Shown here: positions 1 through 64,000 of the stretch, one piece after another | Numbering within the stretch: position 1 is the first letter of the stretch | Layout of the letters: every line of letters begins with the position of its first letter | Source: Arthrobacter alpinus | Lineage (GTDB): Bacteria > Actinomycetota > Actinomycetes > Actinomycetales > Micrococcaceae | Length of the DNA stretch: 64,000 bases | NCBI RefSeq assembly: GCF_001445575.1 | Contig: NZ_CP013200.1 | Location: 1,426,001 to 1,490,000, forward strand | Direction: 5' to 3' | Made by a program: the position numbers and the translations under genes | The notes under the pieces: generated by a model | Told to the model about the DNA's origin: nothing | Database searches by the model: none | The model's input: only the letters and a program-made list of their open reading frames with translations

Positions 1-142
1 GGTGGTGCGGGTGTCCTAGGGCAGCTGTGGTTCGCCTGCAGCTGTGGGCGCAGGTGAGTTGAGCGGCGGCTTCGGGGCACTGTTCGTTTCACTACCAGCG
101 ATACTCCAGCCAACGTGCAGGAACATGGGACAGAATGGGGGT

Positions 143-1006
143 ATGGCAAACCTCTTTGGACGCTCCCGACCCTTGGATGAGGCCCGCATTGTCCCCACTG
201 GGGAAACAATCGGCTCTTATACTTCCTACTTGGACGCGCAGAAGGCTGTTGATTACCTGGCAGATGAGAAGTTCCCTGTCCGGCACGTCTCCATTGTGGG
301 CAACGACCTGAAGATGGTGGAGCGTGTCACCGGCAAGCTTAGCTACCCTCGAGTTGCCCTGACCGGTGCCATGACGGGTGCCTGGTTCGGCCTGTTCATT
401 GGCGTGATGCTCAGCTTCTTTGACTCCGCCTCCAATGCCGGCGCACCGTACATCAACGTCATCACCGCAGTCTTCTTGGGCGCTGCCCTCTGGATGCTGT
501 TTGCGATCATTGGCTATGCCGCGCAGCGTGGCAAGCGTGACTTCACCTCCACGAACCAGGTGTTGGCTTCCAGCTACGACGTCATTGTCACCCCCGATGT
601 TGCCATGGATGCACGCCGCATCTTGGCGCAGCTGCCCATGAACTCGAACGCCGCGCGCCCCCAAAACAACCAGGTCCAGGGTTCGCAGGGATACCGTCCG
701 CCGGTTCAGCCGCCCGTCTCCGGACCTGCTCCGACTCGCCCTGAAGGCTGGCACGATCCTTACGCGCCGGCCGATCCTGCTGCTCCGGCGGGTTCCGCAG
801 GCAATGCGCTTACCGGGGATCAGCCTAACGCCGACCCTGCCAGTACTGACCATTCCGAAACCGACCGCCCAGGCCAGGCCCCGTTGGATGGCCCGCGTCG
901 TGGCCAGTTCCCTGACCTGCCGGACGGTCGGCCTCAGTACGGCATTCGTGTGGATTCCCCTCCGGTGCCCAAAGATACTAACGCGCAGGAGACCCCGGAG
1001 CAGTAA
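143..1006 (+). CDS. General stress protein, YflT/GSP17M-like membrane protein
   Basis: A protein of about 287 residues. The N-terminal part (YTSYLDAQKAVDYLADEKFP, about residues 26-45) resembles the GSP17M/YflT domain of general stress proteins. It is followed by two hydrophobic stretches at about 65-90 and 100-122 that look like membrane spans. After about residue 170 the chain is rich in Pro, Gln, Ala and Asp and probably disordered. The ATG at 143 is preferred because the family domain begins soon after it; an ATG at 125 and an upstream start at 44 are also in frame but would add a non-family leader. The biochemical function is unknown. A strong hairpin follows 21 bp after the stop. Confidence 0.75.
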   Translation: MANLFGRSRPLDEARIVPTGETIGSYTSYLDAQKAVDYLADEKFPVRHVSIVGNDLKMVERVTGKLSYPRVALTGAMTGAWFGLFIGVMLSFFDSASNAGAPYINVITAVFLGAALWMLFAIIGYAAQRGKRDFTSTNQVLASSYDVIVTPDVAMDARRILAQLPMNSNAARPQNNQVQGSQGYRPPVQPPVSGPAPTRPEGWHDPYAPADPAAPAGSAGNALTGDQPNADPASTDHSETDRPGQAPLDGPRRGQFPDLPDGRPQYGIRVDSPPVPKDTNAQETPEQ

Positions 1007-1026
1007 TACTCCGAAGGTGACGCACC

Positions 1027-1088
1027 ATGCCGCCGCTCCTGCTTATTGCCGCCGATCTACCGGTGGCAATAAGCAGGAGCGGCGGCAT
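1027..1088. repeat. 62-bp palindromic repeat / terminator hairpin, family A copy 1
   Basis: Almost perfect inverted repeat with arms beginning ATGCCGCCGCTCCTGC and continuing TTATTGCCGCC, closed by a short loop and followed by a T run. It lies 21 bp after the stop of the stress protein gene. Near-identical hairpins occur at 61629-61691 and 62280-62341, so this is a dispersed repeat family as well as a likely rho-independent terminator. Confidence 0.85.
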
Positions 1089-1116
1089 TTTTGGGATTAT
1101 CCCGCGCTCCCCATTG

Positions 1117-1159
1117 ACTTTCTTCTATGGAAAGTGATTAGCTTTCTGTTATGGAAAGT
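1117..1159. promoter_or_regulatory. Duplicated inverted-repeat operator overlapping the start codon
   Basis: ACTTTC-N7-GAAAGT at 1117-1135 is repeated as GCTTTC-N7-GAAAGT at 1141-1159, exactly 24 bp apart. The second copy contains the start codon of the membrane protein at 1151. The first copy contains another ATG (1127) that encodes only MESD before a stop, the same residues that begin the real protein. It is a likely binding site for the winged-helix regulator encoded downstream. Confidence 0.6.
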
Positions 1160-1615
1160 GATTCAGTGCGGAACGCACACGAGGCCCAAGCTGCATTGAA
1201 CGCTATTGCAGGGGCCAAAGCCAGTGCGGCCGACCGGCTCACCAGCCCGTGGTGGTACCACCCGATCCTGGGCTTGCTGGCGGCCGTGTTCGTGGTTAGT
1301 TACACAATTGGCGGGGTCTGGGTGATGCTCACTGTCTCTGTTGTGTACTTCGCGGGCCTGGGCATCCTCATGGGGACGTACAGGAAGAAGACGGGCATGT
1401 GGATCAACGGACTCCAGGCAGGCAAGGCCAGCTGGTGGACACTTCCCCTGGTCGTGATCATGATCGCCAGCATGGGCGGTGCTTATTATTTGCACGCAGA
1501 ACGTGGGCTCGATTGGCCAGCATGGGTGGCTGGGATCATCGTTTTTGTGGCCGTGAACATTTTTGGCCGACTTTTTGACGTGGCGCTGCGCAGTCAGCTG
1601 CGGCAAAAGCCATGA
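1151..1615 (+). CDS. Integral membrane protein of unknown function
   Basis: 154 residues with about four hydrophobic segments (roughly 40-58, 60-80, 97-116 and 122-142) and a short charged N-terminus. No catalytic motif is recognised. It overlaps the start of the following winged-helix regulator by 4 bp, so the two are almost certainly co-transcribed and translationally coupled. This layout is common for small membrane proteins controlled by a co-encoded repressor. The start at 1151 lies within a duplicated inverted repeat, consistent with direct repression at the translation or promoter start. Confidence 0.7.
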   Translation: MESDSVRNAHEAQAALNAIAGAKASAADRLTSPWWYHPILGLLAAVFVVSYTIGGVWVMLTVSVVYFAGLGILMGTYRKKTGMWINGLQAGKASWWTLPLVVIMIASMGGAYYLHAERGLDWPAWVAGIIVFVAVNIFGRLFDVALRSQLRQKP

Positions 1616-1911
1616 GCACAGGGCTCAACGAGATCATTCATGCCAGCAACCGGCTGCAGATCTGCGCGTTTCTGAGCGGTGTCACACAGGCAGAGTTTGG
1701 CTCCATCAGGGACATGCTGGGCGTGGCCGACTCCGTGACGAGCAAGCAGCTAAAAGTTCTTGAAGCAGCCGGATACGTGGTGCTGAGCAAACCAACCGGC
1801 AAGGGCCGGGTCAAGACGTGGGCCGCCTTGACGCCGGAAGGAAAACGGGCCTACGCAGAGCACGTGGCGGCGCTGAAAGAGTTGATCGCTGGGGCTGGCG
1901 CCGGAGCTTGA
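1612..1911 (+). CDS. Winged-helix transcriptional regulator (MarR/ArsR-like, HTH_34 type)
   Basis: 99 residues forming a single winged helix. The recognition region is around GSIRDMLGVADSVTSKQLKV, and the wing around YVVLSKPTGKGRVKTWAALT is typical of small stand-alone regulators of this type. The final part (TPEGKRAYAEHVAALKELI) is a dimerisation helix. It overlaps the membrane protein gene by 4 bp. By gene order it probably autoregulates the pair through the duplicated ACTTTC-N7-GAAAGT element upstream. The ligand is unknown. Confidence 0.8.
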   Translation: MSTGLNEIIHASNRLQICAFLSGVTQAEFGSIRDMLGVADSVTSKQLKVLEAAGYVVLSKPTGKGRVKTWAALTPEGKRAYAEHVAALKELIAGAGAGA

Positions 1912-1921
1912 GGTTAAGACG

Positions 1922-1970
1922 ACGACGACGGGAGGTCACCTCTACACAAAAGGTGACCTCCCGCCGTCGT
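1922..1970. terminator. Bidirectional terminator between convergent genes
   Basis: A 20-bp inverted repeat with one mismatch (arms ending GGGAGGTCACCT / AGGTGACCTCCC) and a small A-rich loop. It lies 10 bp after the regulator stop and about 30 bp before the end of the convergent peptidase gene, so it can serve both strands. Confidence 0.8.
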
Positions 1971-2001
1971 GCTTCATAGCCGAAAGCCGGCTACGGACGG
2001 A

Positions 2002-3576
2002 TCAGCCGGACAGGCCCGCCATCCAGGCCTCAACGGCGTCGGGCTCGCGGGGGAGGGCAGCGCTCAAGTTGACGGGGCCGTTGGCGGTGATGAGGATGTC
2101 GTCCTCGATGCGCACGCCGTTGCCGCGGAACTCGGCCGGAATGGCCAGATCCTCGTCCTTGAAGTACAGGCCGGGCTCGATGGTGAAGACCATGCCCTCG
2201 GTGATGATGCCATCGAGGTACAGCTCGGCGCGGGCCTGAGCGCAATCGTGCACGTCCATGCCCAAGTGGTGGCTGGTGCCGTGCGGCATCCAGCGGCGGT
2301 GCTGCTGGCCATCAACGGACAGGGCAACCTCCGGCGTTACAGGCAGCAGGCCCCATGCTGCGAGGCGGTCTGCCAGAACTTCCATGGCAGCCGTGTGGAC
2401 ATCGCGGAACTTGCGACCCGGAACAGCCACGGCGAACGCGGCGTCGGCTGCATCCAGGACTGCCTGGTAGATCTTGCGCTGAACCTCGGAGTACGTGCCG
2501 TTGATGGGCAGCGTGCGGGTGATGTCCGCGGTGTAGAGGGAATCGGCCTCGACGCCGGCGTCCACGAGCAGCAGCTGGCCCTCATTGACGGTTCCGGTGT
2601 TGCGGTTCCAGTGCAGCACGGTGGCGTTGTTGCCGGCGGCGGCGATGGTGTCGTAGCCCAGCTCGTTGCCTTCCTCGCGGGCACGGGCAAAGAAGGCGCC
2701 TTCGACAACGCGCTCGCCACGCTGGTGGGCAACTGCGCGAGGCAAGGCACGGACAATGTCCTCGAAGCCGTTGATAGTTGCTGCGACAGCAATCTTCATC
2801 TGCTCGATTTCCCAAGCGTCCTTGATCAGGCGCAGCTCGGAGAGGGCCTCGGCCAGCTTGGCGTCCAATTCATCCAGAGCGCCAAAGTCCAAAGCGTCGG
2901 GGTTCGCTGCCGTGTTGTACCGGGCGGTGTCCACGAGAGCGTCAATGTTCTCGTCAACCTTGCGGACCAGACGGATGGATGTCCCGCCAACGGAGGTCTC
3001 GCCAACATTTTTAGTGATGGCAACTTCAAGATCGGTGACATCGGCGGTGGGCAGACCCAACTGAGCCTGGAACTCGGGCAGGGTTGGGCGGCGGCCAATC
3101 CAGAACTCGCCGCTGCGGGAATCGGCGTAGAACGCCTTCGTGTCCCGGCCCGCCATGGGACGGAAGAACAGGGTGGCGAGGTGATTGCCGCCGTCGTCCC
3201 CTTCCCCATCGGCAACCGGGTCCAGCACCAACACGGCGTCGGGCTCGTGGTCCACGCCCAAACCTGTCAGGTGCGCGAAGGCGGAGTGCGGGCGGAAACG
3301 GTAGTCGCAGTCATTGGAGCGAACCTTCAGGGGGCCGGCAGGAATCACCAGGCGCTCGCCCGGGAACTGCACAGAAATGGCACGACGGCGGCGCGCGGCA
3401 TGGTCTGCCACCTCGTCACGGGCCGGCAGCTGCGCTGATGAGGGCGCCCAGTTGGAAGCCATAAAAGTACGGAAAGCATCCGAGTCGGGGCGGTGCGAAC
3501 GGTTGTTCACGCGCTCCTCAAGGGGCTGCTCGCTCGAAGGGTCGGGGTGCACGGAGGATTGCTCAGTCTGGTTCAC
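2002..3576 (-). CDS. pepP: Xaa-Pro aminopeptidase (M24B, aminopeptidase P family)
   Basis: A 524-residue cytoplasmic metallopeptidase that removes N-terminal residues preceding proline. The N-terminal creatinase-like domain contains RLVIPAGPLKVRSND and FRPHSAFAHLTGL. The C-terminal pita-bread fold carries the metal ligands: the Asp pair in VDAGVEADSLYTADITRT, His in HGTSHHLGMDVHDC, and Glu in GMVFTIEPGLYF and VRIEDDILIT. The start is a GTG at 3576 with the box GAGACT 6 nt upstream, suggesting a leaderless transcript. The first 45 residues are polar and family-specific. Confidence 0.93.
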   Translation of the reverse strand: MNQTEQSSVHPDPSSEQPLEERVNNRSHRPDSDAFRTFMASNWAPSSAQLPARDEVADHAARRRRAISVQFPGERLVIPAGPLKVRSNDCDYRFRPHSAFAHLTGLGVDHEPDAVLVLDPVADGEGDDGGNHLATLFFRPMAGRDTKAFYADSRSGEFWIGRRPTLPEFQAQLGLPTADVTDLEVAITKNVGETSVGGTSIRLVRKVDENIDALVDTARYNTAANPDALDFGALDELDAKLAEALSELRLIKDAWEIEQMKIAVAATINGFEDIVRALPRAVAHQRGERVVEGAFFARAREEGNELGYDTIAAAGNNATVLHWNRNTGTVNEGQLLLVDAGVEADSLYTADITRTLPINGTYSEVQRKIYQAVLDAADAAFAVAVPGRKFRDVHTAAMEVLADRLAAWGLLPVTPEVALSVDGQQHRRWMPHGTSHHLGMDVHDCAQARAELYLDGIITEGMVFTIEPGLYFKDEDLAIPAEFRGNGVRIEDDILITANGPVNLSAALPREPDAVEAWMAGLSG

Positions 3577-3647
3577 CCCTTAAGTCTCCCACCGCTTGCG
3601 CCTTGGGACAAAGGCACGTGCGGCGAGCCGCCGGGAGGGAAGAGACG

Positions 3648-3653
3648 TAGTCT
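3648..3653 (+). promoter_or_regulatory. -10 box of leaderless PHP gene
   Basis: TAGTCT ends 6 nt before the GTG at 3660. There is no ribosome binding site, so transcription probably starts at or next to the start codon; this supports the GTG start. Confidence 0.5.
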
Positions 3654-3659
3654 AGGAGC

Positions 3660-4508
3660 GTGAGGATCGATTTGCACGCACACTCAAATGTTTCTGACGG
3701 CACCCAGACCCCTGACGTGCTGGTGGCCGCCGCTGCCGCCGCGCGCCTTGATGTCATGGCACTGACCGACCATGATTCCACCGATGGCTGGCCTGCCGCG
3801 TTCGCCGCCGCGCGCCAGCACGGTGTGGGCCTGGTGCCCGGCATGGAAATTTCCTGCAAGACGGCGCAGGGCATCAGCGTTCACCTGCTCTGCTATCTGC
3901 ACGACCCCACCAACGCGGCTCTGCTGGATGAGATCACCAAGGCCAAGGTGGCGCGCCTGACCCGGGCCGAGCACATGGTGGAGCGGCTGGCCGAGGATTA
4001 TCCGCTGAACTGGGATGACGTCAGCGCCCATGTGGCGCCCGGAGCCACCGTGGGCCGCCCCCACATTGCCGACGCCTTGGTTGCCGCCGGAATTGTTGCC
4101 GACCGCAACGAGGCATTCGCCAGCATCCTGACCTCCCATTCGCGCTACTTTGTCAGCCACTACGCGGTGGAGCCGACGCTGGCTGTTGAGCTGGTTCGCG
4201 CCGCCGGGGGAGTGCCCGTCTTTGCCCACCCCGTGGCATCGAGCCGGGGGAGGGTGGTGGCCCCGGAAACCTTCCATGACATGATCGACGCCGGACTCCT
4301 GGGTTTGGAGGTTGACCACCGGGACAATTCTCCCGAAGGACGCGCGTGGTTGCGGCAGCTTGCCCAGGAGCGGGGACTGATCACCACCGGCTCCTCCGAT
4401 TATCACGGAGCCGGAAAACCGAACCTGCTGGGCGAAAACCTCACCTCACCGGAGAACCTGGAACGGCTGTTGGCGCACGGGACGGGAACCGCACCGTTCC
4501 TGCCGTAA
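3660..4508 (+). CDS. PHP domain metal-dependent phosphoesterase
   Basis: 282 residues. The four PHP motifs are visible: HAHSNVSDG at the N-terminus, LTDHDSTDGW, VFAHPVASSRG and SSDYHGAGK near the C-terminus. These are His/Asp ligands of a trinuclear metal centre. The arrangement resembles the YciV/RNase AM and 3',5'-nucleoside bisphosphate phosphatase group, so a small-nucleotide or RNA 5'-end substrate is likely but not proven. It starts with GTG at 3660, apparently on a leaderless transcript, and is divergent from the peptidase gene with only 83 bp between. Confidence 0.88.
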   Translation: MRIDLHAHSNVSDGTQTPDVLVAAAAAARLDVMALTDHDSTDGWPAAFAAARQHGVGLVPGMEISCKTAQGISVHLLCYLHDPTNAALLDEITKAKVARLTRAEHMVERLAEDYPLNWDDVSAHVAPGATVGRPHIADALVAAGIVADRNEAFASILTSHSRYFVSHYAVEPTLAVELVRAAGGVPVFAHPVASSRGRVVAPETFHDMIDAGLLGLEVDHRDNSPEGRAWLRQLAQERGLITTGSSDYHGAGKPNLLGENLTSPENLERLLAHGTGTAPFLP

Positions 4509-4564
4509 CGCCTGGCCAACGGCTGCACTAGCACCTAGCCAACGCCTGGCCAAGGGCTGCACTA
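4508..4564. repeat. Two direct copies of a 23-bp sequence after the PHP gene
   Basis: The sequence ACGCCTGGCCAACGGCTG plus five more bases (4508-4530) recurs at 4542-4564 with one change. It begins in the stop codon of the PHP gene. The rest of the gap to 4930 shows no convincing gene or RNA; it probably holds the promoter and leader of the symporter gene. Confidence 0.6.
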
Positions 4565-4929
4565 ACGCCGATGGTTGCGTCATTGTTATTCGTTGCTGCA
4601 CCTAACCACCATGTTCGCTCAGTAGGGCACTGCTACAGTGGACAGAGTTGATTGGTTCGATTGGGCAACTAAACCCTGCCCGTGAACCTGTTGTAGTCCC
4701 GTTGCCGGCTGAACGTCAGCCGTTGAATTTCCGGTAGTGAACTTTCGCTTTGGATGCGATTCACTTTGGGCCGCCTGCGCAGAATTATCTGCTTGCCTTG
4801 GCGGCTGGTCCCGGGCGGGAAAGTGCGCCCGCGAAGTCCTTCACCGGATTACTTTGAGCATCTCGTTTGGGCGGCGCACGCTGATTTTGGCGGAATGCCG
4901 GTGAATTCCGTCCTAGCGAGAGGACAAGT

Positions 4930-6621
4930 ATGGTGCCGGATGGCGCAGGACTCCACCAATTGGGGAGTTGGACAGTAATTGGCCTTTTAGTGCTGTTTTA
5001 CGGCGGCACGCTGTTGATGACCTTCTTTATTGGTCGTAAGAATGAAAACGCCGACGGATACATGACCGCTGGCAACAAAGTTGGCTTCGGTATTTCAGCA
5101 GGCAGTATGACGGCGACGTGGATCTGGGCGTCGTCGATGTACGCTTCAGCCACCTCGGGCTACACCTACGGCATTTCCGGGCCTATCCACTACGGTTTGT
5201 GGGGCGCGTTGATGATCTTGTTCATCTACCCGTTCGGCAAACGAATCAGGGCTGTTGCTCCCAAGGCTCACACGCTGGCAGAAGTCATGCACGCCCGCCA
5301 CGGCAAGTCCAGCCAGCTGATGCTGGCCGGCTCCAACATTGTTGGCTCCCTCATCAGCATCACCTCCAACTTCATTGCCGGCGGCGCTCTCATTTCCTTG
5401 TTGTCCCCGTTCAGCTTCACCCAGGGCATCTTGTTCATGGGTGGCGGTATTTTGCTGTACTCGCTGTGGTCTGGCTTTAGGGCATCGGTGCTGACAGACG
5501 CCGTGCAGGTGTTCGCACTCCTCGGTGCCGTGGCCATCATCATTCCTGTGGTGTTCTTTGCCGCTGGCGGCCCCGACATGTTTGTCACGGGTGCTAGCAA
5601 GCTGACCCCGCAGCAGTCCAACTTCTTCTCTTCTGAGGCATTCCTGAACCAGGGTGCCCCGTACATTGCCGCAGTTCTGGCCTATGCCATTGGTAATCAG
5701 ACCATTGCCCAGCGCCTGTTTGCTGTGCGTGAAGATCTGATCAAGAAGACGTTCGTCACGGCAACAGTGGGCTACGGCGCAACCATCATTGGTGTTGGCA
5801 TGCTCGGCGTCATTGCCCTGTATGCCGGGATCGCGCCGCTGGATGGGGACTCGAACAACCTGATCCCGCAGATGGCTGCAACTTATTTGGGCCCGGTTCT
5901 GCTGGGCGTATTCCTGATCATGATTGTCAGCGCCCTGTCCTCCACCGCGGACTCGGACCTCTCCGCCATGTCATCGATCGTGATGGCCGACGTCTATGGC
6001 CAGAACATTGCCAAGAAGGGTGAAGCGAAACCCAAGACCATGCTGTTCATTGGCCGCATCACCATGATTGTTGCCACTGGAGCGGGGCTGTACTTTGCTA
6101 GCGGGAAGTTGAACATCCTTGACCTCTTGGTCTTTGTTGGAGCGCTCTGGGGCGCCTTGGTTTTCCCTGTTATTGCCAGCTTCTACTGGGAAAAAGTTAC
6201 GAACAAGGCCTTCACGGTTTCCGTCTTGGTAGCACTTGCCTGCTTCCTGCCCGTCCGCTTTGGCTGGATCGCCCTGGGTGGAGCCGCTGGCATCGTCGTC
6301 GACGTGCTCGCCGTGATCGGGATCGGTGTGGTCCTGGGCCTGATGGCGTTTGGCTTCTTCGGACTGAAGATCGCCAAGATAGTGGCAGCCGTTGCCATTC
6401 TGGCAGCCGCCCCCTTCGCCATCGGATTCTTGCATGATTACGCCGTGCTCTCAGGCTCGCTAGTGGCCTACGCCGTCAGCACCTTGGTGTGCTATTTCAT
6501 GTGCTTCCGGAACAAGGAAACCTTTGATTTTGACAGCATTAAGGAGCGCATTGGCGACTTCGACAACCGGGAGGAAGCCAACCCTGAGGGTACCGGCTCA
6601 CTTCTTGAAGAGAAAGCGTAG
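4930..6621 (+). CDS. Sodium:solute symporter (SSS family)
   Basis: 563 residues with about 13-14 hydrophobic helices, the usual topology of the SSS family (Na+-coupled uptake of urea, acetate, proline and similar solutes). Recognisable family features are YMTAGNKVGFGISAGSMTAT after the first helix, TLAEVMHARHG, and LSSTADSDLSAMSSIVMADVYG in the region of the Na+ site. The substrate cannot be read from sequence. The start at 4930 has AGAGGA about 6 nt upstream. A 43-residue membrane peptide gene follows by 9 bp. Confidence 0.9.
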   Translation: MVPDGAGLHQLGSWTVIGLLVLFYGGTLLMTFFIGRKNENADGYMTAGNKVGFGISAGSMTATWIWASSMYASATSGYTYGISGPIHYGLWGALMILFIYPFGKRIRAVAPKAHTLAEVMHARHGKSSQLMLAGSNIVGSLISITSNFIAGGALISLLSPFSFTQGILFMGGGILLYSLWSGFRASVLTDAVQVFALLGAVAIIIPVVFFAAGGPDMFVTGASKLTPQQSNFFSSEAFLNQGAPYIAAVLAYAIGNQTIAQRLFAVREDLIKKTFVTATVGYGATIIGVGMLGVIALYAGIAPLDGDSNNLIPQMAATYLGPVLLGVFLIMIVSALSSTADSDLSAMSSIVMADVYGQNIAKKGEAKPKTMLFIGRITMIVATGAGLYFASGKLNILDLLVFVGALWGALVFPVIASFYWEKVTNKAFTVSVLVALACFLPVRFGWIALGGAAGIVVDVLAVIGIGVVLGLMAFGFFGLKIAKIVAAVAILAAAPFAIGFLHDYAVLSGSLVAYAVSTLVCYFMCFRNKETFDFDSIKERIGDFDNREEANPEGTGSLLEEKA

Positions 6622-6630
6622 GAACCGGCC

Positions 6631-6762
6631 ATGAGCGTATTCTTTCTGACCCTGTATGTCCTTGTGTGGCCCGTGATCGTTGTTGGTGTGATCTATGTGC
6701 TCGGAAAAGCACTCTGGCAAGAGATCCGCGAAGCCAAACGCGAAGGCCGCCCGCTGATTTAG
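6631..6762 (+). CDS. Putative transporter small subunit (43 aa)
   Basis: Encodes 43 residues: one hydrophobic helix (LYVLVWPVIVVGVIYVLG) and a charged tail (EIREAKREGRPLI). It follows the symporter by 9 bp in the same orientation and ends just before a terminator. Single-span peptides of this kind accompany SSS and NSS transporters in Gram-positive bacteria and are thought to be accessory subunits. The function here is inferred only from position and shape. Confidence 0.72.
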   Translation: MSVFFLTLYVLVWPVIVVGVIYVLGKALWQEIREAKREGRPLI

Positions 6763-6771
6763 CCCTATAAA

Positions 6772-6823
6772 CAAAACCGACCTCCCTTCAGACCTTGATG
6801 GCTCTGATGGGAGGTCGGTTTTG
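6772..6823. terminator. Bidirectional terminator between symporter pair and helicase
   Basis: A 15-bp perfect inverted repeat (CAAAACCGACCTCCC / GGGAGGTCGGTTTTG) with A and T runs at its ends, between convergent genes. Confidence 0.88.
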
Positions 6824-6834
6824 CTTAAGACTGT

Positions 6835-8544
6835 TTAGGAATCAGCAGGCTTGTCCATGACTTCGCCGTTGCGGCGGCGGGTGCGGGTGCGGCGTGCACG
6901 CGGTGCGCCAGTCTCGGCGGGAGCGGAAGCTGCAGCAGTGGGAGTGGACTCAGCCGTTGCGGCACCTGCAGAAGACGTTCGACGGCGGTTGCGGCCGGCG
7001 TCGTTCTTCTCGCCTGCAGGGGCATCATCACGGCGGCGCTCACCCTGGCGGGCACCTGAGCGGCTCCCTCCACGGTTACCGCCACGCTCACCTTCGCGGG
7101 CTCCACCGTCACGGGGGCCGCGGCCCGAATCCTGCTTGGGTGAGTTGCGCTTGCCAGTCTCACCCAGGTCTTCCAGGACCTCGGCGTTGATGCCTGCGTG
7201 CGTGCGCTTATCGCGCGGCAGGCGGCCCTTGGTGCCAACCGGGATGTCCAGATCAGAGTAGAGGTGCGGGGAGGAGGAGTACGTCTCGATGGGCTCGGGA
7301 ACGCTCAGGCCCAGGGCCTTGTTGACCAGTGCCCAGCGCGGCATGTCGTCCCAGTCCACGAACGTGACGGCCGTGCCCTTGTTGCCGGCGCGGCCCGTAC
7401 GGCCCACACGGTGCAGATAAATCTTCTCGTCTTCAACACACTGGTAATTGACCACGTGCGTCACGTCATCAACGTCAATGCCGCGGGCGGCAACGTCGGT
7501 GGCCACCAAGACATCAACCTTGTTGTTGCGGAAGGCGCGCAGTGCCTGCTCGCGGGCACCCTGACCGAGGTCGCCGTGGATGGCGGCTGCGGCGAAACCG
7601 CGGTCAACTAATTCCTCGGCCACCTTGGCAGCAGTGCGCTTGGTCTTGGTGAAGATGATGGAACGGCCGCGGCCGTTGGCCTGCAGGATGCGGGCCAGAA
7701 CCTCGATCTTGTCCAGGTTGTGGGCCCGGTAGATCAACTGGCGGATATCGCGCTTGGTCAGGCCTTCGTCGTCGGGATCGGCCGCACGGATGTGCGTGGG
7801 CTGCGTCATGTAGCGGCGCGCCATGGCAACCACCGGGCCGGGCATGGTGGCCGAGAACAGCATGGTCTGGCGCACCGGCGGGGTGCCTGCAATCAAGGTC
7901 TCAACATCGGGCAGGAAGCCCAGATCCAGCATTTCGTCGGCCTCGTCGAGGATGACCATGCGGACGTGCTTGACGTTCAGGTGGCGTTGCTTGAGCAAGT
8001 CGATCAGACGGCCTGGGGTGCCCACAATCAGCTCAACACCCTTTTGCAGAGCCTCAACCTGCGGCTCGTAAGCGCGGCCACCATAGATGGTGGCGATGCG
8101 GATGCCACGGTGCTTGGAAGCAGTGGTGAGGTCGCCGGCGACCTGGACTGCGAGCTCGCGGGTGGGCACGATGATCATGGCCTGGGGTGCGCCCGGGGCA
8201 GCGAGCTTCGCAAAGCCCTCATCCTTCGGGGCAACGATGCGGTTCAACGCGGGGATGCCGAAGCCCAGGGTCTTGCCGGTTCCGGTCTTAGCCTGGCCAA
8301 TGATGTCGTGGCCGGTCAGTGCGATGGGCAGCGTCATGGCCTGGATGGGGAAGGGGTGGTTGATCCCGGCTTCAGTCAGCGAGGAAACAATCTCGTGGTG
8401 CACGCCAAAGCTGGCGAACGTTTCCTTCTCTTCCTGACGCGGCGGTTCATTGCTGCTCAGTGTGCCGTCAATCTCAACGTTTTCGTTGCTGTCTTCTGCC
8501 TGCAGAAGGGAATCAGTTTCAATGCTCAAATGCTTACCATTCAA
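6835..8544 (-). CDS. DEAD-box ATP-dependent RNA helicase
   Basis: 569 residues. All helicase motifs are present: Q motif (FPIQAMTLP), Walker A (AKTGTGKT), DEAD in VILDEADEMLDLGF, SAT (LFSATMPG), and motif VI (HRVGRTGRAG). The tail after about residue 440 is rich in Arg, Gly and Ala and probably binds RNA. It is an RhlE/DeaD-type enzyme for ribosome assembly or mRNA unwinding, often cold-induced. The start is uncertain: TTG at 8544 or TTG at 8529; neither has a good ribosome binding site. A box TAGACT on this strand at 8779-8774 would give a leader of about 220 nt. Confidence 0.92.
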   Translation of the reverse strand: MNGKHLSIETDSLLQAEDSNENVEIDGTLSSNEPPRQEEKETFASFGVHHEIVSSLTEAGINHPFPIQAMTLPIALTGHDIIGQAKTGTGKTLGFGIPALNRIVAPKDEGFAKLAAPGAPQAMIIVPTRELAVQVAGDLTTASKHRGIRIATIYGGRAYEPQVEALQKGVELIVGTPGRLIDLLKQRHLNVKHVRMVILDEADEMLDLGFLPDVETLIAGTPPVRQTMLFSATMPGPVVAMARRYMTQPTHIRAADPDDEGLTKRDIRQLIYRAHNLDKIEVLARILQANGRGRSIIFTKTKRTAAKVAEELVDRGFAAAAIHGDLGQGAREQALRAFRNNKVDVLVATDVAARGIDVDDVTHVVNYQCVEDEKIYLHRVGRTGRAGNKGTAVTFVDWDDMPRWALVNKALGLSVPEPIETYSSSPHLYSDLDIPVGTKGRLPRDKRTHAGINAEVLEDLGETGKRNSPKQDSGRGPRDGGAREGERGGNRGGSRSGARQGERRRDDAPAGEKNDAGRNRRRTSSAGAATAESTPTAAASAPAETGAPRARRTRTRRRNGEVMDKPADS

Positions 8545-8917
8545 TTCGTCTATACAAGGTGCTGCTAACCGGGCTCAACGCTGGCACAAGAGGCCTCACG
8601 GAACAGGCGAATAGCGGCACTATCTTAGGGAAGCCGATCGCGGGCTTGCAATTTCGTGCCATTCCGACGCCACAAACGGCAGGTGCGGGAAGAGCTGATA
8701 AGACGCGCGTAGGGGCGGGCTTGTTGAATCAAAAACTAATAATCAACGACCGGGCATCCATGTCTACATGTTTAGTCTAGCGGCACAGCTCCAAATACCG
8801 CGGCGAACATAGCGCAGATGACAATGTTGCTTACAAACACTGGCTGCGGAGCTAGTCAACTGAGCTATGTTCGACGGCGGGACAGGAGCGAAGCGGGTGG
8901 GTCCGGGGCCGTGAGGT
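8545..8917. other. Intergenic region: helicase leader and terminator-like hairpin
   Basis: No gene was found in this 373-bp gap. The part nearest the helicase is AT-richer than its surroundings and probably carries its promoter and long leader. At 8804-8817 and 8860-8873 there is a 14-bp inverted repeat (CGAACATAGCGCAG / CTGAGCTATGTTCG, one mismatch) enclosing 42 bp, probably in the 3' region of the upstream ribonuclease transcript. Confidence 0.5.
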
Positions 8918-10429
8918 CTAGGCGGGGACGAACTTTACGCTCCTCTTGGCAATGTCCACGGAGGCCAGCGTTACCCGCACCAAAGTGCCAGGTTCCAGGT
9001 CACCGTCGCAGTACGCGGTGACGGCAGGATCCTGGATCTGGATAGAGCTGCGGGCTGCGGCGATTTTGGAACCGTGCCCGTTTTTCTTCGGCCCGGCAAG
9101 CACCACAGCGTCAAATTCGTTTCCAACCCGGTGGCTCAACAGCGCCGCTTCCACAGTGTCAATGGCAGCCCGGTCCACCTTGTTGGCCAGTTGATTTGAG
9201 GCGGCCATGATGTCTGGGAGTTCCACGAGGGCCTCGACAGCCCATGCCGGGACCTCTTCCTTGGCGCTCAGTGCGGCGCAAATGGCCAGCACAAACCGGT
9301 CCACAAGTCTGCGCAGTGGGGCCGTGGTGTGGGCGTAGGGAGCAGCGACGGCGGCCTGAATGACCTCCTCGGGCACCTCACCGTTGAACGGGGTGTAACC
9401 GGCGCCCCTGAATAAGGTGGTGGCGGCGTGCATCAGCGCGAGGTGTTTGGGATCGTCGGTGTTCAGGCTGAGTAGATATTCCCCATAGGCGATGTCCTTG
9501 GTCCAAGGGGTTCCCAGAGCCACGGTCTGCAGCCGGTAGGTGGCAATCGATTGTTCATCGGGGGCGGGCATGGTGCGCAGGATGCCCACCTTCCCCTCAA
9601 TCATGATCGTGGCAGCGGCCATGCCGGTCAGGAGTGAGATCTGCGCGTTCCAGTCCTCAATGGGCAGGTTGGGACGGAAGCTCAGTACGTAGCGGCCGTC
9701 AACAAATTCCACCTCTTGGGAGGGAACGTTCAAGCTGGCGCCACCTCTGGCGCGCTCCAGCCCGATGCGCTTGATCCCAATCTCAGCCAACAGCGCCAAG
9801 GTGCCGGCGATGGCCGCAGGTGCGGTCCCGGCGTCGTACATCTTTTGGGCTTCCTCATAGCCAAGCTTGGCGACGCTTTGCACGGTAGCCCGGCGGACGG
9901 TGGCCGTGGTCTGGGTACCGTCCGCGGCCAGTTGGATCTCCCACACATAGGCGGAGCGCGGATCGTTGGCGAAGAGGCTTGCGGCACCCTCGCTCATGGG
10001 CGCCGGATGCAGGGGAATGCGCTGACCGGGGGTGTAGATGGTCTGGCCCCGGCGGCGGGTTTCGGCATCGAGCGGGCCGCCGGCGGGCACAAAGGAGGGG
10101 ACGTCGGCGATGGCGTAGTGGACAACATAGCCGTCAGCGCTGCGCTCCAGATGCATGGCCTGATCCAGATCCTGAGAGGTGGGCGGATCGATCGTGATGA
10201 ACGGCAGCGCGGTCAGATCCGGGGAGGGCAGCTGGTGGGCCGCGATAACCTGATCAACTTCCGCCAGGACTTCCGGGGAGAATTCTCCAGGGAGCTTGAA
10301 CTCTTCGCTGAGGGCCGCGAGGGCCTGGACAAGGGACTTTTCTGCGGCGCTGCTTCCGACGCCAATGTGAGAGTAGGGCACGGGTTCAGCGTAAACGAAT
10401 CTTTTGCGGGAGCAAGGGCGGCGCGGCAC
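8918..10429 (-). CDS. RNB-domain 3'-5' exoribonuclease (RNase II/R family)
   Basis: 503 residues. The RNB catalytic signature FITIDPPTSQDLDQAMHLE with its Asp cluster is at about 79-97, followed by YVVHYAIADVPSFV and RRGQTIYTPGQRIPLHPAPM. TAPLRRLVDRFV lies near residue 365. The C-terminus (GTLVRVTLASVDIAKRSVKF) resembles an S1-like segment. It is shorter than RNase R and lacks obvious N-terminal cold-shock domains, as in the compact actinobacterial RNB proteins. The exact start is unsure; ATG at 10429 lies 18 bp from the divergent gene. Confidence 0.88.
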   Translation of the reverse strand: MPRRPCSRKRFVYAEPVPYSHIGVGSSAAEKSLVQALAALSEEFKLPGEFSPEVLAEVDQVIAAHQLPSPDLTALPFITIDPPTSQDLDQAMHLERSADGYVVHYAIADVPSFVPAGGPLDAETRRRGQTIYTPGQRIPLHPAPMSEGAASLFANDPRSAYVWEIQLAADGTQTTATVRRATVQSVAKLGYEEAQKMYDAGTAPAAIAGTLALLAEIGIKRIGLERARGGASLNVPSQEVEFVDGRYVLSFRPNLPIEDWNAQISLLTGMAAATIMIEGKVGILRTMPAPDEQSIATYRLQTVALGTPWTKDIAYGEYLLSLNTDDPKHLALMHAATTLFRGAGYTPFNGEVPEEVIQAAVAAPYAHTTAPLRRLVDRFVLAICAALSAKEEVPAWAVEALVELPDIMAASNQLANKVDRAAIDTVEAALLSHRVGNEFDAVVLAGPKKNGHGSKIAAARSSIQIQDPAVTAYCDGDLEPGTLVRVTLASVDIAKRSVKFVPA

Positions 10430-10433
10430 ACAC

Positions 10434-10439
10434 TACGCT
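10434..10439 (+). promoter_or_regulatory. -10 box of leaderless ferritin-like gene
   Basis: TACGCT ends 7 nt before the ATG at 10447, favouring this ATG over the in-frame GTG at 10441. Confidence 0.4.
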
Positions 10440-10446
10440 GGTGCTT

Positions 10447-11151
10447 ATGAGTATTTCAGCATCCGAGCCCGACGAGTCCGTTTCTGCAGGCGAACTGACC
10501 GCCCGATACGACAACTTCGTGGTGGACCTGCTGGGCAGTATTGCGTACGGCGAGCTCTCCGCTTTTGAGCGGCTGGCCACTGATGCCAGTCATTCACCGT
10601 CGTTGTCCGATAGGGCCGTGCTAGGCAAAATGGCCGTCTCCGAGTTTGGTCACTATGAGGCCATGTGTGCCCGGCTGCAGGAGATGGGCATGGACCCGGA
10701 ACTGGCCATGTCCCCGTACAAGCGCATGGTTGATGCCTTCCACGAGCGCACCCGGCCCGCCGATTGGCACGAATCGTTGATGAAGGCCTATGTGGTGGAA
10801 GCCATTACGGAAGAGTTTTACGCCGCTATTGCCGAGCATCTGGATGAGCCCACCCGCGCCGTCATCGCCGCCGTTCGCACCAGCGATGAGCAGAACGATC
10901 TACTGACCAAGCTCTTGAAGAACATGCTGGCGCAGGACCCGCGGCTCTCATCCCGCTTGGCGTTGTGGGGCCGTCGACTCGTAGGGGAGGCCCTGACCCA
11001 AGTGCAGCGCATCGGCGCCAAGCACAGCTTCCTGGTGGGATTGCGCCCCGACGGTACCCAAGAGGCCGCCGCAGCTGAGGTTTCGAAAATACTCAGCACC
11101 CTGACCCGCAACCATTCCAAGCGCATGAGCCAGCTGGGACTGACAGCCTAA
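10447..11151 (+). CDS. Ferritin-like fold protein (MiaE-like hydroxylase family)
   Basis: About 234 residues, almost all helical. Acidic and His residues spaced as in ferritin-like di-iron proteins include FERLATDASHSP, EFGHYEAMCARLQEMGMDPE and ITEEFYAAIAEHLDEP. The family is annotated in actinobacteria as related to the tRNA hydroxylase MiaE, but the substrate has not been shown here. It is divergent from the RNB ribonuclease with a very short gap, a pairing that may reflect a role in RNA metabolism; this is inference. Confidence 0.72.
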   Translation: MSISASEPDESVSAGELTARYDNFVVDLLGSIAYGELSAFERLATDASHSPSLSDRAVLGKMAVSEFGHYEAMCARLQEMGMDPELAMSPYKRMVDAFHERTRPADWHESLMKAYVVEAITEEFYAAIAEHLDEPTRAVIAAVRTSDEQNDLLTKLLKNMLAQDPRLSSRLALWGRRLVGEALTQVQRIGAKHSFLVGLRPDGTQEAAAAEVSKILSTLTRNHSKRMSQLGLTA

Positions 11152-11200
11152 GGTTTCTTCCTGCGTAGGCCGGACCTCCGGCACAACTCGCTTCTCCCCA

Positions 11201-11253
11201 CCCGCTCCCATTGCTCGCAGGCTCGCTTTGGGGCCCTCGCGGGCGTGGGCCCC
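11201..11253 (+). repeat. GC-rich 53-bp repeat module, family B copy 1
   Basis: The core TGCTCGCAGGCTCGC followed by GGGCCCTCGCGGGCGTGGGC matches, with few changes, the reverse strand of 22438-22488 and of 51791-51841. Here the repeat is intergenic, between the ferritin-like gene and the MFS gene. It can fold into a GC hairpin (GGGGCCC / GGGCCCC). Confidence 0.7.
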
Positions 11254-11274
11254 CGCACGGGGCCCCTCGGCCGT

Positions 11275-11280
11275 TAGGCT
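11275..11280 (+). promoter_or_regulatory. -10 box of leaderless MFS gene
   Basis: TAGGCT ends 6 nt before the GTG at 11287, supporting GTG as the start over the ATG at 11293. Confidence 0.45.
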
Positions 11281-11286
11281 TAGGCG

Positions 11287-12699
11287 GTGATTATGAGAAG
11301 CACGACGTCGGCTGGCACCAGTTCATTTAGCCGCTCCTTGGCGCTGTTGGTCGCCGGAACCTATTTTATGGAGATCCTGGACGGGACCATCATTGCCACG
11401 GCGGCGCCAGGCATTGCTGCCGATCTGCAGGTCCGGCCCGTCGACATCAATTTGGCAATGACCTCATACCTGATCACGCTGGCTGTGGGCATTCCAATCA
11501 GTGGCTGGCTTGCTGAACGCTTTGGCGCTCGCCGGGTGTTCACCGCGGCCATTGCCATTTTCACCATTGCGTCATTATTGTGTGCACTCAGCCCCAATCT
11601 GACTTTCTTGTGCATAGCCCGCATGCTCCAAGGCCTGGGTGGTGCCATGATGGTCCCCGTGGGACGGCTGGTGGTGCTGCGCGATGCCGACAGGAAAGAA
11701 TTCCTTGAGGCCATCGCCTACCTGACCTGGCCGGCGCTCATAGCCCCGGTGCTGGCCCCGGTACTGGGTGGACTCCTGGTCACGTACGCGAGTTGGCACT
11801 GGATCTTCTTGATCAACGTCCCGCTGGGCATCATCGCGTTCATCGTGGCAACAAGGGTGGTCCCGGACATTCGCGCCCGGAAGGTGCCACCGCCAGACTG
11901 GTTTGGCTTCGTGCTCTGCGGTGTTGCCTTGGCCGCTCTGGTGATTGGCATGGAACTGATAGGTTCGGCACCCACGCCGTGGCTTGCAGTGGTGCTGTGG
12001 CTGGTGTTGGCAGCCCTCGGGACAGTGGCAGCCCTGGTGTGGTTCAAGCGCTCCCGCCACCCACTGTTGGACTTGCGCGCACTCCGGATTCACACTTTTC
12101 TGGTCGGCAACGCCGGGGGTGCGCTGTACCGGCTGATTATCAATGCCGTGCCGTTCTTACTGCCTCTGATGTTCATGATTGGCTTTGGGTGGAGCGCGTT
12201 CGAGGCAGGCCTGATGACCATGGCCGTGTTTGCTGGCAACGTGCTCATCAAGCCGGCCACCTCGCCCCTGATCAGGCGTTTTGGTTTCCGTCGGGTTCTG
12301 CTGTTGAGCAATGCCGGCGGGGCGCTGGTACTGGTGGCCTGCGCGTTCCTGAACCCAGACACGCCCTTGATCATCATCGCAGCCGTGCTTTTTGTTAGCG
12401 GTGTGCTGCGCTCCATTGGATTCAGCGCTTACAACACGCTGCAGTTTGTGGACGTTCCTAAGGCGCGGATGGCTGGGGCCAACACGTTGTCCTCCACCAT
12501 TGCCCAGATCGCCACCGGTCTGGGTATTGCCGTGGGCGCCTTGATCTTGCGTGCAGCCCAAGCCTTGCTGGAGGGAACACCTGACGCAGCCCCCGTGGCC
12601 AGCTACCAGTGGACGTTCGCCGTGCTCGGGGTCCTGATGCTGTACCCGGTAATTGAGGCCTTGCGCATGCACCGGACTGCGGGAGACCTGGTCAGATAA
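11287..12699 (+). CDS. MFS transporter, DHA2-type drug exporter
   Basis: 470 residues with about 14 hydrophobic helices. Family signatures are TYFMEILDGTIIATAAPGIA in helix 1 (the D-x-T-I-x-N-x-A-like motif C of DHA2 exporters), GWLAERFGARRVF after helix 2, and RMLQGLGGAMMVPVGRLVVL in helix 4. It is a predicted proton-driven exporter with unknown substrate. It ends 8 bp inside the convergent second MFS gene. The GTG start is supported by a TAGGCT box 6 nt upstream. Confidence 0.88.
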   Translation: MIMRSTTSAGTSSFSRSLALLVAGTYFMEILDGTIIATAAPGIAADLQVRPVDINLAMTSYLITLAVGIPISGWLAERFGARRVFTAAIAIFTIASLLCALSPNLTFLCIARMLQGLGGAMMVPVGRLVVLRDADRKEFLEAIAYLTWPALIAPVLAPVLGGLLVTYASWHWIFLINVPLGIIAFIVATRVVPDIRARKVPPPDWFGFVLCGVALAALVIGMELIGSAPTPWLAVVLWLVLAALGTVAALVWFKRSRHPLLDLRALRIHTFLVGNAGGALYRLIINAVPFLLPLMFMIGFGWSAFEAGLMTMAVFAGNVLIKPATSPLIRRFGFRRVLLLSNAGGALVLVACAFLNPDTPLIIIAAVLFVSGVLRSIGFSAYNTLQFVDVPKARMAGANTLSSTIAQIATGLGIAVGALILRAAQALLEGTPDAAPVASYQWTFAVLGVLMLYPVIEALRMHRTAGDLVR

Positions 12700-14092
12700 G
12701 GGCGGAGCCAGCCCTGCTGGGATCCGAGGCGTAGCGGCCAGGAAGAAGCATGGCTGCAATCACGGCGGCACCGGCTGCGAGAGCGGCCAAACCGGCTGCC
12801 ATGGCGCCCCACCCAAGCTGTTGAAACACTAAGCCTGCGCTCCAGCCGATGAGGCTAGAACCGGCGTAATAGCTGAGGTTGTAGAGCGATGACGCTTGCG
12901 CCCGGCCAGTGGTCGCCAGCGCCCCGGTCCACCCTGAGGCGATGCTGTGGGCGCCGAAGAAGCCTCCTGTGAACACCACTAGTCCTGCCAGAATCATGAG
13001 AACCGGACTAGCCAGGGTCAGGGCGAGGCCGGCGACCATGATGCCCGTGGACGCCAGTAACACGGTGCGCCGGCCCCAGCGGGCGGCCAAACCGGCAACG
13101 AGGCGTGAGGACACGGTCCCGGCCAGGTAGGCCAGAAAAAGTAGGGCCACCGCCGACGCCGGGAACAGATAGGGCGGCGCTTCCAAACGGAACCCCAAGT
13201 AGTTGTACACGCTCACGAACGCGCCCATTAACAAGAAGGCCTGTGCGTAAAGAGCCAGCAATGAGCCGTTACGCAACTGGGGTGTCAGCTTGCCCAGTAC
13301 GGCAGCAAATCCTTGGGCACTGGAATTTGGGGTAACGGATTCTTGTGCGACGGAAACTAGCGAGCGCACCGGGATGAAGCCGCGCGGGCGCGGGGCCAGC
13401 AATAGGAAACCTGCGGCCGCAGCAGCGGCACACAACGACACGGCCAAGGTGCCCATCCGCCAGCCGGCAATGTCGGCCACGGGACCGGCCAGAAGGCGGC
13501 CGAATAGCCCACCCAGCGTAGTTCCGGCAACGTAGGCGCCGGCGGCTGATGCAGCTGTGGAGGGGCTGACTTCCTCCGTTAGGTAGGAGATGGCTAGTGC
13601 GGGAATTCCGCCCAGCGCAGCGCCTTCCAGAACTCGAAGGGTCAGCAGGACTTCAAAGTTGGGCGCCAACGGTACCAGCAGGCCAAAGATTGTCGCCAGG
13701 ATAACAGCCAGTCCCATGGTGCGGACTCGTCCCCAACGGTCAGCGACGAATGACCATGGCAAGACGGCGACAGCAAGCCCCACGGTTGCAGCGGAGATGG
13801 TCAAAGAAGCCTGCGCGGCAGTGACGTTGAGATCGCGGGAGACCAAAGGAAGCAGACCTTGCAAGGAATACAACTGAGCAAAGGTCGCCACTCCGGCACA
13901 GGCCAGAGCTGCCAGAATCCGGCGATACCCGGAGCTGCCCCGGCGGTGACCGTCCCACGAAGGTGCCGTGTCCACAGCAGGATTCTTCGGGTGGCTAGTG
14001 GCAGCAACCGTGCGTCCGGATCCTTGTTGTTGCTTCTGTTGTGGGCTCTGCTGTTGGTTTTGCTGCTCTGCTTGGCTATTCTGCTCCATCAC
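12692..14092 (-). CDS. MFS transporter (YnfM-like)
   Basis: 466 residues. A Gln-rich polar N-terminus (about 25 residues) precedes twelve hydrophobic helices. PWSFVADRWGRVRTMGLAVI is the canonical cytoplasmic loop 2-3 motif, and RVLEGAALGGIPALAISYLT corresponds to helix 4. The whole chain resembles the YnfM-like group. It is divergent from a LysR regulator across 105 bp containing a 14-bp palindrome, the standard layout of a regulator controlling its neighbour. Substrate unknown. Confidence 0.87.
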   Translation of the reverse strand: MMEQNSQAEQQNQQQSPQQKQQQGSGRTVAATSHPKNPAVDTAPSWDGHRRGSSGYRRILAALACAGVATFAQLYSLQGLLPLVSRDLNVTAAQASLTISAATVGLAVAVLPWSFVADRWGRVRTMGLAVILATIFGLLVPLAPNFEVLLTLRVLEGAALGGIPALAISYLTEEVSPSTAASAAGAYVAGTTLGGLFGRLLAGPVADIAGWRMGTLAVSLCAAAAAAGFLLLAPRPRGFIPVRSLVSVAQESVTPNSSAQGFAAVLGKLTPQLRNGSLLALYAQAFLLMGAFVSVYNYLGFRLEAPPYLFPASAVALLFLAYLAGTVSSRLVAGLAARWGRRTVLLASTGIMVAGLALTLASPVLMILAGLVVFTGGFFGAHSIASGWTGALATTGRAQASSLYNLSYYAGSSLIGWSAGLVFQQLGWGAMAAGLAALAAGAAVIAAMLLPGRYASDPSRAGSALI

Positions 14093-14150
14093 ATGTTCAA
14101 CCGTAGAACCGCCGCATCCATCCGTCTAATGCATGAATAAAACCGAATTT

Positions 14151-14164
14151 ATCCATTAATGGAT
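14151..14164. promoter_or_regulatory. Candidate LysR operator
   Basis: Perfect palindrome ATCCATTAATGGAT midway between divergent MFS and LysR genes. A related half site CATCCATCC lies about 30 bp to the left. Confidence 0.5.
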
Positions 14165-14197
14165 GATTTCATTGGGTGTTCCGTGGTTCTATAAACC

Positions 14198-15139
14198 ATG
14201 GATAACGACAACCGTGAGCTGGCCACGTTGCTGCCGGTGCTTCCCATCCTCGTGGAATTGGGCGCCAACCGCCACATAACGGCAACTGCTGAAACACTCG
14301 GTATTCCACAATCAACCGTGAGCAGGGCCTTGGCTAGAGCCGCCGAGGTGGTGGGCACCCCGCTCGTGCTGCGCAAGGGGCGTGGGGTGGAGCTGACGCC
14401 TGCAGCCCTGGCGCTGATACCCAAAGCCGGTGAAGCGCTTGAGTTGGTTCGTACCGGATTGGCACTCGCGCGGGAAGAGTCCGGACAGCAGTTTGGCAGG
14501 ATTCAAGTGGCGTTTCAGCACACCTTTGGAGAGGAGGTGCTGCCCTTGTTCATCAGGGCCTTTACCCGGGAAAATCCCGGCGTCAGCTTTGATCTGCAGC
14601 AGGGGAGCCGGGCCTTTTGCCTGGATCTGCTGGCCGCGGGATCGGCAGATTTGGCGCTCGTGGCTCCGACGCCTCCATCGAGCCGCACTCTGGGTGCCGA
14701 GGTGTTGTATTCGGAACCCCTGAAATTGGTGGTTCCTGCCGATCATCGTCTGGCCGGAAGCAGCGGAGTCAGGCTCGACGAGGTTCGTGATGAACCCTTC
14801 GTCATGCTCGAGCCTGGCTATGGGATGCGATCCATTGTTGAGTCACTCTGTCACCAAGCGGGGTTCCGCCCGCACGTCGCTTTTCAAGGTCAGGACCTGC
14901 ATACCGTGCGAGGACTCGTCTCAGCCGGACTTGGCTTAGCGGTGGCGCCTCCGGAACGGGGCAATGCCCAGCAGGCCCAGCGCGGCGGGTTGAGTCGGTG
15001 CGAAGTAAATATCGCGTGGCCCGCCGCGCGGCGTGACATTGGCCTGGTTTGGCGTAACCGGCCGGACGCCACGGCGCAGGCCACGCGTTTTCGGGACATG
15101 GTGCTAGCGCAGGGGCGGGATCTCCTTGGCGCGAGGTAG
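14198..15139 (+). CDS. LysR-family transcriptional regulator
   Basis: 313 residues. The N-terminal helix-turn-helix is ITATAETLGIPQSTVSRALA (about residues 28-47), followed by GTPLVLRKGRGVELTPAALA. The rest is a periplasmic-binding-like effector domain (GRIQVAFQHTFGEEVLPLFI; GLVSAGLGLAVAPP). Its position opposite the YnfM-like MFS gene suggests it controls that transporter. It ends in a strong hairpin shared with the convergent purU gene. Confidence 0.88.
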   Translation: MDNDNRELATLLPVLPILVELGANRHITATAETLGIPQSTVSRALARAAEVVGTPLVLRKGRGVELTPAALALIPKAGEALELVRTGLALAREESGQQFGRIQVAFQHTFGEEVLPLFIRAFTRENPGVSFDLQQGSRAFCLDLLAAGSADLALVAPTPPSSRTLGAEVLYSEPLKLVVPADHRLAGSSGVRLDEVRDEPFVMLEPGYGMRSIVESLCHQAGFRPHVAFQGQDLHTVRGLVSAGLGLAVAPPERGNAQQAQRGGLSRCEVNIAWPAARRDIGLVWRNRPDATAQATRFRDMVLAQGRDLLGAR

Positions 15140-15171
15140 ACGAATAAGCGAGTAGATGCGAAGACGTAAGG

Positions 15172-15215
15172 GCTTTGTCCCAACCCCACCCAATAGTGTT
15201 GGGTTGGGACAAAGC
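15172..15215. terminator. Bidirectional terminator between lysR and purU
   Basis: Inverted repeat GCTTTGTCCCAACCC / GGGTTGGGACAAAGC with a 14-nt central part; it lies between two convergent genes. Confidence 0.85.
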
Positions 15216-15217
15216 AG

Positions 15218-16123
15218 TTATCGCAGAACTACTGTCCGGTTTCCGGAGAGGATGATGCGGCCTTCGGCATGCCATCTCACGGCATTAGTGAGAGCCTTGC
15301 ATTCGGCGTCTTTGCCAACGGCCACAAGATCCGCAGGGCTGTACGTGTGGTCCACGTCAATGACTTGTTGGGCAATGATGGGCCCTTCATCCAGCTCGGC
15401 GTTGACGTAATGGGCCGTGGCTCCGACCGTTTTGACGCCGCGATCATAAGCCTGGTGGTAAGGCTTGGCACCCTTGAAGCTGGGCAGGAATGAGTGATGA
15501 ATATTGATCGCACGTCCGGAGAGGACCGAGGTCAGATCGTCACTGAGGACCTGCATATACCGGGCCAGAACCACCAATTCAGCACTGTATTGATCTACCA
15601 CCTTTAGTAATTGCGCCTCGGCGGCCGGCTTAGTTTCAGCGGTCACGGGGATGTGATGGAACGGGATTCCATGCCAGTCCACCAGATCCCTATGGGTCTC
15701 ATGGTTGGATACCACGGCCACAATTTCCACTGGCAGTTCACCTGTCCGGGCGCGAAAAAGCAGATCGTTGAGGCAGTGGCCAAACTTGGAAACCATCACC
15801 AGAATGCGTTCCTTGCGGGCCTGCGGCTCCAACCGCCACCTCATGCCCCACTGTTGCGCCACGGGCTCGAACTCGCTCCGAAGCTCCTCGGCAGTTGGCC
15901 CGTCAACGGAGGCCAGAAAATGCACCCGCATGAAGAAGTGCCGCACCAGCTGGTCACCGAACTGCTTGATATCCACGATGTAGCAGCCGTGGTCCAGCAG
16001 GTATTGCGCAACCGCGTGCACAATCCCGGGGTTCTCGGCACAGTCCAACGTGAGGATGAACCCCTCGCCTACCGCAGCAGTCTCACTGGGAATGCCCGAC
16101 GGCGTCAACGGCGCGGCGGTCAT
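15218..16123 (-). CDS. purU: Formyltetrahydrofolate deformylase
   Basis: 301 residues. An N-terminal ACT domain (FILTLDCAENPGIVHAVAQY, about 22-41) precedes a formyltransferase fold with ILVMVSKFGHCLNDLL, HHSFLPSFKGAKPYHQAYDR and VGATAHYVNAELDEGPIIAQ, which includes the catalytic Asn/His/Asp region. The enzyme hydrolyses 10-formyl-THF to THF and formate, balancing the one-carbon pool. It overlaps the end of cycA by 4 bp, so it is in the transcript that begins with the left glycine riboswitch. This links formyl-THF removal to glycine availability. Confidence 0.94.
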   Translation of the reverse strand: MTAAPLTPSGIPSETAAVGEGFILTLDCAENPGIVHAVAQYLLDHGCYIVDIKQFGDQLVRHFFMRVHFLASVDGPTAEELRSEFEPVAQQWGMRWRLEPQARKERILVMVSKFGHCLNDLLFRARTGELPVEIVAVVSNHETHRDLVDWHGIPFHHIPVTAETKPAAEAQLLKVVDQYSAELVVLARYMQVLSDDLTSVLSGRAINIHHSFLPSFKGAKPYHQAYDRGVKTVGATAHYVNAELDEGPIIAQQVIDVDHTYSPADLVAVGKDAECKALTNAVRWHAEGRIILSGNRTVVLR

Positions 16124-17619
16124 CGTCCGGACTCTACTTCGTTCGCCAGGTGACGGGCAGCGGCGGCCTCCACCTCTGCCTCCGTTGCGAGGTCCTCCTT
16201 GAATTTCCGGTAACGGGCAAGATGGCTGGGAGTCTTACCAACCAAGTACCAGACCACGGCAAGCGCAATAAACCAGATGGGAGTCACCAGGAGGGCAATC
16301 AACGTATCCGGCTGAGTCGTCAGGGCCCAGAGGACAAAGGCGAAGAAGGCGAAGACAACGTAAACCATGGGGATGCCACCGGGCATCTTGAACTTGGAGG
16401 AATCATGCAATTCCGGGCGGCGCCGACGGAACGCAAGGTAGCTGGCCAGAATGATGGACCAGACAAAGACGAAGCAGACAGCGGCCACTGTGGTGACCAT
16501 TTCAAAAGCCTTGCTGATGTCATCGCCTACGTACAGCAAGACGATGCTTGACAGCAGGAGAATGCAGGAGAGGAACAGCGCGTTGTTGGGGACCTTGCGC
16601 TTGGACAACTTGCCAAACCTTGCAGGCGCATCGCCCTCCTGGGCGAGGCCATAAACCATGCGGGAGGTTGAGTAGATGCCCGAGTTGGCTGAGGACATCG
16701 CGGACGTCAGCACCACGAGGTTGATGATGGTGGCGGCTGCTCCGAGCCCGGCCATGGAGAACATGGCAATAAACGGGCTTTGCCCGGCAGCGAACTGAGT
16801 CCACGGGATAACCGACATCAAGATCACCAAGGCACCTACATAGAACAGCAGGATGCGGATCGGGATCGAGTTGATGGCCTTGGGCAGGTTCTTTTCGGGA
16901 TCCTTGGCTTCAGCCGCAGTGGTGCCGACCAGCTCAATACCTACGAAAGCAAAGACAGCGATCTGGAAACCGGCTACAAATCCCATGAATTCATTGGGGA
17001 ACATTCCGCCGTGCGTCCACAGGTTGGTGAAGCTTGCTGTTCCGGTGTCAGATTCGAAACGGCTAAAGATCATGTACAGGCCAACCACGATCAAGGCGAC
17101 AATGGCGATGATCTTGATGAGGGAGAACCAGAACTCCGTTTCGCCAAAGGCTCGCACAGTGGTCAAGTTCAGCACTAGCAGGATTCCGATGGTGACAACC
17201 CCGGGAACCCATAGGTCAATCCCGGGCAAGAGTATTTCGGAGTAGGCGGCGATCGCGATGACGTCAGCGATGCCGGTGATGACCCAACAGAACCAGTATG
17301 TCCAGCCAGTGAAGAAGCCGGCCCAGGGGCCCAACAGGTCCGCGGCGAAGTCACTGAATGACTTGTAATGGAGGTTGCTCAGGAGGAGCTCTCCCATGGC
17401 GCGCATGACGAAGAAGAGCATGAATCCGATGATCATGTACACGAAGATCACGGACGGTCCGGCCGCGGAGATGGTCTTGCCCGAGCCCATAAACAAACCG
17501 GTTCCGATGGCTCCGCCAATGGCGATGAGCTGAATGTGGCGGTTGCTGAGCTGGCGTTCGAGTTGGGGTGGAGCGTCCGCTGCGGGCTCCGGGGTTGGTG
17601 CAGTGTGGCGAGTAGTCAA
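16120..17619 (-). CDS. cycA: D-serine/D-alanine/glycine amino-acid permease (CycA-like)
   Basis: About 499 residues with 12 membrane helices of the APC superfamily. The region from SNRHIQLIAIGGAIGTGLFM through SFSDFAADLLGPWAGFFTGW is very close to E. coli CycA, as are FAFVGIELVGTTAAEAKDPE and LTSAMSSANSGIYSTSRM. The chosen start is TTG at 17619, preceded by GAAGGA; an ATG at 17673 lies in the riboswitch expression platform and is unlikely. A tandem glycine riboswitch upstream supports glycine as a main substrate. purU overlaps its end. Confidence 0.9.
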   Translation of the reverse strand: MTTRHTAPTPEPAADAPPQLERQLSNRHIQLIAIGGAIGTGLFMGSGKTISAAGPSVIFVYMIIGFMLFFVMRAMGELLLSNLHYKSFSDFAADLLGPWAGFFTGWTYWFCWVITGIADVIAIAAYSEILLPGIDLWVPGVVTIGILLVLNLTTVRAFGETEFWFSLIKIIAIVALIVVGLYMIFSRFESDTGTASFTNLWTHGGMFPNEFMGFVAGFQIAVFAFVGIELVGTTAAEAKDPEKNLPKAINSIPIRILLFYVGALVILMSVIPWTQFAAGQSPFIAMFSMAGLGAAATIINLVVLTSAMSSANSGIYSTSRMVYGLAQEGDAPARFGKLSKRKVPNNALFLSCILLLSSIVLLYVGDDISKAFEMVTTVAAVCFVFVWSIILASYLAFRRRRPELHDSSKFKMPGGIPMVYVVFAFFAFVLWALTTQPDTLIALLVTPIWFIALAVVWYLVGKTPSHLARYRKFKEDLATEAEVEAAAARHLANEVESGR

Positions 17620-17663
17620 AGGAAGTCCTTCGTTCAGGTGGCATGGAGCACCAGGAAGATTTT

Positions 17664-17858
17664 TCCTCCCCACTCTGTCTGGGACCTGAGAGTTTCCGCG
17701 CTACTCAAAATCAAGTAAACGCTTGCACCGTCGGTGAGCCCGGTTACCGGACTACTTTCCAGAGTTGCCTCGCTGCGGCGGTACAGGGGCCTGAGAGATT
17801 CCCGGGGAGGGTTTGCTCCTTCGGCGCCTACCGATTTCGCTGGGAGGACTCTCCCGCC
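17664..17858 (-). promoter_or_regulatory. Tandem glycine riboswitch upstream of cycA-purU
   Basis: Read on the minus strand this has both conserved aptamers: GGCGGGAGAGTCCTCCC, GAATCTCTCAGGCCCC and CGAGGCAACTCTGGAAAG for the first, CACCGACGGTGCAAGC and AAACTCTCAGGTCCCAGACA for the second, then GAGTGGGGAGGAA. It is strongly similar to the element on the opposite strand before gcvP. Glycine binding probably switches expression of glycine transport and formyl-THF hydrolysis; whether it turns the operon on or off cannot be decided from sequence alone. Confidence 0.93.
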
Positions 17859-18105
17859 GCGGGTCATTGGCGCTGCAAAAAATACAGATACAACAAAGAT
17901 AAAAACATTGGTGACGCGAATCACAGATTAGCGTGACATGGAGCTGTGCGCAAGACGAAGTCATGAAAAAGCATCAGAACGGGCCATGGAGTCACCACTG
18001 AGGTTCTCCCGTGAGCGGTGAATATGCGAGGAGTTGTGCCAAATGGGAAACCTCGTGTATTGTGTGGTACGAATCACCTACATCTTAATATGCCTTTTGA
18101 ACCGT

Positions 18106-18295
18106 GGCGGGAGAGTCCTCCCAGCAATGTGTGAGGCGCCGTAGGAGCAAATCCTCCCCAGGAATCTCTCAGGCCCCCGTACCGTCATGGCGAGGCAACT
18201 CTGGAAAGCAGTCAGATTAATTCTGACTCACCGACGGTGCAAAGCGGATCACAAATCCGCGGAATCTCTCAGGTCCAAGACAGAGCGGGGAGGAA
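18106..18295 (+). promoter_or_regulatory. Tandem glycine riboswitch upstream of gcvP
   Basis: Two aptamers in series: GGCGGGAGAGTCCTCCC, GGAATCTCTCAGGCCCCC and GCGAGGCAACTCTGGAAAG, then CACCGACGGTGCAAAGC and GGAATCTCTCAGGTCCAAGA ending at GAGCGGGGAGGAA. The last bases include the ribosome binding site region of gcvP, whose ATG is at 18304, so control of translation initiation is possible. An AT-rich box TAATAT lies at 18086-18091. Known elements of this class usually activate gcv operons when glycine is plentiful. Confidence 0.95.
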
Positions 18296-18303
18296 CCCCA
18301 CTC

Positions 18304-21213
<2,910 letters not shown>

Positions 21214-21245
21214 AGCGTTCTAACCACCACCGCAAAGGAATTCCC

Positions 21246-22367
21246 ATGACTGAGAACCACACAGCCCTTTACGGCGAGCACCAGAAAGCCGGCGCATCCT
21301 TTACCGACTTTGGTGGCTGGCAGATGCCGTTGAAGTACTCCTCCGAACTCGCAGAACACCACGCCGTACGCAAGACTGCGGGCCTCTTTGACCTCTCCCA
21401 CATGGGTGAAGTCTGGGTGACCGGTCCCGATGCGGCTGCGTTCTTGGACTACGCCTTGGCTGGCAAGCTTTCTGCCGTGGCCGTTGGCAAGGCCAAGTAT
21501 TCGCTGATCTGCAATGTCGACGGCGGCATTGTGGACGACCTGATTTCTTACCGCCTGGGCGATGAGAAATACCTAGTGGTACCCAACGCAGGCAACGCAG
21601 CAACCGTTGCAGGTCTGTTGGCCGAGCGTGCCGCTGGCTTCGATGTAGTCGTCGAAGACGTCACCAGTGAAACGTCTCTGGTTGCCGTGCAGGGACCAAA
21701 CGCGGCAGCCATCTTGCTGACGCTGGTCCCGGCAGAGCAGCACTCCCTCGTGACCGAGCTGAAGTACTACGCCGCGGTTTACGTCACCATCAACGGCCAG
21801 GAGCTGCTGCTGGCACGCACCGGCTACACGGGTGAAGATGGCTTCGAAATCTACGTGCCCAACGCCGATGCAGCCACGCTGTGGCAGGTGTTGCTGGAGA
21901 ACGGAAGCGATCAGGGTCTTGTACCTGCCGGACTCGCATGCCGGGACTCCCTGCGTCTGGAAGCCGGCATGCCCCTCTACGGCAACGAGCTTTCCGTGAC
22001 AGGTCACGCTTACTCGGCTGGTCTGGGCCCCGTGGTCTCGCTGGCCAAGGAAAGCGATTTCGTGGGCAAGGCCGCCTTGGCCGCCATCAAGGAATCGGGC
22101 GACGGCGTCACCACTGGCCGTAAGCTCGTGGGCCTGAAGGGCCTTGGGCGGCGTGCTGCCCGTGGCCACTACCCTGTCTTGAAGGACGGCGCCGTCATTG
22201 GTGAAGTCACTTCCGGTCAGCCCAGCCCCACCCTTGGCTACCCGGTAGCCCTGGCCTACGTCGATGTGGCACATGCCGAAATTGGCACCGCGCTCGATGT
22301 GGATCTGCGCGGCAAGGCTGAGCCCTTTGAAGTTGTAGCACTGCCGTTCTACAAGCGCCAAAAGTAG
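21246..22367 (+). CDS. gcvT: Aminomethyltransferase, T-protein of glycine cleavage
   Basis: 373 residues. It transfers the methylene group from aminomethyl-lipoyl GcvH to tetrahydrofolate and releases ammonia. Conserved parts are ASFTDFGGWQMPLKY, GLFDLSHMGEVWVTG, LARTGYTGEDGFEIY and RDSLRLEAGMPLYGNEL, covering the folate-binding and catalytic region. AAAGGA lies upstream of the ATG. It is followed by a hairpin and a 230-bp repeat element before gcvH, so the operon is interrupted by unusual DNA but remains in the same orientation. Confidence 0.96.
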   Translation: MTENHTALYGEHQKAGASFTDFGGWQMPLKYSSELAEHHAVRKTAGLFDLSHMGEVWVTGPDAAAFLDYALAGKLSAVAVGKAKYSLICNVDGGIVDDLISYRLGDEKYLVVPNAGNAATVAGLLAERAAGFDVVVEDVTSETSLVAVQGPNAAAILLTLVPAEQHSLVTELKYYAAVYVTINGQELLLARTGYTGEDGFEIYVPNADAATLWQVLLENGSDQGLVPAGLACRDSLRLEAGMPLYGNELSVTGHAYSAGLGPVVSLAKESDFVGKAALAAIKESGDGVTTGRKLVGLKGLGRRAARGHYPVLKDGAVIGEVTSGQPSPTLGYPVALAYVDVAHAEIGTALDVDLRGKAEPFEVVALPFYKRQK

Positions 22368-22380
22368 TTTCTGCACGTAC

Positions 22381-22417
22381 TGTCGCCGGGGTCACGCTTG
22401 TCGAGACCCCGGCGACA
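22381..22417. terminator. Hairpin after gcvT
   Basis: A perfect 13-bp inverted repeat (TGTCGCCGGGGTC / GACCCCGGCGACA) with a 11-nt loop, 14 bp after the gcvT stop. There is no clear T run, so it may be partial attenuation or an mRNA-stabilising stem rather than a full terminator. Confidence 0.6.
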
Positions 22418-22642
22418 GAGCCGGTATTTCCTCGGCTGGGCCCACAGACGCGAGGGTCCCGCGGCGAGCTTGCGAGCCGTGGGAGCGTCTGGGGCCTATC
22501 CGGCCCGTCGGCCGCGGGCGGCCTTTGGGGCCTATCCGGCCCGTCGGCCGCGGGCGGCCTTTGGGGCCTATCCGGCCCGTCGGCCGCGGGCGGCCTTTGG
22601 GGCCTCCTTTACGTCGCCTACGAAAACACCGGCTCTGTCGCC
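22411..22642 (+). repeat. Composite repeat element with terminal inverted repeats in the gcvT-gcvH gap
   Basis: The outer ends form a perfect 15-bp inverted repeat (GGCGACAGAGCCGGT at 22411-22425; ACCGGCTCTGTCGCC at 22628-22642). Inside are a copy of the 53-bp module (22438-22488, shared with 11201-11253 and 51791-51841), then three 36-bp tandem units. The last part, 33 bp at 22602-22634, is identical to 58240-58272 inside hemD. No open reading frame inside is protein-like. It resembles a MITE or palindromic intergenic repeat with no transposase of its own. Confidence 0.75.
22491..22598 (+). repeat. Three perfect 36-bp tandem units
   Basis: Each unit begins GGGGCCTATCCGGCCCGTCG and ends GGCGGCCTTT. 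Units are at 22491-22526, 22527-22562 and 22563-22598 with no differences. A single diverged unit occurs in hemD at about 58209-58236. Confidence 0.93.
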
Positions 22643-22685
22643 TTATCCCGAGCGTCACCCTCACTTCCCCTGAAAGGTTTTCACC

Positions 22686-23069
22686 ATGAGCAAGGTAGCA
22701 GCAGAACTTAAGTACTCCGTTGAGCACGAGTGGATTGCCCGCGACGGTGCGGGTCCCTCCACTATTGGTGTCTCAGCCGTGGCCGCTGACGCCCTCGGCG
22801 ACATTGTCTACGTTGACCTGCCTGAGGTAGGCGCCACTGTCACCGCCGGTGAAGTGTGTGGCGAAATTGAGTCAACGAAGTCCGTCTCCGATTTGTACTC
22901 ACCCGTGACCGGTGTGGTGACCGAGACTAACTCCGGTGCCATTGAGGATCCGGCCATCATCAACTCCGATCCTTACGGAGCCGGCTGGTTGTTCAAGGTG
23001 GACGTTGAGTCCGATGGCCCGCTGCTCAGTGCAGAAGAGTACGCAGCAGCCAATGGCGGCGAACTGTGA
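22686..23069 (+). CDS. gcvH: Glycine cleavage system H protein
   Basis: 127 residues, the small lipoyl carrier that shuttles aminomethyl between P-, T- and L-proteins. The lipoylated Lys is in [18 protein letters not shown] at about residue 63, in the usual beta-hairpin. EHEWIARDG at the N-terminus and GAGWLFKV near the C-terminus are family landmarks. GAAAGG precedes the ATG. Its stop overlaps the GTG start of glyA. A lipA gene further along this cluster could supply the lipoyl group. Confidence 0.97.
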
Positions 23070-24388
23070 GCGGCGTAGGGTCCGCAGTGGACTTCGTCCA
23101 GGTAGTGTCACCGAGTTTGGACGCGACGCTGGCAGAGCTTGATCCGGAAGTTGCGGTACAGATTGATGCCGAGCTGGCACGCCAGCGCAGCGGGCTGGAA
23201 ATGATCGCCTCGGAAAACCACACCGCGGCGGCCGTAATGGCGGCTCAGGGCTCAGTCCTGACCAACAAGTACGCAGAAGGCTACCCGGGACGCCGGTACT
23301 ACGGCGGTTGCGAGCACGTGGATGTCATTGAGCAATTGGCAATTGACCGCGTCAAGGCTTTGTTCGGTGCAGAATATGCAAACGTTCAGCCGCACTCAGG
23401 TGCCCAAGCCAACGCCTCGGTCATGCATGCACTGATCAAGCCCGGCGACACCATTATGGGCCTGAACTTGGCCCACGGTGGCCACCTCACACACGGCATG
23501 AAGATCAACTTCTCCGGCCGCCTCTACAACGTGGTGCCGTACCAGGTTCGTGAAGACACCCATCAGGTGGACATGGCCGAGGTTGAGCGCCTGGCCCTCG
23601 AGCACAAGCCGGCCCTCATTGTTGCTGGCTGGTCCGCATACGCCCGCCAGCTGGACTTCGCCGAATTCCGCCGCATCGCGGATCTGGTGGGGGCCTACCT
23701 CATGGTGGATATGGCGCACTTTGCTGGTCTGGTGGCTGCAGGTCTGCATCCCTCACCGGTGCCGCACGCACACGTGGTCACTTCCACCACCCACAAGACG
23801 TTGGCTGGCCCGCGCGGCGGCATCATCTTGAGCAACGACGCCGACATCGCCAAGAAGATTAACTCGGCAGTGTTCCCCGGACAGCAGGGCGGCCCTTTGG
23901 AGCACGTCATCGCCGGTAAGGCAGTGGCGTTCAAGATTGCCGCAACACCTGAGTTCAAGGAACGTCAGGAACGTGTCCTGGCCGGATCGGCCATTCTGGC
24001 TAAGCGCCTCATGGAAGCCGACGTTGCCGCCAAGGGAATCTCCGTGATTTCCGGTGGTACCGATGTTCACCTGGTGCTGGTTGATTTGCGCAACGCCGAG
24101 CTCAACGGCCAGGAAGGCGAGGACCGTTTGGCCGCGATCGACATCACTGTCAACCGCAACGCCGTGCCGTTCGATCCGCGTCCGCCCATGGTCACCTCGG
24201 GTCTGCGTATTGGTACCCCGGCACTGGCTACTCGCGGATTCGGCGAGGCGGCCTTTGTAGAGGTCGCCGACATCATTGCTGAGGCGCTCATTGCCGACGC
24301 ATCAGCTGACCTGTCAGCTTTGCGTGCCCGCGTTGAGGTTCTGGCCGCAGCGCATCCGTTGTACCCATCAGTGGCAAATCTGTCCTAG
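23066..24388 (+). CDS. glyA: Serine hydroxymethyltransferase
   Basis: 440 residues. PLP enzyme interconverting serine + THF and glycine + methylene-[38 protein letters not shown], the PLP Lys in [14 protein letters not shown], and [17 protein letters not shown] are diagnostic. The GTG start at 23066 overlaps the gcvH stop by 4 bp, indicating translational coupling. With GcvPTH it converts two glycines to one serine, which SdaA downstream can deaminate. A strong terminator follows. Confidence 0.97.
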
Positions 24389-24400
24389 CGGGACACTCGC

Positions 24401-24440
24401 TCCCTGGGGTGGCCGTCTTGGACGACGGCCACCCCAGGGA
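24401..24440. terminator. Terminator after glyA
   Basis: Stem TCCCTGGGGTGGCCGTC / GACGGCCACCCCAGGGA with a 6-nt loop, 12 bp after glyA. It marks the likely end of the riboswitch-controlled transcript and suggests that sdaA has its own promoter or depends on readthrough. Confidence 0.85.
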
Positions 24441-24527
24441 CTGGCTGGGCTTTCACCGTCATGGTGCGCCCAGACCTCCGGCGGGATTGCCTTCGGAGTA
24501 GTATGAGCACTTGAGTGAGGTACTCAC

Positions 24528-25925
24528 ATGTCTGTTGGCGTTTTTGACTTGTTTTCAGTGGGGATCGGTCCGTCCAGTTCCCACACAGTAGGTCCCATGC
24601 GGGCCGCTGCGGCCTTTGCCCAGGAGCTGAGCGATCAGCACCTGCTGGAGCGCATAGCCGCCGTCCGCGTGGACCTTTACGGATCCTTGGCCGCCACTGG
24701 CCGAGGCCACGGCACCATGACGGCCGTGTTGCTGGGACTAGAAGGCCGCGAACCGGAGCTGATTCTCCCCGAGGAAGTCGATGCTCGTCTGGCCGCTTTT
24801 GCCGCAGGTGAGCCATTGCTGCTTGGCGGAACCGTGCAGCTGGTCTACGGTGCAGATGACATTATCTTGCACCCACTGACCATTTTGCCCCGCCACACCA
24901 ACGGCATGAAGCTCAATGTCACTGACGCCTCCGGTGCCGTGCTCCATGAGGCCACTTACTTCTCCGTCGGAGGTGGGTTCATCATTCGCGAAGGCGCGGT
25001 GGATGAAGCCGTCGCCGAGCTGGAATCATCTAAGGCTCTTTTGCCCTACCCTTTCCGCACGGCGGCAGAACTGCTCAAGCATTGTGCCACCGCTGGCGGC
25101 AACTTCAGTGACGTTATGCTGGCCAACGAGCTCATGGAACGCAGCGAGGAGCAGGTCCGTGGCGGGCTGTTGCACATTCGCGATGTCATGGACCAGTGCA
25201 AGGATGCATCGCTTGCCCGCGAAGGTCTGCTGCCCGGTGGCTTGAATGTTCGACGACGAGCTCCAGCCTGGCATGAACGCCTCCGTGCGGAGGATCCCGA
25301 CCGGGATCCGAAGTTCTGGCAGGAGTGGGTCAACTTGGTGGCCTTGGCCGTCAATGAGGAAAACGCTTCCGGCGGCCGTGTGGTGACGGCGCCAACCAAT
25401 GGTGCTGCCGGCATCATTCCGGCTGTCATGTTCTATGCAACTCACTACATTGACGGGATGCACAACGCATCGCAAGAGGCGATTGACGCCGTCGTCGTTA
25501 AATTCTTGCTGGCAGCCGGGGCTGTAGGTGTCCTATACAAGGAACAGGCCTCCATATCCGGGGCAGAGGTGGGCTGCCAGGGCGAGGTGGGCTCGGCGTC
25601 GTCGATGGCGGCTGCGGGACTGGCTGAGGTCATGGGCGGCACCCCGGAACAGGTGGAGAACGCCGCCGAAATTGCTATGGAACACAACCTCGGACTGACC
25701 TGCGATCCCATTGGCGGGCTCGTGCAGATTCCGTGCATCGAACGCAACGCCATTGCCGCGGCCAAGGCCATCAATGCGGCAAAAATGGCGCTGTGGGGCG
25801 ATGGTCAACACCGTGTCTCCCTCGACGAGGTCATCGTCACCATGCGTGAAACTGGACGCGATATGTCCTCCAAGTACAAGGAAACAGCCATGGGCGGACT
25901 CGCCGTAAACGTGGTGGAATGCTAG
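24528..25925 (+). CDS. sdaA: L-serine ammonia-lyase (iron-sulfur type)
   Basis: 465 residues, single-chain SdaA/SdaB type enzyme converting L-serine to pyruvate and ammonia. The N-terminal domain has [20 protein letters not shown]; the catalytic domain carries the [4Fe-4S] cysteines in [19 protein letters not shown] and QIPCIERNA. It follows the gcvPTH-glyA run after a terminator and completes the route from glycine to pyruvate. The start ATG at 24528 has GTGAGGT upstream. Confidence 0.96.
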
Positions 25926-25980
25926 ATCAAGCAGCAGTTTGTGTGGCTAAAAAGCATGCGCGGCTAGAAGGAGGACTTTC

Positions 25981-26997
25981 ATGACGTTGGTACCTGAGGG
26001 ACGTAAGTTGTTGCGGATTGAGCAGCGTAATTCTGCTGTTCCGGTTGAGCGTAAGCCTGAGTGGATGAAGACGAAGGTCGAGATGGGCCCGGAGTTCATC
26101 GCGATGAAGAATCTGGTCAAGGGTCAGGGCCTGCACACGGTGTGTGAAGAGGCTGGTTGCCCGAACATTTTTGAGTGCTGGGAAGACCGTGAAGCCACGT
26201 TCCTCATTGGTGGTTCCGAATGCACGCGCCGGTGTGATTTCTGTCAGATCGATACGGGCAAGCCGTCCCCGATCGACAGGTTTGAGCCCACGAAGGTGGC
26301 CCGCTCGGTAGTGAAGATGAATTTGCGCTACGCCACGGTCACGGGTGTGGCCCGTGATGATCTGGCCGATGAGGGTGTGTGGTTGTACGCCGAAACGGTC
26401 CGTAAGATCCATGAATTGAACCCGAACACGGGTGTGGAATTGTTGATCCCTGACTTCTCTGGCAAGCCCGAACACATCACTGCGATCTGTGAATCCAAGC
26501 CCGAGGTCTTCGCGCACAATGTAGAGACCGTGCCGAGGATCTTCAAGCGCATCCGCCCGGCGTTCCGTTACGAGCGGTCCTTGGATGTGTTGACGCAGGG
26601 CCGGGATCAGGGCATGGTCACCAAGTCCAACCTGATTCTGGGTATGGGTGAGACTCGTGAAGAAATCTCCCAGGCACTGCAGGATCTTCACGATGCTGGG
26701 ACGGACTTGATCACCATCACCCAGTACCTGCGTCCCTCCGAACGCCACCTTCCCGTGGATCGGTGGGTCAAACCCCAGGAGTTCCTGGAACTCTCCACCG
26801 AAGCAGAAGAGATCGGTTTCCTGGGTGTCATGAGCGGACCCTTGGTGCGTTCTTCCTACCGTGCCGGACGCCTCTGGGCCACGGCCATGCGTAAGAAGGG
26901 TTTGGACATCCCCGAACACCTCGCCCACATCGCTGAAGGCATCGAAGATTCCGGCCACACCCGCCAAGAAGCCGCATCCCTACTCGCCGCACACTAA
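25981..26997 (+). CDS. lipA: Lipoyl synthase
   Basis: 338 residues, radical SAM enzyme that inserts two sulfurs into protein-bound octanoyl groups. The auxiliary cluster Cys pattern C-x4-C-x5-C is in [12 protein letters not shown], and the radical SAM C-x3-C-x2-C is in CTRRCDFCQ. The C-terminal [10 protein letters not shown] is the conserved R-S-S-Y-x-A motif. An excellent ribosome binding site (AGAAGGAGG) precedes the ATG. Being next to the gcv genes it probably serves GcvH; a second lipA next to lipB elsewhere would be expected but cannot be seen. Confidence 0.96.
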
Positions 26998-27061
26998 GGC
27001 GGGGCGCTCATACGCGCAGGGGCACGTCTGGGAGTCGTCCCCAGAATGGGACAAATAATAT

Positions 27062-27097
27062 GGGGAGTGTGCGGGCCGGTGGGCCCGCACACTCCCC
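27062..27097. terminator. Bidirectional terminator between lipA and lctP
   Basis: A perfect hairpin (GGGGAGTGTGCGGGCC / GGCCCGCACACTCCCC, 4-nt loop) with an A/T-rich left flank between convergent genes. Confidence 0.88.
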
Positions 27098-27129
27098 ATT
27101 AGGTTAATCCCCAGTAGGAAAACCTGAAA

Positions 27130-28875
27130 CTACGGCAGCATCCAGCCCAAGATGGGGGTGGACTGCAGGTAGGTAAGCGTGCAGAGGACCAGCAGCAGGC
27201 CTACGCTCCAACCAACGACCTTACGCAGGATAACCGATTCCTGGCCTTCCAAACCAACGGCCGTGGCGGCGATGGCCAGGTTCTGCGGGCTAATGAGCTT
27301 CCCAACGACGCCACCGGAAGTGTTCGCTGCCACGAGAAGGTTCGGGTCGATCCCGGCCTGGATGCCGGCGGTCTGCTGCAGCTTGCCGAACAGTGCATTG
27401 GCGGAGGTATCGGAACCGGTGACGGCAGTGCCGATCCACCCGAGGACAGGTGAAAGGAACGCAAAGAACGTCCCCGTGCCCGCCAACCATGTGCCGATAG
27501 AGATTGTCTGCCCGGAAAAGTTCATGACATACGCCAGTGCGAGGACGGTAATGATGGTGGTGCCAGCCCAACGCATCCGGTAGACGGTGCGCCCGATTTC
27601 CGCCACTGCGTTGCCAACGGTGATTCGGTAGCGGCCACCCTCATCGTTCTTCGAGTACACGAAGGCGACAATCAAACCGGTGATCAACAGCAAGGTGCCG
27701 GGAGTGGAGAGCCACTGGAAGGAGTAGACGGTAGCCGATAGCGGTTCTCCTGCTGAATCCACCAGGGCATCGTGCAGGATGGGCCAGGGAATCTTAATAT
27801 CAGTGGTGGCCAGGAACGCGGGCACATCCACGACCACTTTCCACAGCTTCGCGATACCGAAAACGACGATCACAAGGAAATAGGGGAACAGAGCGAACCA
27901 AGTGCGCGCCGGGGTCAAACGGTCCGCAGCAGTATCGGCGCTGACTACAGCGGTCTTTGTCTTTGAACCGCCGCCTGAGGTGCTTGAAGCGGACGCCTCT
28001 GCGTCTGCCTCGGCGGAGGCCACGCTGAGACGTTCGCGTGCGGCTTCACTGCCCTTGGGCGTCCAGAACCGGAAGAAGATTACGGCTGCGCCGAGTCCCA
28101 CGAGTGAGGCCACGATGTCGGTGAGTTCGTAGGAGAAGTAGTTAGAGCAGAGGAACTGCGTTATCGCGAAAGAGAAACCGACAACGAGCGCGGCCGGCCA
28201 GCAGTCCTTGAGGCCCTTGCGGCCGTCGAGAATGAATAGCAGAATCAGCGGCACGAAGGTTGCCAGCAGCGGAGCTTGGCGCCCAACGATTGAGGCAATG
28301 TCCGTTGCATGCAGCCCGGTAAGGTTAGCAGCGGTGGTGATCGGGATCGCCATGGCACCGAAGGCAACAGGGGCAGTATTGGCGACCAGCACGGCTGCCG
28401 CTGCCCGCAACGGGGGCAGACCGAGCGCGAGGAGCATGGTGGCGGTGATCGCCACTGGTGCCCCGAACCCTGCAAGGGCTTCCAACAATCCGCCGAAACA
28501 GAACGCGACGAGGACTGCCTGCAGGCGCACGTCGCCCTTGCCGATCACGTCAAAGACACGACGGAGGTCCTCGAACCGCCCGCTGAGCACTGTGACCTGG
28601 TAGAGCCAGACTGCCATGATGACGATCCACAGCACCGGGAAGGCGCCAAAGACCGCCCCTTGGCTTGCGGACAGGAGTGCCAAGCCGGTGGGCATTTTGA
28701 AGGCAACGATGCCGACGATAAGTGCCACGAGGAGCGCAAACCAGCCAGCAACGTGTGCCCGGGTTTTGACAACGGCGAGCAGTATGAAAAAGGTCAGCAG
28801 TGGCAGGAGGGCGACGATGGCCGACCAGGCAACGCTGTTGAGCACAGGGTCTGTGGTGGGGGTGAATAGGTCCAA
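27130..28875 (-). CDS. lctP: L-lactate permease (LctP family)
   Basis: 581 residues with about 13 membrane helices; lactate (and glycolate)-proton symporter family. Landmarks are FCFGGLLEALAGFGAPVAIT, VLVANTAPVAFGAMAIPITT, and near the C-terminus SPVLGWIGTAVTGSDTSANA and NLAIAATAVGLEGQESVILR. A central polar loop of about 50 residues (SVASAEADAEASASSTSGGG) is unusually Ser/Ala-rich. The start is TTG at 28875 after a strong GCGGAGGAA. Two FadR-type operator sites lie upstream beside a TAGACT box, and the GntR regulator gene is next. Confidence 0.92.
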   Translation of the reverse strand: MDLFTPTTDPVLNSVAWSAIVALLPLLTFFILLAVVKTRAHVAGWFALLVALIVGIVAFKMPTGLALLSASQGAVFGAFPVLWIVIMAVWLYQVTVLSGRFEDLRRVFDVIGKGDVRLQAVLVAFCFGGLLEALAGFGAPVAITATMLLALGLPPLRAAAAVLVANTAPVAFGAMAIPITTAANLTGLHATDIASIVGRQAPLLATFVPLILLFILDGRKGLKDCWPAALVVGFSFAITQFLCSNYFSYELTDIVASLVGLGAAVIFFRFWTPKGSEAARERLSVASAEADAEASASSTSGGGSKTKTAVVSADTAADRLTPARTWFALFPYFLVIVVFGIAKLWKVVVDVPAFLATTDIKIPWPILHDALVDSAGEPLSATVYSFQWLSTPGTLLLITGLIVAFVYSKNDEGGRYRITVGNAVAEIGRTVYRMRWAGTTIITVLALAYVMNFSGQTISIGTWLAGTGTFFAFLSPVLGWIGTAVTGSDTSANALFGKLQQTAGIQAGIDPNLLVAANTSGGVVGKLISPQNLAIAATAVGLEGQESVILRKVVGWSVGLLLVLCTLTYLQSTPILGWMLP

Positions 28876-28911
28876 GGGGTTCCTCCGCGTCGAGGGGGTG
28901 ACTAAAGTTTG

Positions 28912-28946
28912 TGGTCAGACCTCTATGGTCGGACCACCATAGTCTA
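28912..28946 (-). promoter_or_regulatory. lctP promoter with paired GntR/FadR-type operators
   Basis: TGGTCGGACCA at 28926-28936 is a perfect 11-bp palindrome of the TGGT-N3-ACCA type; TGGTCAGACCT at 28912-28922 is a near copy 14 bp away. On the minus strand a -10 box TAGACT (28946-28941) lies just upstream of both, so bound repressor would cover the transcription start. Confidence 0.68.
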
Positions 28947-29139
28947 ACGTAGATCTTCCGGGAAATGTGACTCTTTTCACCTTGTGGTGATGACTTCTTG
29001 TGGTGCGGGAGCCCCACTTACTGGGCTCGACCGCAATACAGCGCATCTGAGGGCTGCCGTGCGTATCGCTTTCCTGGCTGCGCGGATAACGGTGGGTCCG
29101 GCGGCCGGGCAGGCAGGGGATTCGCGCTTGGTGGTGTGG

Positions 29140-29862
29140 TTAGCTGCCATTCTCGATGAAGAACCATTCGATGTGCTCTCGCAATAGCCGTCCCGCCAGC
29201 TTGCCGTCGCGGGCAGTGATGGCGTCAAGAATGGCGTGGTGCTGGGCCCGCAGCGTTTTAGCGACGGGATACCACTGCTCATCCGTGGTGACGGAATTGC
29301 GGACGTAGTCCATGATGGAGAGGCGCAGGGATTCCATCATCGCGGACACTACGGCGTTGCCGGCCATGGTGCTTAGTAGGACATGAAACTGCGAGTCAAG
29401 GTCGTGGAAGGCCTCGCGGTCAAGGGCAGGATCATCCATCAAGGACAGCAGCTCCCTGGCCCGGGCCAGGGACGGTTCGTTGATCGGCAGCTCGCTCGCG
29501 GCCTTCGACGCGGCCCAGGTCTCCATGAGGATGCGGGCCTCCACAATGTCGGCGACCGGCAGGTGCCGGCTCGCCACGTGCAGGCGCAAGGTCGAGGACA
29601 GTCCTGCCGCCGGGTTGGAGATTAGAACTGCCCCGGAGTTCGGCCCCGATCCGGTGGCTGTGCGCACGAGTCCCATGACGTCCAGGATACGGATCGCGTC
29701 TCGCACCGAGGCTCGTGAGATCCCGTGCTGCTCGGAGAGGACGCGCTCTCCTGGGAGGCGGTCGCCGATATTCAGCCGCCCGGAACGCAGTTCGGCCTCG
29801 ATGCTCGCCAAGACCGCCTCGTAGGCGCGCGTTCCTGCCGCCTTTTCCTTTTTATCAGTCAC
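29140..29862 (-). CDS. GntR/FadR-family transcriptional regulator (LldR-like)
   Basis: About 240 residues. The N-terminal winged helix contains RLPGERVLSEQHGISRASVR and DAIRILDVMGLVRTATGSGP. The C-terminal FCD-type domain has DIVEARILMETWAASKAA, and metal-binding His residues are suggested by DLDSQFHVLLS, LRAQHHAILDAI and LREHIEWFF. The GTG start at 29862 is chosen because the longer upstream reading frame lacks domain similarity. It lies upstream of lctP on the same strand with 264 bp between, and very probably represses lctP in response to lactate. Confidence 0.87.
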   Translation of the reverse strand: MTDKKEKAAGTRAYEAVLASIEAELRSGRLNIGDRLPGERVLSEQHGISRASVRDAIRILDVMGLVRTATGSGPNSGAVLISNPAAGLSSTLRLHVASRHLPVADIVEARILMETWAASKAASELPINEPSLARARELLSLMDDPALDREAFHDLDSQFHVLLSTMAGNAVVSAMMESLRLSIMDYVRNSVTTDEQWYPVAKTLRAQHHAILDAITARDGKLAGRLLREHIEWFFIENGS

Positions 29863-29925
29863 CGTTCCATCCTGCCACGGGCCCACGTCCTTCCCGGCAT
29901 CACGCCCAAGGTGGCTCCAGTCCCG

Positions 29926-30081
29926 AAGGTGTGGGTTGTGAGTGGGCGGTTGGGGCATGAGGTGGCGTTTCCTTCCGGGCGGGCGTGTTGTGGGCAACTG
30001 CATGTGAATTCGGGGTATTTCAAGGAAGCTCATGCGGTGGTGGCTAATCATGTTCAGGCTTTTGACACGGATGCGCCCTAC
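29926..30081 (+). pseudogene. Remnant of lutA/lldE (lactate-utilisation Fe-S oxidoreductase)
   Basis: About 50 codons translate to RLGHEVAFPSGRACCGQLHV and NSGYFKEAHAVVANHVQAFD. This matches the CCG-containing first half of LutA-type proteins (typical FPxGQxCCGQxxxNxGY). There is no start and no C-terminal half. The reading frame then runs into unrelated sequence. Its position beside the lactate permease and its regulator suggests a deleted lutABC operon. Direction is opposite to the regulator gene. Confidence 0.68.
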
Positions 30082-30086
30082 GAGCT

Positions 30087-30266
30087 TCCGACGTTGTGGA
30101 GGTGCTGCCCGAAGCCATCGCACGGCTCGAAGCAACCCGCCCGCAAACCTGGATCAGCGGACACGACCCCTGTTCGGCACCCCATTGTCCTGCGCCGGCA
30201 GCGCTTGACTGGGAGCGCTTGGCTCTGCAGTGCCGGGCGGTGCTAGGGGCCACAGTGCTATGCTGA
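30087..30266 (+). other. Coding-like fragment of unknown origin before umuD
   Basis: In a different frame from the lutA remnant an open stretch encodes SDVVEVLPEAIARLEATRPQ and then TWISGHDPCSAPHCPAPA, ending at a TGA at 30264-30266. It looks like a C-terminal piece of a real protein but the family is not recognised, and there is no start signal. Together with the lutA remnant it suggests a deletion junction at about 30085. Confidence 0.35.
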
Positions 30267-30286
30267 AGTTTCGAATCTTTGTACTA
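30259..30286 (+). promoter_or_regulatory. umuD promoter with degenerate LexA-type box
   Basis: A TATGCT box (30259-30264) is followed at 30271-30286 by TCGAATCTTTGTACTA, which resembles the actinobacterial SOS box (TCGAAC-N4-GTTCGA) with a good left half and a weak right half. It would overlap the transcription start. Confidence 0.45.
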
Positions 30287-30298
30287 GGCGGTGGTGGC

Positions 30299-30709
30299 GT
30301 GTTTGGAGTAGATCCGGCGGCCCGCAAGCCGCCCAGTGCGGATCCCACCGGTTTTGCCTCCCCCGCCCGCGACTATTTTGATGGCGGAATTGACCTCAAC
30401 CGCCACCTGATCCGCGACCGCACCAGCACCTTCGTCATGCGTGTCTCCGGCGATTCCATGGCCGGCGCCGGGATTGCCGGCGGTGACGAGATCATCGTGG
30501 ACCGCGCGCTGACCCCGCGCGACGGTTCCGTGGTGGTTGCCGTCGTCGAGGGAGAGCTCTTGATCCGCCGCCTCATGAAGCACGACGGCGTCACCTCCCT
30601 AACTACCCAGCCCGCCCAAGGCACGTCCCCGGCGACCGCCGAGGTGGTTGCGTTGAGCGGTGAAGTTTCGGTGTGGGGCGTTGTTACCCGGTGCCTGCAC
30701 CATGTCTAA
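30299..30709 (+). CDS. umuD: UmuD-like SOS mutagenesis protein (S24 peptidase fold)
   Basis: About 136 residues. The region GFASPARDYFDGGIDLNRHL corresponds to the UmuD cleavage-site surroundings, the nucleophile Ser is in VSGDSMAGAGI, and VVVAVVEGELLIRRLM corresponds to the strand carrying the general base. In E. coli UmuD that strand reads EFTVKKL with catalytic Lys97; here the aligned residues are LLIRRL, so Arg replaces the catalytic Lys. Self-cleavage may therefore be impaired. The GTG at 30299 is chosen because it follows the promoter and LexA-like box; ATG at 30260 lies before them. umuC is 6.3 kb away. Confidence 0.8.
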   Translation: MFGVDPAARKPPSADPTGFASPARDYFDGGIDLNRHLIRDRTSTFVMRVSGDSMAGAGIAGGDEIIVDRALTPRDGSVVVAVVEGELLIRRLMKHDGVTSLTTQPAQGTSPATAEVVALSGEVSVWGVVTRCLHHV

Positions 30710-30799
30710 AGCCGTGACCCACCAAAGTTTGCGCTCCGGGCAATACGGCGCATTGCTTGCTTCGATGCGCCAGTTAGCGGCGCCAGAGCGCATGAGGTA

Positions 30800-31153
30800 C
30801 TAGTTTGGGTGCTGCACGGCCAAGACCTGTTGCGCAGCTTTATTGCCTTGAGCGGCTCCATAAAGGACGCCTCCCAGTAGCGCGCCGCAGCCGAGAAGCA
30901 GCGTTGTGGCCTGTAACGGCTCACCCGGTAAGAATAAGGCGATTACCGTCAGGGCCACGGCTCCGTAAGTGCCTGCCAGACTCGCGTTTTTGGCTGCTTT
31001 GTGTCCGGCAAGCCAGGTTTGTTGGTTGGTCATGATGAGTCGCGTCCTGATCCCCGCCATCCCGTTGATGCCAATGCGCCCATCGGCGCAACGCACGACG
31101 ACGAAAATAAGGAGGGCATAGCAAGCAACGAGCAATAGTGCGCTGAAGATCAT
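30800..31153 (-). CDS. SdpI/YhfL-type small membrane protein
   Basis: 117 residues with an N-terminal hydrophobic helix, a loop containing GIRTRLIMTNQQTWLAGHKA, and two more helices. This loop matches the SdpI family pattern (R-x-x-x-T-x4-W-x-x-x-H-x-x-A). SdpI proteins include immunity factors against killing peptides, but most homologues have no known role. No toxin gene is seen beside it. It is convergent with umuD. Confidence 0.75.
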   Translation of the reverse strand: MIFSALLLVACYALLIFVVVRCADGRIGINGMAGIRTRLIMTNQQTWLAGHKAAKNASLAGTYGAVALTVIALFLPGEPLQATTLLLGCGALLGGVLYGAAQGNKAAQQVLAVQHPN

Positions 31154-31240
31154 GCTCCCAGTCTAGGGACACGGCGGCTTGAGTAGGAGTGCCTGGCAGC
31201 CGTTGCTGTTAGTACTGGCGAAGCCAATAGGCGCCGGTGG

Positions 31241-32026
31241 CTAGGGGAAGAAAACCATCTTCACGAGTGCCGCCGTGCCCACCACAATAATGGTGGCCCG
31301 CAGAGCGGTAGGAGGCAGCTTGCGGCCAAACCTGGCTCCGAAGAAGCCGCCCACAAGTGAACCGCAGGCGATCAACGCGGTCACTTTCCAATCAATATGT
31401 TCCCCGGCCACGGCGATGAATGTGACAGCGGCAATGGCGTTGACTGCTGTTGTGAGGACATTCTTGACGGCATTGATTTGCTGCAGCGCAATCGTGGTCA
31501 CGATGCTCATAAAGCCAACCAGCAAAATGCCTTGGGCCGCGCCAAAGTAGCCGCCATAGATGCCCAGCACAAAGATGCCAGCCAACAGGCCAACCGTGCC
31601 CGCCGACGGGCCGGGAGTGGTGAGAGTCGCCACCGAGGCGAGGGCCCGGCGTCGTGCGGCTAAGCGTTGCAAAGCCGGGCCCAGCGCCACCATCAGCAGC
31701 CCAACAACAATGAGAAGGGGGACTATCGTCTGGAAAGCCGACGCCGGCAGCACCAGGAGCAGTAACGCACCGGTCAAGCCGCCAATGGCCGACGCCGGGA
31801 GCAGCCGTAGAATCAGGGCTCGGTTCGGCGCCAATTCCTCGCGATAGCCCCATGTGCCAGACAGTCCACCGGCCACCAGCCCAATGTTGTTGGAAATATT
31901 TGCCGTCAGTGGGGGATAGCCAAAGAGCAGGAGCACCGGAAAAGTCACTAGGGTTCCGGAACCGACCACCACGTTGATCATTCCAGCCCACATGCCAGCG
32001 AGCAGAATGCCGCCCATTTCCAACAT
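31241..32026 (-). CDS. TauE/SafE-family membrane permease
   Basis: About 261 residues with eight hydrophobic helices. The family repeats are visible as GMINVVVGSGTLVTFPVLLL in the first half and GYFGAAQGILLVGFMSI in the second, with LIACGSLVGGFFGARFGRKL near the end. Members export sulfite or organosulfonates and similar anions; the substrate is unknown here. The ATG at 32026 has an ideal AGGAGGAAAGC before it, so a longer upstream start at 32092 is rejected. Confidence 0.88.
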   Translation of the reverse strand: MLEMGGILLAGMWAGMINVVVGSGTLVTFPVLLLFGYPPLTANISNNIGLVAGGLSGTWGYREELAPNRALILRLLPASAIGGLTGALLLLVLPASAFQTIVPLLIVVGLLMVALGPALQRLAARRRALASVATLTTPGPSAGTVGLLAGIFVLGIYGGYFGAAQGILLVGFMSIVTTIALQQINAVKNVLTTAVNAIAAVTFIAVAGEHIDWKVTALIACGSLVGGFFGARFGRKLPPTALRATIIVVGTAALVKMVFFP

Positions 32027-32206
32027 GCTTTCCTCCTGTAATGAAGTGCCGCCGCCCGTCAGCGCTTGACCGCACAGCCCCCATATTCCCATAAACCGAA
32101 GGGCCTGCCGGGCCGCTCCTCAACGGTGGCGCGTGTGGCACGGGAGGAGGCGTCGCCGTCGTACTTTAGAACTGGTGGGCTGGAGGGAAACGCTATGGGG
32201 CGGCTT

Positions 32207-32212
32207 TAGGAT
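32207..32212 (+). promoter_or_regulatory. -10 box of leaderless SRPBCC gene
   Basis: TAGGAT ends 6 nt before the ATG at 32219 and supports that start. Confidence 0.45.
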
Positions 32213-32218
32213 TGGGGA

Positions 32219-32812
32219 ATGGGGAAAAATGTGGGGCGAAAGGAAGCCGTCCGCAAGCCGATCTACGTTGAGATTCGCATGAGGGCTGCCATGGAGCGGG
32301 TATGGGAGCTGAGTCAGAATCCGCAGTTGCACCCCCGCTGGGACCTACGCTTCTCACGCATCATCCCCGTTGATCAGGACGAGCACGGGCAGCTGCGGTT
32401 CCGCTACGAGTTTCTGCTGCCGTTGCACATCATCAGGGGGACTGGGACCTCGCTGGGCCACCGGCACCGGGCGGATGGCCAAGCGACGTCGGTGCTGAAG
32501 TTCGACACCGCCGACTGGCTTTCACCGATTGGCCCTGGCTCCGGGTACTGGCGCTATATCCCCACCGATGACGGCCTGCGCTTCATCACCGGGTACAACT
32601 ATCAGCCGGGGATGGGAATTCTAGGCAAGGCCCTGGACGCGCAGATCATCCGGCCGGCGCTGGGCTGGGCAACGGCCATCAGCTTTGACAGCTTGCGCCT
32701 GTGGGCGGAATCGGAGCAGGACCCGCGGGACTCACGCAGCCGTTGGTTCCTGGACGCCGGCGCCCGAGCAGGCGGTCTGCTGCTTGCTGGGGACTGCTCC
32801 GCCGGGCGGTAG
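32219..32812 (+). CDS. SRPBCC-fold protein, C-terminus lost by apparent frameshift
   Basis: 197 residues in the uninterrupted frame. A helix-grip fold is suggested by IYVEIRMRAAMERVWELSQN followed by HPRWDLRFSRI, as in polyketide-cyclase/START-like proteins that bind hydrophobic ligands. After about residue 190 the frame stops abruptly, while the -1 frame continues with family-like sequence to 33036. The break is at the GGGG at 32789-32792; one more G would restore a protein of about 272 residues. It is followed by a DUF4166 gene, a pair often seen together. Confidence 0.75.
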   Translation: MGKNVGRKEAVRKPIYVEIRMRAAMERVWELSQNPQLHPRWDLRFSRIIPVDQDEHGQLRFRYEFLLPLHIIRGTGTSLGHRHRADGQATSVLKFDTADWLSPIGPGSGYWRYIPTDDGLRFITGYNYQPGMGILGKALDAQIIRPALGWATAISFDSLRLWAESEQDPRDSRSRWFLDAGARAGGLLLAGDCSAGR

Positions 32813-33036
32813 CGCAACGCAGTCTGGGCGCTGTAGCCCTGGGTGCGGTTGCTGCACTGGCAACCGTGGCAACACCGGCCCACTGGTCGGTGCCGCGCGC
32901 GGGAAGGTGCCTGCGTCGTGCGCCAGATGAGCGTGCAGCCCGGGCCCCTGCTGCACTCAGCCGGTTGCGGGAACCTGACCGGCCGGGCAACAACCACCCA
33001 CCAATAGAGAGGAATAGACGTGGCCTCAATCTTTGA
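32786..33036 (+). pseudogene. Displaced C-terminal part of the SRPBCC protein (-1 frame)
   Basis: The -1 frame gives LLRRAVAQRSLGAVALGAVA and then PRAGRCLRRAPDERAARAPA before stopping at 33034-33036. The hydrophobic helix and the P-x-A-x-R-C-L-R-R-x-P-D motif look like the natural end of this protein family. It overlaps the start of the DUF4166 gene by 17 bp. A sequencing error, a recent mutation, or programmed frameshifting could explain it. Confidence 0.6.
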
Positions 33037-33718
33037 AATAGCCCTCGGTGAAGACTTCCAGCGGCTGCATCCCATGATGCAGAAGCGCTTTGGCGTGGAT
33101 GTTGAGGCCGGCTATGCCTGTGTTGGGACAGGTGTTTTCTCCGAAGTTCGCCGCGGTGCCTGGTGGACGGTGCTGTTCTTGCGCTTCGGCGCGTTCCGCA
33201 ACATCCTGTTCCCAGATCAGGGAGACACCATTCCCTTCACGGTGGAGAATTACCCCTATGTAGACGGCTTTGCTCGGCCCACCGTCACCTTTGTGCGGAC
33301 TCTGGACGTGCCAAGTGTCAAGGGTGGACGCGCGAAGAAGCGACGATTTGACGCCACCATGGTGCACAGCAAGGACCGTGGCGCCATTGTTGACTACCTT
33401 GGAACCCACCAGCACTTGGCCACAGATCTGGTCCTGGACGTCCTCGACGACGGTTCCCTTCACTTACAAACCACCGGCCAGCGGTTCTATGAGGGGGCGG
33501 TTGCCTTCAACTTTCCAGCTATTGGCACGGGCACTGCTGACCTCTATGAACGCTACGACGACGCCCGCGGTGTCTACACCATCCAGATGCAGGTGCGGAA
33601 TCCCTACTTTGGCTTCCTCTTCGGCTACAAGGGCGAGTTCACGTGTGAGTTTCCCGCCATTGTTGGAGATGCTGTTCCGGTCCATCTCAAGCCGGTGCAC
33701 GAAGAGATCCGCGAATAA
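33020..33718 (+). CDS. DUF4166 domain protein
   Basis: 232 residues. The N-terminal ALGEDFQRLHPMMQKRFGVD and the C-terminal region NPYFGFLFGYKGEFTCEFP are characteristic of DUF4166, a beta-rich domain of unknown function. The start is GTG at 33020 with GAGAGGAATAG in front. The preceding SRPBCC gene would overlap it if its frame were intact, suggesting joint translation. No catalytic residues are recognised. Confidence 0.8.
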   Translation: MASIFEIALGEDFQRLHPMMQKRFGVDVEAGYACVGTGVFSEVRRGAWWTVLFLRFGAFRNILFPDQGDTIPFTVENYPYVDGFARPTVTFVRTLDVPSVKGGRAKKRRFDATMVHSKDRGAIVDYLGTHQHLATDLVLDVLDDGSLHLQTTGQRFYEGAVAFNFPAIGTGTADLYERYDDARGVYTIQMQVRNPYFGFLFGYKGEFTCEFPAIVGDAVPVHLKPVHEEIRE

Positions 33719-33853
33719 CGGGCCGTTTGCGGTGCTCGCCTGGGCGTACGACGGCGGAAGGTGCCTTTCGCGTGGAAGGCCGCGCCGCCCGCCGTGGTGC
33801 TGTGTGTGAAGCCGTGATTTCGTGGGATTAGCAGGTGACACTCCCTATGGCCC

Positions 33854-33876
33854 TATATTCCCACTGTGGGTATATT
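33854..33876. promoter_or_regulatory. PadR promoter-operator palindrome
   Basis: Arms TATATTCCCAC / GTGGGTATATT around a central T, two mismatches in 11 pairs. The right arm includes a -10 box TATATT (33871-33876) that ends 7 nt before the ATG at 33884, so the PadR protein probably represses its own leaderless transcript. Confidence 0.6.
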
Positions 33877-33883
33877 TGTGGTC

Positions 33884-34243
33884 ATGAATGAAAATACGTT
33901 TTGGATTCTCACGGCGCTCGCAGGTGGCCGGCAGCACGGCTATGCCGTCCTGCGAGATGTCGAATCGCTGACTGCCTCCAAGGTGTCATTGCGGGTAACG
34001 ACGCTCTACGCCTCGCTCGAGCGTCTGGAACGGGACGGACTGGTTCGCAGGGCCGGCGAGGAAATAGTTGATGGCCGCGCCCGCCGCTATTACGAGCTGA
34101 CGGACGATGGCACCCAGGCCCTGACCCTGGAGACTGAGCGACTTTCGGTCAGGCTGGGGGCTGCGCAAAAGCGGCTGGCAGCAGCTCGTCCGGCACCCAT
34201 TCGCCCGGCGCCGGCAACCATGGCGTGGGGGTTTGTCGGATGA
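33884..34243 (+). CDS. PadR-family transcriptional regulator
   Basis: 119 residues. The winged helix reads FWILTALAGGRQHGYAVLRD, then VTTLYASLERLERDGLVRRA, and the wing GRARRYYELTDDG, all typical of PadR. The ATG at 33884 is preferred over an upstream start at 33866 because a promoter box lies 7 nt before it. Its stop overlaps the start of the following membrane protein gene by 4 bp, so the pair is one operon. Confidence 0.88.
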   Translation: MNENTFWILTALAGGRQHGYAVLRDVESLTASKVSLRVTTLYASLERLERDGLVRRAGEEIVDGRARRYYELTDDGTQALTLETERLSVRLGAAQKRLAAARPAPIRPAPATMAWGFVG

Positions 34244-35607
34244 ACGGTGCAACTCGAAGAAAGTATGCGCGGCTTTTACAGTGGTATCCGAAAGTCTGGC
34301 GGAACGAGCATGGCCGTCTGATGCTGGACACTCTCGAGGAGCACGCAGTCGATCGTGGCCTAGCGAGGCCGTCCGTTGCCGAGGCTTGGTCCATTAGGTC
34401 TCACGGACTGGGTGAACGGGCCACGAACCGTTGGGCAGTGATTGCCGCGGCCTTGTCGCTGGTGGCGTTCACTGTTGCGACCGCAATCCTGTTGAGCGAC
34501 GTGATGATGTTCCCCGGTGCTGGCACATTGCGAACCGCGTTGGCGGTCTTTGTAGGACCGCTGGCCCTTGCTGTTGCTGCGGTGATCCTTCTTCACCGGA
34601 GAGGCCAGCTGTCCGCACCGGCTTCGCTGTGTGTGGTGGCGGGTGCGGGGCCTGCCTTGGTCATGACAGCGCTGGCAGCAGCGAGTTGGTCGATTGGCTT
34701 CGACGAGGCTGATGCGGGAGGGACCCGCACCTGGTTTGGCTCGGCAACACTCTTGTTTGCCCTGATGGGGTGGTTCTTCGGCAGCGTTTCCCTCCTCGCG
34801 CCTGTTGCTTCGGTGGTGAAAAGGAAAATCCCGTGGTTGATTCGACTGCCGCTGATCGGGGTGCTGGCGGCATTGCTGGCCATTGTCACCGGAATTTTGA
34901 CGGTGACGGGGCAAATGCTGGGCGGTCTGGGAGCTGCCGCGGTGCTCTTGATGGCGCTCTTGGCCGGTCGGCCTGCATTGCCGTCGGTGCGGCCAAGTGC
35001 TGAGCAGGCAATCAAGCAAGCCGTCCGCCCGGACAGCCCTGCGGCGCTGACCCGTAGCAGTTACGCCAAGATTTGCAGAGCGGCACTGGTGTCGTTTGTG
35101 GTGGGCATAGGGTGCGCCGCATTCGCGCTCATGGGGAGCCTCTGGGCACCCGGAGTCGGTGACTCCACCCATGCCATGAATCTTGGCTTGGCCGCTGGCG
35201 CGATCGCAGCCATGCCCGTTGTCATCGCGTTGGGGATGGTACTCACGCCACGTTTTGGCACGATCATGCGCTGCTCGGCCCTGCTGCTTTGTGCGGGCCT
35301 GGCCATGGAATTTGCTGCCCAGATCGCCGGAGCCGGCCATTCGCTGCAGTGGCCGTTGACACTTGTTGCTGCGGTGCTGGCCGGTTTTTCCATTGCGGTT
35401 CCGATCGCTCGCTTTGTATCCTCCAGGGCCCCGGCGCGCATTGCTGTGGCCACGGCCCTCGGTTTGGCGGGGGCCATGCCTGGGATCATGGTTGTGACTG
35501 CGGCTGCGTTCATTGCGCCGCTTGCTGCCGGCGCGCTGGTCGCGTGGTCATGGAGACGAGCAGCCGCTGGGCGGCGGGATGCAGAACCGCGTTTGGCCAG
35601 TTTCTAA
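34240..35607 (+). CDS. PadR-linked integral membrane protein
   Basis: About 455 residues. The N-terminus RKYARLLQWYPKVWRNEHGR followed by LMLDTLEEHA is a short amphipathic domain seen in membrane proteins coupled to PadR regulators (HAAS-like/permease prefix). It is followed by about 10 hydrophobic helices in two groups separated by a polar loop at about residues 250-275. No transport motif is recognised. Function unknown; it is co-transcribed with and probably controlled by PadR. Confidence 0.75.
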   Translation: MNGATRRKYARLLQWYPKVWRNEHGRLMLDTLEEHAVDRGLARPSVAEAWSIRSHGLGERATNRWAVIAAALSLVAFTVATAILLSDVMMFPGAGTLRTALAVFVGPLALAVAAVILLHRRGQLSAPASLCVVAGAGPALVMTALAAASWSIGFDEADAGGTRTWFGSATLLFALMGWFFGSVSLLAPVASVVKRKIPWLIRLPLIGVLAALLAIVTGILTVTGQMLGGLGAAAVLLMALLAGRPALPSVRPSAEQAIKQAVRPDSPAALTRSSYAKICRAALVSFVVGIGCAAFALMGSLWAPGVGDSTHAMNLGLAAGAIAAMPVVIALGMVLTPRFGTIMRCSALLLCAGLAMEFAAQIAGAGHSLQWPLTLVAAVLAGFSIAVPIARFVSSRAPARIAVATALGLAGAMPGIMVVTAAAFIAPLAAGALVAWSWRRAAAGRRDAEPRLASF

Positions 35608-36562
35608 TGACGGCGTCGTTGACGGCTGTTTTGCATGAGTGGGTGATCGCCCTTTCGTGGGACCGAATGGTATTTCATGGCCTGTCCGAGTGGCGCCTCA
35701 TTGCAGCCGGAGTTTTCCTCTAAGGGGCGAGAGCCGGGCCCCGTACCCATGTCACGGCGTACTTCGCGATTGCGGGAGTCCCAGGCCCATGGTGGTACTC
35801 GGAGGGACTCCCGCCAACGCCATCAGAGGGATACCGTGAATGAAGTCAACAGCTCGGCAGTGCGAATCTGACCTGCCTCAATTCCTTGACCATGCGCGAT
35901 CGGCTCGCCGGTGTGTACGTTGTCGCTGGCGACTGGGCCCGTTCGGCGTGGTCGCGCCACACAAGCGTGGCTCGCCGCGATTGACGGATCTCTGGCCACG
36001 ATGGGTCTGGACTACATCGACCTGATGCTCATTCACGGCCCGCAACCTTGGGGTGACTTTCGCGGCGGTGATTACGCCGAGGGTAATAGGGAAGCCTGGC
36101 GTGCCCTAGAGGACGCCTATAACACGGGCAAACTCCGTGCCATCGGAGTCTCCGACTTCCAACGGCAGGACCACGCTTCGCCAGCTGCGCGCCCGGGACT
36201 TACGGAAAGCACAGCGCCTTCCCCGTCTTCAGCGGCAAGTGACCCAGGCGCATGGGACCGCCAACGCCCGGCGGTCCCATGCGCCCCAATAGATCACATT
36301 AATCAGGGCTCGCAAGAGCCTCACAAGGCGTTGAAGGTGGAACGGCTGGTGTGCGCCCCTGTAGGGACTTCCTGCGCCCTTGGGGCTTCCGCCAACTCAT
36401 CATCCGAAGGAGTTGGCGGAGGAGTTGTCACGACGATTAGCGCGACTTCCGACTCAACGTCCTCTCGACGAGCCCTGACTGCGCTTGCCGCCAACCCCTA
36501 AAGTTTGGGAACATAGATTCGAAAGATAATGAACAGCCACCGTATCCAGCGAGGAACCGCGC
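35608..36562. other. Decayed intergenic region with three hairpins
   Basis: Nearly 1 kb without an intact gene. It contains three strong inverted repeats: 35772-35814 (GCGGGAGTCCC / GGGACTCCCGC), 36247-36285 (GGCGCATGGGACCGCC / GGCGGTCCCATGCGCC) and 36388-36420 (TCCGCCAACTC / GAGTTGGCGGA), plus the remnant of an aldo/keto reductase. The hairpins may be terminators left behind by lost genes. Confidence 0.6.
35965..36168 (+). pseudogene. Aldo/keto reductase remnant
   Basis: About 68 codons encode [20 protein letters not shown] and later [20 protein letters not shown] followed by GVSDFQ. This is the middle of an aldo/keto reductase, from the helix before the LIHxP motif to the GVSNF motif. The N-terminal barrel with the catalytic Tyr/Lys and the C-terminal half are absent and the frame continues into unrelated sequence. 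It is a truncated relic. Confidence 0.8.
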
Positions 36563-37033
36563 ATGAGTGAACGATTCGCCTTGATTCCCGCCAGTTATGT
36601 CATTTTCCGCAGCGGTACCCAGGTGCTGCTCCAGCTGCGTCAAGGAACTGGATACATGGACGGCCATTGGGCCGCCGCTGCCGCGGGCCACGTGGACGCC
36701 GGCGAATCAGCGGAGGCTGCTGCAGTGCGCGAGGCTCATGAAGAGCTTGGGGTGCGGATCGCGGCCGAAAACCTGGTTCCTCTGACGGCGATGCACCGTG
36801 CCCAAGTGAACGGTCCCGCCTTGGCGCAACGGGTGGATTTCTTCTTTAGCTGTGAAAAGTGGGTTGGCGAGCCGCGCATTATGGAACCGGACAAAGCGGC
36901 AGACCTCCGATGGTTCGCACTCGATGAGCTGCCAGCCCAGGTGGTTCCGCATGAGCGCGTCGTTCTTGAGCGTCTGACGGCAGGACTTCCTCCGATCGTC
37001 AGCTTCGGGTTTGAACAACGGGTAGCCCCGTGA
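36563..37033 (+). CDS. Nudix hydrolase
   Basis: 156 residues. The Nudix box G-x5-E-x7-R-E-U-x-E-E-x-G-U is complete: GHVDAGES, then [13 protein letters not shown], at about residues 34-56. The enzyme hydrolyses a nucleoside diphosphate linked to another group; substrate unknown. GCGAGGAA precedes the ATG. The stop overlaps the GTG of umuC by 4 bp, so both are in one operon; a nucleotide-sanitising role next to an error-prone polymerase is possible but only inferred. Confidence 0.9.
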
Positions 37034-38307
37034 GCAACAACCGGATCGCCCTGGTGGACGTGAACAACTTTTATGTCTCCTGCGAGCGGGTCTTTGACCC
37101 GAAGCTGGAAGGCAGGCCCGTCGTGGTGCTGTCCAACAACGACGGCTGTGTGGTGGCACGTTCTGCAGAAGCGAAGGAACTAGGGATCAAAACGGGTGCG
37201 CCGTGGTTCCAGATTCAAGGACAGGCCAAGGCTTGGGGGTTGGTGGCGCGTTCGAGTAACTATGAACTGTACGGGGATCTGAGCGCACGGGTCATGGAAG
37301 TCGTAGGCCGCTTTGGCACCTGGCAGGAGGTTTACTCGATCGATGAATCGTTCGTGGGGCTGGTGGGGGACCCGGCACAACTACAAGCTGCCGGACGCGA
37401 TATTCGGGCCGCCGTCATGCGCCATGTGGGTGTGCCGGTATGCGTTGGTGTCGCGTCGACAAAGACGTTGGCCAAGTTTGCGAATCGGATCGCCAAGCAG
37501 AATCCGGGACTGGGCGGGGTGTGTGCGCTTGAGGCGATGCCGGAGGGGCACGTGGAGGTGATCCAGCAGAGGGTTCCGGCCTCGGGGCTCTGGGGCGTTG
37601 GCGGGAAAATCTCGGACCGGTTGAAGATGATGGGCATTGAAACCATCGCCGATCTGAAGGCCGCGGATCCGGCCCTGATCCGCAAGAAATTTTCCGTGGT
37701 CCTGCAGCGCACCGTCATGGAGCTCAATGGGACCGAGTGCATTCCGCACGTGGAGGAGCGCGTGGACAAGCAGCAGATCATGTTCTCACGCAGCTTCTCC
37801 GAGCCAGTCACCACCGTGGCAGGCATGGAAGAGGTCATGGGGGTCTACGCCCAGCGCGGCGCCGCCCGGCTCAATGAGGAAGGGTTGCGCGCCGCTATCA
37901 TGACCGTCACGGCCGGAACCAGCCGCTTCGCCGCGGCGGAGGGCAGCTTCCCCGCCTCCACCATCCGGTTTGCCACGCCCACCCAGGACCCCATTGTGCT
38001 GGTCCGTGCTGCCGTGGCCGCCATCAGGCAGAGCGCCGTTGCCGGGGCTTCGTACTTGCGTGCCGGGGTCATGTTCAGTGGACTGGAACCAGCGTCCGGC
38101 GCCGGGATGCTGGATATCTTTGGTGCAGGGCAGGCGCAGCCGGAGGTGGGCGGCGTCATGGGAGAGGTGCGCAGCAAGTTCGGCAACGCAGCCATCGGGA
38201 TCGGAATCGGCGGACTGGCTGTTGCGCCGCAATGGACCATGAAGCGTGAGCTTGCCTCACCCCGCTACACCACCGAGTGGAAGGACCTGCCGGTGGTGCG
38301 GGCCTAG
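37030..38307 (+). CDS. umuC: Y-family DNA polymerase, UmuC-type
   Basis: 425 residues; catalytic subunit of a Pol V-like translesion polymerase. The metal-binding Asp is in [19 protein letters not shown], and the catalytic pair in [12 protein letters not shown] at about residue 100. [19 protein letters not shown] is a UmuC hallmark, and [18 protein letters not shown] is in the little-finger region. The GTG start overlaps the Nudix gene. The presumed partner UmuD is 6.3 kb upstream rather than adjacent. Confidence 0.94.
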
Positions 38308-38349
38308 GCCGGCCAGGACGCCTACGCGGGCCCTTGCGCAGGCCCCCAT

Positions 38350-38355
38350 TAGACT
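38350..38355 (+). promoter_or_regulatory. -10 box of leaderless DUF2809 gene
   Basis: TAGACT ends 7 nt before the ATG at 38363 and selects that start over in-frame codons upstream. Confidence 0.5.
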
Positions 38356-38362
38356 CGAGCCC

Positions 38363-38803
38363 ATGACACTCGTGAAAACCACCAAGTCCCGGCGCTTGGC
38401 GCTGTCCTTCGCCGCCACCGATGTCATCATTCTGGGCCTGGTGATTCACTTCTTTGTTCCGGGTGACTTTGCCAGTCTGATCGCCGACGCCCTCTACACC
38501 GTGATGGTCTACCTGGTGCTGGCCGTGATCCTGCCCCGCGCCAAGCGAGTTTGGCTGGCGCTCGCAGCCTTCAGCCTCAGCGCCGTCATTGAGCTGTCCC
38601 AGTTGACGGGGGTGCCCGCACAACTCGCGGTGAGCTTCCCGCCGTCGCGCTTGATCTTTGGCACCACCTTCTCCGCGCTGGACCTGGTGGCTTACGCCGC
38701 GGGTGCTCTGGCGGTGTTCTATGCGGACACCATTCTGTCCGCGCGCCTGTCCGCGCGCCTGTCCGCGCGCGGCACCCAGTGGCGTCCAACACAGCCGGAA
38801 TAG
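38363..38803 (+). CDS. DUF2809 integral membrane protein
   Basis: 146 residues with four hydrophobic helices. The segment AAFSLSAVIELSQLTGVP and the following GTTFSALDLVAYAAGALAVF are typical of DUF2809, a small membrane family of unknown function resembling VanZ-like proteins. The C-terminus has three in-frame 12-bp repeats (38735-38770), each encoding LSAR. Start 38363 is supported by a TAGACT box 7 nt upstream. Confidence 0.82.
   Translation: MTLVKTTKSRRLALSFAATDVIILGLVIHFFVPGDFASLIADALYTVMVYLVLAVILPRAKRVWLALAAFSLSAVIELSQLTGVPAQLAVSFPPSRLIFGTTFSALDLVAYAAGALAVFYADTILSARLSARLSARGTQWRPTQPE
38735..38770 (+). repeat. Three 12-bp tandem units encoding LSAR
   Basis: CTGTCCGCGCGC repeated three times without change, in frame at the end of the DUF2809 gene. 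A slippage-prone tract that adds or removes four residues per unit. Confidence 0.92.
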
Positions 38804-38842
38804 CCCTCCATCACCACCAGTTGGAGATCGTAGGAGGCAAAA

Positions 38843-39952
38843 ATGCTCGATGTGGTGGTTATTGGTGCGGGTCAGGCCGGTCTTTCGGCTGCGTATTACC
38901 TGGCTCGGCAAGGGCTTGTTCCCGAAACGGACTTTGTGGTCCTCGATGCTAATCCGGCCGCCGGTGGCGCGTGGCTGCACCGTTGGCCCTCGCTCACTCT
39001 TGGCGGCGCCCATGGCATCCACGACCTGCCCGGCATGAAGCGCCCTCCCTCAGACCCTCACGAACCTGCTTCCGCCGTGGTCTCGCGCTATTACGGCAGC
39101 TACGAGCAGACCTTTGACGTTCCTGTTCACCGGCCCGTGAAGGTGCTGGGGGTGCGCTCCTTGGTTGCAGACTCCGCCATGCTCTTTCCCGAGGACGACG
39201 GCGGCTTGCCCGCCGACATTGCCGGCCCGCCTCTGGTGGTGGAAACGGACCGCGGATCCTACGAAACCCGCCTGGTCATCAACGCCACCGGGACCTGGGA
39301 TAAGCCTTATTGGCCGCACTATCCGGGCAAAGATGTCTTTGCTGGTCGGCAGCTGCATACCCACGATTTCCGTTCAGTGGCCGAGTTCTCCGGGCAACGT
39401 GTATTGGTGGTTGGGGGAGGAACCTCGGCTGTCCAGTTCCTCTTGCAACTCGCTGAAGCGGGTGTAGAAACAGCCTGGACTACCAGGCACGCGCCGGAGT
39501 TCACCAGCAGGGAATTTGACCCTGATTGGGGCCGTGACGTTGAGCGCAAAGTTAATGAGCGCACTGCTGCGGGGCTGCCACCGTTGAGTGTTGTGGGAGC
39601 GACAGGTCTTCCGCTAACACAGCAGTATCACGACGGGATTGCCGCCGGCATCCTGGTGTCCCGTGGGCCGCTGCGTAGCCTCACGCTGTCAGGTGCCGTT
39701 TTTGAGGACGGCACCACTTTTGCGGCGGATGTTGTTCTATGGGCCACCGGATTCCGGGCCGCCCTCGATCATCTGGCACCGTTGAAACTGCGTGAATCCG
39801 GCGGTGGGATCATCATGGACGGCGTGAAAGTGGCGCGGGAGCCACGCCTGCTCATGGTGGGCTACGGAGCTTCGGCATCCACGCTCGGGGCCAACCGAGC
39901 CGGGAGGGCCGCGGCCTTGGCCGCCCTCGATCGATTGAGCGTTCCCGTTTAG
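38843..39952 (+). CDS. FAD/NAD(P)-dependent oxidoreductase (flavoprotein monooxygenase-like)
   Basis: 369 residues. The FAD-binding GxGxxG is in VVVIGAGQAGLSAAYYLARQ at the N-terminus; the second dinucleotide site is VLVVGGGTSAVQFLLQLAEA at about residue 188. VVLWATGFRAALDHL near residue 300 is the conserved ATGF-type motif. The family includes CzcO/YpdA-like and flavin monooxygenase-like proteins; the substrate is unknown. GTAGGAGG precedes the ATG. Confidence 0.88.
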   Translation: MLDVVVIGAGQAGLSAAYYLARQGLVPETDFVVLDANPAAGGAWLHRWPSLTLGGAHGIHDLPGMKRPPSDPHEPASAVVSRYYGSYEQTFDVPVHRPVKVLGVRSLVADSAMLFPEDDGGLPADIAGPPLVVETDRGSYETRLVINATGTWDKPYWPHYPGKDVFAGRQLHTHDFRSVAEFSGQRVLVVGGGTSAVQFLLQLAEAGVETAWTTRHAPEFTSREFDPDWGRDVERKVNERTAAGLPPLSVVGATGLPLTQQYHDGIAAGILVSRGPLRSLTLSGAVFEDGTTFAADVVLWATGFRAALDHLAPLKLRESGGGIIMDGVKVAREPRLLMVGYGASASTLGANRAGRAAALAALDRLSVPV

Positions 39953-40081
39953 CGTGGCGGCCGGCGAGCATGCTCTCCCGCCGCCATATCCATGCATGTA
40001 ATGCGGCTCAAGCGGCTGGTGGAAATATCCCGACGCACTTGGCAGTTGGCGCAAGTAAGACCCCTTTGAAAGGCAATACCC

Positions 40082-41071
40082 ATGACACTTCCCCTTTCCA
40101 TCCTTGATCTGGCCCACGTAGGCGATGACGGCATTGCCGAAAGCTTCCGGGCATCCGTTGAACTGGCGCAGAAGGCGGAGGAGTGGGGCTACAAGCGGAT
40201 CTGGTTCGCCGAGCACCACAACATGCCCTCCATCGCGTCCTCGGCAACCAGCGTTTTGATCGCCCATGTGGCTGCCCACACAAAGTCCATCCGGCTCGGG
40301 GCAGGTGGCATCATGCTCCCTAACCACTCGCCGTTGCAGATCGCTGAACAGTTCGGCACGCTGGAGACCTTGCATCCGGGACGCATTGACTTGGGGTTGG
40401 GGCGCGCTCCCGGCAGCGACCAAAACACCATGCGCGCCCTGCGCCGTGACCCCATGGCTGCGGACACCTTCCCCTCCGATGTGCAGGAGCTACAGGCCTA
40501 CTTTGCCGGCCAGACTCGTATTTCCGGCGTCAACGCCTACCCGGGCAAGGACACCAATGTGCCGTTGTACATCCTGGGCTCGTCTCTGTTTGGGGCCCGA
40601 CTGGCCGCAGCTTTGGGGCTGCCGTACTCGTTCGCATCGCACTTTGCCCCACAGGCACTCGAAGACGCTGTGCGGATTTACCGCCGCGAATTCAAGCCAT
40701 CCGAGGTATTGGCAGAGCCGTATGTCATTGCCGGCGTCAACGCCATTGTGGCCGACACCCAAGAGGAAGCAGACAAGCTGGCCCTAGATGCACGGCGCCG
40801 CCGCGTGGTTTCCTTGGTAGGCCGCGGCCAGAAGTTCACGGAACCCGAAATGGATCTCTTGCTGGACTCACCAGCGGGCCAGCAGGTCACCACCATGTTC
40901 CGGTACGCGGCCATTGGTACGCCGTCCGTTGCCCGTGAATACTTGGCGGAGTTCGCAACCGTGGCTGACGCCGACGAGCTCATCGTGGCCACGCAGGTCA
41001 CCGACCGTGCGGCCTGGATCCGCAGCTATGAATTGCTCGCAGGGGTTATGGGGCTGACGCCTTCGGTGTAG
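40082..41071 (+). CDS. LLM-class flavin-dependent oxidoreductase
   Basis: 329 residues, bacterial luciferase-like TIM barrel that uses reduced FMN. Family signatures are [40 protein letters not shown] and [13 protein letters not shown]. It belongs to the MsnO8/YhbW-like subgroup. Substrate unknown. GAAAGG lies upstream of the ATG, and the VOC gene follows by 9 bp, probably in the same transcript. Confidence 0.92.
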
Positions 41072-41080
41072 CCTCCAACC

Positions 41081-41443
41081 ATGGCAATTGCACAGCACCC
41101 CAGCGTGGTCATTGACTGTCCCGACGCGTCCAGCTTGGCGAAGTTCTATGCTGAACTGCTCGGTTGGGACACCAAAGGCCAAGATGGTTGGATCGAGATT
41201 CGGCCGGCAGATGGCAGCAGCACCATTTGTTTTCAACAGATTAATGAGGGCTATCAGCCACCTGTCTGGCCGGGTCAAGAGCACCCACAACAGATGCATT
41301 TGGATTTTGTGGTTGCCGACTTGGACGCCGGTGAGGTCGAAGTTTTGCGCTTGGGTGCCACCAAAGCGCAGCTGCAGCCTGGGAGCACCTTTAGGGTTTT
41401 CTTGGACCCGGCCGGCCACCCATTCTGCCTCTGTTCCGCCTAA
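41081..41443 (+). CDS. VOC-superfamily (glyoxalase-like) protein
   Basis: 120 residues with two beta-alpha-beta-beta-beta repeats. The first is in VVIDCPDASSLAKFYAELLG, the second in HLDFVVADLDAGEVE-like sequence and FRVFLDPAGHPFCLCSA, where the His and final region match the common metal-site positions. Members include lactoylglutathione lyases and dioxygenases, but short single-domain proteins like this are mostly uncharacterised. Confidence 0.85.
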   Translation: MAIAQHPSVVIDCPDASSLAKFYAELLGWDTKGQDGWIEIRPADGSSTICFQQINEGYQPPVWPGQEHPQQMHLDFVVADLDAGEVEVLRLGATKAQLQPGSTFRVFLDPAGHPFCLCSA

Positions 41444-41504
41444 ATCTGGCTGCTCCGGAGCCTGGATCCTCCTAATATGGAGGGTCTCGAGACAGCGTGG
41501 AACC

Positions 41505-42977
41505 TTAGCGCTTGGAACCGTCCGTGCTGGTGGGGATGTGCTGGCGGTCTGACAGCGAGATGCTGACGGCTGCGACGATGGTGCCAATCACCACGCCCAC
41601 CAGAGTGTCGACTACCCGGCTCAAGGCGGCCTCCGTGCCCAGATTTGTCCCCAGCCCGGTCATGATGAGCGCCATGGGTGTTACCGCGATGGTGGTTAAC
41701 GTGTAGTTCTTGAGGACTAGCAGTTCCGCCATCACCTGGAAAATGATGACAAGAACCACCGAGGGCCAGAAGCCCAAGGCCAATGACAGAATCCCGACGG
41801 CCACGATGGCGCCAATCACATTACCTACCAAACGCTGGATACTGCGCTGCACAGTGGTGGCATAGCTCAAACCCTGAAGAGCCGCGATGGCACCCATGGT
41901 GGCCCAGAGGGGATGCTCCAGACCAAGTCCGACGGCGGCCCAACCGGAGAGTGCGGCGGCTGCGGCCATGCGGAGGGCTTGATGAATGCTGGTTCTGGCC
42001 GTCAGCTCGGCCTTGGCGCCTTCCCAGAAGCCCTTGTGCACGAGGTTTCGAGTGGAAGCTATGGCGGGAACGTCGGGAGTTATTGGCGCCGAAACTGTGG
42101 GGATGCCGTGGATCTTGCGCAGCTGCGATTCGTGCTGGACCAAGTGGATAAAGGCTTCCGAGTAGGCGCCATCGCTAGAGGATTCAAACAGTGTTAGCGC
42201 AGCCTCGGCTTCATCCAGCAAGAGGTGCAGTTGGTCCGCGTTTTGGCGCAGGCTCACCGAACGCGAGTGAGTCGCGCGGAAGGTCCCGGCGGTCACCGTC
42301 ACCGACTCCCGAGCCGAGCGCAAGCTGGCCTTGGCAGCGGCACGGAGGGGACCGGCGTCGTCCGCTTCTAGGCCAACAACGTTGGCGATGGCTCGCGCAA
42401 CAGCCAGCCGTGAGGGGGCCAAGGGGACCCAGAGCACTGGCGCCATGGCCGCGAGCCAACCAACCACCACGCCGATGATGATGGCGACGATGGGTCCGAG
42501 CATGGCAGCATAGCTGTGCGTGTACCCCGAACCGGCGCCGGCCGCGAACACCAGAATGACGGCACCGGGGCCGGAGATGCGGAAGGCCAAGAAGATGTGA
42601 GCGGCAAGGCCTGCGAGTACGGACAGGACCAGGATTTGGCTCATCATGGGCACGTTCGCAGCACCGAGGAGGGTACCAATGACCATGGCGATGACCATGC
42701 CAGCGCCCACAATTGCCATCATTCGTCCTAGCCGGCGATACGGCTGATAACGGCCAAAAGCGCTGGTCAGGGCCCCGAGAGCGGCCATTCCGGCAAGTTG
42801 TGGCTGACCCAGTAAACCGCCTGCGATGAGCACAAGGGTGGCCGCGATTCCGACTTTGATGGCCGTGGTGAAGATGGCATCGGCCGGGCGCATGGCAAAA
42901 GCATCTCGCCAGGCGGAGCGCGAGAGTGGGTGGGCCAATGCGGTGCCCGTGTGGCGGAATCGGGGGTTAGAAATCAT
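41505..42977 (-). CDS. FUSC-family membrane protein (aromatic acid exporter-like)
   Basis: 490 residues, with two sets of hydrophobic helices (about 35-180 and 335-470) separated by a helical cytoplasmic region. The second set includes ALSGWAAVGLGLEHPLWATM and QRSIQRLVGNVIGAIVAVGI, the FUSC signature seen in YccS and AaeB-like exporters. The -10 box TAGACT ends 6 nt before the ATG, so the mRNA is probably leaderless. The gene is divergent from a MarR regulator across a perfect palindrome, implying repression by MarR. Confidence 0.87.
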   Translation of the reverse strand: MISNPRFRHTGTALAHPLSRSAWRDAFAMRPADAIFTTAIKVGIAATLVLIAGGLLGQPQLAGMAALGALTSAFGRYQPYRRLGRMMAIVGAGMVIAMVIGTLLGAANVPMMSQILVLSVLAGLAAHIFLAFRISGPGAVILVFAAGAGSGYTHSYAAMLGPIVAIIIGVVVGWLAAMAPVLWVPLAPSRLAVARAIANVVGLEADDAGPLRAAAKASLRSARESVTVTAGTFRATHSRSVSLRQNADQLHLLLDEAEAALTLFESSSDGAYSEAFIHLVQHESQLRKIHGIPTVSAPITPDVPAIASTRNLVHKGFWEGAKAELTARTSIHQALRMAAAAALSGWAAVGLGLEHPLWATMGAIAALQGLSYATTVQRSIQRLVGNVIGAIVAVGILSLALGFWPSVVLVIIFQVMAELLVLKNYTLTTIAVTPMALIMTGLGTNLGTEAALSRVVDTLVGVVIGTIVAAVSISLSDRQHIPTSTDGSKR

Positions 42978-42983
42978 TCTTCA

Positions 42984-42989
42984 AGTCTA
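42984..42989 (-). promoter_or_regulatory. -10 box of leaderless FUSC gene
   Basis: Minus-strand TAGACT at 42989-42984 ends 6 nt before the ATG at 42977 and abuts the MarR operator. Confidence 0.55.
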
Positions 42990-42991
42990 CA

Positions 42992-43015
42992 ATCTATTTT
43001 ACTAGTAAAATAGAT
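42992..43015. promoter_or_regulatory. MarR operator: perfect 24-bp palindrome
   Basis: Half site ATCTATTTTACT followed by its exact complement, centred between the -10 boxes of the FUSC gene (42984-42989) and the MarR gene (43039-43044). A single site can block both divergent promoters. Confidence 0.85.
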
Positions 43016-43038
43016 CTGAAATGTGTGAGTGTTGTCTC

Positions 43039-43044
43039 TAGACT
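43039..43044 (+). promoter_or_regulatory. -10 box of leaderless marR gene
   Basis: TAGACT ends 6 nt before the ATG at 43051, supporting this start over the ATG at 43066. Confidence 0.55.
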
Positions 43045-43050
43045 GGTTCC

Positions 43051-43551
43051 ATGAAAGTAGATGCGATGGATTTTGTTGATCGGGCACGGCAAGGGTGGGA
43101 ATCCTCGCATCCGGACCTTGACGTTTCCAGTATCGAAGTCATGGGCCGCATCGGGAGAATTGGGGCGCTGGCAGCCCACCACGCTGGCCGCGCCTTGCAG
43201 TCTGCGGAGATAACCCGGGCAGAATTCGATGTCATGTGCACCCTGGCCCGCGGTGATGGCCCCCTGCGCGCCAGTGAAGTTACCGCAGCCACCATGCTCA
43301 GCAGTGCCTCCACCACTAAAAATGCCGAACGTCTGGTCCAGCGCGGACTCATTGAGCGGCTGCCGTGGGAACGTGATGGGCGCGTAGTTCTGATGCAATT
43401 GACGACTAAAGGTGAGGCGCTCATTGACCGTGAGTTCCCGCGCTTCCTGGAGACCGATGCGGCGATGCTGGCCGGGCTGACCGTCAAGGAGCAGACACAA
43501 TTGGCCACGCTGCTGCGCAAGGTGGCCCTGGCTGTGGAATCAATCGCCTAG
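43051..43551 (+). CDS. MarR-family transcriptional regulator
   Basis: 166 residues. The winged helix reads MCTLARGDGPLRASEVTAAT followed by MLSSASTTKNAERLVQRGL, and the wing LPWERDGRVVLMQLTTKGE has the D-x-R signature of MarR. Long N- and C-terminal helices form the dimer interface. It is divergent from the FUSC exporter gene and shares a palindromic operator with it. Ligand unknown; phenolic compounds are typical for such pairs. Confidence 0.92.
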   Translation: MKVDAMDFVDRARQGWESSHPDLDVSSIEVMGRIGRIGALAAHHAGRALQSAEITRAEFDVMCTLARGDGPLRASEVTAATMLSSASTTKNAERLVQRGLIERLPWERDGRVVLMQLTTKGEALIDREFPRFLETDAAMLAGLTVKEQTQLATLLRKVALAVESIA

Positions 43552-43620
43552 CTCCGGGTTCGCCACCATTGGATCGTTGCTGCGGCAGCCATCGTGCGCC
43601 CGCGCCGACCGTCACGAGAG

Positions 43621-44301
43621 TTACCCCAGCGCAGGCAAGCGGGAGAGCAACGCCGCAGCGGCCGACGTCGGATCTTCAGCGTGGGTAATGGCCCGCACCA
43701 CCACAATCCGGGAGGCGCCGGCAGCCACCACTTGATCGACGTTGGACAAATCCACCCCGCCAATGGCGAACCACGGCTTGGTGGTTTCCAGTGCGGCGGC
43801 ATGCTCCAGCAGGGAAAGGCCCACGGCGGCCCGGCCCGGCTTGGTGGGGGTGGCCCAGAGCGGACCAACGCAGAAGTAGTCGGCGTTGGGATCGGCGGCA
43901 GCGGCAGAGACTTGAGCGAGATCGTGGCTGGAGAGACCCATGGAGACCGAAGGGCCCACCAGGGAACGCGCTGCGGGCAGCGGCAGATCCTTCTGGCCAA
44001 TATGGAACACGGGCGCGCCACTCAGCGAGGCAATATCAGCACGGTCATTGACGGCCCAGAGTTTGCCGAATTCCTGTGCCACGGACTTCAAAACCGCCAG
44101 CAATTCCAGTTCCTGTGCCGCCTCAATGGACTTGTCACGAAGCTGGATGATGTCCACGCCACCTGCATAGGCGGCCCGCAGGAAATCGGCAAAATCGCCT
44201 TGTTTGCTGCGCGCATCCGTGCACAAATACAGCCGGGCACTTTGTAACGTTGGCGTGGACAAGGTGGCGGTGGTTGCAGGGATGGCAGAAGTTTGGCTCA
44301 T
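43621..44301 (-). CDS. thiE: Thiamine-phosphate synthase
   Basis: 226 residues, TIM barrel that joins HMP-PP and thiazole phosphate to thiamine monophosphate. [15 protein letters not shown] starts the barrel; [16 protein letters not shown] carries the Lys; [20 protein letters not shown] and GLSSHDLAQ follow; [13 protein letters not shown] and [20 protein letters not shown] bind phosphate. It is divergent from thiO. A TAGTCT box ends 7 nt before the ATG, so it is probably leaderless and outside the TPP riboswitch control. Confidence 0.93.
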
Positions 44302-44308
44302 GTCTCAT

Positions 44309-44314
44309 AGACTA
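44309..44314 (-). promoter_or_regulatory. -10 box of leaderless thiE
   Basis: TAGTCT on the minus strand (44314-44309) ends 7 nt before the ATG at 44301. Confidence 0.5.
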
Positions 44315-44321
44315 ATGCAGT

Positions 44322-44430
44322 ACCGCGGGAGCCAGTGAAGCTGGCTGAGAGGGCGCCGACTGCGCCGACCGAATGACGCCCCAGGTGGGCGTGTAACCTG
44401 ATCCGGATCATGCCGGCGTAGGGAAGGAGA
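44322..44430 (+). promoter_or_regulatory. TPP riboswitch (THI element)
   Basis: Conserved parts in order: GGGAGCCAGTGAAGCTGGCT with GCTGAGAGGG, GACCGAATGACGCC, CCTGATCCGGATCATGCCGG and GTAGGGAAGGAGAAAC. CTGAGA and ACCTGAT-CCGG-TAATGCCGGCG are the TPP-binding cores. The GGAAGGAG at the end is the ribosome binding site of thiO, whose TTG start is at 44436, so TPP binding probably hides it. Confidence 0.93.
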
Positions 44431-44435
44431 AACAT

Positions 44436-45680
44436 TTGAGCCTTGTTGTGCCCCAAATTTTGACCACCGAGGTAATCGTCATTGGTGGCGGAATCATTGG
44501 CCTCGGTATCGCGTGGGAAGCCCAACGAGCCGGCCATGCTGTTACCGTCATTGACCCTGCTCCCGCCACGGGTGCCACCTTTGCGGCGGCCGGAATGCTG
44601 GCCCCGGTAAGTGAGCTGCACTACCAGGAAGATGCTCTGCTGGAGCTGACGCTGGCCTCCGCGGGGCGCTGGCCAGCGTTCGTGGCCTCGCTTCCGGCCG
44701 GTCTGCCAACAGGGTTCAACACATCCCCAACCCTGGTGCTGGGCGGGGATCCGGGCGACCGACAGGCTTTGTCTGATCTGCGCGACGTCCAACTGCGCCA
44801 CGGTCTGAACGTTTCGCAACTGAGCATCCGTGAAGCCCGTGCGCTGGAACCGATGATTGGCCCCCAGATCTCCTGTGCCTACAAAGTGGAACAGGACCAC
44901 CAAGTTGATCCTCGCGCCATTGCGGAGTCACTGCGGGCGGCGTTGCTGGCGAGCGCACGTGTCAGCGGTTCATCGGTGCCGAGTTTCATTGAGCAAGCCG
45001 CCACGTCCCTGGTGCATCGGGACCCCAACAGCACTCATTCACCGGTGACCGGCGTGCTGCTGGCCGATGGCCGGGAGGTCCACGCACGGGAAGTGATTGT
45101 GGCCAACGCGCTGGGTTCGCCCACCTTGGCGGGGCTGCCGGACGGGCTGAACCTGCCCATCCGCCCTGTGTACGGCGACATCCTTCGCCTCCGTGTTCCG
45201 GAGAATCTGCGCCCGCTCACCACGGCCACCATTCGCGGGCTGGTGCGTGGACTGCCGGTTTATATTGTGCCGCGCGAGGACGGCACCGTGGTGATCGGCG
45301 CTACCAGCCGTGAGGATCACAATGCTGGCGTCAGTGCCGGGGGAGTGTACCAACTACTGCGTGACGCCCAGGTGCTGTTGCCCGCCGTGGCTGAACTGGA
45401 GCTCCTTGAATGCACGGCCCGGGCCCGACCCGGCACTCCCGACAACGCTCCACTGCTGGGCAGGGTTTCCGGTGCCGACGGGCGGGACATTCCCGGACTC
45501 ATCATTGCCACGGGTTTCTTCCGGCACGGCGTTCTACTGACCCCCATCGCCGCGACCATTGTGCGCCAATTGCTAGGCAACATCACGGACCTGGCGTGGG
45601 AAGCGTTCCGACCGGACCGCTTTTCACCCACACTTCGCCCGGCGCACACCGCCGACCCCAGCGCCGGCCCCACCGCTTAG
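44436..45680 (+). CDS. thiO: Glycine oxidase ThiO
   Basis: 414 residues, FAD-dependent amine oxidase that turns glycine into iminoglycine for the thiazole ring. The FAD site is VIVIGGGIIGLGIAWEAQRA at the N-terminus. Further landmarks are GATFAAAGMLAPVSELHYQE, IVPREDGTVVIGATSREDH and GLIIATGFFRHGVLLTPIAA at the C-terminus. The TTG start directly follows the riboswitch ribosome binding site. thiS and thiG follow closely in one operon. Confidence 0.94.
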   Translation: MSLVVPQILTTEVIVIGGGIIGLGIAWEAQRAGHAVTVIDPAPATGATFAAAGMLAPVSELHYQEDALLELTLASAGRWPAFVASLPAGLPTGFNTSPTLVLGGDPGDRQALSDLRDVQLRHGLNVSQLSIREARALEPMIGPQISCAYKVEQDHQVDPRAIAESLRAALLASARVSGSSVPSFIEQAATSLVHRDPNSTHSPVTGVLLADGREVHAREVIVANALGSPTLAGLPDGLNLPIRPVYGDILRLRVPENLRPLTTATIRGLVRGLPVYIVPREDGTVVIGATSREDHNAGVSAGGVYQLLRDAQVLLPAVAELELLECTARARPGTPDNAPLLGRVSGADGRDIPGLIIATGFFRHGVLLTPIAATIVRQLLGNITDLAWEAFRPDRFSPTLRPAHTADPSAGPTA

Positions 45681-45689
45681 GAGCAAGCC

Positions 45690-46785
<1,096 letters not shown>

Positions 46786-46835
46786 GACCTGGGCGTGGGG
46801 ACCAAGGCGTGTGGAATCGCTGAAAGGAAACTCTC

Positions 46836-47171
46836 ATGGCTGCCCCCGATGATGTGCTGACCCGGACCCGCATCGATATGGAACTTCAATCGCTGCCCCA
46901 GTGGCGTGACATTGGTGACCTGCGTACGGTACTGAAATGTCCGACGTCGGCCGGAGCCTTGGCACTTTTCGCCGCCATTGGGGAACTCGCCCAAAAGGCC
47001 AACCACCACCCGGATGTGGACTGGCGGTACGACACCTTGTTCATTGCCACCAGCTCGCATGACGCAGGCGGGCAGATCACCGCCCGCGACATCGCCTTGG
47101 CCCGCGCCATCTCGAACGCGGCGCAGGGTGCAGGGGCCGTGGCCAGACCGGAACTGATCCGCAGAGCCTGA
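46836..47171 (+). CDS. Pterin-4-alpha-carbinolamine dehydratase family protein
   Basis: 111 residues. The family motif is KANHHPDVDWRYDTLFIATS at about residues 50-69 with the two active His residues; GQITARDIALARAI is the conserved end. These proteins dehydrate 4a-hydroxytetrahydrobiopterin or act as dimerisation/assembly factors (RuBisCO assembly, HNF1 cofactor type). The role in a bacterium without obvious aromatic hydroxylase nearby is uncertain. Confidence 0.85.
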   Translation: MAAPDDVLTRTRIDMELQSLPQWRDIGDLRTVLKCPTSAGALALFAAIGELAQKANHHPDVDWRYDTLFIATSSHDAGGQITARDIALARAISNAAQGAGAVARPELIRRA

Positions 47172-47176
47172 TGGCA

Positions 47177-47246
47177 GTTTTCGCTACACTTTGACGTTTT
47201 CGCTAGGGTTCAAACAACAGCGAAACCGTCAAAGTGTAGCGAAAAC
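47177..47246. terminator. Long hairpin between convergent genes
   Basis: Arms GTTTTCGCTACACTTTGACG and its complement, plus an inner CGTTTTCGCT/AGCGAAACCG pairing, enclose a loop of about 15 nt. It is between the pterin dehydratase and the convergent small membrane protein gene, with T and A runs at the outer ends. Confidence 0.85.
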
Positions 47247-47248
47247 CG

Positions 47249-47554
47249 TTAGTGCATCTGCAGGATCGCGTTGCTCCGTTCCACCTGCCGGGCGTGGCGG
47301 GAACGGCCCACCAGCCCTGCGGTGGCCCAGGCAGCAGCGCCGCCCACAACAATGGGGAGAATCCACGGGATCCACGCGGTGGCGCTGTCCGCATCCAAGC
47401 CCACAGCCATGGTTAGAATCCACACCAGCAGCGAGGCGGCCACGGCAGCACCTGCGGGCAGAACAGCCCCAAACGTGGCACGGTGTTTGTCCACGGCCCA
47501 AGCGATCGCGCCGAAAGCGCCGGCGATGAGGGCAATAATGACCAGGGCAACCAT
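47249..47554 (-). CDS. Small membrane protein of unknown function
   Basis: 101 residues with three hydrophobic helices (VALVIIALIAGAFGAIAWAV, LPAGAAVAASLLVWILTMAV, and WILPIVVGGAAAWATAGLV) and a basic C-terminal tail (GRSRHARQVERS). No family is recognised. The DUF3107 gene is upstream on the same strand. GACGGAA precedes the ATG at the usual distance. Confidence 0.7.
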   Translation of the reverse strand: MVALVIIALIAGAFGAIAWAVDKHRATFGAVLPAGAAVAASLLVWILTMAVGLDADSATAWIPWILPIVVGGAAAWATAGLVGRSRHARQVERSNAILQMH

Positions 47555-47603
47555 GGAAATTCCGTCTCTATGAGTCTGGATCGAAGGGACTGCGAAAGTG
47601 GTG

Positions 47604-47828
47604 TTAGAGCGCGCCGAATCCTACGCTGCGGGCCTTCTCGCCACCGAGTTCAACGTACCCCAGAGCATTACCGGGAACAATGATCATGCGGCCCTTTTCG
47701 TCTTTGAGACGCAGTTCGGTGCCCTTGGCCAGCGCCTCGGAGACCTGGTTGGCGACCTCTTCTGAGCTCTCATCGGATTCAAGGACGATCTCGCGGTTGA
47801 CGTTCTGGATGCCGATCTTAATTTCCAC
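47604..47828 (-). CDS. DUF3107 family protein
   Basis: About 74 residues. MEIKIGIQNVNREIVLESDE at the start and RMIIVPGNALGYVELGGEKA near the end are the conserved DUF3107 sequence of actinobacteria. The start is GTG at 47828 with AAGGAG 6 nt before; a longer reading frame up to 47849 is less likely. Function unknown. The order DUF3107, TetR regulator, MoeZ is conserved in Micrococcales and related groups, which hints at a link to sulfur transfer. Confidence 0.88.
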   Translation of the reverse strand: MEIKIGIQNVNREIVLESDESSEEVANQVSEALAKGTELRLKDEKGRMIIVPGNALGYVELGGEKARSVGFGAL

Positions 47829-47892
47829 AGTTATCTCCTTGGCGCACACGTACTAATAGATGGATATAGCAACCACTCTAGGGGCAGTCGCC

Positions 47893-48531
47893 TCAGGATT
47901 CCTTGGGGAAGCGGCTAATTCCGCGCCAAGCTAAACGGTAGATCAGATCGCTGGCCACATCGAGGTCCAAATCGCCGCTTTCTTCCAACCAGTAGCGGGC
48001 GCTCACCTGGGCCATCCCGGCCAGAGCCCGGCCCAGCAACGTTGCCTCAATGGGTGGCAGCTTGGTGTCCTCGGCAATGACAGCGCCAATGGCATCGGCG
48101 TAGTTGGCGTTGAACTTCTCCAGGCGGGCAGCCACCTCGACGTCGTTGACAAGATCGGATTCAAACACCAGCCGGTGGGCTTGATCGTCTTTAGCCATGA
48201 ACTGGAAGTAGGCCTTCATGGTGGCCTGAACCCGCAGATTGTTATCCGTTGTGGAGCTCAGAGCCGCCAACAGCATGGTGGTCAACCCCTCCAGATGGCT
48301 GTCCAGCAGGGCCAAATACAATTCCCGCTTGCTGGGGAAGTGTTGGTAGAGCACGGGCTTGCTGACCTTTGCAGTCTCAGCAATCTCATCCATGGCCGCA
48401 CCGTGATAGCCGTGAGTGACGAACACTTCAAGGGCGGAGGCGAGCAGCTGGGCGCGGCGTTCGTCACGCGGCATGCGGCTCGGTTGCGTCCGCGGGGCGG
48501 GACGTTCCTTCGCTGCTGGATCTACAGTCAT
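47893..48531 (-). CDS. TetR/AcrR-family transcriptional regulator
   Basis: 212 residues. The helix-turn-helix is ALEVFVTHGYHGAAMDEIAE followed by TAKVSKPVLYQHFPSKRELY at about residues 33-72, classic for TetR. The ligand domain is all helical. It lies upstream of the DUF3107 gene on the same strand and divergent from moeZ across 107 bp, so it may control either. Ligand unknown. Confidence 0.9.
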   Translation of the reverse strand: MTVDPAAKERPAPRTQPSRMPRDERRAQLLASALEVFVTHGYHGAAMDEIAETAKVSKPVLYQHFPSKRELYLALLDSHLEGLTTMLLAALSSTTDNNLRVQATMKAYFQFMAKDDQAHRLVFESDLVNDVEVAARLEKFNANYADAIGAVIAEDTKLPPIEATLLGRALAGMAQVSARYWLEESGDLDLDVASDLIYRLAWRGISRFPKES

Positions 48532-48625
48532 GACGGCTGCCTTTCCCTACGGCGCCCGGGCTGGTGCATGGGGCGGTTTGTGTCATTCTACCGGCCGGTA
48601 ATGAGCCACACGGTACAAGCGGGGC

Positions 48626-48631
48626 TAGATT
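48626..48631 (+). promoter_or_regulatory. -10 box of leaderless moeZ
   Basis: TAGATT ends 7 nt before the ATG at 48639; supports that start over one at 48564. Confidence 0.5.
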
Positions 48632-48638
48632 AATAGGT

Positions 48639-49832
48639 ATGGTTTCCTTGATCCCGCCCCACACCTCAACCAAGCTCTCATCGCAGCTGGCTTTGCCTCC
48701 CCTCGTGGAGCCCGGTCCGCCGCTGGCAGCAGCGGAATTGGAGCGGTATTCGCGCCACGCGCTGATCCCCGAAATTGGCCTAGAGGGCCAGCGCCGCCTG
48801 CGTAATGCGCGTGTGTTGGTGATAGGTGCAGGTGGGTTGGGATCCCCGGCGCTGCTGTACTTGGCGGCGGCCGGAGTGGGCACACTGGGCATCGTGGACG
48901 ATGACAGTGTTGAGTTGAGCAATTTGCAGCGTCAAGTCATCCACGGCGTGTCGGACATTGGCCGCACCAAGCTCGAATCCGCTCGCGATTCCATTCTGGA
49001 ACTGAATCCCGGCATCAACGTGGTGCTGCATCAGCTCCGGCTCGATTCCTCCAACGCCCTGGACCTTTTCACCGATTATGACGTCATTTTGGACGGCGCC
49101 GACAACTTCGCCACCCGCTACCTGGTCAATGACGCCGCAGCGCTCCTCGGCAAGCCCTATGTGTGGGGTTCAATCCTGCGCTTCGACGGGCAAGTCAGCG
49201 TCTTTTGGGATAAGTTCGGCCCCAACTACCGAGATCTGTACCCTGAACCGCCGGCACCCGGCACCGTCCCGTCCTGCGCAGAGGGCGGCGTTTTTGGCAT
49301 GCTGTGCGCCTCGATCGGGGCCATGATGGTCACCGAAGCCGTCAAACTCATCACCGGGATCGGCCAAACCCTCCTGGGGCGGCTCCTCATTTTCGACGCC
49401 CTCAGCGCCCGCTGGCGTGAAATCCGGATCTCCAAGGACCCCGCCGCGCCACCCATCACCGAGCTCATCGACTACGAGATTTTCTGTGGGCTTTTCCCTG
49501 CCGAGAAGAACGACGGCGACCTCATCTCCGCGACCGAGCTCGCCTCACGCTTGGCCCGACGAGAGCGCGGTGAGGAAAATTTTGTGCTCGTTGACGTGCG
49601 CGAGCCAGTGGAATTTGAGATTGCCCGGATCCCCGGATCCGTCCTCATTCCCCTGGCCGGCATCCGTGATGGCTCCGCGCTGGGAGCGCTGCCGCAAGGC
49701 GTTCCACTCATCCTGCATTGCAAGGCGGGCACCCGCTCAGCCCAAGCATTGGCGAGCCTGCGCGCGGCCGGTTTTGCCGACGTCGTACATCTTGACGGCG
49801 GGATTGACGCCTGGGCTGCTAACGACAAATAG
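48639..49832 (+). CDS. moeZ: MoeZ-type adenylyltransferase/sulfurtransferase
   Basis: About 397 residues: ThiF/MoeB domain (about 30-285) fused to a C-terminal rhodanese domain (about 300-395). Nucleotide site RVLVIGAGGLGSPALLYLAA; catalytic Cys in GTVPSCAEGGVFGMLCASIG; rhodanese Cys in LILHCKAGTRSAQALASL. The CxxC zinc pairs of E. coli MoeB are not present, as in M. tuberculosis MoeZ, to which it is very similar. It adenylates and thiocarboxylates ubiquitin-like carriers such as MoaD, CysO and probably ThiS, since the thi cluster lacks thiF. Confidence 0.93.
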   Translation: MVSLIPPHTSTKLSSQLALPPLVEPGPPLAAAELERYSRHALIPEIGLEGQRRLRNARVLVIGAGGLGSPALLYLAAAGVGTLGIVDDDSVELSNLQRQVIHGVSDIGRTKLESARDSILELNPGINVVLHQLRLDSSNALDLFTDYDVILDGADNFATRYLVNDAAALLGKPYVWGSILRFDGQVSVFWDKFGPNYRDLYPEPPAPGTVPSCAEGGVFGMLCASIGAMMVTEAVKLITGIGQTLLGRLLIFDALSARWREIRISKDPAAPPITELIDYEIFCGLFPAEKNDGDLISATELASRLARRERGEENFVLVDVREPVEFEIARIPGSVLIPLAGIRDGSALGALPQGVPLILHCKAGTRSAQALASLRAAGFADVVHLDGGIDAWAANDK

Positions 49833-49908
49833 GACGCAACGGAGTACATTGCGGGCTAAGAGCTTCCTCACGCATGGAGGAGCTAAGTACTCAACGAAGA
49901 GGCACATC

Positions 49909-50895
49909 ATGAACCGCAGTGACCTGCAAGAAACCCCGCAAATGCCCTTGAATTCTGGGTTTGGTCACGACAGCACGGCGGCTTCGGTGCTGGAGGACAT
50001 GGACTTATCGGGGTGCTCGGCTATTGTGACAGGCGGCTACTCGGGGCTGGGCTTGGAAACTGTGCGAGCGCTGGTGAGTGCAGGGGTGGAGGTCAGCGTT
50101 CCGGCCCGCCGAGCCGATCACGCCCGCGGGGTACTCGCGGATGCGGAACTGGGCAATGTGGCGGTATTTGAGATGGATCTGGGCTCGCAGGACAGTGTGA
50201 AAAGGTTCGCCGCACAGTATCTTGACTCGGGCAGGCGGCTGGACATCCTGATCAATAACGCCGCGATCATGGCGTGTCCGGAGACGCGCGTGGGGCCAGG
50301 CTGGGAAGCCCAATTTGCCATCAACCACCTAGGTCATTTCACTCTGGTCAACGAGCTGTGGCCGGTCCTTTCCACGGATGGTGCGCGGGTGGTGGCACTG
50401 TCATCAACGGGACATAAACGCTCGGGCATTCATTTTGATGACCCTCAGTTCACGAACGGGTACGACAAATGGGAGGCGTATGGGCAGGCAAAAACTGCCA
50501 ACAGTCTTTTTGCCGTGGAACTGGACGCGCTCGGGGCGCAGAGCGGCGTGCGAGCCTTTGCCGTCAACCCCGGCGGCATCATGACGGGGCTGCAACGTCA
50601 CCTGACACAGGAGGAAATGGTGGCCGCCGGCTGGATGGATTCCGCGGGTACGTTGCGCGAAGGGTTCAAAAACACGCAGCAGGGTGCCGCCACCTCTGTC
50701 TGGGCCGCGACCTCGCCACTCCTGGATGGCCACGGCGGGGTCTACTGCGAAGACTGCGACATTGCCGCACCCACCGATCCTGCCTCGGAGCTGGCCCGGT
50801 TTGCCGGTGTGGACGCCCACGCCATTGACCCCGAGAGTGCCCGGCGACTTTGGGAGTTATCGGCAGAACTGACGGGCGTCAACGCCTTCGGCTGA
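49909..50895 (+). CDS. Short-chain dehydrogenase/reductase (retinol dehydrogenase-like)
   Basis: 328 residues. The NAD(P) site is AIVTGGYSGLGLETVRALVS at about residues 40-59; LDILINNAAIMACPETRVG, VVALSSTGHKRSG (Ser) and YGQAKTANSLFAVEL (Tyr-x3-Lys) complete the active site. It belongs to the long, atypical SDR group often annotated as retinol dehydrogenase-like or oxidoreductase; the substrate is unknown. The ATG at 49909 has GAAGAGG in front. Confidence 0.9.
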   Translation: MNRSDLQETPQMPLNSGFGHDSTAASVLEDMDLSGCSAIVTGGYSGLGLETVRALVSAGVEVSVPARRADHARGVLADAELGNVAVFEMDLGSQDSVKRFAAQYLDSGRRLDILINNAAIMACPETRVGPGWEAQFAINHLGHFTLVNELWPVLSTDGARVVALSSTGHKRSGIHFDDPQFTNGYDKWEAYGQAKTANSLFAVELDALGAQSGVRAFAVNPGGIMTGLQRHLTQEEMVAAGWMDSAGTLREGFKNTQQGAATSVWAATSPLLDGHGGVYCEDCDIAAPTDPASELARFAGVDAHAIDPESARRLWELSAELTGVNAFG

Positions 50896-50942
50896 GTTGT
50901 GGCTGTGGCTGTGGCTGTGGTTAGTGGCTCAGGGCCGCTTGC

Positions 50943-52421
50943 TCAGGCGGTTGCTTTTCTCGCCGGGTCGGTCTGGGTGAGCGAGGTGAGGGGGACGCCG
51001 TCGTGCTCTACACCGGAGTCCGTTACTTGGGAGTTCACGGCAGAGCCAATCACCTCGGGGGTGAGCTTGAGGCCGTACAGGACATCAAGGGCGGCAAGGT
51101 AGCTTTCGGAGTCACCAGCGGCGGCCAATTCCTTGGCCCTGACCGTGGGCACATGCAGCAGCTGCTTGACCATCCGGCGCATGGCAAACTCCACCTCGGC
51201 CGTAGCGGCGTTGCAACCATGCTGCTTGCGAACCTTGGCAAGTTCATCATCCAGAACACCCATGGTGTGCCGGCGCAGTGCCACGATGGCGTGATCCAGC
51301 GACCTGGCGTTTCTGGCTTGTTCAAAGTTGGTGGTGGCTTCATCGACCATGGCTGCGGCTTGGGCCAATGTTGATTCCTGCTCCGCGGGGGCCGCCTGCC
51401 GTACGGTTTCCAGCGTCAACAAATCCACGCCTGGAAGCTCTGCCACATCGGGAGCGAAATCGTGAGTCAGGGCAAGATCGATCACCGTCAACAGCGGGGA
51501 ATCAGTGTGGCGCAACTGTGCCAAATCAGTGCGTGTGATCTGGTGACCTGAGCCGCTGCAACCTACCAGCAGCGAGGCGCTTGCCAGAGCAGCAGGCAGT
51601 GATTGCTCATTGAGGGCCGTGCCGCCGCGCGAGGCCGTGAACGTTTCGGCTCGGCCGGAGGAGGAATAGACCGAAATGTCGGTGCAGCCGCGCTGCATCA
51701 GCTGGGCCATGGCTGCCCCGGCATAGGCGCCCGTGCCGAACAAAACCGCAGACTTGCCAGCGAGTGGGCTGGCTGCTGCAAATGGTGAGGTGGGCCCACG
51801 GCCGCGAGGGTCCCGCGGCGAGCTTGCGAGCAGGGGGAGCGGCCGGGGAGCGTTGGGGGACACTCCGACAGGAAGTGAAGGGGCGTTTTGCAACTCGGCG
51901 GCGAGGTCAAGGGCGACAGAGACGATCGACATGCCGCGGCGGCCCAATGCTGTCTGCGCGCCGACGTCTTTGGCGGTCTTGGCGGCGGATTGGAAGAGTC
52001 TGACCAATGATGGTGTGGTGGCACCTTGATCCTGAGCAGATGCCAAGGCGCGGCGCACCTGGCCGGCAATTTCTCGTTCGCCCACCACGGCGGATTCCAA
52101 GCCGGTGCTCACCGCAAAAAGGTGGCGGACTACGGCGTCGCCCTGCAGCGTGGCCAGAGCCTGTGAAACTTGGGATTCGGCCAGTCCGGAGTGCCGGCTC
52201 AGGGCTTCAATGGCCGTGCTGCGGGCGGATTCGAGATCCTCGCCGCTACTTGCCTGGACATAGAGCTCGTAGCGGTTGCAGGTGGTCAAGGTGACCAGCC
52301 CTGCCACAGCGTTGCTGTCGGCGCAGAGTTCAGCACTGGCTGCCGCGGCCCCGGCGCTGAGGCGGGCAACGGTTTCCAGATCAATGGAGGAGTGAGAGGC
52401 TACGAGCGAAAAGAGGACCAC
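50943..52421 (-). CDS. hemA: Glutamyl-tRNA reductase, with in-frame repeat insertion
   Basis: About 492 residues; first enzyme of the C5 pathway, reducing glutamyl-tRNA to glutamate-1-semialdehyde. The catalytic Cys is in LVTLTTCNRYELYVQA, and GLESAVVGEREIAGQVRRAL and AVLFGTGAYAGAAMAQLM (NADPH site) are diagnostic. Between LDLAAE and PLAGKSAVLF there is an extra Pro/Ser/Arg-rich stretch of about 40 residues, part of which (51791-51841) is a copy of the dispersed GC-rich repeat. It lies in the hinge before the NADPH domain. The start is GTG at 52421 (MVLFSLVASH). hemL, encoding the next enzyme, is in the divergent operon. Confidence 0.93.
   Translation of the reverse strand: MVLFSLVASHSSIDLETVARLSAGAAAASAELCADSNAVAGLVTLTTCNRYELYVQASSGEDLESARSTAIEALSRHSGLAESQVSQALATLQGDAVVRHLFAVSTGLESAVVGEREIAGQVRRALASAQDQGATTPSLVRLFQSAAKTAKDVGAQTALGRRGMSIVSVALDLAAELQNAPSLPVGVSPNAPRPLPLLASSPRDPRGRGPTSPFAAASPLAGKSAVLFGTGAYAGAAMAQLMQRGCTDISVYSSSGRAETFTASRGGTALNEQSLPAALASASLLVGCSGSGHQITRTDLAQLRHTDSPLLTVIDLALTHDFAPDVAELPGVDLLTLETVRQAAPAEQESTLAQAAAMVDEATTNFEQARNARSLDHAIVALRRHTMGVLDDELAKVRKQHGCNAATAEVEFAMRRMVKQLLHVPTVRAKELAAAGDSESYLAALDVLYGLKLTPEVIGSAVNSQVTDSGVEHDGVPLTSLTQTDPARKATA
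51791..51841 (-). repeat. GC-rich repeat module inside hemA, family B copy 3
   Basis: On the minus strand it contains TGCTCGCAAGCTCGCCGCGG then GACCCTCGCGGCCGTGGGCC, matching 11201-11253 and the reverse strand of 22438-22488. It adds about 17 in-frame codons (around PLPLLASSPRDPRGRGP) to hemA. Confidence 0.8.
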
Positions 52422-52452
52422 AATTTCACAATGGTAGTCCCCCAAGCTGGGC

Positions 52453-52553
52453 GTTTATGCACAGGAACTCTCAGATCGTCACTAAAGATTGTGATGCTAC
52501 TTACCTGTGAGTGCGGTGCCACACTCTATTACGGTGACAGTTTGTGCACAAAC
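52453..52553. promoter_or_regulatory. hemA-hemE divergent control region
   Basis: Contains the perfect 14-bp palindrome GTTTGTGCACAAAC at 52540-52553 and a related site GTTTATGCACAGGA at 52453-52466. Both lie between the divergent hemA and hemE starts and could bind a common regulator. The identity of the regulator is unknown. Confidence 0.5.
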
Positions 52554-52572
52554 AATGCCCAGATTGGCTCTG

Positions 52573-52578
52573 TAGGGT
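52573..52578 (+). promoter_or_regulatory. -10 box of leaderless hemE
   Basis: TAGGGT ends 6 nt before the ATG at 52585; no ribosome binding site precedes it. Confidence 0.45.
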
Positions 52579-52584
52579 GGTGCC

Positions 52585-53640
52585 ATGACTCTGAGCCCCA
52601 GCCACCCCCTGATGGATGGCCGCACCGCACATTCCCCATTGATCACCGCCTACAGGGGCGAAAAGCCCAGCCGCAACCCTGTTTGGTTCATGCGCCAGGC
52701 AGGACGCTCACTTCCTGAATACCGCGAACTGCGGGTTGGCACCACCATGCTGGAATCGTGCCTCAAGCCGGCCATGGCCGCTGAAATCACGCTCCAGCCC
52801 GTGCGCCGCCACGGCGTCGATGCCGCAATCTTCTTTTCCGACATTGTCATTCCGCTCAAGCTGGCTGGCGTGGGCGTAGACATTGTCCCCGGCGTGGGCC
52901 CGGTGCTGGATAAGCCCATCCGCTCTGCAGCGGACATTGCTGCATTGCCCGAGCTGACGGATGAATCCCTTGACCCGATCCGTGAGGCCGTTGCGCTGAC
53001 GGTTGCCGAATTGGGAAACACTCCGCTGATCGGCTTCGCCGGGGCACCCTTCACGGTGGCCGCCTACATGGTGGAAGGCAAGCCGTCCCGCGACCACCTG
53101 GGCCCGCGCACCATGATGCACGCGCAGCCCGAACTCTGGGCGGAACTGATGAACTGGGCAGCCGACGCCTCCGGGAAGTTCCTGCGCGCCCAAATCGAAG
53201 CTGGCGCCAGCGCGGGCCAGCTCTTCGACTCCTGGGCGGGTTCGCTGGGACTGGCCGATTACACAGCACATGTGGCCCCGGCATCGTCCCGCACCTTTGA
53301 CCACGTTCGCGATCTTGGCGTTCCGCTGGTCCACTTTGGCACCGGCACCAGTGAACTTCTAGGTGCCATGCACACGGCTGGCGGCGACGTCATGGGTGTG
53401 GATTACCGGCTGCCGTTGGACGAGGCGAACAGGCGTCTGGGTGGTACCGTGCCGCTGCAGGGCAACATCGATCCGGCGCTGCTCACCGCTCCGTGGGAGG
53501 TCCTGGAAAAACATGTTCGCGAAGTACTGGCGGCTGGCTCCGACGCTCCCTCGCATGTGGTGAACTTGGGGCATGGAGTGCCGCCGGAAACGGATCCGGC
53601 CGTCCTGACTCGCCTCGTTGAATTGATCCACTCCATCTAG
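52585..53640 (+). CDS. hemE: Uroporphyrinogen decarboxylase
   Basis: 351 residues; converts uroporphyrinogen III to coproporphyrinogen III. The N-terminal PVWFMRQAGRSLPEYRELR is the substrate-binding signature with the invariant Arg residues; IFFSDIVIPLKLAGVGVDIV and GFAGAPFTVAAYMVEGKPS follow, with NLGHGVPPETDPAVLTRLVE at the end. First gene of the rightward heme operon, with hemY 56 bp downstream. Confidence 0.97.
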   Translation: MTLSPSHPLMDGRTAHSPLITAYRGEKPSRNPVWFMRQAGRSLPEYRELRVGTTMLESCLKPAMAAEITLQPVRRHGVDAAIFFSDIVIPLKLAGVGVDIVPGVGPVLDKPIRSAADIAALPELTDESLDPIREAVALTVAELGNTPLIGFAGAPFTVAAYMVEGKPSRDHLGPRTMMHAQPELWAELMNWAADASGKFLRAQIEAGASAGQLFDSWAGSLGLADYTAHVAPASSRTFDHVRDLGVPLVHFGTGTSELLGAMHTAGGDVMGVDYRLPLDEANRRLGGTVPLQGNIDPALLTAPWEVLEKHVREVLAAGSDAPSHVVNLGHGVPPETDPAVLTRLVELIHSI

Positions 53641-53696
53641 CACCCGGGCCATCGGCCCACACCAGTAACCCGTTCCAGTCGCAAATAGGGGAGACC

Positions 53697-55229
53697 ATGG
53701 AAAACCGCAGACTCGCAGCTAAGGCCCAGAAGCCACAGAGCCATCCGGCTCCCAACCAGGCAGTGGTGGTGGGTGGCGGAATTTCCGGGCTGGTGGCGGC
53801 ACTGGACCTGCAGTTAGCCGGTTTTCAAGTCAGCATTTACGAGGCTGGTTCCGCGTGGGGTGGCTGCGTTGGCGTTCATGAACTGGCCGGAGTCAAGCTC
53901 GATAGCGGTGCGGAATCGTTCGCCACGCGGAACACGGCCGTGGCGGACCTGGCGGCCGAGCTGGGTCTGGGCTCAAAGATTGTGACCCCGGATCCCGCTG
54001 GCGCCTGGGTGTGGCTGCCAGAGGGACCGGTGCCGTTGCCACGCACGGGAATCCTTGGCATCCCCTCGGACCTGACCGCCCCCGAGGTCAAGGCCGCATT
54101 GGGTGCCGCGGGCGTGCTGCGGGCCGCCCTGGACGCCAAAATGCCTGTCAACATCGGCACCACCGAGGCCGTGAGCAGTGTGGCCGATCTGGTGAGGCAC
54201 AGGATGGGCAAGCGGGTGCTCGAACGCCTCGTGGCACCGGTTGTTGCTGGCGTGCATTCGGCCGATCCGGAACTGCTGGACGTGGACATGGTGGCTCCGG
54301 GCCTGCGTGCAGGCATCCGCGAACACGGATCCCTCGCCGCTGCCGTCGCCGCCCAGCGTGCCGGCGGAACTAAGCCCGGTTCTGCCGTGGGCGGGCTGGA
54401 AGGTGGCATGCACACGCTGATCAGCGCACTCGTTGCGGCGCTGGAAAAGGCTGGCGTCGCCATGCATTCCGGGCACCGCATCAAGGCGATTTACCGTGGC
54501 GACACCGAGGAGCCGGCGCAGCAGGAAGCCGCGTACGACGGCGCTGGGCCGTTGCGCTGGACCGTTGACTGGGAACACGGTACAGAACGCGGATTCGAGG
54601 CCGCCAACCTGTTGGTCGTGGCCACCGATGGTCCCACGGCGGTCAAGCTCCTCAGTCAGGAAGTCCCCAATCTGAGCGCTTTTGCCCCGGCGCCGGGTCC
54701 TGACATTCGGCTCGTCACCCTTGCGGTGGATGTGCCCGAACTCGATTCGGCTCCGCGGGGCACGGGCATCTTGGTTGCGCCCGGCGTGGACGGTGTCACG
54801 GCTAAGGCCCTCACGCACGCCACTGCGAAATGGGAATGGCTGGCTGATGCCACCGGCCCCGGAACGCACATCCTGCGCCTGTCCTACGGCCGTGCCGGCA
54901 CAAAACCGGCCGACGCCGTCCGGCTCACCGCCCGCACGCCCAGCGATGAGGACCTGGTGAACACGGCGCTGCGTGACGCCTCAACACTCTTGGGGATTCC
55001 CGTCACGGAATCCGATCTCCTAGGGTCGGACATTGTCCGCTGGCAGGGCGCACTACCGTTTGCCGCCGTCGGCCATCAGGGAAAAATTGCCAAGGTTCAC
55101 GCCCTCGCCAATGACGTCCCTGGGCTGGTCTTGACGGGTGCTTGGATGAGCGGCAACGGCCTTGCCGCGGTGGTCGGTGGGACTCGGCGCCAGGTTCGCG
55201 CCGTGGTGGACGCCGCCGGACGCATGTGA
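53697..55229 (+). CDS. hemY: Coproporphyrinogen III / protoporphyrinogen oxidase (HemY/HemG type)
   Basis: 510 residues. The FAD motif is VVVGGGISGLVAALDLQLAG at about residues 22-41; KLDSGAESFATRN and GLVLTGAWMSGNGLAAVVGG at the C-terminus fit the HemY flavoprotein. With HemQ next door it should use coproporphyrinogen III (the coproporphyrin-dependent branch of Gram-positive bacteria). A polar insertion at about 265-280 (RGDTEEPAQQEAAYDGAG) is longer than usual. The start has GGGGAGA upstream of the ATG. Confidence 0.95.
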   Translation: MENRRLAAKAQKPQSHPAPNQAVVVGGGISGLVAALDLQLAGFQVSIYEAGSAWGGCVGVHELAGVKLDSGAESFATRNTAVADLAAELGLGSKIVTPDPAGAWVWLPEGPVPLPRTGILGIPSDLTAPEVKAALGAAGVLRAALDAKMPVNIGTTEAVSSVADLVRHRMGKRVLERLVAPVVAGVHSADPELLDVDMVAPGLRAGIREHGSLAAAVAAQRAGGTKPGSAVGGLEGGMHTLISALVAALEKAGVAMHSGHRIKAIYRGDTEEPAQQEAAYDGAGPLRWTVDWEHGTERGFEAANLLVVATDGPTAVKLLSQEVPNLSAFAPAPGPDIRLVTLAVDVPELDSAPRGTGILVAPGVDGVTAKALTHATAKWEWLADATGPGTHILRLSYGRAGTKPADAVRLTARTPSDEDLVNTALRDASTLLGIPVTESDLLGSDIVRWQGALPFAAVGHQGKIAKVHALANDVPGLVLTGAWMSGNGLAAVVGGTRRQVRAVVDAAGRM

Positions 55230-55302
55230 GCTTAACCACTTTCTACGCAATGTAGAGAACTCTGATTTAAGCTTTCGGGCCAATGGGTGCAGACTTGAAA
55301 CC

Positions 55303-55998
55303 ATGAGCCACACTTCTGCACAAACTGTCACTAAAACTCCGGCTGAGACGCCGTTCACTTTATGGACCGTGTTCAAGCGAACCGGGTCCTTCACGGGCGG
55401 GGAAGCTGCGGTGAGCGAATTTGTTGCGCTCGTTGCCTCGCTGGCCGCCGAGAGTATCACTCTGCGCGGGGCCTACGATGTCTCCGCGATGCGCAACGAC
55501 GCCGACATCATGGTGTGGCTCGTCGGTGCCGAAGCCGAGGGCCTGCAGCGGGCTATCCGCAGCATCCGGCGCACCGAGCTGTTCGCGGCCACTGACATCG
55601 CCTGGTCGGCCATGGGCGTGCACCGCGAAGCAGAGTTCACCAAGTCCCATGCTCCTGCGTACATGGGCGCCCACGAGCCCAAGGGCTGGGTCTGCGTTTA
55701 CCCATTTGTGCGCTCCTACGACTGGTACATCCTGCCCACCGAAGAACGCTCACGCATGCTGCGCGAACACGGCATGTTGGGCCGCGAGTACCCGCAGGTT
55801 CAGGCCAACACCGTCTCCGCCTTCGCCTTGGGAGACTGGGAATGGCTGCTGGGTCTGGAAGCCGACAACCTGGTTGACCTGGTCGACATGATGCGCAGCC
55901 TGCGCTACTCCGATGCCCGCCTGCATGTGCGCGAAGAAGTGCCGTTCTACACCGGCCGCCGCGTGAACAGCGCCGAAATTGCCGAGGTTCTCCGATGA
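55303..55998 (+). CDS. hemQ: Coproheme decarboxylase
   Basis: 231 residues, chlorite-dismutase-like fold. It decarboxylates coproheme to heme b with peroxide. KGWVCVYPFVRSYDWYILPT contains the catalytic Tyr and the substrate-binding region; REHGMLGREYPQVQANTVSA includes the conserved segment after it. In actinobacteria the axial His of other family members is at the RSRMLREHG region. The ATG at 55303 lies in a 73-bp gap after hemY. It overlaps hemH by 4 bp. Confidence 0.95.
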   Translation: MSHTSAQTVTKTPAETPFTLWTVFKRTGSFTGGEAAVSEFVALVASLAAESITLRGAYDVSAMRNDADIMVWLVGAEAEGLQRAIRSIRRTELFAATDIAWSAMGVHREAEFTKSHAPAYMGAHEPKGWVCVYPFVRSYDWYILPTEERSRMLREHGMLGREYPQVQANTVSAFALGDWEWLLGLEADNLVDLVDMMRSLRYSDARLHVREEVPFYTGRRVNSAEIAEVLR

Positions 55999-57158
55999 GC
56001 AACCGCAAGGTAGCCCCCGCCGAATACGACGCCATTTTGCTGGCCTCCTTTGGCGGTCCCGAGGGCCAAGATGATGTCATCCCGTTCCTGCGCAACGTCA
56101 CGCGCGGCCGAGGCATCCCCGACGAGCGCCTCGAAGAGGTCAGCCACCACTACCGCAAAAACGGCGGCATCAGCCCCATCAACGCACAGAACCGTGCGCT
56201 GAAGGCGGCTCTGGAAGCCGAGCTGGCAGCCCGCAACATCGCCTTGCCCGTGCTGTGGGGCAACCGCAACTGGGATCCCTACATCCCCGCCGTTTTGCAG
56301 GATGCGTACGACGCCGGTCACCGCCGACTCTTGATGGTCACCACCAGCGCCTACTCCTCATACTCCGGCTGCCGCCAGTACCGTGAAGATATCGGCATGG
56401 CCCTGACCGAGACCGGTCTGGATGGCAAGTTGGCCGTGGACAAGGTACGCCAGTACTTTGACCACCCCGGTTTTGTTGAGCCCTTCATTGAAGGAACCGC
56501 AGCGTCCTTGACGAAGGTGCGCGCCGAGTTGGCCGCAGCCGGCACTCCGGAGGCGCCGGTGCACGTCATGTTTGCCACGCACTCGATTCCCACCAGGGAT
56601 GCGGAAGCCTCGGGTAACTCCGAGCTGGAACTCCGCGAATTCGCCGAGAACTCTGCCTACGTGGCGCAGCACCTCGCGGCAGCTGAAGCCATCATGGCTG
56701 CGGTTGACCCCGCTCAGGAATGGTCACTGGTTTACCAGTCCCGTTCGGGTGCTCCGCATGTGCCGTGGTTGGAACCGGACATCAACGATGCTCTGACCGA
56801 GAAGGCCGCGGCTGGCACCAAGGGCGTTGTTGTTGTCCCCTTGGGCTTTGTCAGCGACCACATGGAGGTCCGCTGGGATCTCGATACCGAAGCCGCAGAA
56901 ACGTGCGCCGAGTTGGGCCTGACCTTTGACCGCTCACCCACCCCCGGCACGCACCAGAAGTTTGTCAGTGGCCTCGTGGACCTGATCTGTGAACGCACTA
57001 TTGAGAACCACATTGAAGAACGCCCGGCCATGACAAAGTTGGGGCCGTGGTTCGACGTCTGCAACCCGGGCTGCTGCGCCAACTTCCGTGGTGCGAAGCC
57101 TGCTATCTCAGAAGTGGGCAGCACCATAGGGCTGGTATCCGCGCCAGCTGGCTCCTGA
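55995..57158 (+). CDS. hemH: Coproporphyrin ferrochelatase
   Basis: 387 residues; inserts Fe(II) into coproporphyrin III. Start YDAILLASFGGPEGQDDVIP is the family opening; VMFATHSIPTRDAEASGN carries the catalytic His, and PLGFVSDHMEVRWDLDTEA the metal-related Glu. C-terminal Cys residues (FDVCNPGCCANFRG) plus an internal Cys are the ligands of the [2Fe-2S] cluster found in actinobacterial ferrochelatases. It overlaps hemQ by 4 bp and is followed 5 bp later by hemC. Confidence 0.96.
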   Translation: MSNRKVAPAEYDAILLASFGGPEGQDDVIPFLRNVTRGRGIPDERLEEVSHHYRKNGGISPINAQNRALKAALEAELAARNIALPVLWGNRNWDPYIPAVLQDAYDAGHRRLLMVTTSAYSSYSGCRQYREDIGMALTETGLDGKLAVDKVRQYFDHPGFVEPFIEGTAASLTKVRAELAAAGTPEAPVHVMFATHSIPTRDAEASGNSELELREFAENSAYVAQHLAAAEAIMAAVDPAQEWSLVYQSRSGAPHVPWLEPDINDALTEKAAAGTKGVVVVPLGFVSDHMEVRWDLDTEAAETCAELGLTFDRSPTPGTHQKFVSGLVDLICERTIENHIEERPAMTKLGPWFDVCNPGCCANFRGAKPAISEVGSTIGLVSAPAGS

Positions 57159-57163
57159 TAGCC

Positions 57164-58159
57164 ATGGCTGAAACAATGGCCAGTGTGAAAATTGGAACCC
57201 GCGGAAGCAAATTGGCTCTGAGTCAGACTCAGCAAGTCACCGGTCAGCTCAGTGCCATCGGCGGGTTTGTTGCCGAGATCATCCCTGTTAAGACCGACGG
57301 AGACGTCCTTACCGGCCCGTTGTCGCAAATGGGTGGCACCGGTGTCTTCGCCGCCGCTCTGCGAGACACGCTCCTTAACGGTGGGGTCGACGTGGCCGTG
57401 CACTCGCTTAAGGATTTGCCCACGGCGGCAGTGCCGGGACTGACGCTCGGTGCCATTCCTGTGCGTGCCGACGCCCGGGACGCCCTTTGCTCTCGCGATG
57501 GACTCAAGCTTGCCGAGCTGCCTGTTGGTGCAACGGTTGGCACGGGTTCCCCGCGCCGAGCCGCTCAGCTTCTGGCGGCCCGTCCGGATCTGGTCATCGT
57601 GGACATCCGCGGCAACGTGGATACCCGCCTGGCCCGGGTCCCCGGCTTGCCCGGCAACCCCGACGTCGAATGGGTAGATGGCAAGGTGGGTGACTTGGAC
57701 GCTGTGGTGCTTGCAGCTTCGGGTCTGGGGCGGATCGGCCGGCTCGACACCGTCACCGAATTCCTCGAATCCGACGTCATGTTGCCGGCTCCCGGACAAG
57801 GCGCGCTCGCGCTGGAATGCCGCACCGCCGACGCCGATCTGACGGGTGTCTTGGGACAGTCGCTCAACGCGGTGGACGATCATGACACGCGTCTGGCCGT
57901 TACCGCCGAACGCGCTCTCCTGGCCCGCCTTGAAGCTGGCTGCAGCGCACCCGTTGGAGCCCTTGCTCACCGCAAGGGCTCCATGCTCTACCTCGAAACT
58001 GTGGTTTGCTCCCTCGACGGCACCCGCTCAATGCGCTTGAAGAAGGCCACCGACGGTCTCACCACCGTCGGTGCCACCATTCTCGGCATTGAACTGGCCG
58101 AAGAACTGCTCGCCGGCGGCGCTGGCGACTTAGCGGATTTGGCCGGCTCCGCGAAATGA
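57164..58159 (+). CDS. hemC: Hydroxymethylbilane synthase
   Basis: 331 residues; polymerises four porphobilinogens. VKIGTRGSKLALSQTQQVTG opens the fold, DVAVHSLKDLPTA is the conserved loop, GTGSPRRAAQLLAARPDL binds substrate, and the dipyrromethane cofactor Cys is in RLEAGCSAPVGALAHRKG at about residue 260. The ATG at 57164 is preferred, with an internal ATG at 57176. It ends with an ATGA overlap with hemD. Confidence 0.96.
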   Translation: MAETMASVKIGTRGSKLALSQTQQVTGQLSAIGGFVAEIIPVKTDGDVLTGPLSQMGGTGVFAAALRDTLLNGGVDVAVHSLKDLPTAAVPGLTLGAIPVRADARDALCSRDGLKLAELPVGATVGTGSPRRAAQLLAARPDLVIVDIRGNVDTRLARVPGLPGNPDVEWVDGKVGDLDAVVLAASGLGRIGRLDTVTEFLESDVMLPAPGQGALALECRTADADLTGVLGQSLNAVDDHDTRLAVTAERALLARLEAGCSAPVGALAHRKGSMLYLETVVCSLDGTRSMRLKKATDGLTTVGATILGIELAEELLAGGAGDLADLAGSAK

Positions 58160-59259
58160 CCGAAAGCGGCGGCGGCAGGAGCAGCGAGGCCGGAATTTTC
58201 TCGGCGACTATCCGGCCCACGGCCGCGGACGGCCTTAGCGCCTCCTTTACGTCGCCTACGAAAACACCGGCTACGCCGGCTGTCGGGTTGCTTTCAGGCC
58301 TGCGCGTGGCCGTGACCCGCAGTGCTGACCGCGCCGGGGCCATGGCCGATGCGCTTGCCGCGGCTGGCGCTGAGCCGGTTTTAGTTCCCGTCATCGATTT
58401 TGAGGTGGGCGAGCAAAAGGTACTCGGCAAATCGCTCCAGCGGCTGGCCGCAGGGGAGTACCGCTGGCTGGTCATCAGCTCCATCACCACGGTGCGGGCG
58501 CTGAAGCAATGGTGCGAGGCGGCTGGAACGTCACTGGAGGCTTTGATTCCGGCGGCAACCTCCGTCGCAACCATCGGACCTACCTCCGTTGCCGTTTTGG
58601 CGGCAGAGGGCATTCATGCGGAGCTGGCACCTGTTGATCAGCAATCGGCCGCGGGCCTTGTTGCGCTGTGGCCCGACTTTGATTCGTCCGACGGCGGATC
58701 CCCTCGAGTCCTCTTGCCGCAATCCAACCTCGCCGAACCCACCCTGGTGGAAGGCATTGCTGCTCGGGGATGGACGCCGGAAGTCGTCACGGCATACCGG
58801 ACCGTCGACTACCCAGCCGATCCGGCTAGTCGGCTGACGGCGACGCTGGCGGGCCGCTCCCCGGAGCGGGGCAGACTCGATTCCCTTCCGTCGCGGGAGC
58901 CAATGGCTTCGGAGCGGGGATGGATTTCAGAGGTCGCCCAGCGACCGAAGAAATCTTACTGCCCGCGAGGAGCCATTGGCTCCCGCGCCTACCCGTTGCT
59001 CACTCCGGCAGAAGCGGCGGGGGAGATTGCCGCAGGGGCGATCAACGCCGTCGTACTTGCCTCAGGAAGTGCTGCGCGCAGAGTGGCCGCCACCATGGCG
59101 CCACTGCCGGCGAACTGCCTGGTCATCGCGATCGGCCAGCCCACTCGGGCCGAGGCCCAGCGCTTGGGCATGGTGGTTGCCGCGACCGCAGAGCACCCCA
59201 CGCCTGAGGGCATCCTGGCCGCACTGGCCCTAGCCCACACTAATTTTCTAACCCAGTAA
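58156..59259 (+). CDS. hemD: Uroporphyrinogen-III synthase with two in-frame repeat insertions
   Basis: 367 residues, about 70-100 longer than usual. The core begins only at about residue 46 (GLRVAVTRSADRAGAMADAL) and contains YRWLVISSITTVRALKQW, ATSVATIGPTSVAVL and AVVLASGSAARRVAATMAPL. The first insertion (residues about 12-39) is the repeat element at 58189-58271. The second (residues about 246-277, SREPMASERGWISEVAQ...) is a 97-bp palindrome at 58891-58987. Both preserve the frame. It overlaps hemC by 4 bp, so the N-terminal extension is likely translated. Confidence 0.92.
   Translation: MTESGGGRSSEAGIFSATIRPTAADGLSASFTSPTKTPATPAVGLLSGLRVAVTRSADRAGAMADALAAAGAEPVLVPVIDFEVGEQKVLGKSLQRLAAGEYRWLVISSITTVRALKQWCEAAGTSLEALIPAATSVATIGPTSVAVLAAEGIHAELAPVDQQSAAGLVALWPDFDSSDGGSPRVLLPQSNLAEPTLVEGIAARGWTPEVVTAYRTVDYPADPASRLTATLAGRSPERGRLDSLPSREPMASERGWISEVAQRPKKSYCPRGAIGSRAYPLLTPAEAAGEIAAGAINAVVLASGSAARRVAATMAPLPANCLVIAIGQPTRAEAQRLGMVVAATAEHPTPEGILAALALAHTNFLTQ
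58189..58271 (+). repeat. Repeat element with inverted ends inside hemD (family B relative)
   Basis: The left end GCCGGAATTTTCTCGGCGAC and right end GTCGCCTACGAAAACACCGG form imperfect terminal inverted repeats. The right 33 bp (58240-58272) are identical to 22602-22634 in the gcvT-gcvH element, and the middle (TATCCGGCCCACGGCCGCGG) corresponds to one of the 36-bp units there. It is read through in frame by hemD. Confidence 0.85.
58891..58987. repeat. 97-bp palindromic element inside hemD
   Basis: Outer arms CGCGGGAGCCAATGGCT (58892-58908) and AGCCATTGGCTCCCGCG (58971-58987) are perfectly complementary over 17 bp. Inner parts also pair (GATTTC with GAAATC; GGTCGC with GCGACC), giving a long hairpin. 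It is open in the hemD frame and adds about 32 codons between LAGRSPE-like sequence and PLLTPAEAAGE. Confidence 0.85.
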
Positions 59260-59273
59260 GTTACGGAGTCATC

Positions 59274-60254
59274 ATGAGTTTCCCCCAGCAACGCCCCCGC
59301 CGCATGCGCACCACCCCCGCCATGCGACGGCTGGTCAGCGAATACTCCGTGGCGCCGGCGGATCTGATCCTGCCGGTGTTCATCCGCGAGGACCTCACCG
59401 AACCTAAACCCATCAGCTCAATGCCGGGGGTAGTGCAGCATACGACGGCGTCGCTCGTTGCGGCCGCGCGTGAGGCCGTGACGCTGGGGCTTGGCGGCAT
59501 CATGCTGTTCGGCATTCCGGCCGAACGCGATGCCACGGGAACGGCCGGCACCGATCCCTTCGGTGTGCTGAACAAGGCCATCAGGGATGTACGCGCCGCC
59601 GTGGGCGATGACCTCGTGATCATGAGCGATCTCTGCCTAGACGAATTTACAGATCACGGACACTGCGGCGTGCTGGACGCTGCCGGACAGGTGGACAACG
59701 ATGCCACCTTGGAGATTTACGCCCAGATGGCTGTTGCTCAGGCCGCGGCTGGAGCACACGTGGTGGCGCCGTCGGGCATGATGGACGGTCAGGTTGCTGT
59801 TATTCGCGAAGCGCTGGATGCAGCGGCTTTCACCAACGTGTCAGTGCTGGCCTACGCCGCCAAGTACGCCTCAGCGTTCTACGGCCCGTTCCGCGAAGCC
59901 GTTGATTCCCAGCTTGACGGTGACCGCCGCACCTACCAAATGGATCCAGGTAACCGCACCGAAGCCCTCCACGAAGTAGAGCTGGATCTGGCCGAGGGTG
60001 CCGATATCATCATGGTCAAGCCGGCCATGAGTTACCTGGACATTCTGGCCGACGTGGCAGCGATGAGCCCCGTGCCCGTGGCTGCTTACCAAATCTCCGG
60101 CGAGTACGCCATGATCGAGGCAGCGGCAGCAAACGGCTGGATCAACCGCCGGGGCGCCATCGAGGAATCGGTGCTGAGTATCAAGCGGGCCGGTGCCACC
60201 ATGATCCTCACCTACTGGGCGGCCGAACTGGCCGGCTGGCTGCGCGAAAACTAA
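59274..60254 (+). CDS. hemB: Delta-aminolevulinic acid dehydratase (porphobilinogen synthase)
   Basis: 326 residues. The two Schiff-base Lys residues are in [17 protein letters not shown] and [18 protein letters not shown]. The metal region reads [14 protein letters not shown]: first and last Cys of the zinc site are present but the middle one is Asp, the form common in actinobacteria. An Arg-rich N-terminus ([16 protein letters not shown]) is typical. It follows hemD by 14 bp. Confidence 0.97.
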
Positions 60255-60295
60255 CTCTTCCCTCCTTTCCAGACCCCCTGAGCCAAGGATTTTTC

Positions 60296-61615
60296 ATGAC
60301 CTCCTCGCAGGAACTTTTTGACCGCGCCAAGACCCTCATGCCCGGTGGGGTGAACTCGCCCGTGCGTGCATTTGGCTCCGTGGGCGGTACGCCGCGCTTC
60401 ATGGTCAATGCCAAGGGCGCCTACCTCACCGACGCAGACGGCCGCGAATACGTGGATCTGGTGTGCTCTTGGGGTCCGGCACTGTTGGGCCACTCGCACC
60501 CGGATGTGCTGGCAGCAGTTCATGCCGCTGTGGACCACGGACTGAGCTTCGGCGCCTCCACCCCGGCCGAAAGCGAACTGGCCGCCTTGGTCCAGGGGCG
60601 AGTCTCCGGCGTCGAGCGTCTGCGCATGGTGTCCACTGGCACTGAGGCAACCATGACGGCCGTGCGCCTGGCCCGCGGCTTCACCGGCCGGGACCTGATC
60701 ATCAAGTTTGCCGGTTGCTACCACGGCCACCTTGACTCGTTGCTGGCTGCAGCAGGGTCGGGGCTGGCCACCTTGGCGCTGCCCGGTTCAGCCGGTGTCA
60801 CTGCTGCTACAGCTGCCGAAACATTGGTGCTGCCGTACAACGATCTGGACGCCGTCGAGGCTGCTTTTGCCGCGCATGGTGACCGGATTGCTGCCGTCAT
60901 CACGGAAGCTGCTCCGGCCAACATGGGGGTTGTGACACCGGGGGAGGGCTTCAACGCCGGCCTTTCGCGCATCACCACTGCTCATGGTGCGCTGTTGATC
61001 CTGGATGAGGTTCTCACCGGATTCCGTGTTGGTGCGGCAGGCTATTGGGGCTTAACCGGCGGCTCTGCTGATTCCGCCGAGCGCTGGACCCCGGATCTGT
61101 TCACCTTCGGCAAGGTCATTGGCGGCGGGTTGCCCACTGCAGCACTGGGTGGCCGCGCTGAGATCATGGACTATCTGGCTCCGCTGGGCCCGGTTTACCA
61201 GGCAGGCACGTTGTCCGGAAACCCTGTGGCCATGGCTGCCGGTGTGGCCACGCTGACCGCTGCCACTTCTGCCGTCTACGCCACCGTGGATGCCCGCTCC
61301 CTGGAACTCTCAGCAGCACTGTCCTCGGCATTGTCCGCCGAAGGTGTTGACCACTCGATCCAGCGTGCCGGCAGCCTGTTCTCGGTAGCGTTCGGCACCT
61401 CGGCATCCGGCGTTCACAACTACGACGACGCGCAGGCTCAGGATGTGTTCCGCTACGCGCCGTTCTTCCACTCCATGCTCGACTCAGGTGTGTACCTGCC
61501 GCCGAGCGTCTTCGAGGCTTGGTTCCTGTCCGCCGCACACGATGACGCTGCCATGAATCGCATCTTCGCGGCGCTGCCGGCCGCGGCGAAGGCAGCTGCA
61601 GCCGCTACCGCCTAG
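60296..61615 (+). CDS. hemL: Glutamate-1-semialdehyde 2,1-aminomutase
   Basis: 439 residues, PLP-dependent aminomutase making 5-aminolevulinate. [20 protein letters not shown] opens the protein; the PLP Lys is in [20 protein letters not shown] at about residue 272; [20 protein letters not shown] and [20 protein letters not shown] are diagnostic. It is the last gene of the heme operon and uses the product of HemA, encoded on the other side of the cluster. A family A hairpin follows 13 bp after the stop. Confidence 0.97.
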
Positions 61616-61628
61616 TTTTTGTGCAGAA

Positions 61629-61691
61629 ATGCCGCCGCTCCCGCCTATTGCCGCCAGTAGACCCTGCGGCAATATGCGGGAGCGGCGGCAT
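61629..61691. repeat. 63-bp palindromic repeat / terminator hairpin, family A copy 2
   Basis: Arms ATGCCGCCGCTCCCGC... / ...GCGGGAGCGGCGGCAT with inner TATTGCCGCC/GCGGCAATA pairing, then TTTTT. Directly after hemL. Very similar to 1027-1088 and 62280-62341. Confidence 0.87.
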
Positions 61692-61712
61692 TTTTCATTT
61701 CTGTGGGGCGTC

Positions 61713-61718
61713 TAGACT
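61713..61718 (+). promoter_or_regulatory. -10 box of leaderless MOSC gene
   Basis: TAGACT ends 6 nt before the ATG at 61725. Confidence 0.5.
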
Positions 61719-61724
61719 GACCGG

Positions 61725-62273
61725 ATGAACACCAATGCGCAGGTTTCAGCCGTCCATCTCGACACCTCTCATCGCTTCAGCAAAGAATCCGTGGAGGAGA
61801 TTGAGCTCGAGGCGGGGCTGGGTGTGGCCGGCGATGCCCACCGCGGCGTCACTGTCCAGCACCTCTCACGCGTCAGGGCAGATCCCACCGCTCCGAATCT
61901 GCGCCAAGTGCACTTGATCCAGCAGGAACTCTTCGAATGGTTGGAACCCAGAGGGTTCAGTGTTGCTCCCGGGGAACTAGGGGAGAACATCACCACCCGA
62001 GGCGTTGACCTGTTGAAACTTCCGCGCGGTACCCTGCTGCACCTTGGTGAGCACGCGGTGGTCGAGCTGACAGGCTTACGTAATCCCTGCTCTCAGATCG
62101 AAGACTTCCGCCCTGGCTTGCTCAAAGAACTCGTTGGCCACGACGATGGCGGCACTGTGGTTCGCCGGGCCGGCGTCATGGGAGTGGTCCGCACCGGCGG
62201 CGCCATCCGCCCAGATGAGCCGATCGTCGTCGTACTTCCGGAGGGACCGCACGAGGCGTTGGAGCGCGTTTAG
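61725..62273 (+). CDS. MOSC domain protein
   Basis: 182 residues, a stand-alone MOSC domain. LRQVHLIQQELFEWLEP, APGELGENITTRGVDLLKLP and the conserved Cys in LTGLRNPCSQIEDFRPG are family features. MOSC domains bind molybdenum cofactor or handle sulfur in Moco sulfurases, and stand-alone ones resemble YiiM, which reduces N-hydroxylated compounds. The gene sits between two copies of the same hairpin repeat. Confidence 0.9.
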   Translation: MNTNAQVSAVHLDTSHRFSKESVEEIELEAGLGVAGDAHRGVTVQHLSRVRADPTAPNLRQVHLIQQELFEWLEPRGFSVAPGELGENITTRGVDLLKLPRGTLLHLGEHAVVELTGLRNPCSQIEDFRPGLLKELVGHDDGGTVVRRAGVMGVVRTGGAIRPDEPIVVVLPEGPHEALERV

Positions 62274-62279
62274 CCTTAA

Positions 62280-62341
62280 ATGCCGCCGCTCCTGCGTATT
62301 GCCGCCATTAGAACGGCGGCAATACGCAGGAGCGGCGGCAT
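62280..62341. repeat. 62-bp palindromic repeat / terminator hairpin, family A copy 3
   Basis: Arms ATGCCGCCGCTCCTGC, then GTATTGCCGCC, and their complement around a short loop, followed by TTT. It lies 6 bp after the MOSC stop and before the convergent ABC transporter gene. It differs from copy 1 at only a few positions outside the loop. Confidence 0.87.
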
Positions 62342-62356
62342 TTTCGCCCTTGGGTG

Positions 62357-63094
62357 TTACAAGACGTCCGAGAGGAAGCCCTTCAAACGGTCCGTCTTCG
62401 GCTCGGTGAACAGCTGATCCGGCGAACCGGTCTCAACCACCACGCCGCCATCCATGAAGGTGACGGTGTCGGAGACGTTGCGCGAGAAGCCCATCTCGTG
62501 GGTCACCACAACCATGGTCATGCCGCCCTTGGACAGATCGGTCATGAGCGCCAGAACGCCCTTGACCAGCTCCGGGTCCAGTGCGGAGGTAGCCTCATCG
62601 AAGAACATGACCTCGGGCTCCATGGCCAACGCGCGGGCAATCGCCACACGCTGCTGCTGGCCTCCGGAGAGGTTCCCGGGGCGGGCATCAGCCTTGTGCT
62701 TCAGGCCCACCAGATCAAGTTGTTCCATGGCCTTGGCATGTGCCTGATCCTTGGGCATCTTGCGAATCTTGCTCAGCGCCAGAGAAACGTTCGCCACCAC
62801 AGTCTTGTGCGGGAACAAGTTGAACTGCTGGAACACCATGCCAATACGACGGCGGAGCTCGTCCGGGTTGTCCTGCAGGACGGATTTGCCGTCGAGGAGA
62901 ATGTCACCCTGATCGGGTTCAATCAACCGGTTCATGACGCGCAACAGCGTTGACTTGCCTGAACCTGAGGGACCAATGACCGAGGCCGTAGTGCCCTGCG
63001 GTACGTGCAGGTCAATGCCACGCAGTACCTTGTTGGTGCCGAAGGCAAGGTGGATATTTGTAGCTTCCAGAGAACCTGAATTAAAGTCGCTCAT
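62357..63094 (-). CDS. Amino-acid ABC transporter ATP-binding protein
   Basis: 245 residues. Walker [19 protein letters not shown]-loop [12 protein letters not shown], signature [17 protein letters not shown], Walker [17 protein letters not shown] and the switch His in [13 protein letters not shown] are all intact. It is of the GlnQ/polar amino-acid type. It is the last gene of a substrate-binding protein-permease-ATPase operon read leftward; the permease gene ends 2 bp before its start. Confidence 0.95.
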
Positions 63095-63096
63095 AT

Positions 63097-63855
63097 TTAG
63101 GCGCCCTTTCCAACAACAGCAGCAGCCTCGTCGGGTTCAATTTTGACCGGCTTGCCATCACGCATGCGCTTGTCCATAAAGTTCACCAGATGAGTGAGCG
63201 GGATGGTCAAGCACAGGTAAAACAGTCCCGCAGCCACCAGAGGCGACAGGTTACCGGTATTGGCAGCCTGGTCCTGGCCGATCTGAAAGATTTCCCGCTG
63301 GCTGGCCAGTAGACCAAGTGTAAAGATCAGGGACGATTCCTTGATCAGGCCGATCAGCTGGTTCACCAGGGCCGGCAGTACGCGCCGGATGCCTTGCGGG
63401 ATGACGACGAGGATCATGGATGAGTTGTAGCTGAATCCCAATGCCCTGGAAGCCTCGAGCTGACCTTTTTCTACGCTTTGAATGCCTGACCGGAAGATCT
63501 CGCCAATGTAAGCCGCAGCCATCAGAGTCAGTGCTGCGATGCCCAACGGGTAGGGATTGGTGCTGCCGGTCAGGATTCGCACGATGGGGCCAAAACCGAG
63601 GCCGATGAGCAGGATGACCAGGATGGCGGGCAGGCCACGGAAAACATCCGTGTAGACGCGGGCGATCCAGCGGGGAATCGGGTTCCTGGAGATGCCCATG
63701 ACGGCCAAGATCATGCCGAGGATACAGCCGAGAACTCCGGAGCAAATGGCAAGAATTAGAGTATTCGCCAATCCGACCGCAAACATCTCGGGGATTACTT
63801 GCCCCATTGCCTCCCAGTCGAGAAACGTCTTGGCCAGCTGATCGAGAACTTCCAT
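63097..63855 (-). CDS. Amino-acid ABC transporter permease
   Basis: About 252 residues with five to six hydrophobic helices. The first part reads [20 protein letters not shown], then [18 protein letters not shown], and the ATPase-contact loop is in [20 protein letters not shown] followed by [13 protein letters not shown], typical of the HisM/GlnP family. The ATG at 63855 is preferred over the TTG just before it. It starts 4 bp after the stop of the binding-protein gene. Confidence 0.94.
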
Positions 63856-63858
63856 CAA

Positions 63859-64000
63859 CTATCCTTTCGGAACCGTTACAGCCTTGGACCCGGGGGTCCA
63901 GTCTGTGGGCATTTCGCGGGTGGGGTACCACTCTTTGGTCAGCTTGGACCAGGTGCCATCGGCAATAACTGAATCCAGAGCTGAGTTCAGCGCATCGGTC
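63859..64000 (-). CDS. Substrate-binding protein of the amino-acid ABC transporter (partial, C-terminal end)
   Basis: Only the last 46 residues are inside the window: TDALNSALDSVIADGTWSKL, then TKEWYPTREMPTDWTPGSKA, ending VTVPKG and a TAG stop at 63861-63859. The sequence pattern (AL-x-x-VIADGTWSKLTKEW) is the usual end of SBP_bac_3 family binding proteins. The N-terminus with the lipoprotein signal lies beyond the window. The substrate is a polar amino acid by family; not defined. Confidence 0.85.
   Translation of the reverse strand, partial: TDALNSALDSVIADGTWSKLTKEWYPTREMPTDWTPGSKAVTVPKG

Follow-up and report, generated by a model that had tools for sequence, protein, structure and literature searches.

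A dispersed palindromic repeat with a conserved core and locus-specific arms, carried in frame by hemD of Arthrobacter alpinus

Short palindromic sequences that recur throughout bacterial genomes have been described in several forms. Among the closest to the case treated here are the RPE of Rickettsia, which comprise several families of short palindromes, many of them in frame within the open reading frames (ORFs) of ordinary proteins, as far as the accessible text of the two sources goes (PMC10969869, PMC3733652). Two of these families, RPE-4 and RPE-6, have a CGTC tag at one end according to the available part of PMC3733652, where the GTAG and CGTC REPs and the RAYT-mobilised REPINs appear as palindromic, dispersed sequences that lie mostly 3′ of genes in convergent or same-direction arrangement, and in some cases inside ORFs. 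The same part of that source lists GTAG and CGTC REPs within ORFs of many bacteria, next to the Rickettsia repeats that PMC10969869 also treats, and an earlier reading of the present locus from its sequence (the original prediction), which regarded in-frame palindromic insertions as known mainly from Rickettsia, was mistaken on this point. Inverted copies of adjacent sequence and restoration of stem complementarity are also features of quasipalindrome or template-switch mutation (PMC8794818, in its accessible portion), and inverted repeats are kept in protein-coding genes of Nematomorpha mitochondria (PMC6649704, as far as available).

The Arthrobacter case concerns hemD, the gene for uroporphyrinogen-III synthase, in a stretch of 64,000 nucleotides of the A. 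alpinus genome (contig NZ_CP013200.1, positions 1,426,001 to 1,490,000; here called the window). An ORF of 367 aa at 58156–59259 on the plus strand, with a match to the HEM4/HemD family (PF02602, E 3e-38), holds a palindrome in frame. Its arms, at 58892–58908 and 58971–58987, are 17 nt each, 100% complementary and separated by a spacer of 62 nt, and the hairpin at 58881–58997 has a DNA folding energy of −39.7 kcal/mol, as compared to a mean of −20.6 for shuffled sequences (z −7.18; none of 200 shuffles as good). The perfect 17-bp outer arms with further inner pairing, which are far beyond chance for the base composition, and the location in an open hemD frame were both described exactly in the original prediction. 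The insertion does add residues to hemD as claimed, but its extent has to be revised to about 34–37 codons that begin upstream of the proposed 97-bp element, the sequence ERGRLDSLPS ahead of the left arm also being extra. The hemD stretch concerned has 84 codons in the window versus 47–50 in 12 of the 14 core-less genomes of the genus that were measured, the two exceptions being G010 with 58 codons and G007 with 69 and another tandem repeat. G007 (L037) and Arthrobacter sp. HY1533 have identical HemD linkers; the different tandem repeat in both, DKLDHR (GACAAGCTCGACCACCGG), resembles a palindromic repeat found at several gene ends in the genus (L031).

Positions 58910–58970 of the same strand form a 61-nt conserved core with nested stems, conserved internal loops and a variable apical stem-loop. 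It is followed by the right arm, whose flank can be aligned without gaps to that of the sister species G014 (32 of 52 positions identical). Core positions 1–10, CGGAGCGGGG, occur a first time at 58862–58871, which gives a 10-nt direct repeat with 58910–58919, and the hemD sequence before it (58840–58861, coding for approximately ATLAGRS), which is similar in carriers and non-carriers, occupies the place that the left arm has in the other carriers. A stretch at 58860–58894 resembles the left end of a longer form of the repeat, with 80% identity over 35 nt to two long-form copies, a weak match with an E value of 0.1 for each. A separate, unrelated palindromic family, GGCGACTATCCG...GCCGCGGGCGGCC...ACGTCGCC, is present in the N-terminal extension of HemD (58190–58272, plus strand), with three tandem copies at 22496–22634, and is also found in the 5′ region of hemD in G007, G008, G009, G013 and G015 and at other sites.

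A search of the A. alpinus genome with a 171-nt query around the element gave 12 further matches with E values below 1e-9, all of which span the centre (query 57–135 at the widest, 71–131 in most cases) and never both arms. The repeated unit is the 61-nt core, CGGAGCGGGGATGGATTT...AAATCTTACTGCCCGCGAGG. A lack of other genomic copies had been thought to speak against a mobile element; further copies of the centre do exist, whereas the 97-bp unit as such has no second copy in the genome. With the core as query, blastn gave matches in 16 of 98 genomes, all among the 23 of the genus (Arthrobacter in the GTDB sense), and in none of the 75 genomes outside it. A covariance model built from 42 copies gave matches at E ≤0.001 in 21 of the 23 genomes, at 19 places or more in A. 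alpinus and at least 108 in all after merging of opposite-strand double matches, these counts being lower bounds with 150 candidates scored per genome. At least 81 of the 108 places, spread over 18 genomes, score 51.6 bits or higher, and the weakest matches (about 34–45 bits) may be other hairpin families. Collections of plasmids and phages gave no match, and the palindromic repeat has so far not been found outside its genus. The core ends with CGGAG and GCGAGG and has variable flanks. One of its stems shows a compensatory change from GCGGG/CCCGC to GCGAG/CTCGC in four copies, and the apical stem varies while pairing is kept. A long form has a second hairpin (GTGATTTCC...GGAAATC) after CGGAGCGGGGATGG and was seen in L013, L015, L077, L100 and L038 and in hemD of G020.

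The arms are mostly unrelated between loci, yet they pair with each other at each locus. At least 12 of 14 flank positions, in the best of four registers, are paired in 41 of 44 full-length copies, and with the same scoring in 9.7% of 2000 mismatched left/right pairs. When 42 copies were aligned with MAFFT without structure information, all 18 arm pairs had changed on both sides and 91.3% of the arm cells were standard pairs, some of the copies being orthologous and the set not representing 42 independent events. The covariation score of the whole structure was 0.484, against 0.153 for shuffled alignments (0 of 500 as high), a test that is inflated by relatedness, and at most 0.142 for slid partners, which retain relatedness. 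Paired fractions are about 0.8–1.0 up to 17 bp (about 0.8 at 16–17), 0.62 at 18, 0.48 at 19 and about 0.4 further out. The median arm is 17 bp in the 44 copies and 18 bp in 33 further copies outside the alignment, the latter placed by the model and hence biased towards pairing; the extremes among the 77 are seven copies with 25–39 bp and seven with 12 bp or less (minimum 2). Adjoining the core, six bases are mostly GGTTCC or GGCTCC, and farther out the arms are near-random while paired. In hemD of G014 and G021, the arms pair at 12 and 13 of 14 positions, respectively. Judged by these sequences, the 61-nt core is the repeat and the 17-bp arms are a property of the locus. Arms can apparently travel as well, since two of the 14 A. 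alpinus copies compared (L003 and locus C) have an identical arm stretch of 16 nt. The former is part of a nested composite at L003:1400-1600, in which a short-form copy is preceded by CGGAGCGGGGATGGCGTGATC.

The gene context of 82 places was examined with a crude rule based on codon bias, which assigned 44 as convergent, 29 as same-direction, 3 as divergent and 6 as inside a gene. The four hemD copies among them were misread (L033 and L072 as divergent, L080 as convergent, L034 as inside), and removal of L080 leaves 43 convergent places. By this rule, again with L080 removed, 67 of 72 convergent or tandem places are within 60 nt of a gene 3′ end, and most copies examined form the middle of a terminator-like stem directly 3′ of a stop codon; single copies such as L067 end in the kind of T run that intrinsic terminators have. 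The assignments of L224, L227, L230 and L240 as inside look like over-extended gene starts or probable N-terminal extensions. The copies L230 (G019) and L240 (G020) are directly 5′ of a gene that we take to be argB, the ORF of which could extend through the element.

Four orthologous gene ends (loci A–D) are occupied patchily. Many core-less genomes have other, often long, plain hairpins at these loci (170–230 nt read), which by eye have no arms in common with the carriers, and some have no strong hairpin. At locus D 20 of the 23 genomes were read, and the copy of G019 lies a little outside the part covered. At locus B, G000, G020 and G005 have arms in common and those of G008 and G009 have diverged yet are complementary, while the core stays alike. 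Two hairpins at this locus, L116 (G012) and L137 (G017), have a common loop, GCCCGAAGCCGCTCCC, and unlike arms, and may represent another family built in the same way. The hairpins at locus C (L140, L147, L156, L158) are longer than 20 bp, nearly perfect and wholly different between species. A search for SbcD gave matches above the cut-off in all 23 genomes, and loss of SbcCD was dropped as a reason for the persistence of palindromes. For the intergenic copies, no relative was found that has the same flank and lacks the core, so the arms may predate the core at these places.

Within the genus, hemD contains the short core in 4 of 23 genomes (G000, which is the A. alpinus of the window; G014; G019; and G021) and the longer form in G020. 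Comparison of relatives thus agrees with the original prediction in that most lack the insert, but the insertion is not strain-specific. The other 18 genomes include 16 in which hemD was read and is without the core, and G005 and G017, for which absence is based on a split protein match only. As judged by blastn identity around hemD, the nearest relatives without the core are G008 and G009 for G019 (84.8% DNA identity), G018, G010 and G004 for G021, and G007 and G012 for G020; G000 and G014, both of them carriers, are each other's nearest relatives. A genus tree from two proteins was not used because it put G008 and G009 on an artefactual long branch. The cores of G000 and G014 differ at one position. 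That of G019 has 2 differences to intergenic copies versus 5–7 to other hemD cores, and that of G021, with 3 differences to the nearest intergenic copy and 4 to the G000 hemD core, does not discriminate. Since the core of G019 is nearer to intergenic copies and the nearest relatives of G019, G021 and G020 are without it, the comparison favours several separate arrivals at one site in hemD, with repeated loss or exchange between species as a possible alternative.

The left arm in G014, G019, G020 and G021 is located at the codons for approximately TLxxRSP, as these occur in core-less species, and an inverted copy of it forms the right arm. The clearest case is G019 against G008/G009, between which there is no difference in the 20 nt on the left side of the event, and the core and the inverted arm constitute a single 87-nt indel flanked by GGCCCGGTC on the left and GGGCCGGGC on the right; the right arm is not present in hemD of G008 and G009. 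Because a 9-nt imperfect direct repeat (7/9) is found at the edges of the indel, its left edge is ambiguous and MAFFT placed most of the left arm within it. A new inverted copy, as compared to the ancestor, fits the hemD sequences of G019 and G008/G009, but the indel could also be a deletion in the ancestor of G008 and G009. Inspection of the other hemD carriers by eye showed no clear target-site duplication. The copy of the window probably has a longer history. Its left arm is new as compared to G014: it repeats the right arm in inverted form without a mismatch and is preceded by another CGGAGCGGGG, and this one sequence suggests that it may have come from a second template-switch event.

A second in-frame copy, one of the places assigned as inside a gene, occurs in mazG of G019 (PF03819, L228:1188-1281), and the corresponding site in mazG of G008 (L261) retains one half of the core. 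Some apparently empty sites are thus old filled sites, and palindromes are also half-deleted. An argument on polarity from mazG, that the host arm always lies beside the CGGAG end, was dropped because of the half element in G008.

At the protein level, the insert is in the most length-variable stretch of an alignment of 22 HemD proteins. An AlphaFold2 model obtained from this alignment for 323 residues, with the N-terminal extension left out, has a mean pLDDT of 86.2, while residues 191–232, which contain the insert, have pLDDT values below 50 and no secondary structure and are flanked by a strand (163–174) and a helix (240–248). Together with the length variability, this makes it probable that the insert is a floppy, disordered loop that is tolerated by HemD. 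Its position presumably adjoins the linker between the two HemD domains. A sequence search of the PDB gave no match at E 1e-3, and one contig scan gave only 2 HemD relatives.

Set beside the described systems, the Arthrobacter repeat has in common with the RPE that it is dispersed and that copies occur in frame, in hemD of 5 of the 23 genomes and in mazG of G019, but the copies examined are mostly intergenic, with conservation limited to the centre and with arms that for the most part are peculiar to one locus. In the alignment, neither a CGTC tag nor a conserved GTAG is found at the core ends. REPs are 20–40 bp long and possess family stems and a tag, whereas here the outer stem varies with the locus. 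The Y1 transposase family PF01797 has no member in A. alpinus and is found in 2 of the 23 genomes, and a RAYT/Y1 enzyme is unlikely to be the present mover. Unlike a MITE, which has terminal inverted repeats common to its copies, the repeat has arms that differ by locus and vary on both sides, the 16-nt stretch mentioned above being the exception. Intrinsic terminators likewise have a strong stem after a stop codon (the hemD and mazG copies excepted), but no 61-nt conserved structured centre with copies inside ORFs. Template-switch mutation is described as local in the available text of PMC8794818, unlike a dispersed conserved core with arms of near-constant length, and the accessible part of PMC6649704 describes no dispersed family with a common core for Nematomorpha. 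A row for Arthrobacter livingstonensis in a table of PMC12306157 has the figure 5,512 among palindrome counts, and the available text describes no family like this one. Literature on palindromes in Arthrobacter or Micrococcaceae and on in-frame palindromic elements, searched mostly outside the subscription journals, did not point to the element. The combination of a conserved core and locus-made arms of near-constant length looks new, whereas in-frame palindromic repeats were already known beyond Rickettsia.

We consider it about an even chance (probability roughly 0.5) that this is a REP/RPE-like repeat whose arms arise, and stay complementary, through template switching during replication, a mechanism that we infer from the comparisons above. 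Template switching has been reported to create and fix hairpins, to make inverted copies and to repair stems (PMC8794818, as far as its accessible text goes). A nascent strand ending in approximately GGTTCC would switch, by means of a short homology, to a core copy at another place; the polymerase would copy the core, and the nascent strand would fold back on the new hairpin, be extended by some 17 nt with its own upstream sequence as template and then return to its original template. Later switches may keep drifting arms matched or restore an arm by copying its partner, which is the probable course of events in the hemD copy of the window. At gene ends, the outcome would be a terminator-like stem that is made or kept, and in hemD an added disordered loop, which can be tolerated because no stop codon closes any of the three forward frames of the core. 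Such a scheme needs no dedicated enzyme. It would explain the host-like arms, their locus specificity and the GGTTCC beside the core, which would serve as priming homology, as well as compensatory change in a coding gene, where selection for termination is not expected. The near-constant 17 bp is not accounted for by the scheme itself, and the conservation of arms among some orthologous loci, as at locus B, would also be expected from terminator selection. The 16-nt arm stretch common to two A. alpinus copies, the half element in mazG of G008, the imperfect pairing of the hemD arms in G014 and G021 and the failure to find an intergenic pair of filled and empty sites with equal flanks likewise speak against it.

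The placement of the repeat may be explained otherwise by a conventional non-autonomous MITE- or REP-like element that is moved by an enzyme in trans and targets the loops of existing hairpins, chiefly terminators, so that the arms would be the old terminator stem. The 43 of 82 places that are convergent, the proximity of 67 of 72 convergent or tandem places to a gene 3′ end, the T run of L067 and the plain hairpins that many non-carriers have at the same spots of loci A–D are as expected from such targeting. Those plain hairpins, however, lack the arms of the carriers as judged by eye, and the hemD sites of non-carriers that were read have no comparable hairpin, yet the arms in hemD match. 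With the right arm missing in G008 and G009, a near-constant arm length and no clear target-site duplication, we regard a conventional mobile repeat as rather unlikely.

A conserved structured RNA or DNA-binding motif in terminators, selected for what it does at gene ends, for instance bidirectional termination or protein binding, would account for copies downstream of stop codons, for the compensatory changes in the core and apical stems, and for a core that stays alike at locus B while the arms diverge with compensation. The copies in hemD and mazG would then be stray captures. They occur, however, in hemD of five species and in mazG of one, where a terminator would do harm, orthologous sites are occupied patchily, and Rfam gave no family above the gathering score in 58700–59200 of the window, with two matches below the threshold; such a motif is an unlikely explanation. 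The probability of a chance palindrome or an assembly error is negligible in view of the folding score (z −7.18) and of the fact that five species have this core in hemD, and the copies in other genomes refute it already. A bolder form of the preferred template-switching model, put forward as a tentative possibility, would be a transposase-free selfish palindrome, the core of which spreads by template switching primed by microhomology and builds its stem at each landing from some 17 nt of host flank copied in reverse, every insertion being a new hairpin with locus-specific arms. If true, this would amount to an inverted target duplication of near-fixed length, making instant terminators and in-frame protein loops.

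If an insertion makes its arms out of the host flank, short repeats of the palindromic kind could spread with no transposase and give rise to new hairpins. This bears on the question how REP-like repeats for which no enzyme is known, the CGTC REPs among them, move, and on the origin of long perfect terminator stems. In hemD, filled and empty sites of a single gene can be compared across 23 species as a natural experiment outside selection for termination, and the gene provides an actinobacterial case of palindromic repeats that add residues to an enzyme of heme synthesis.
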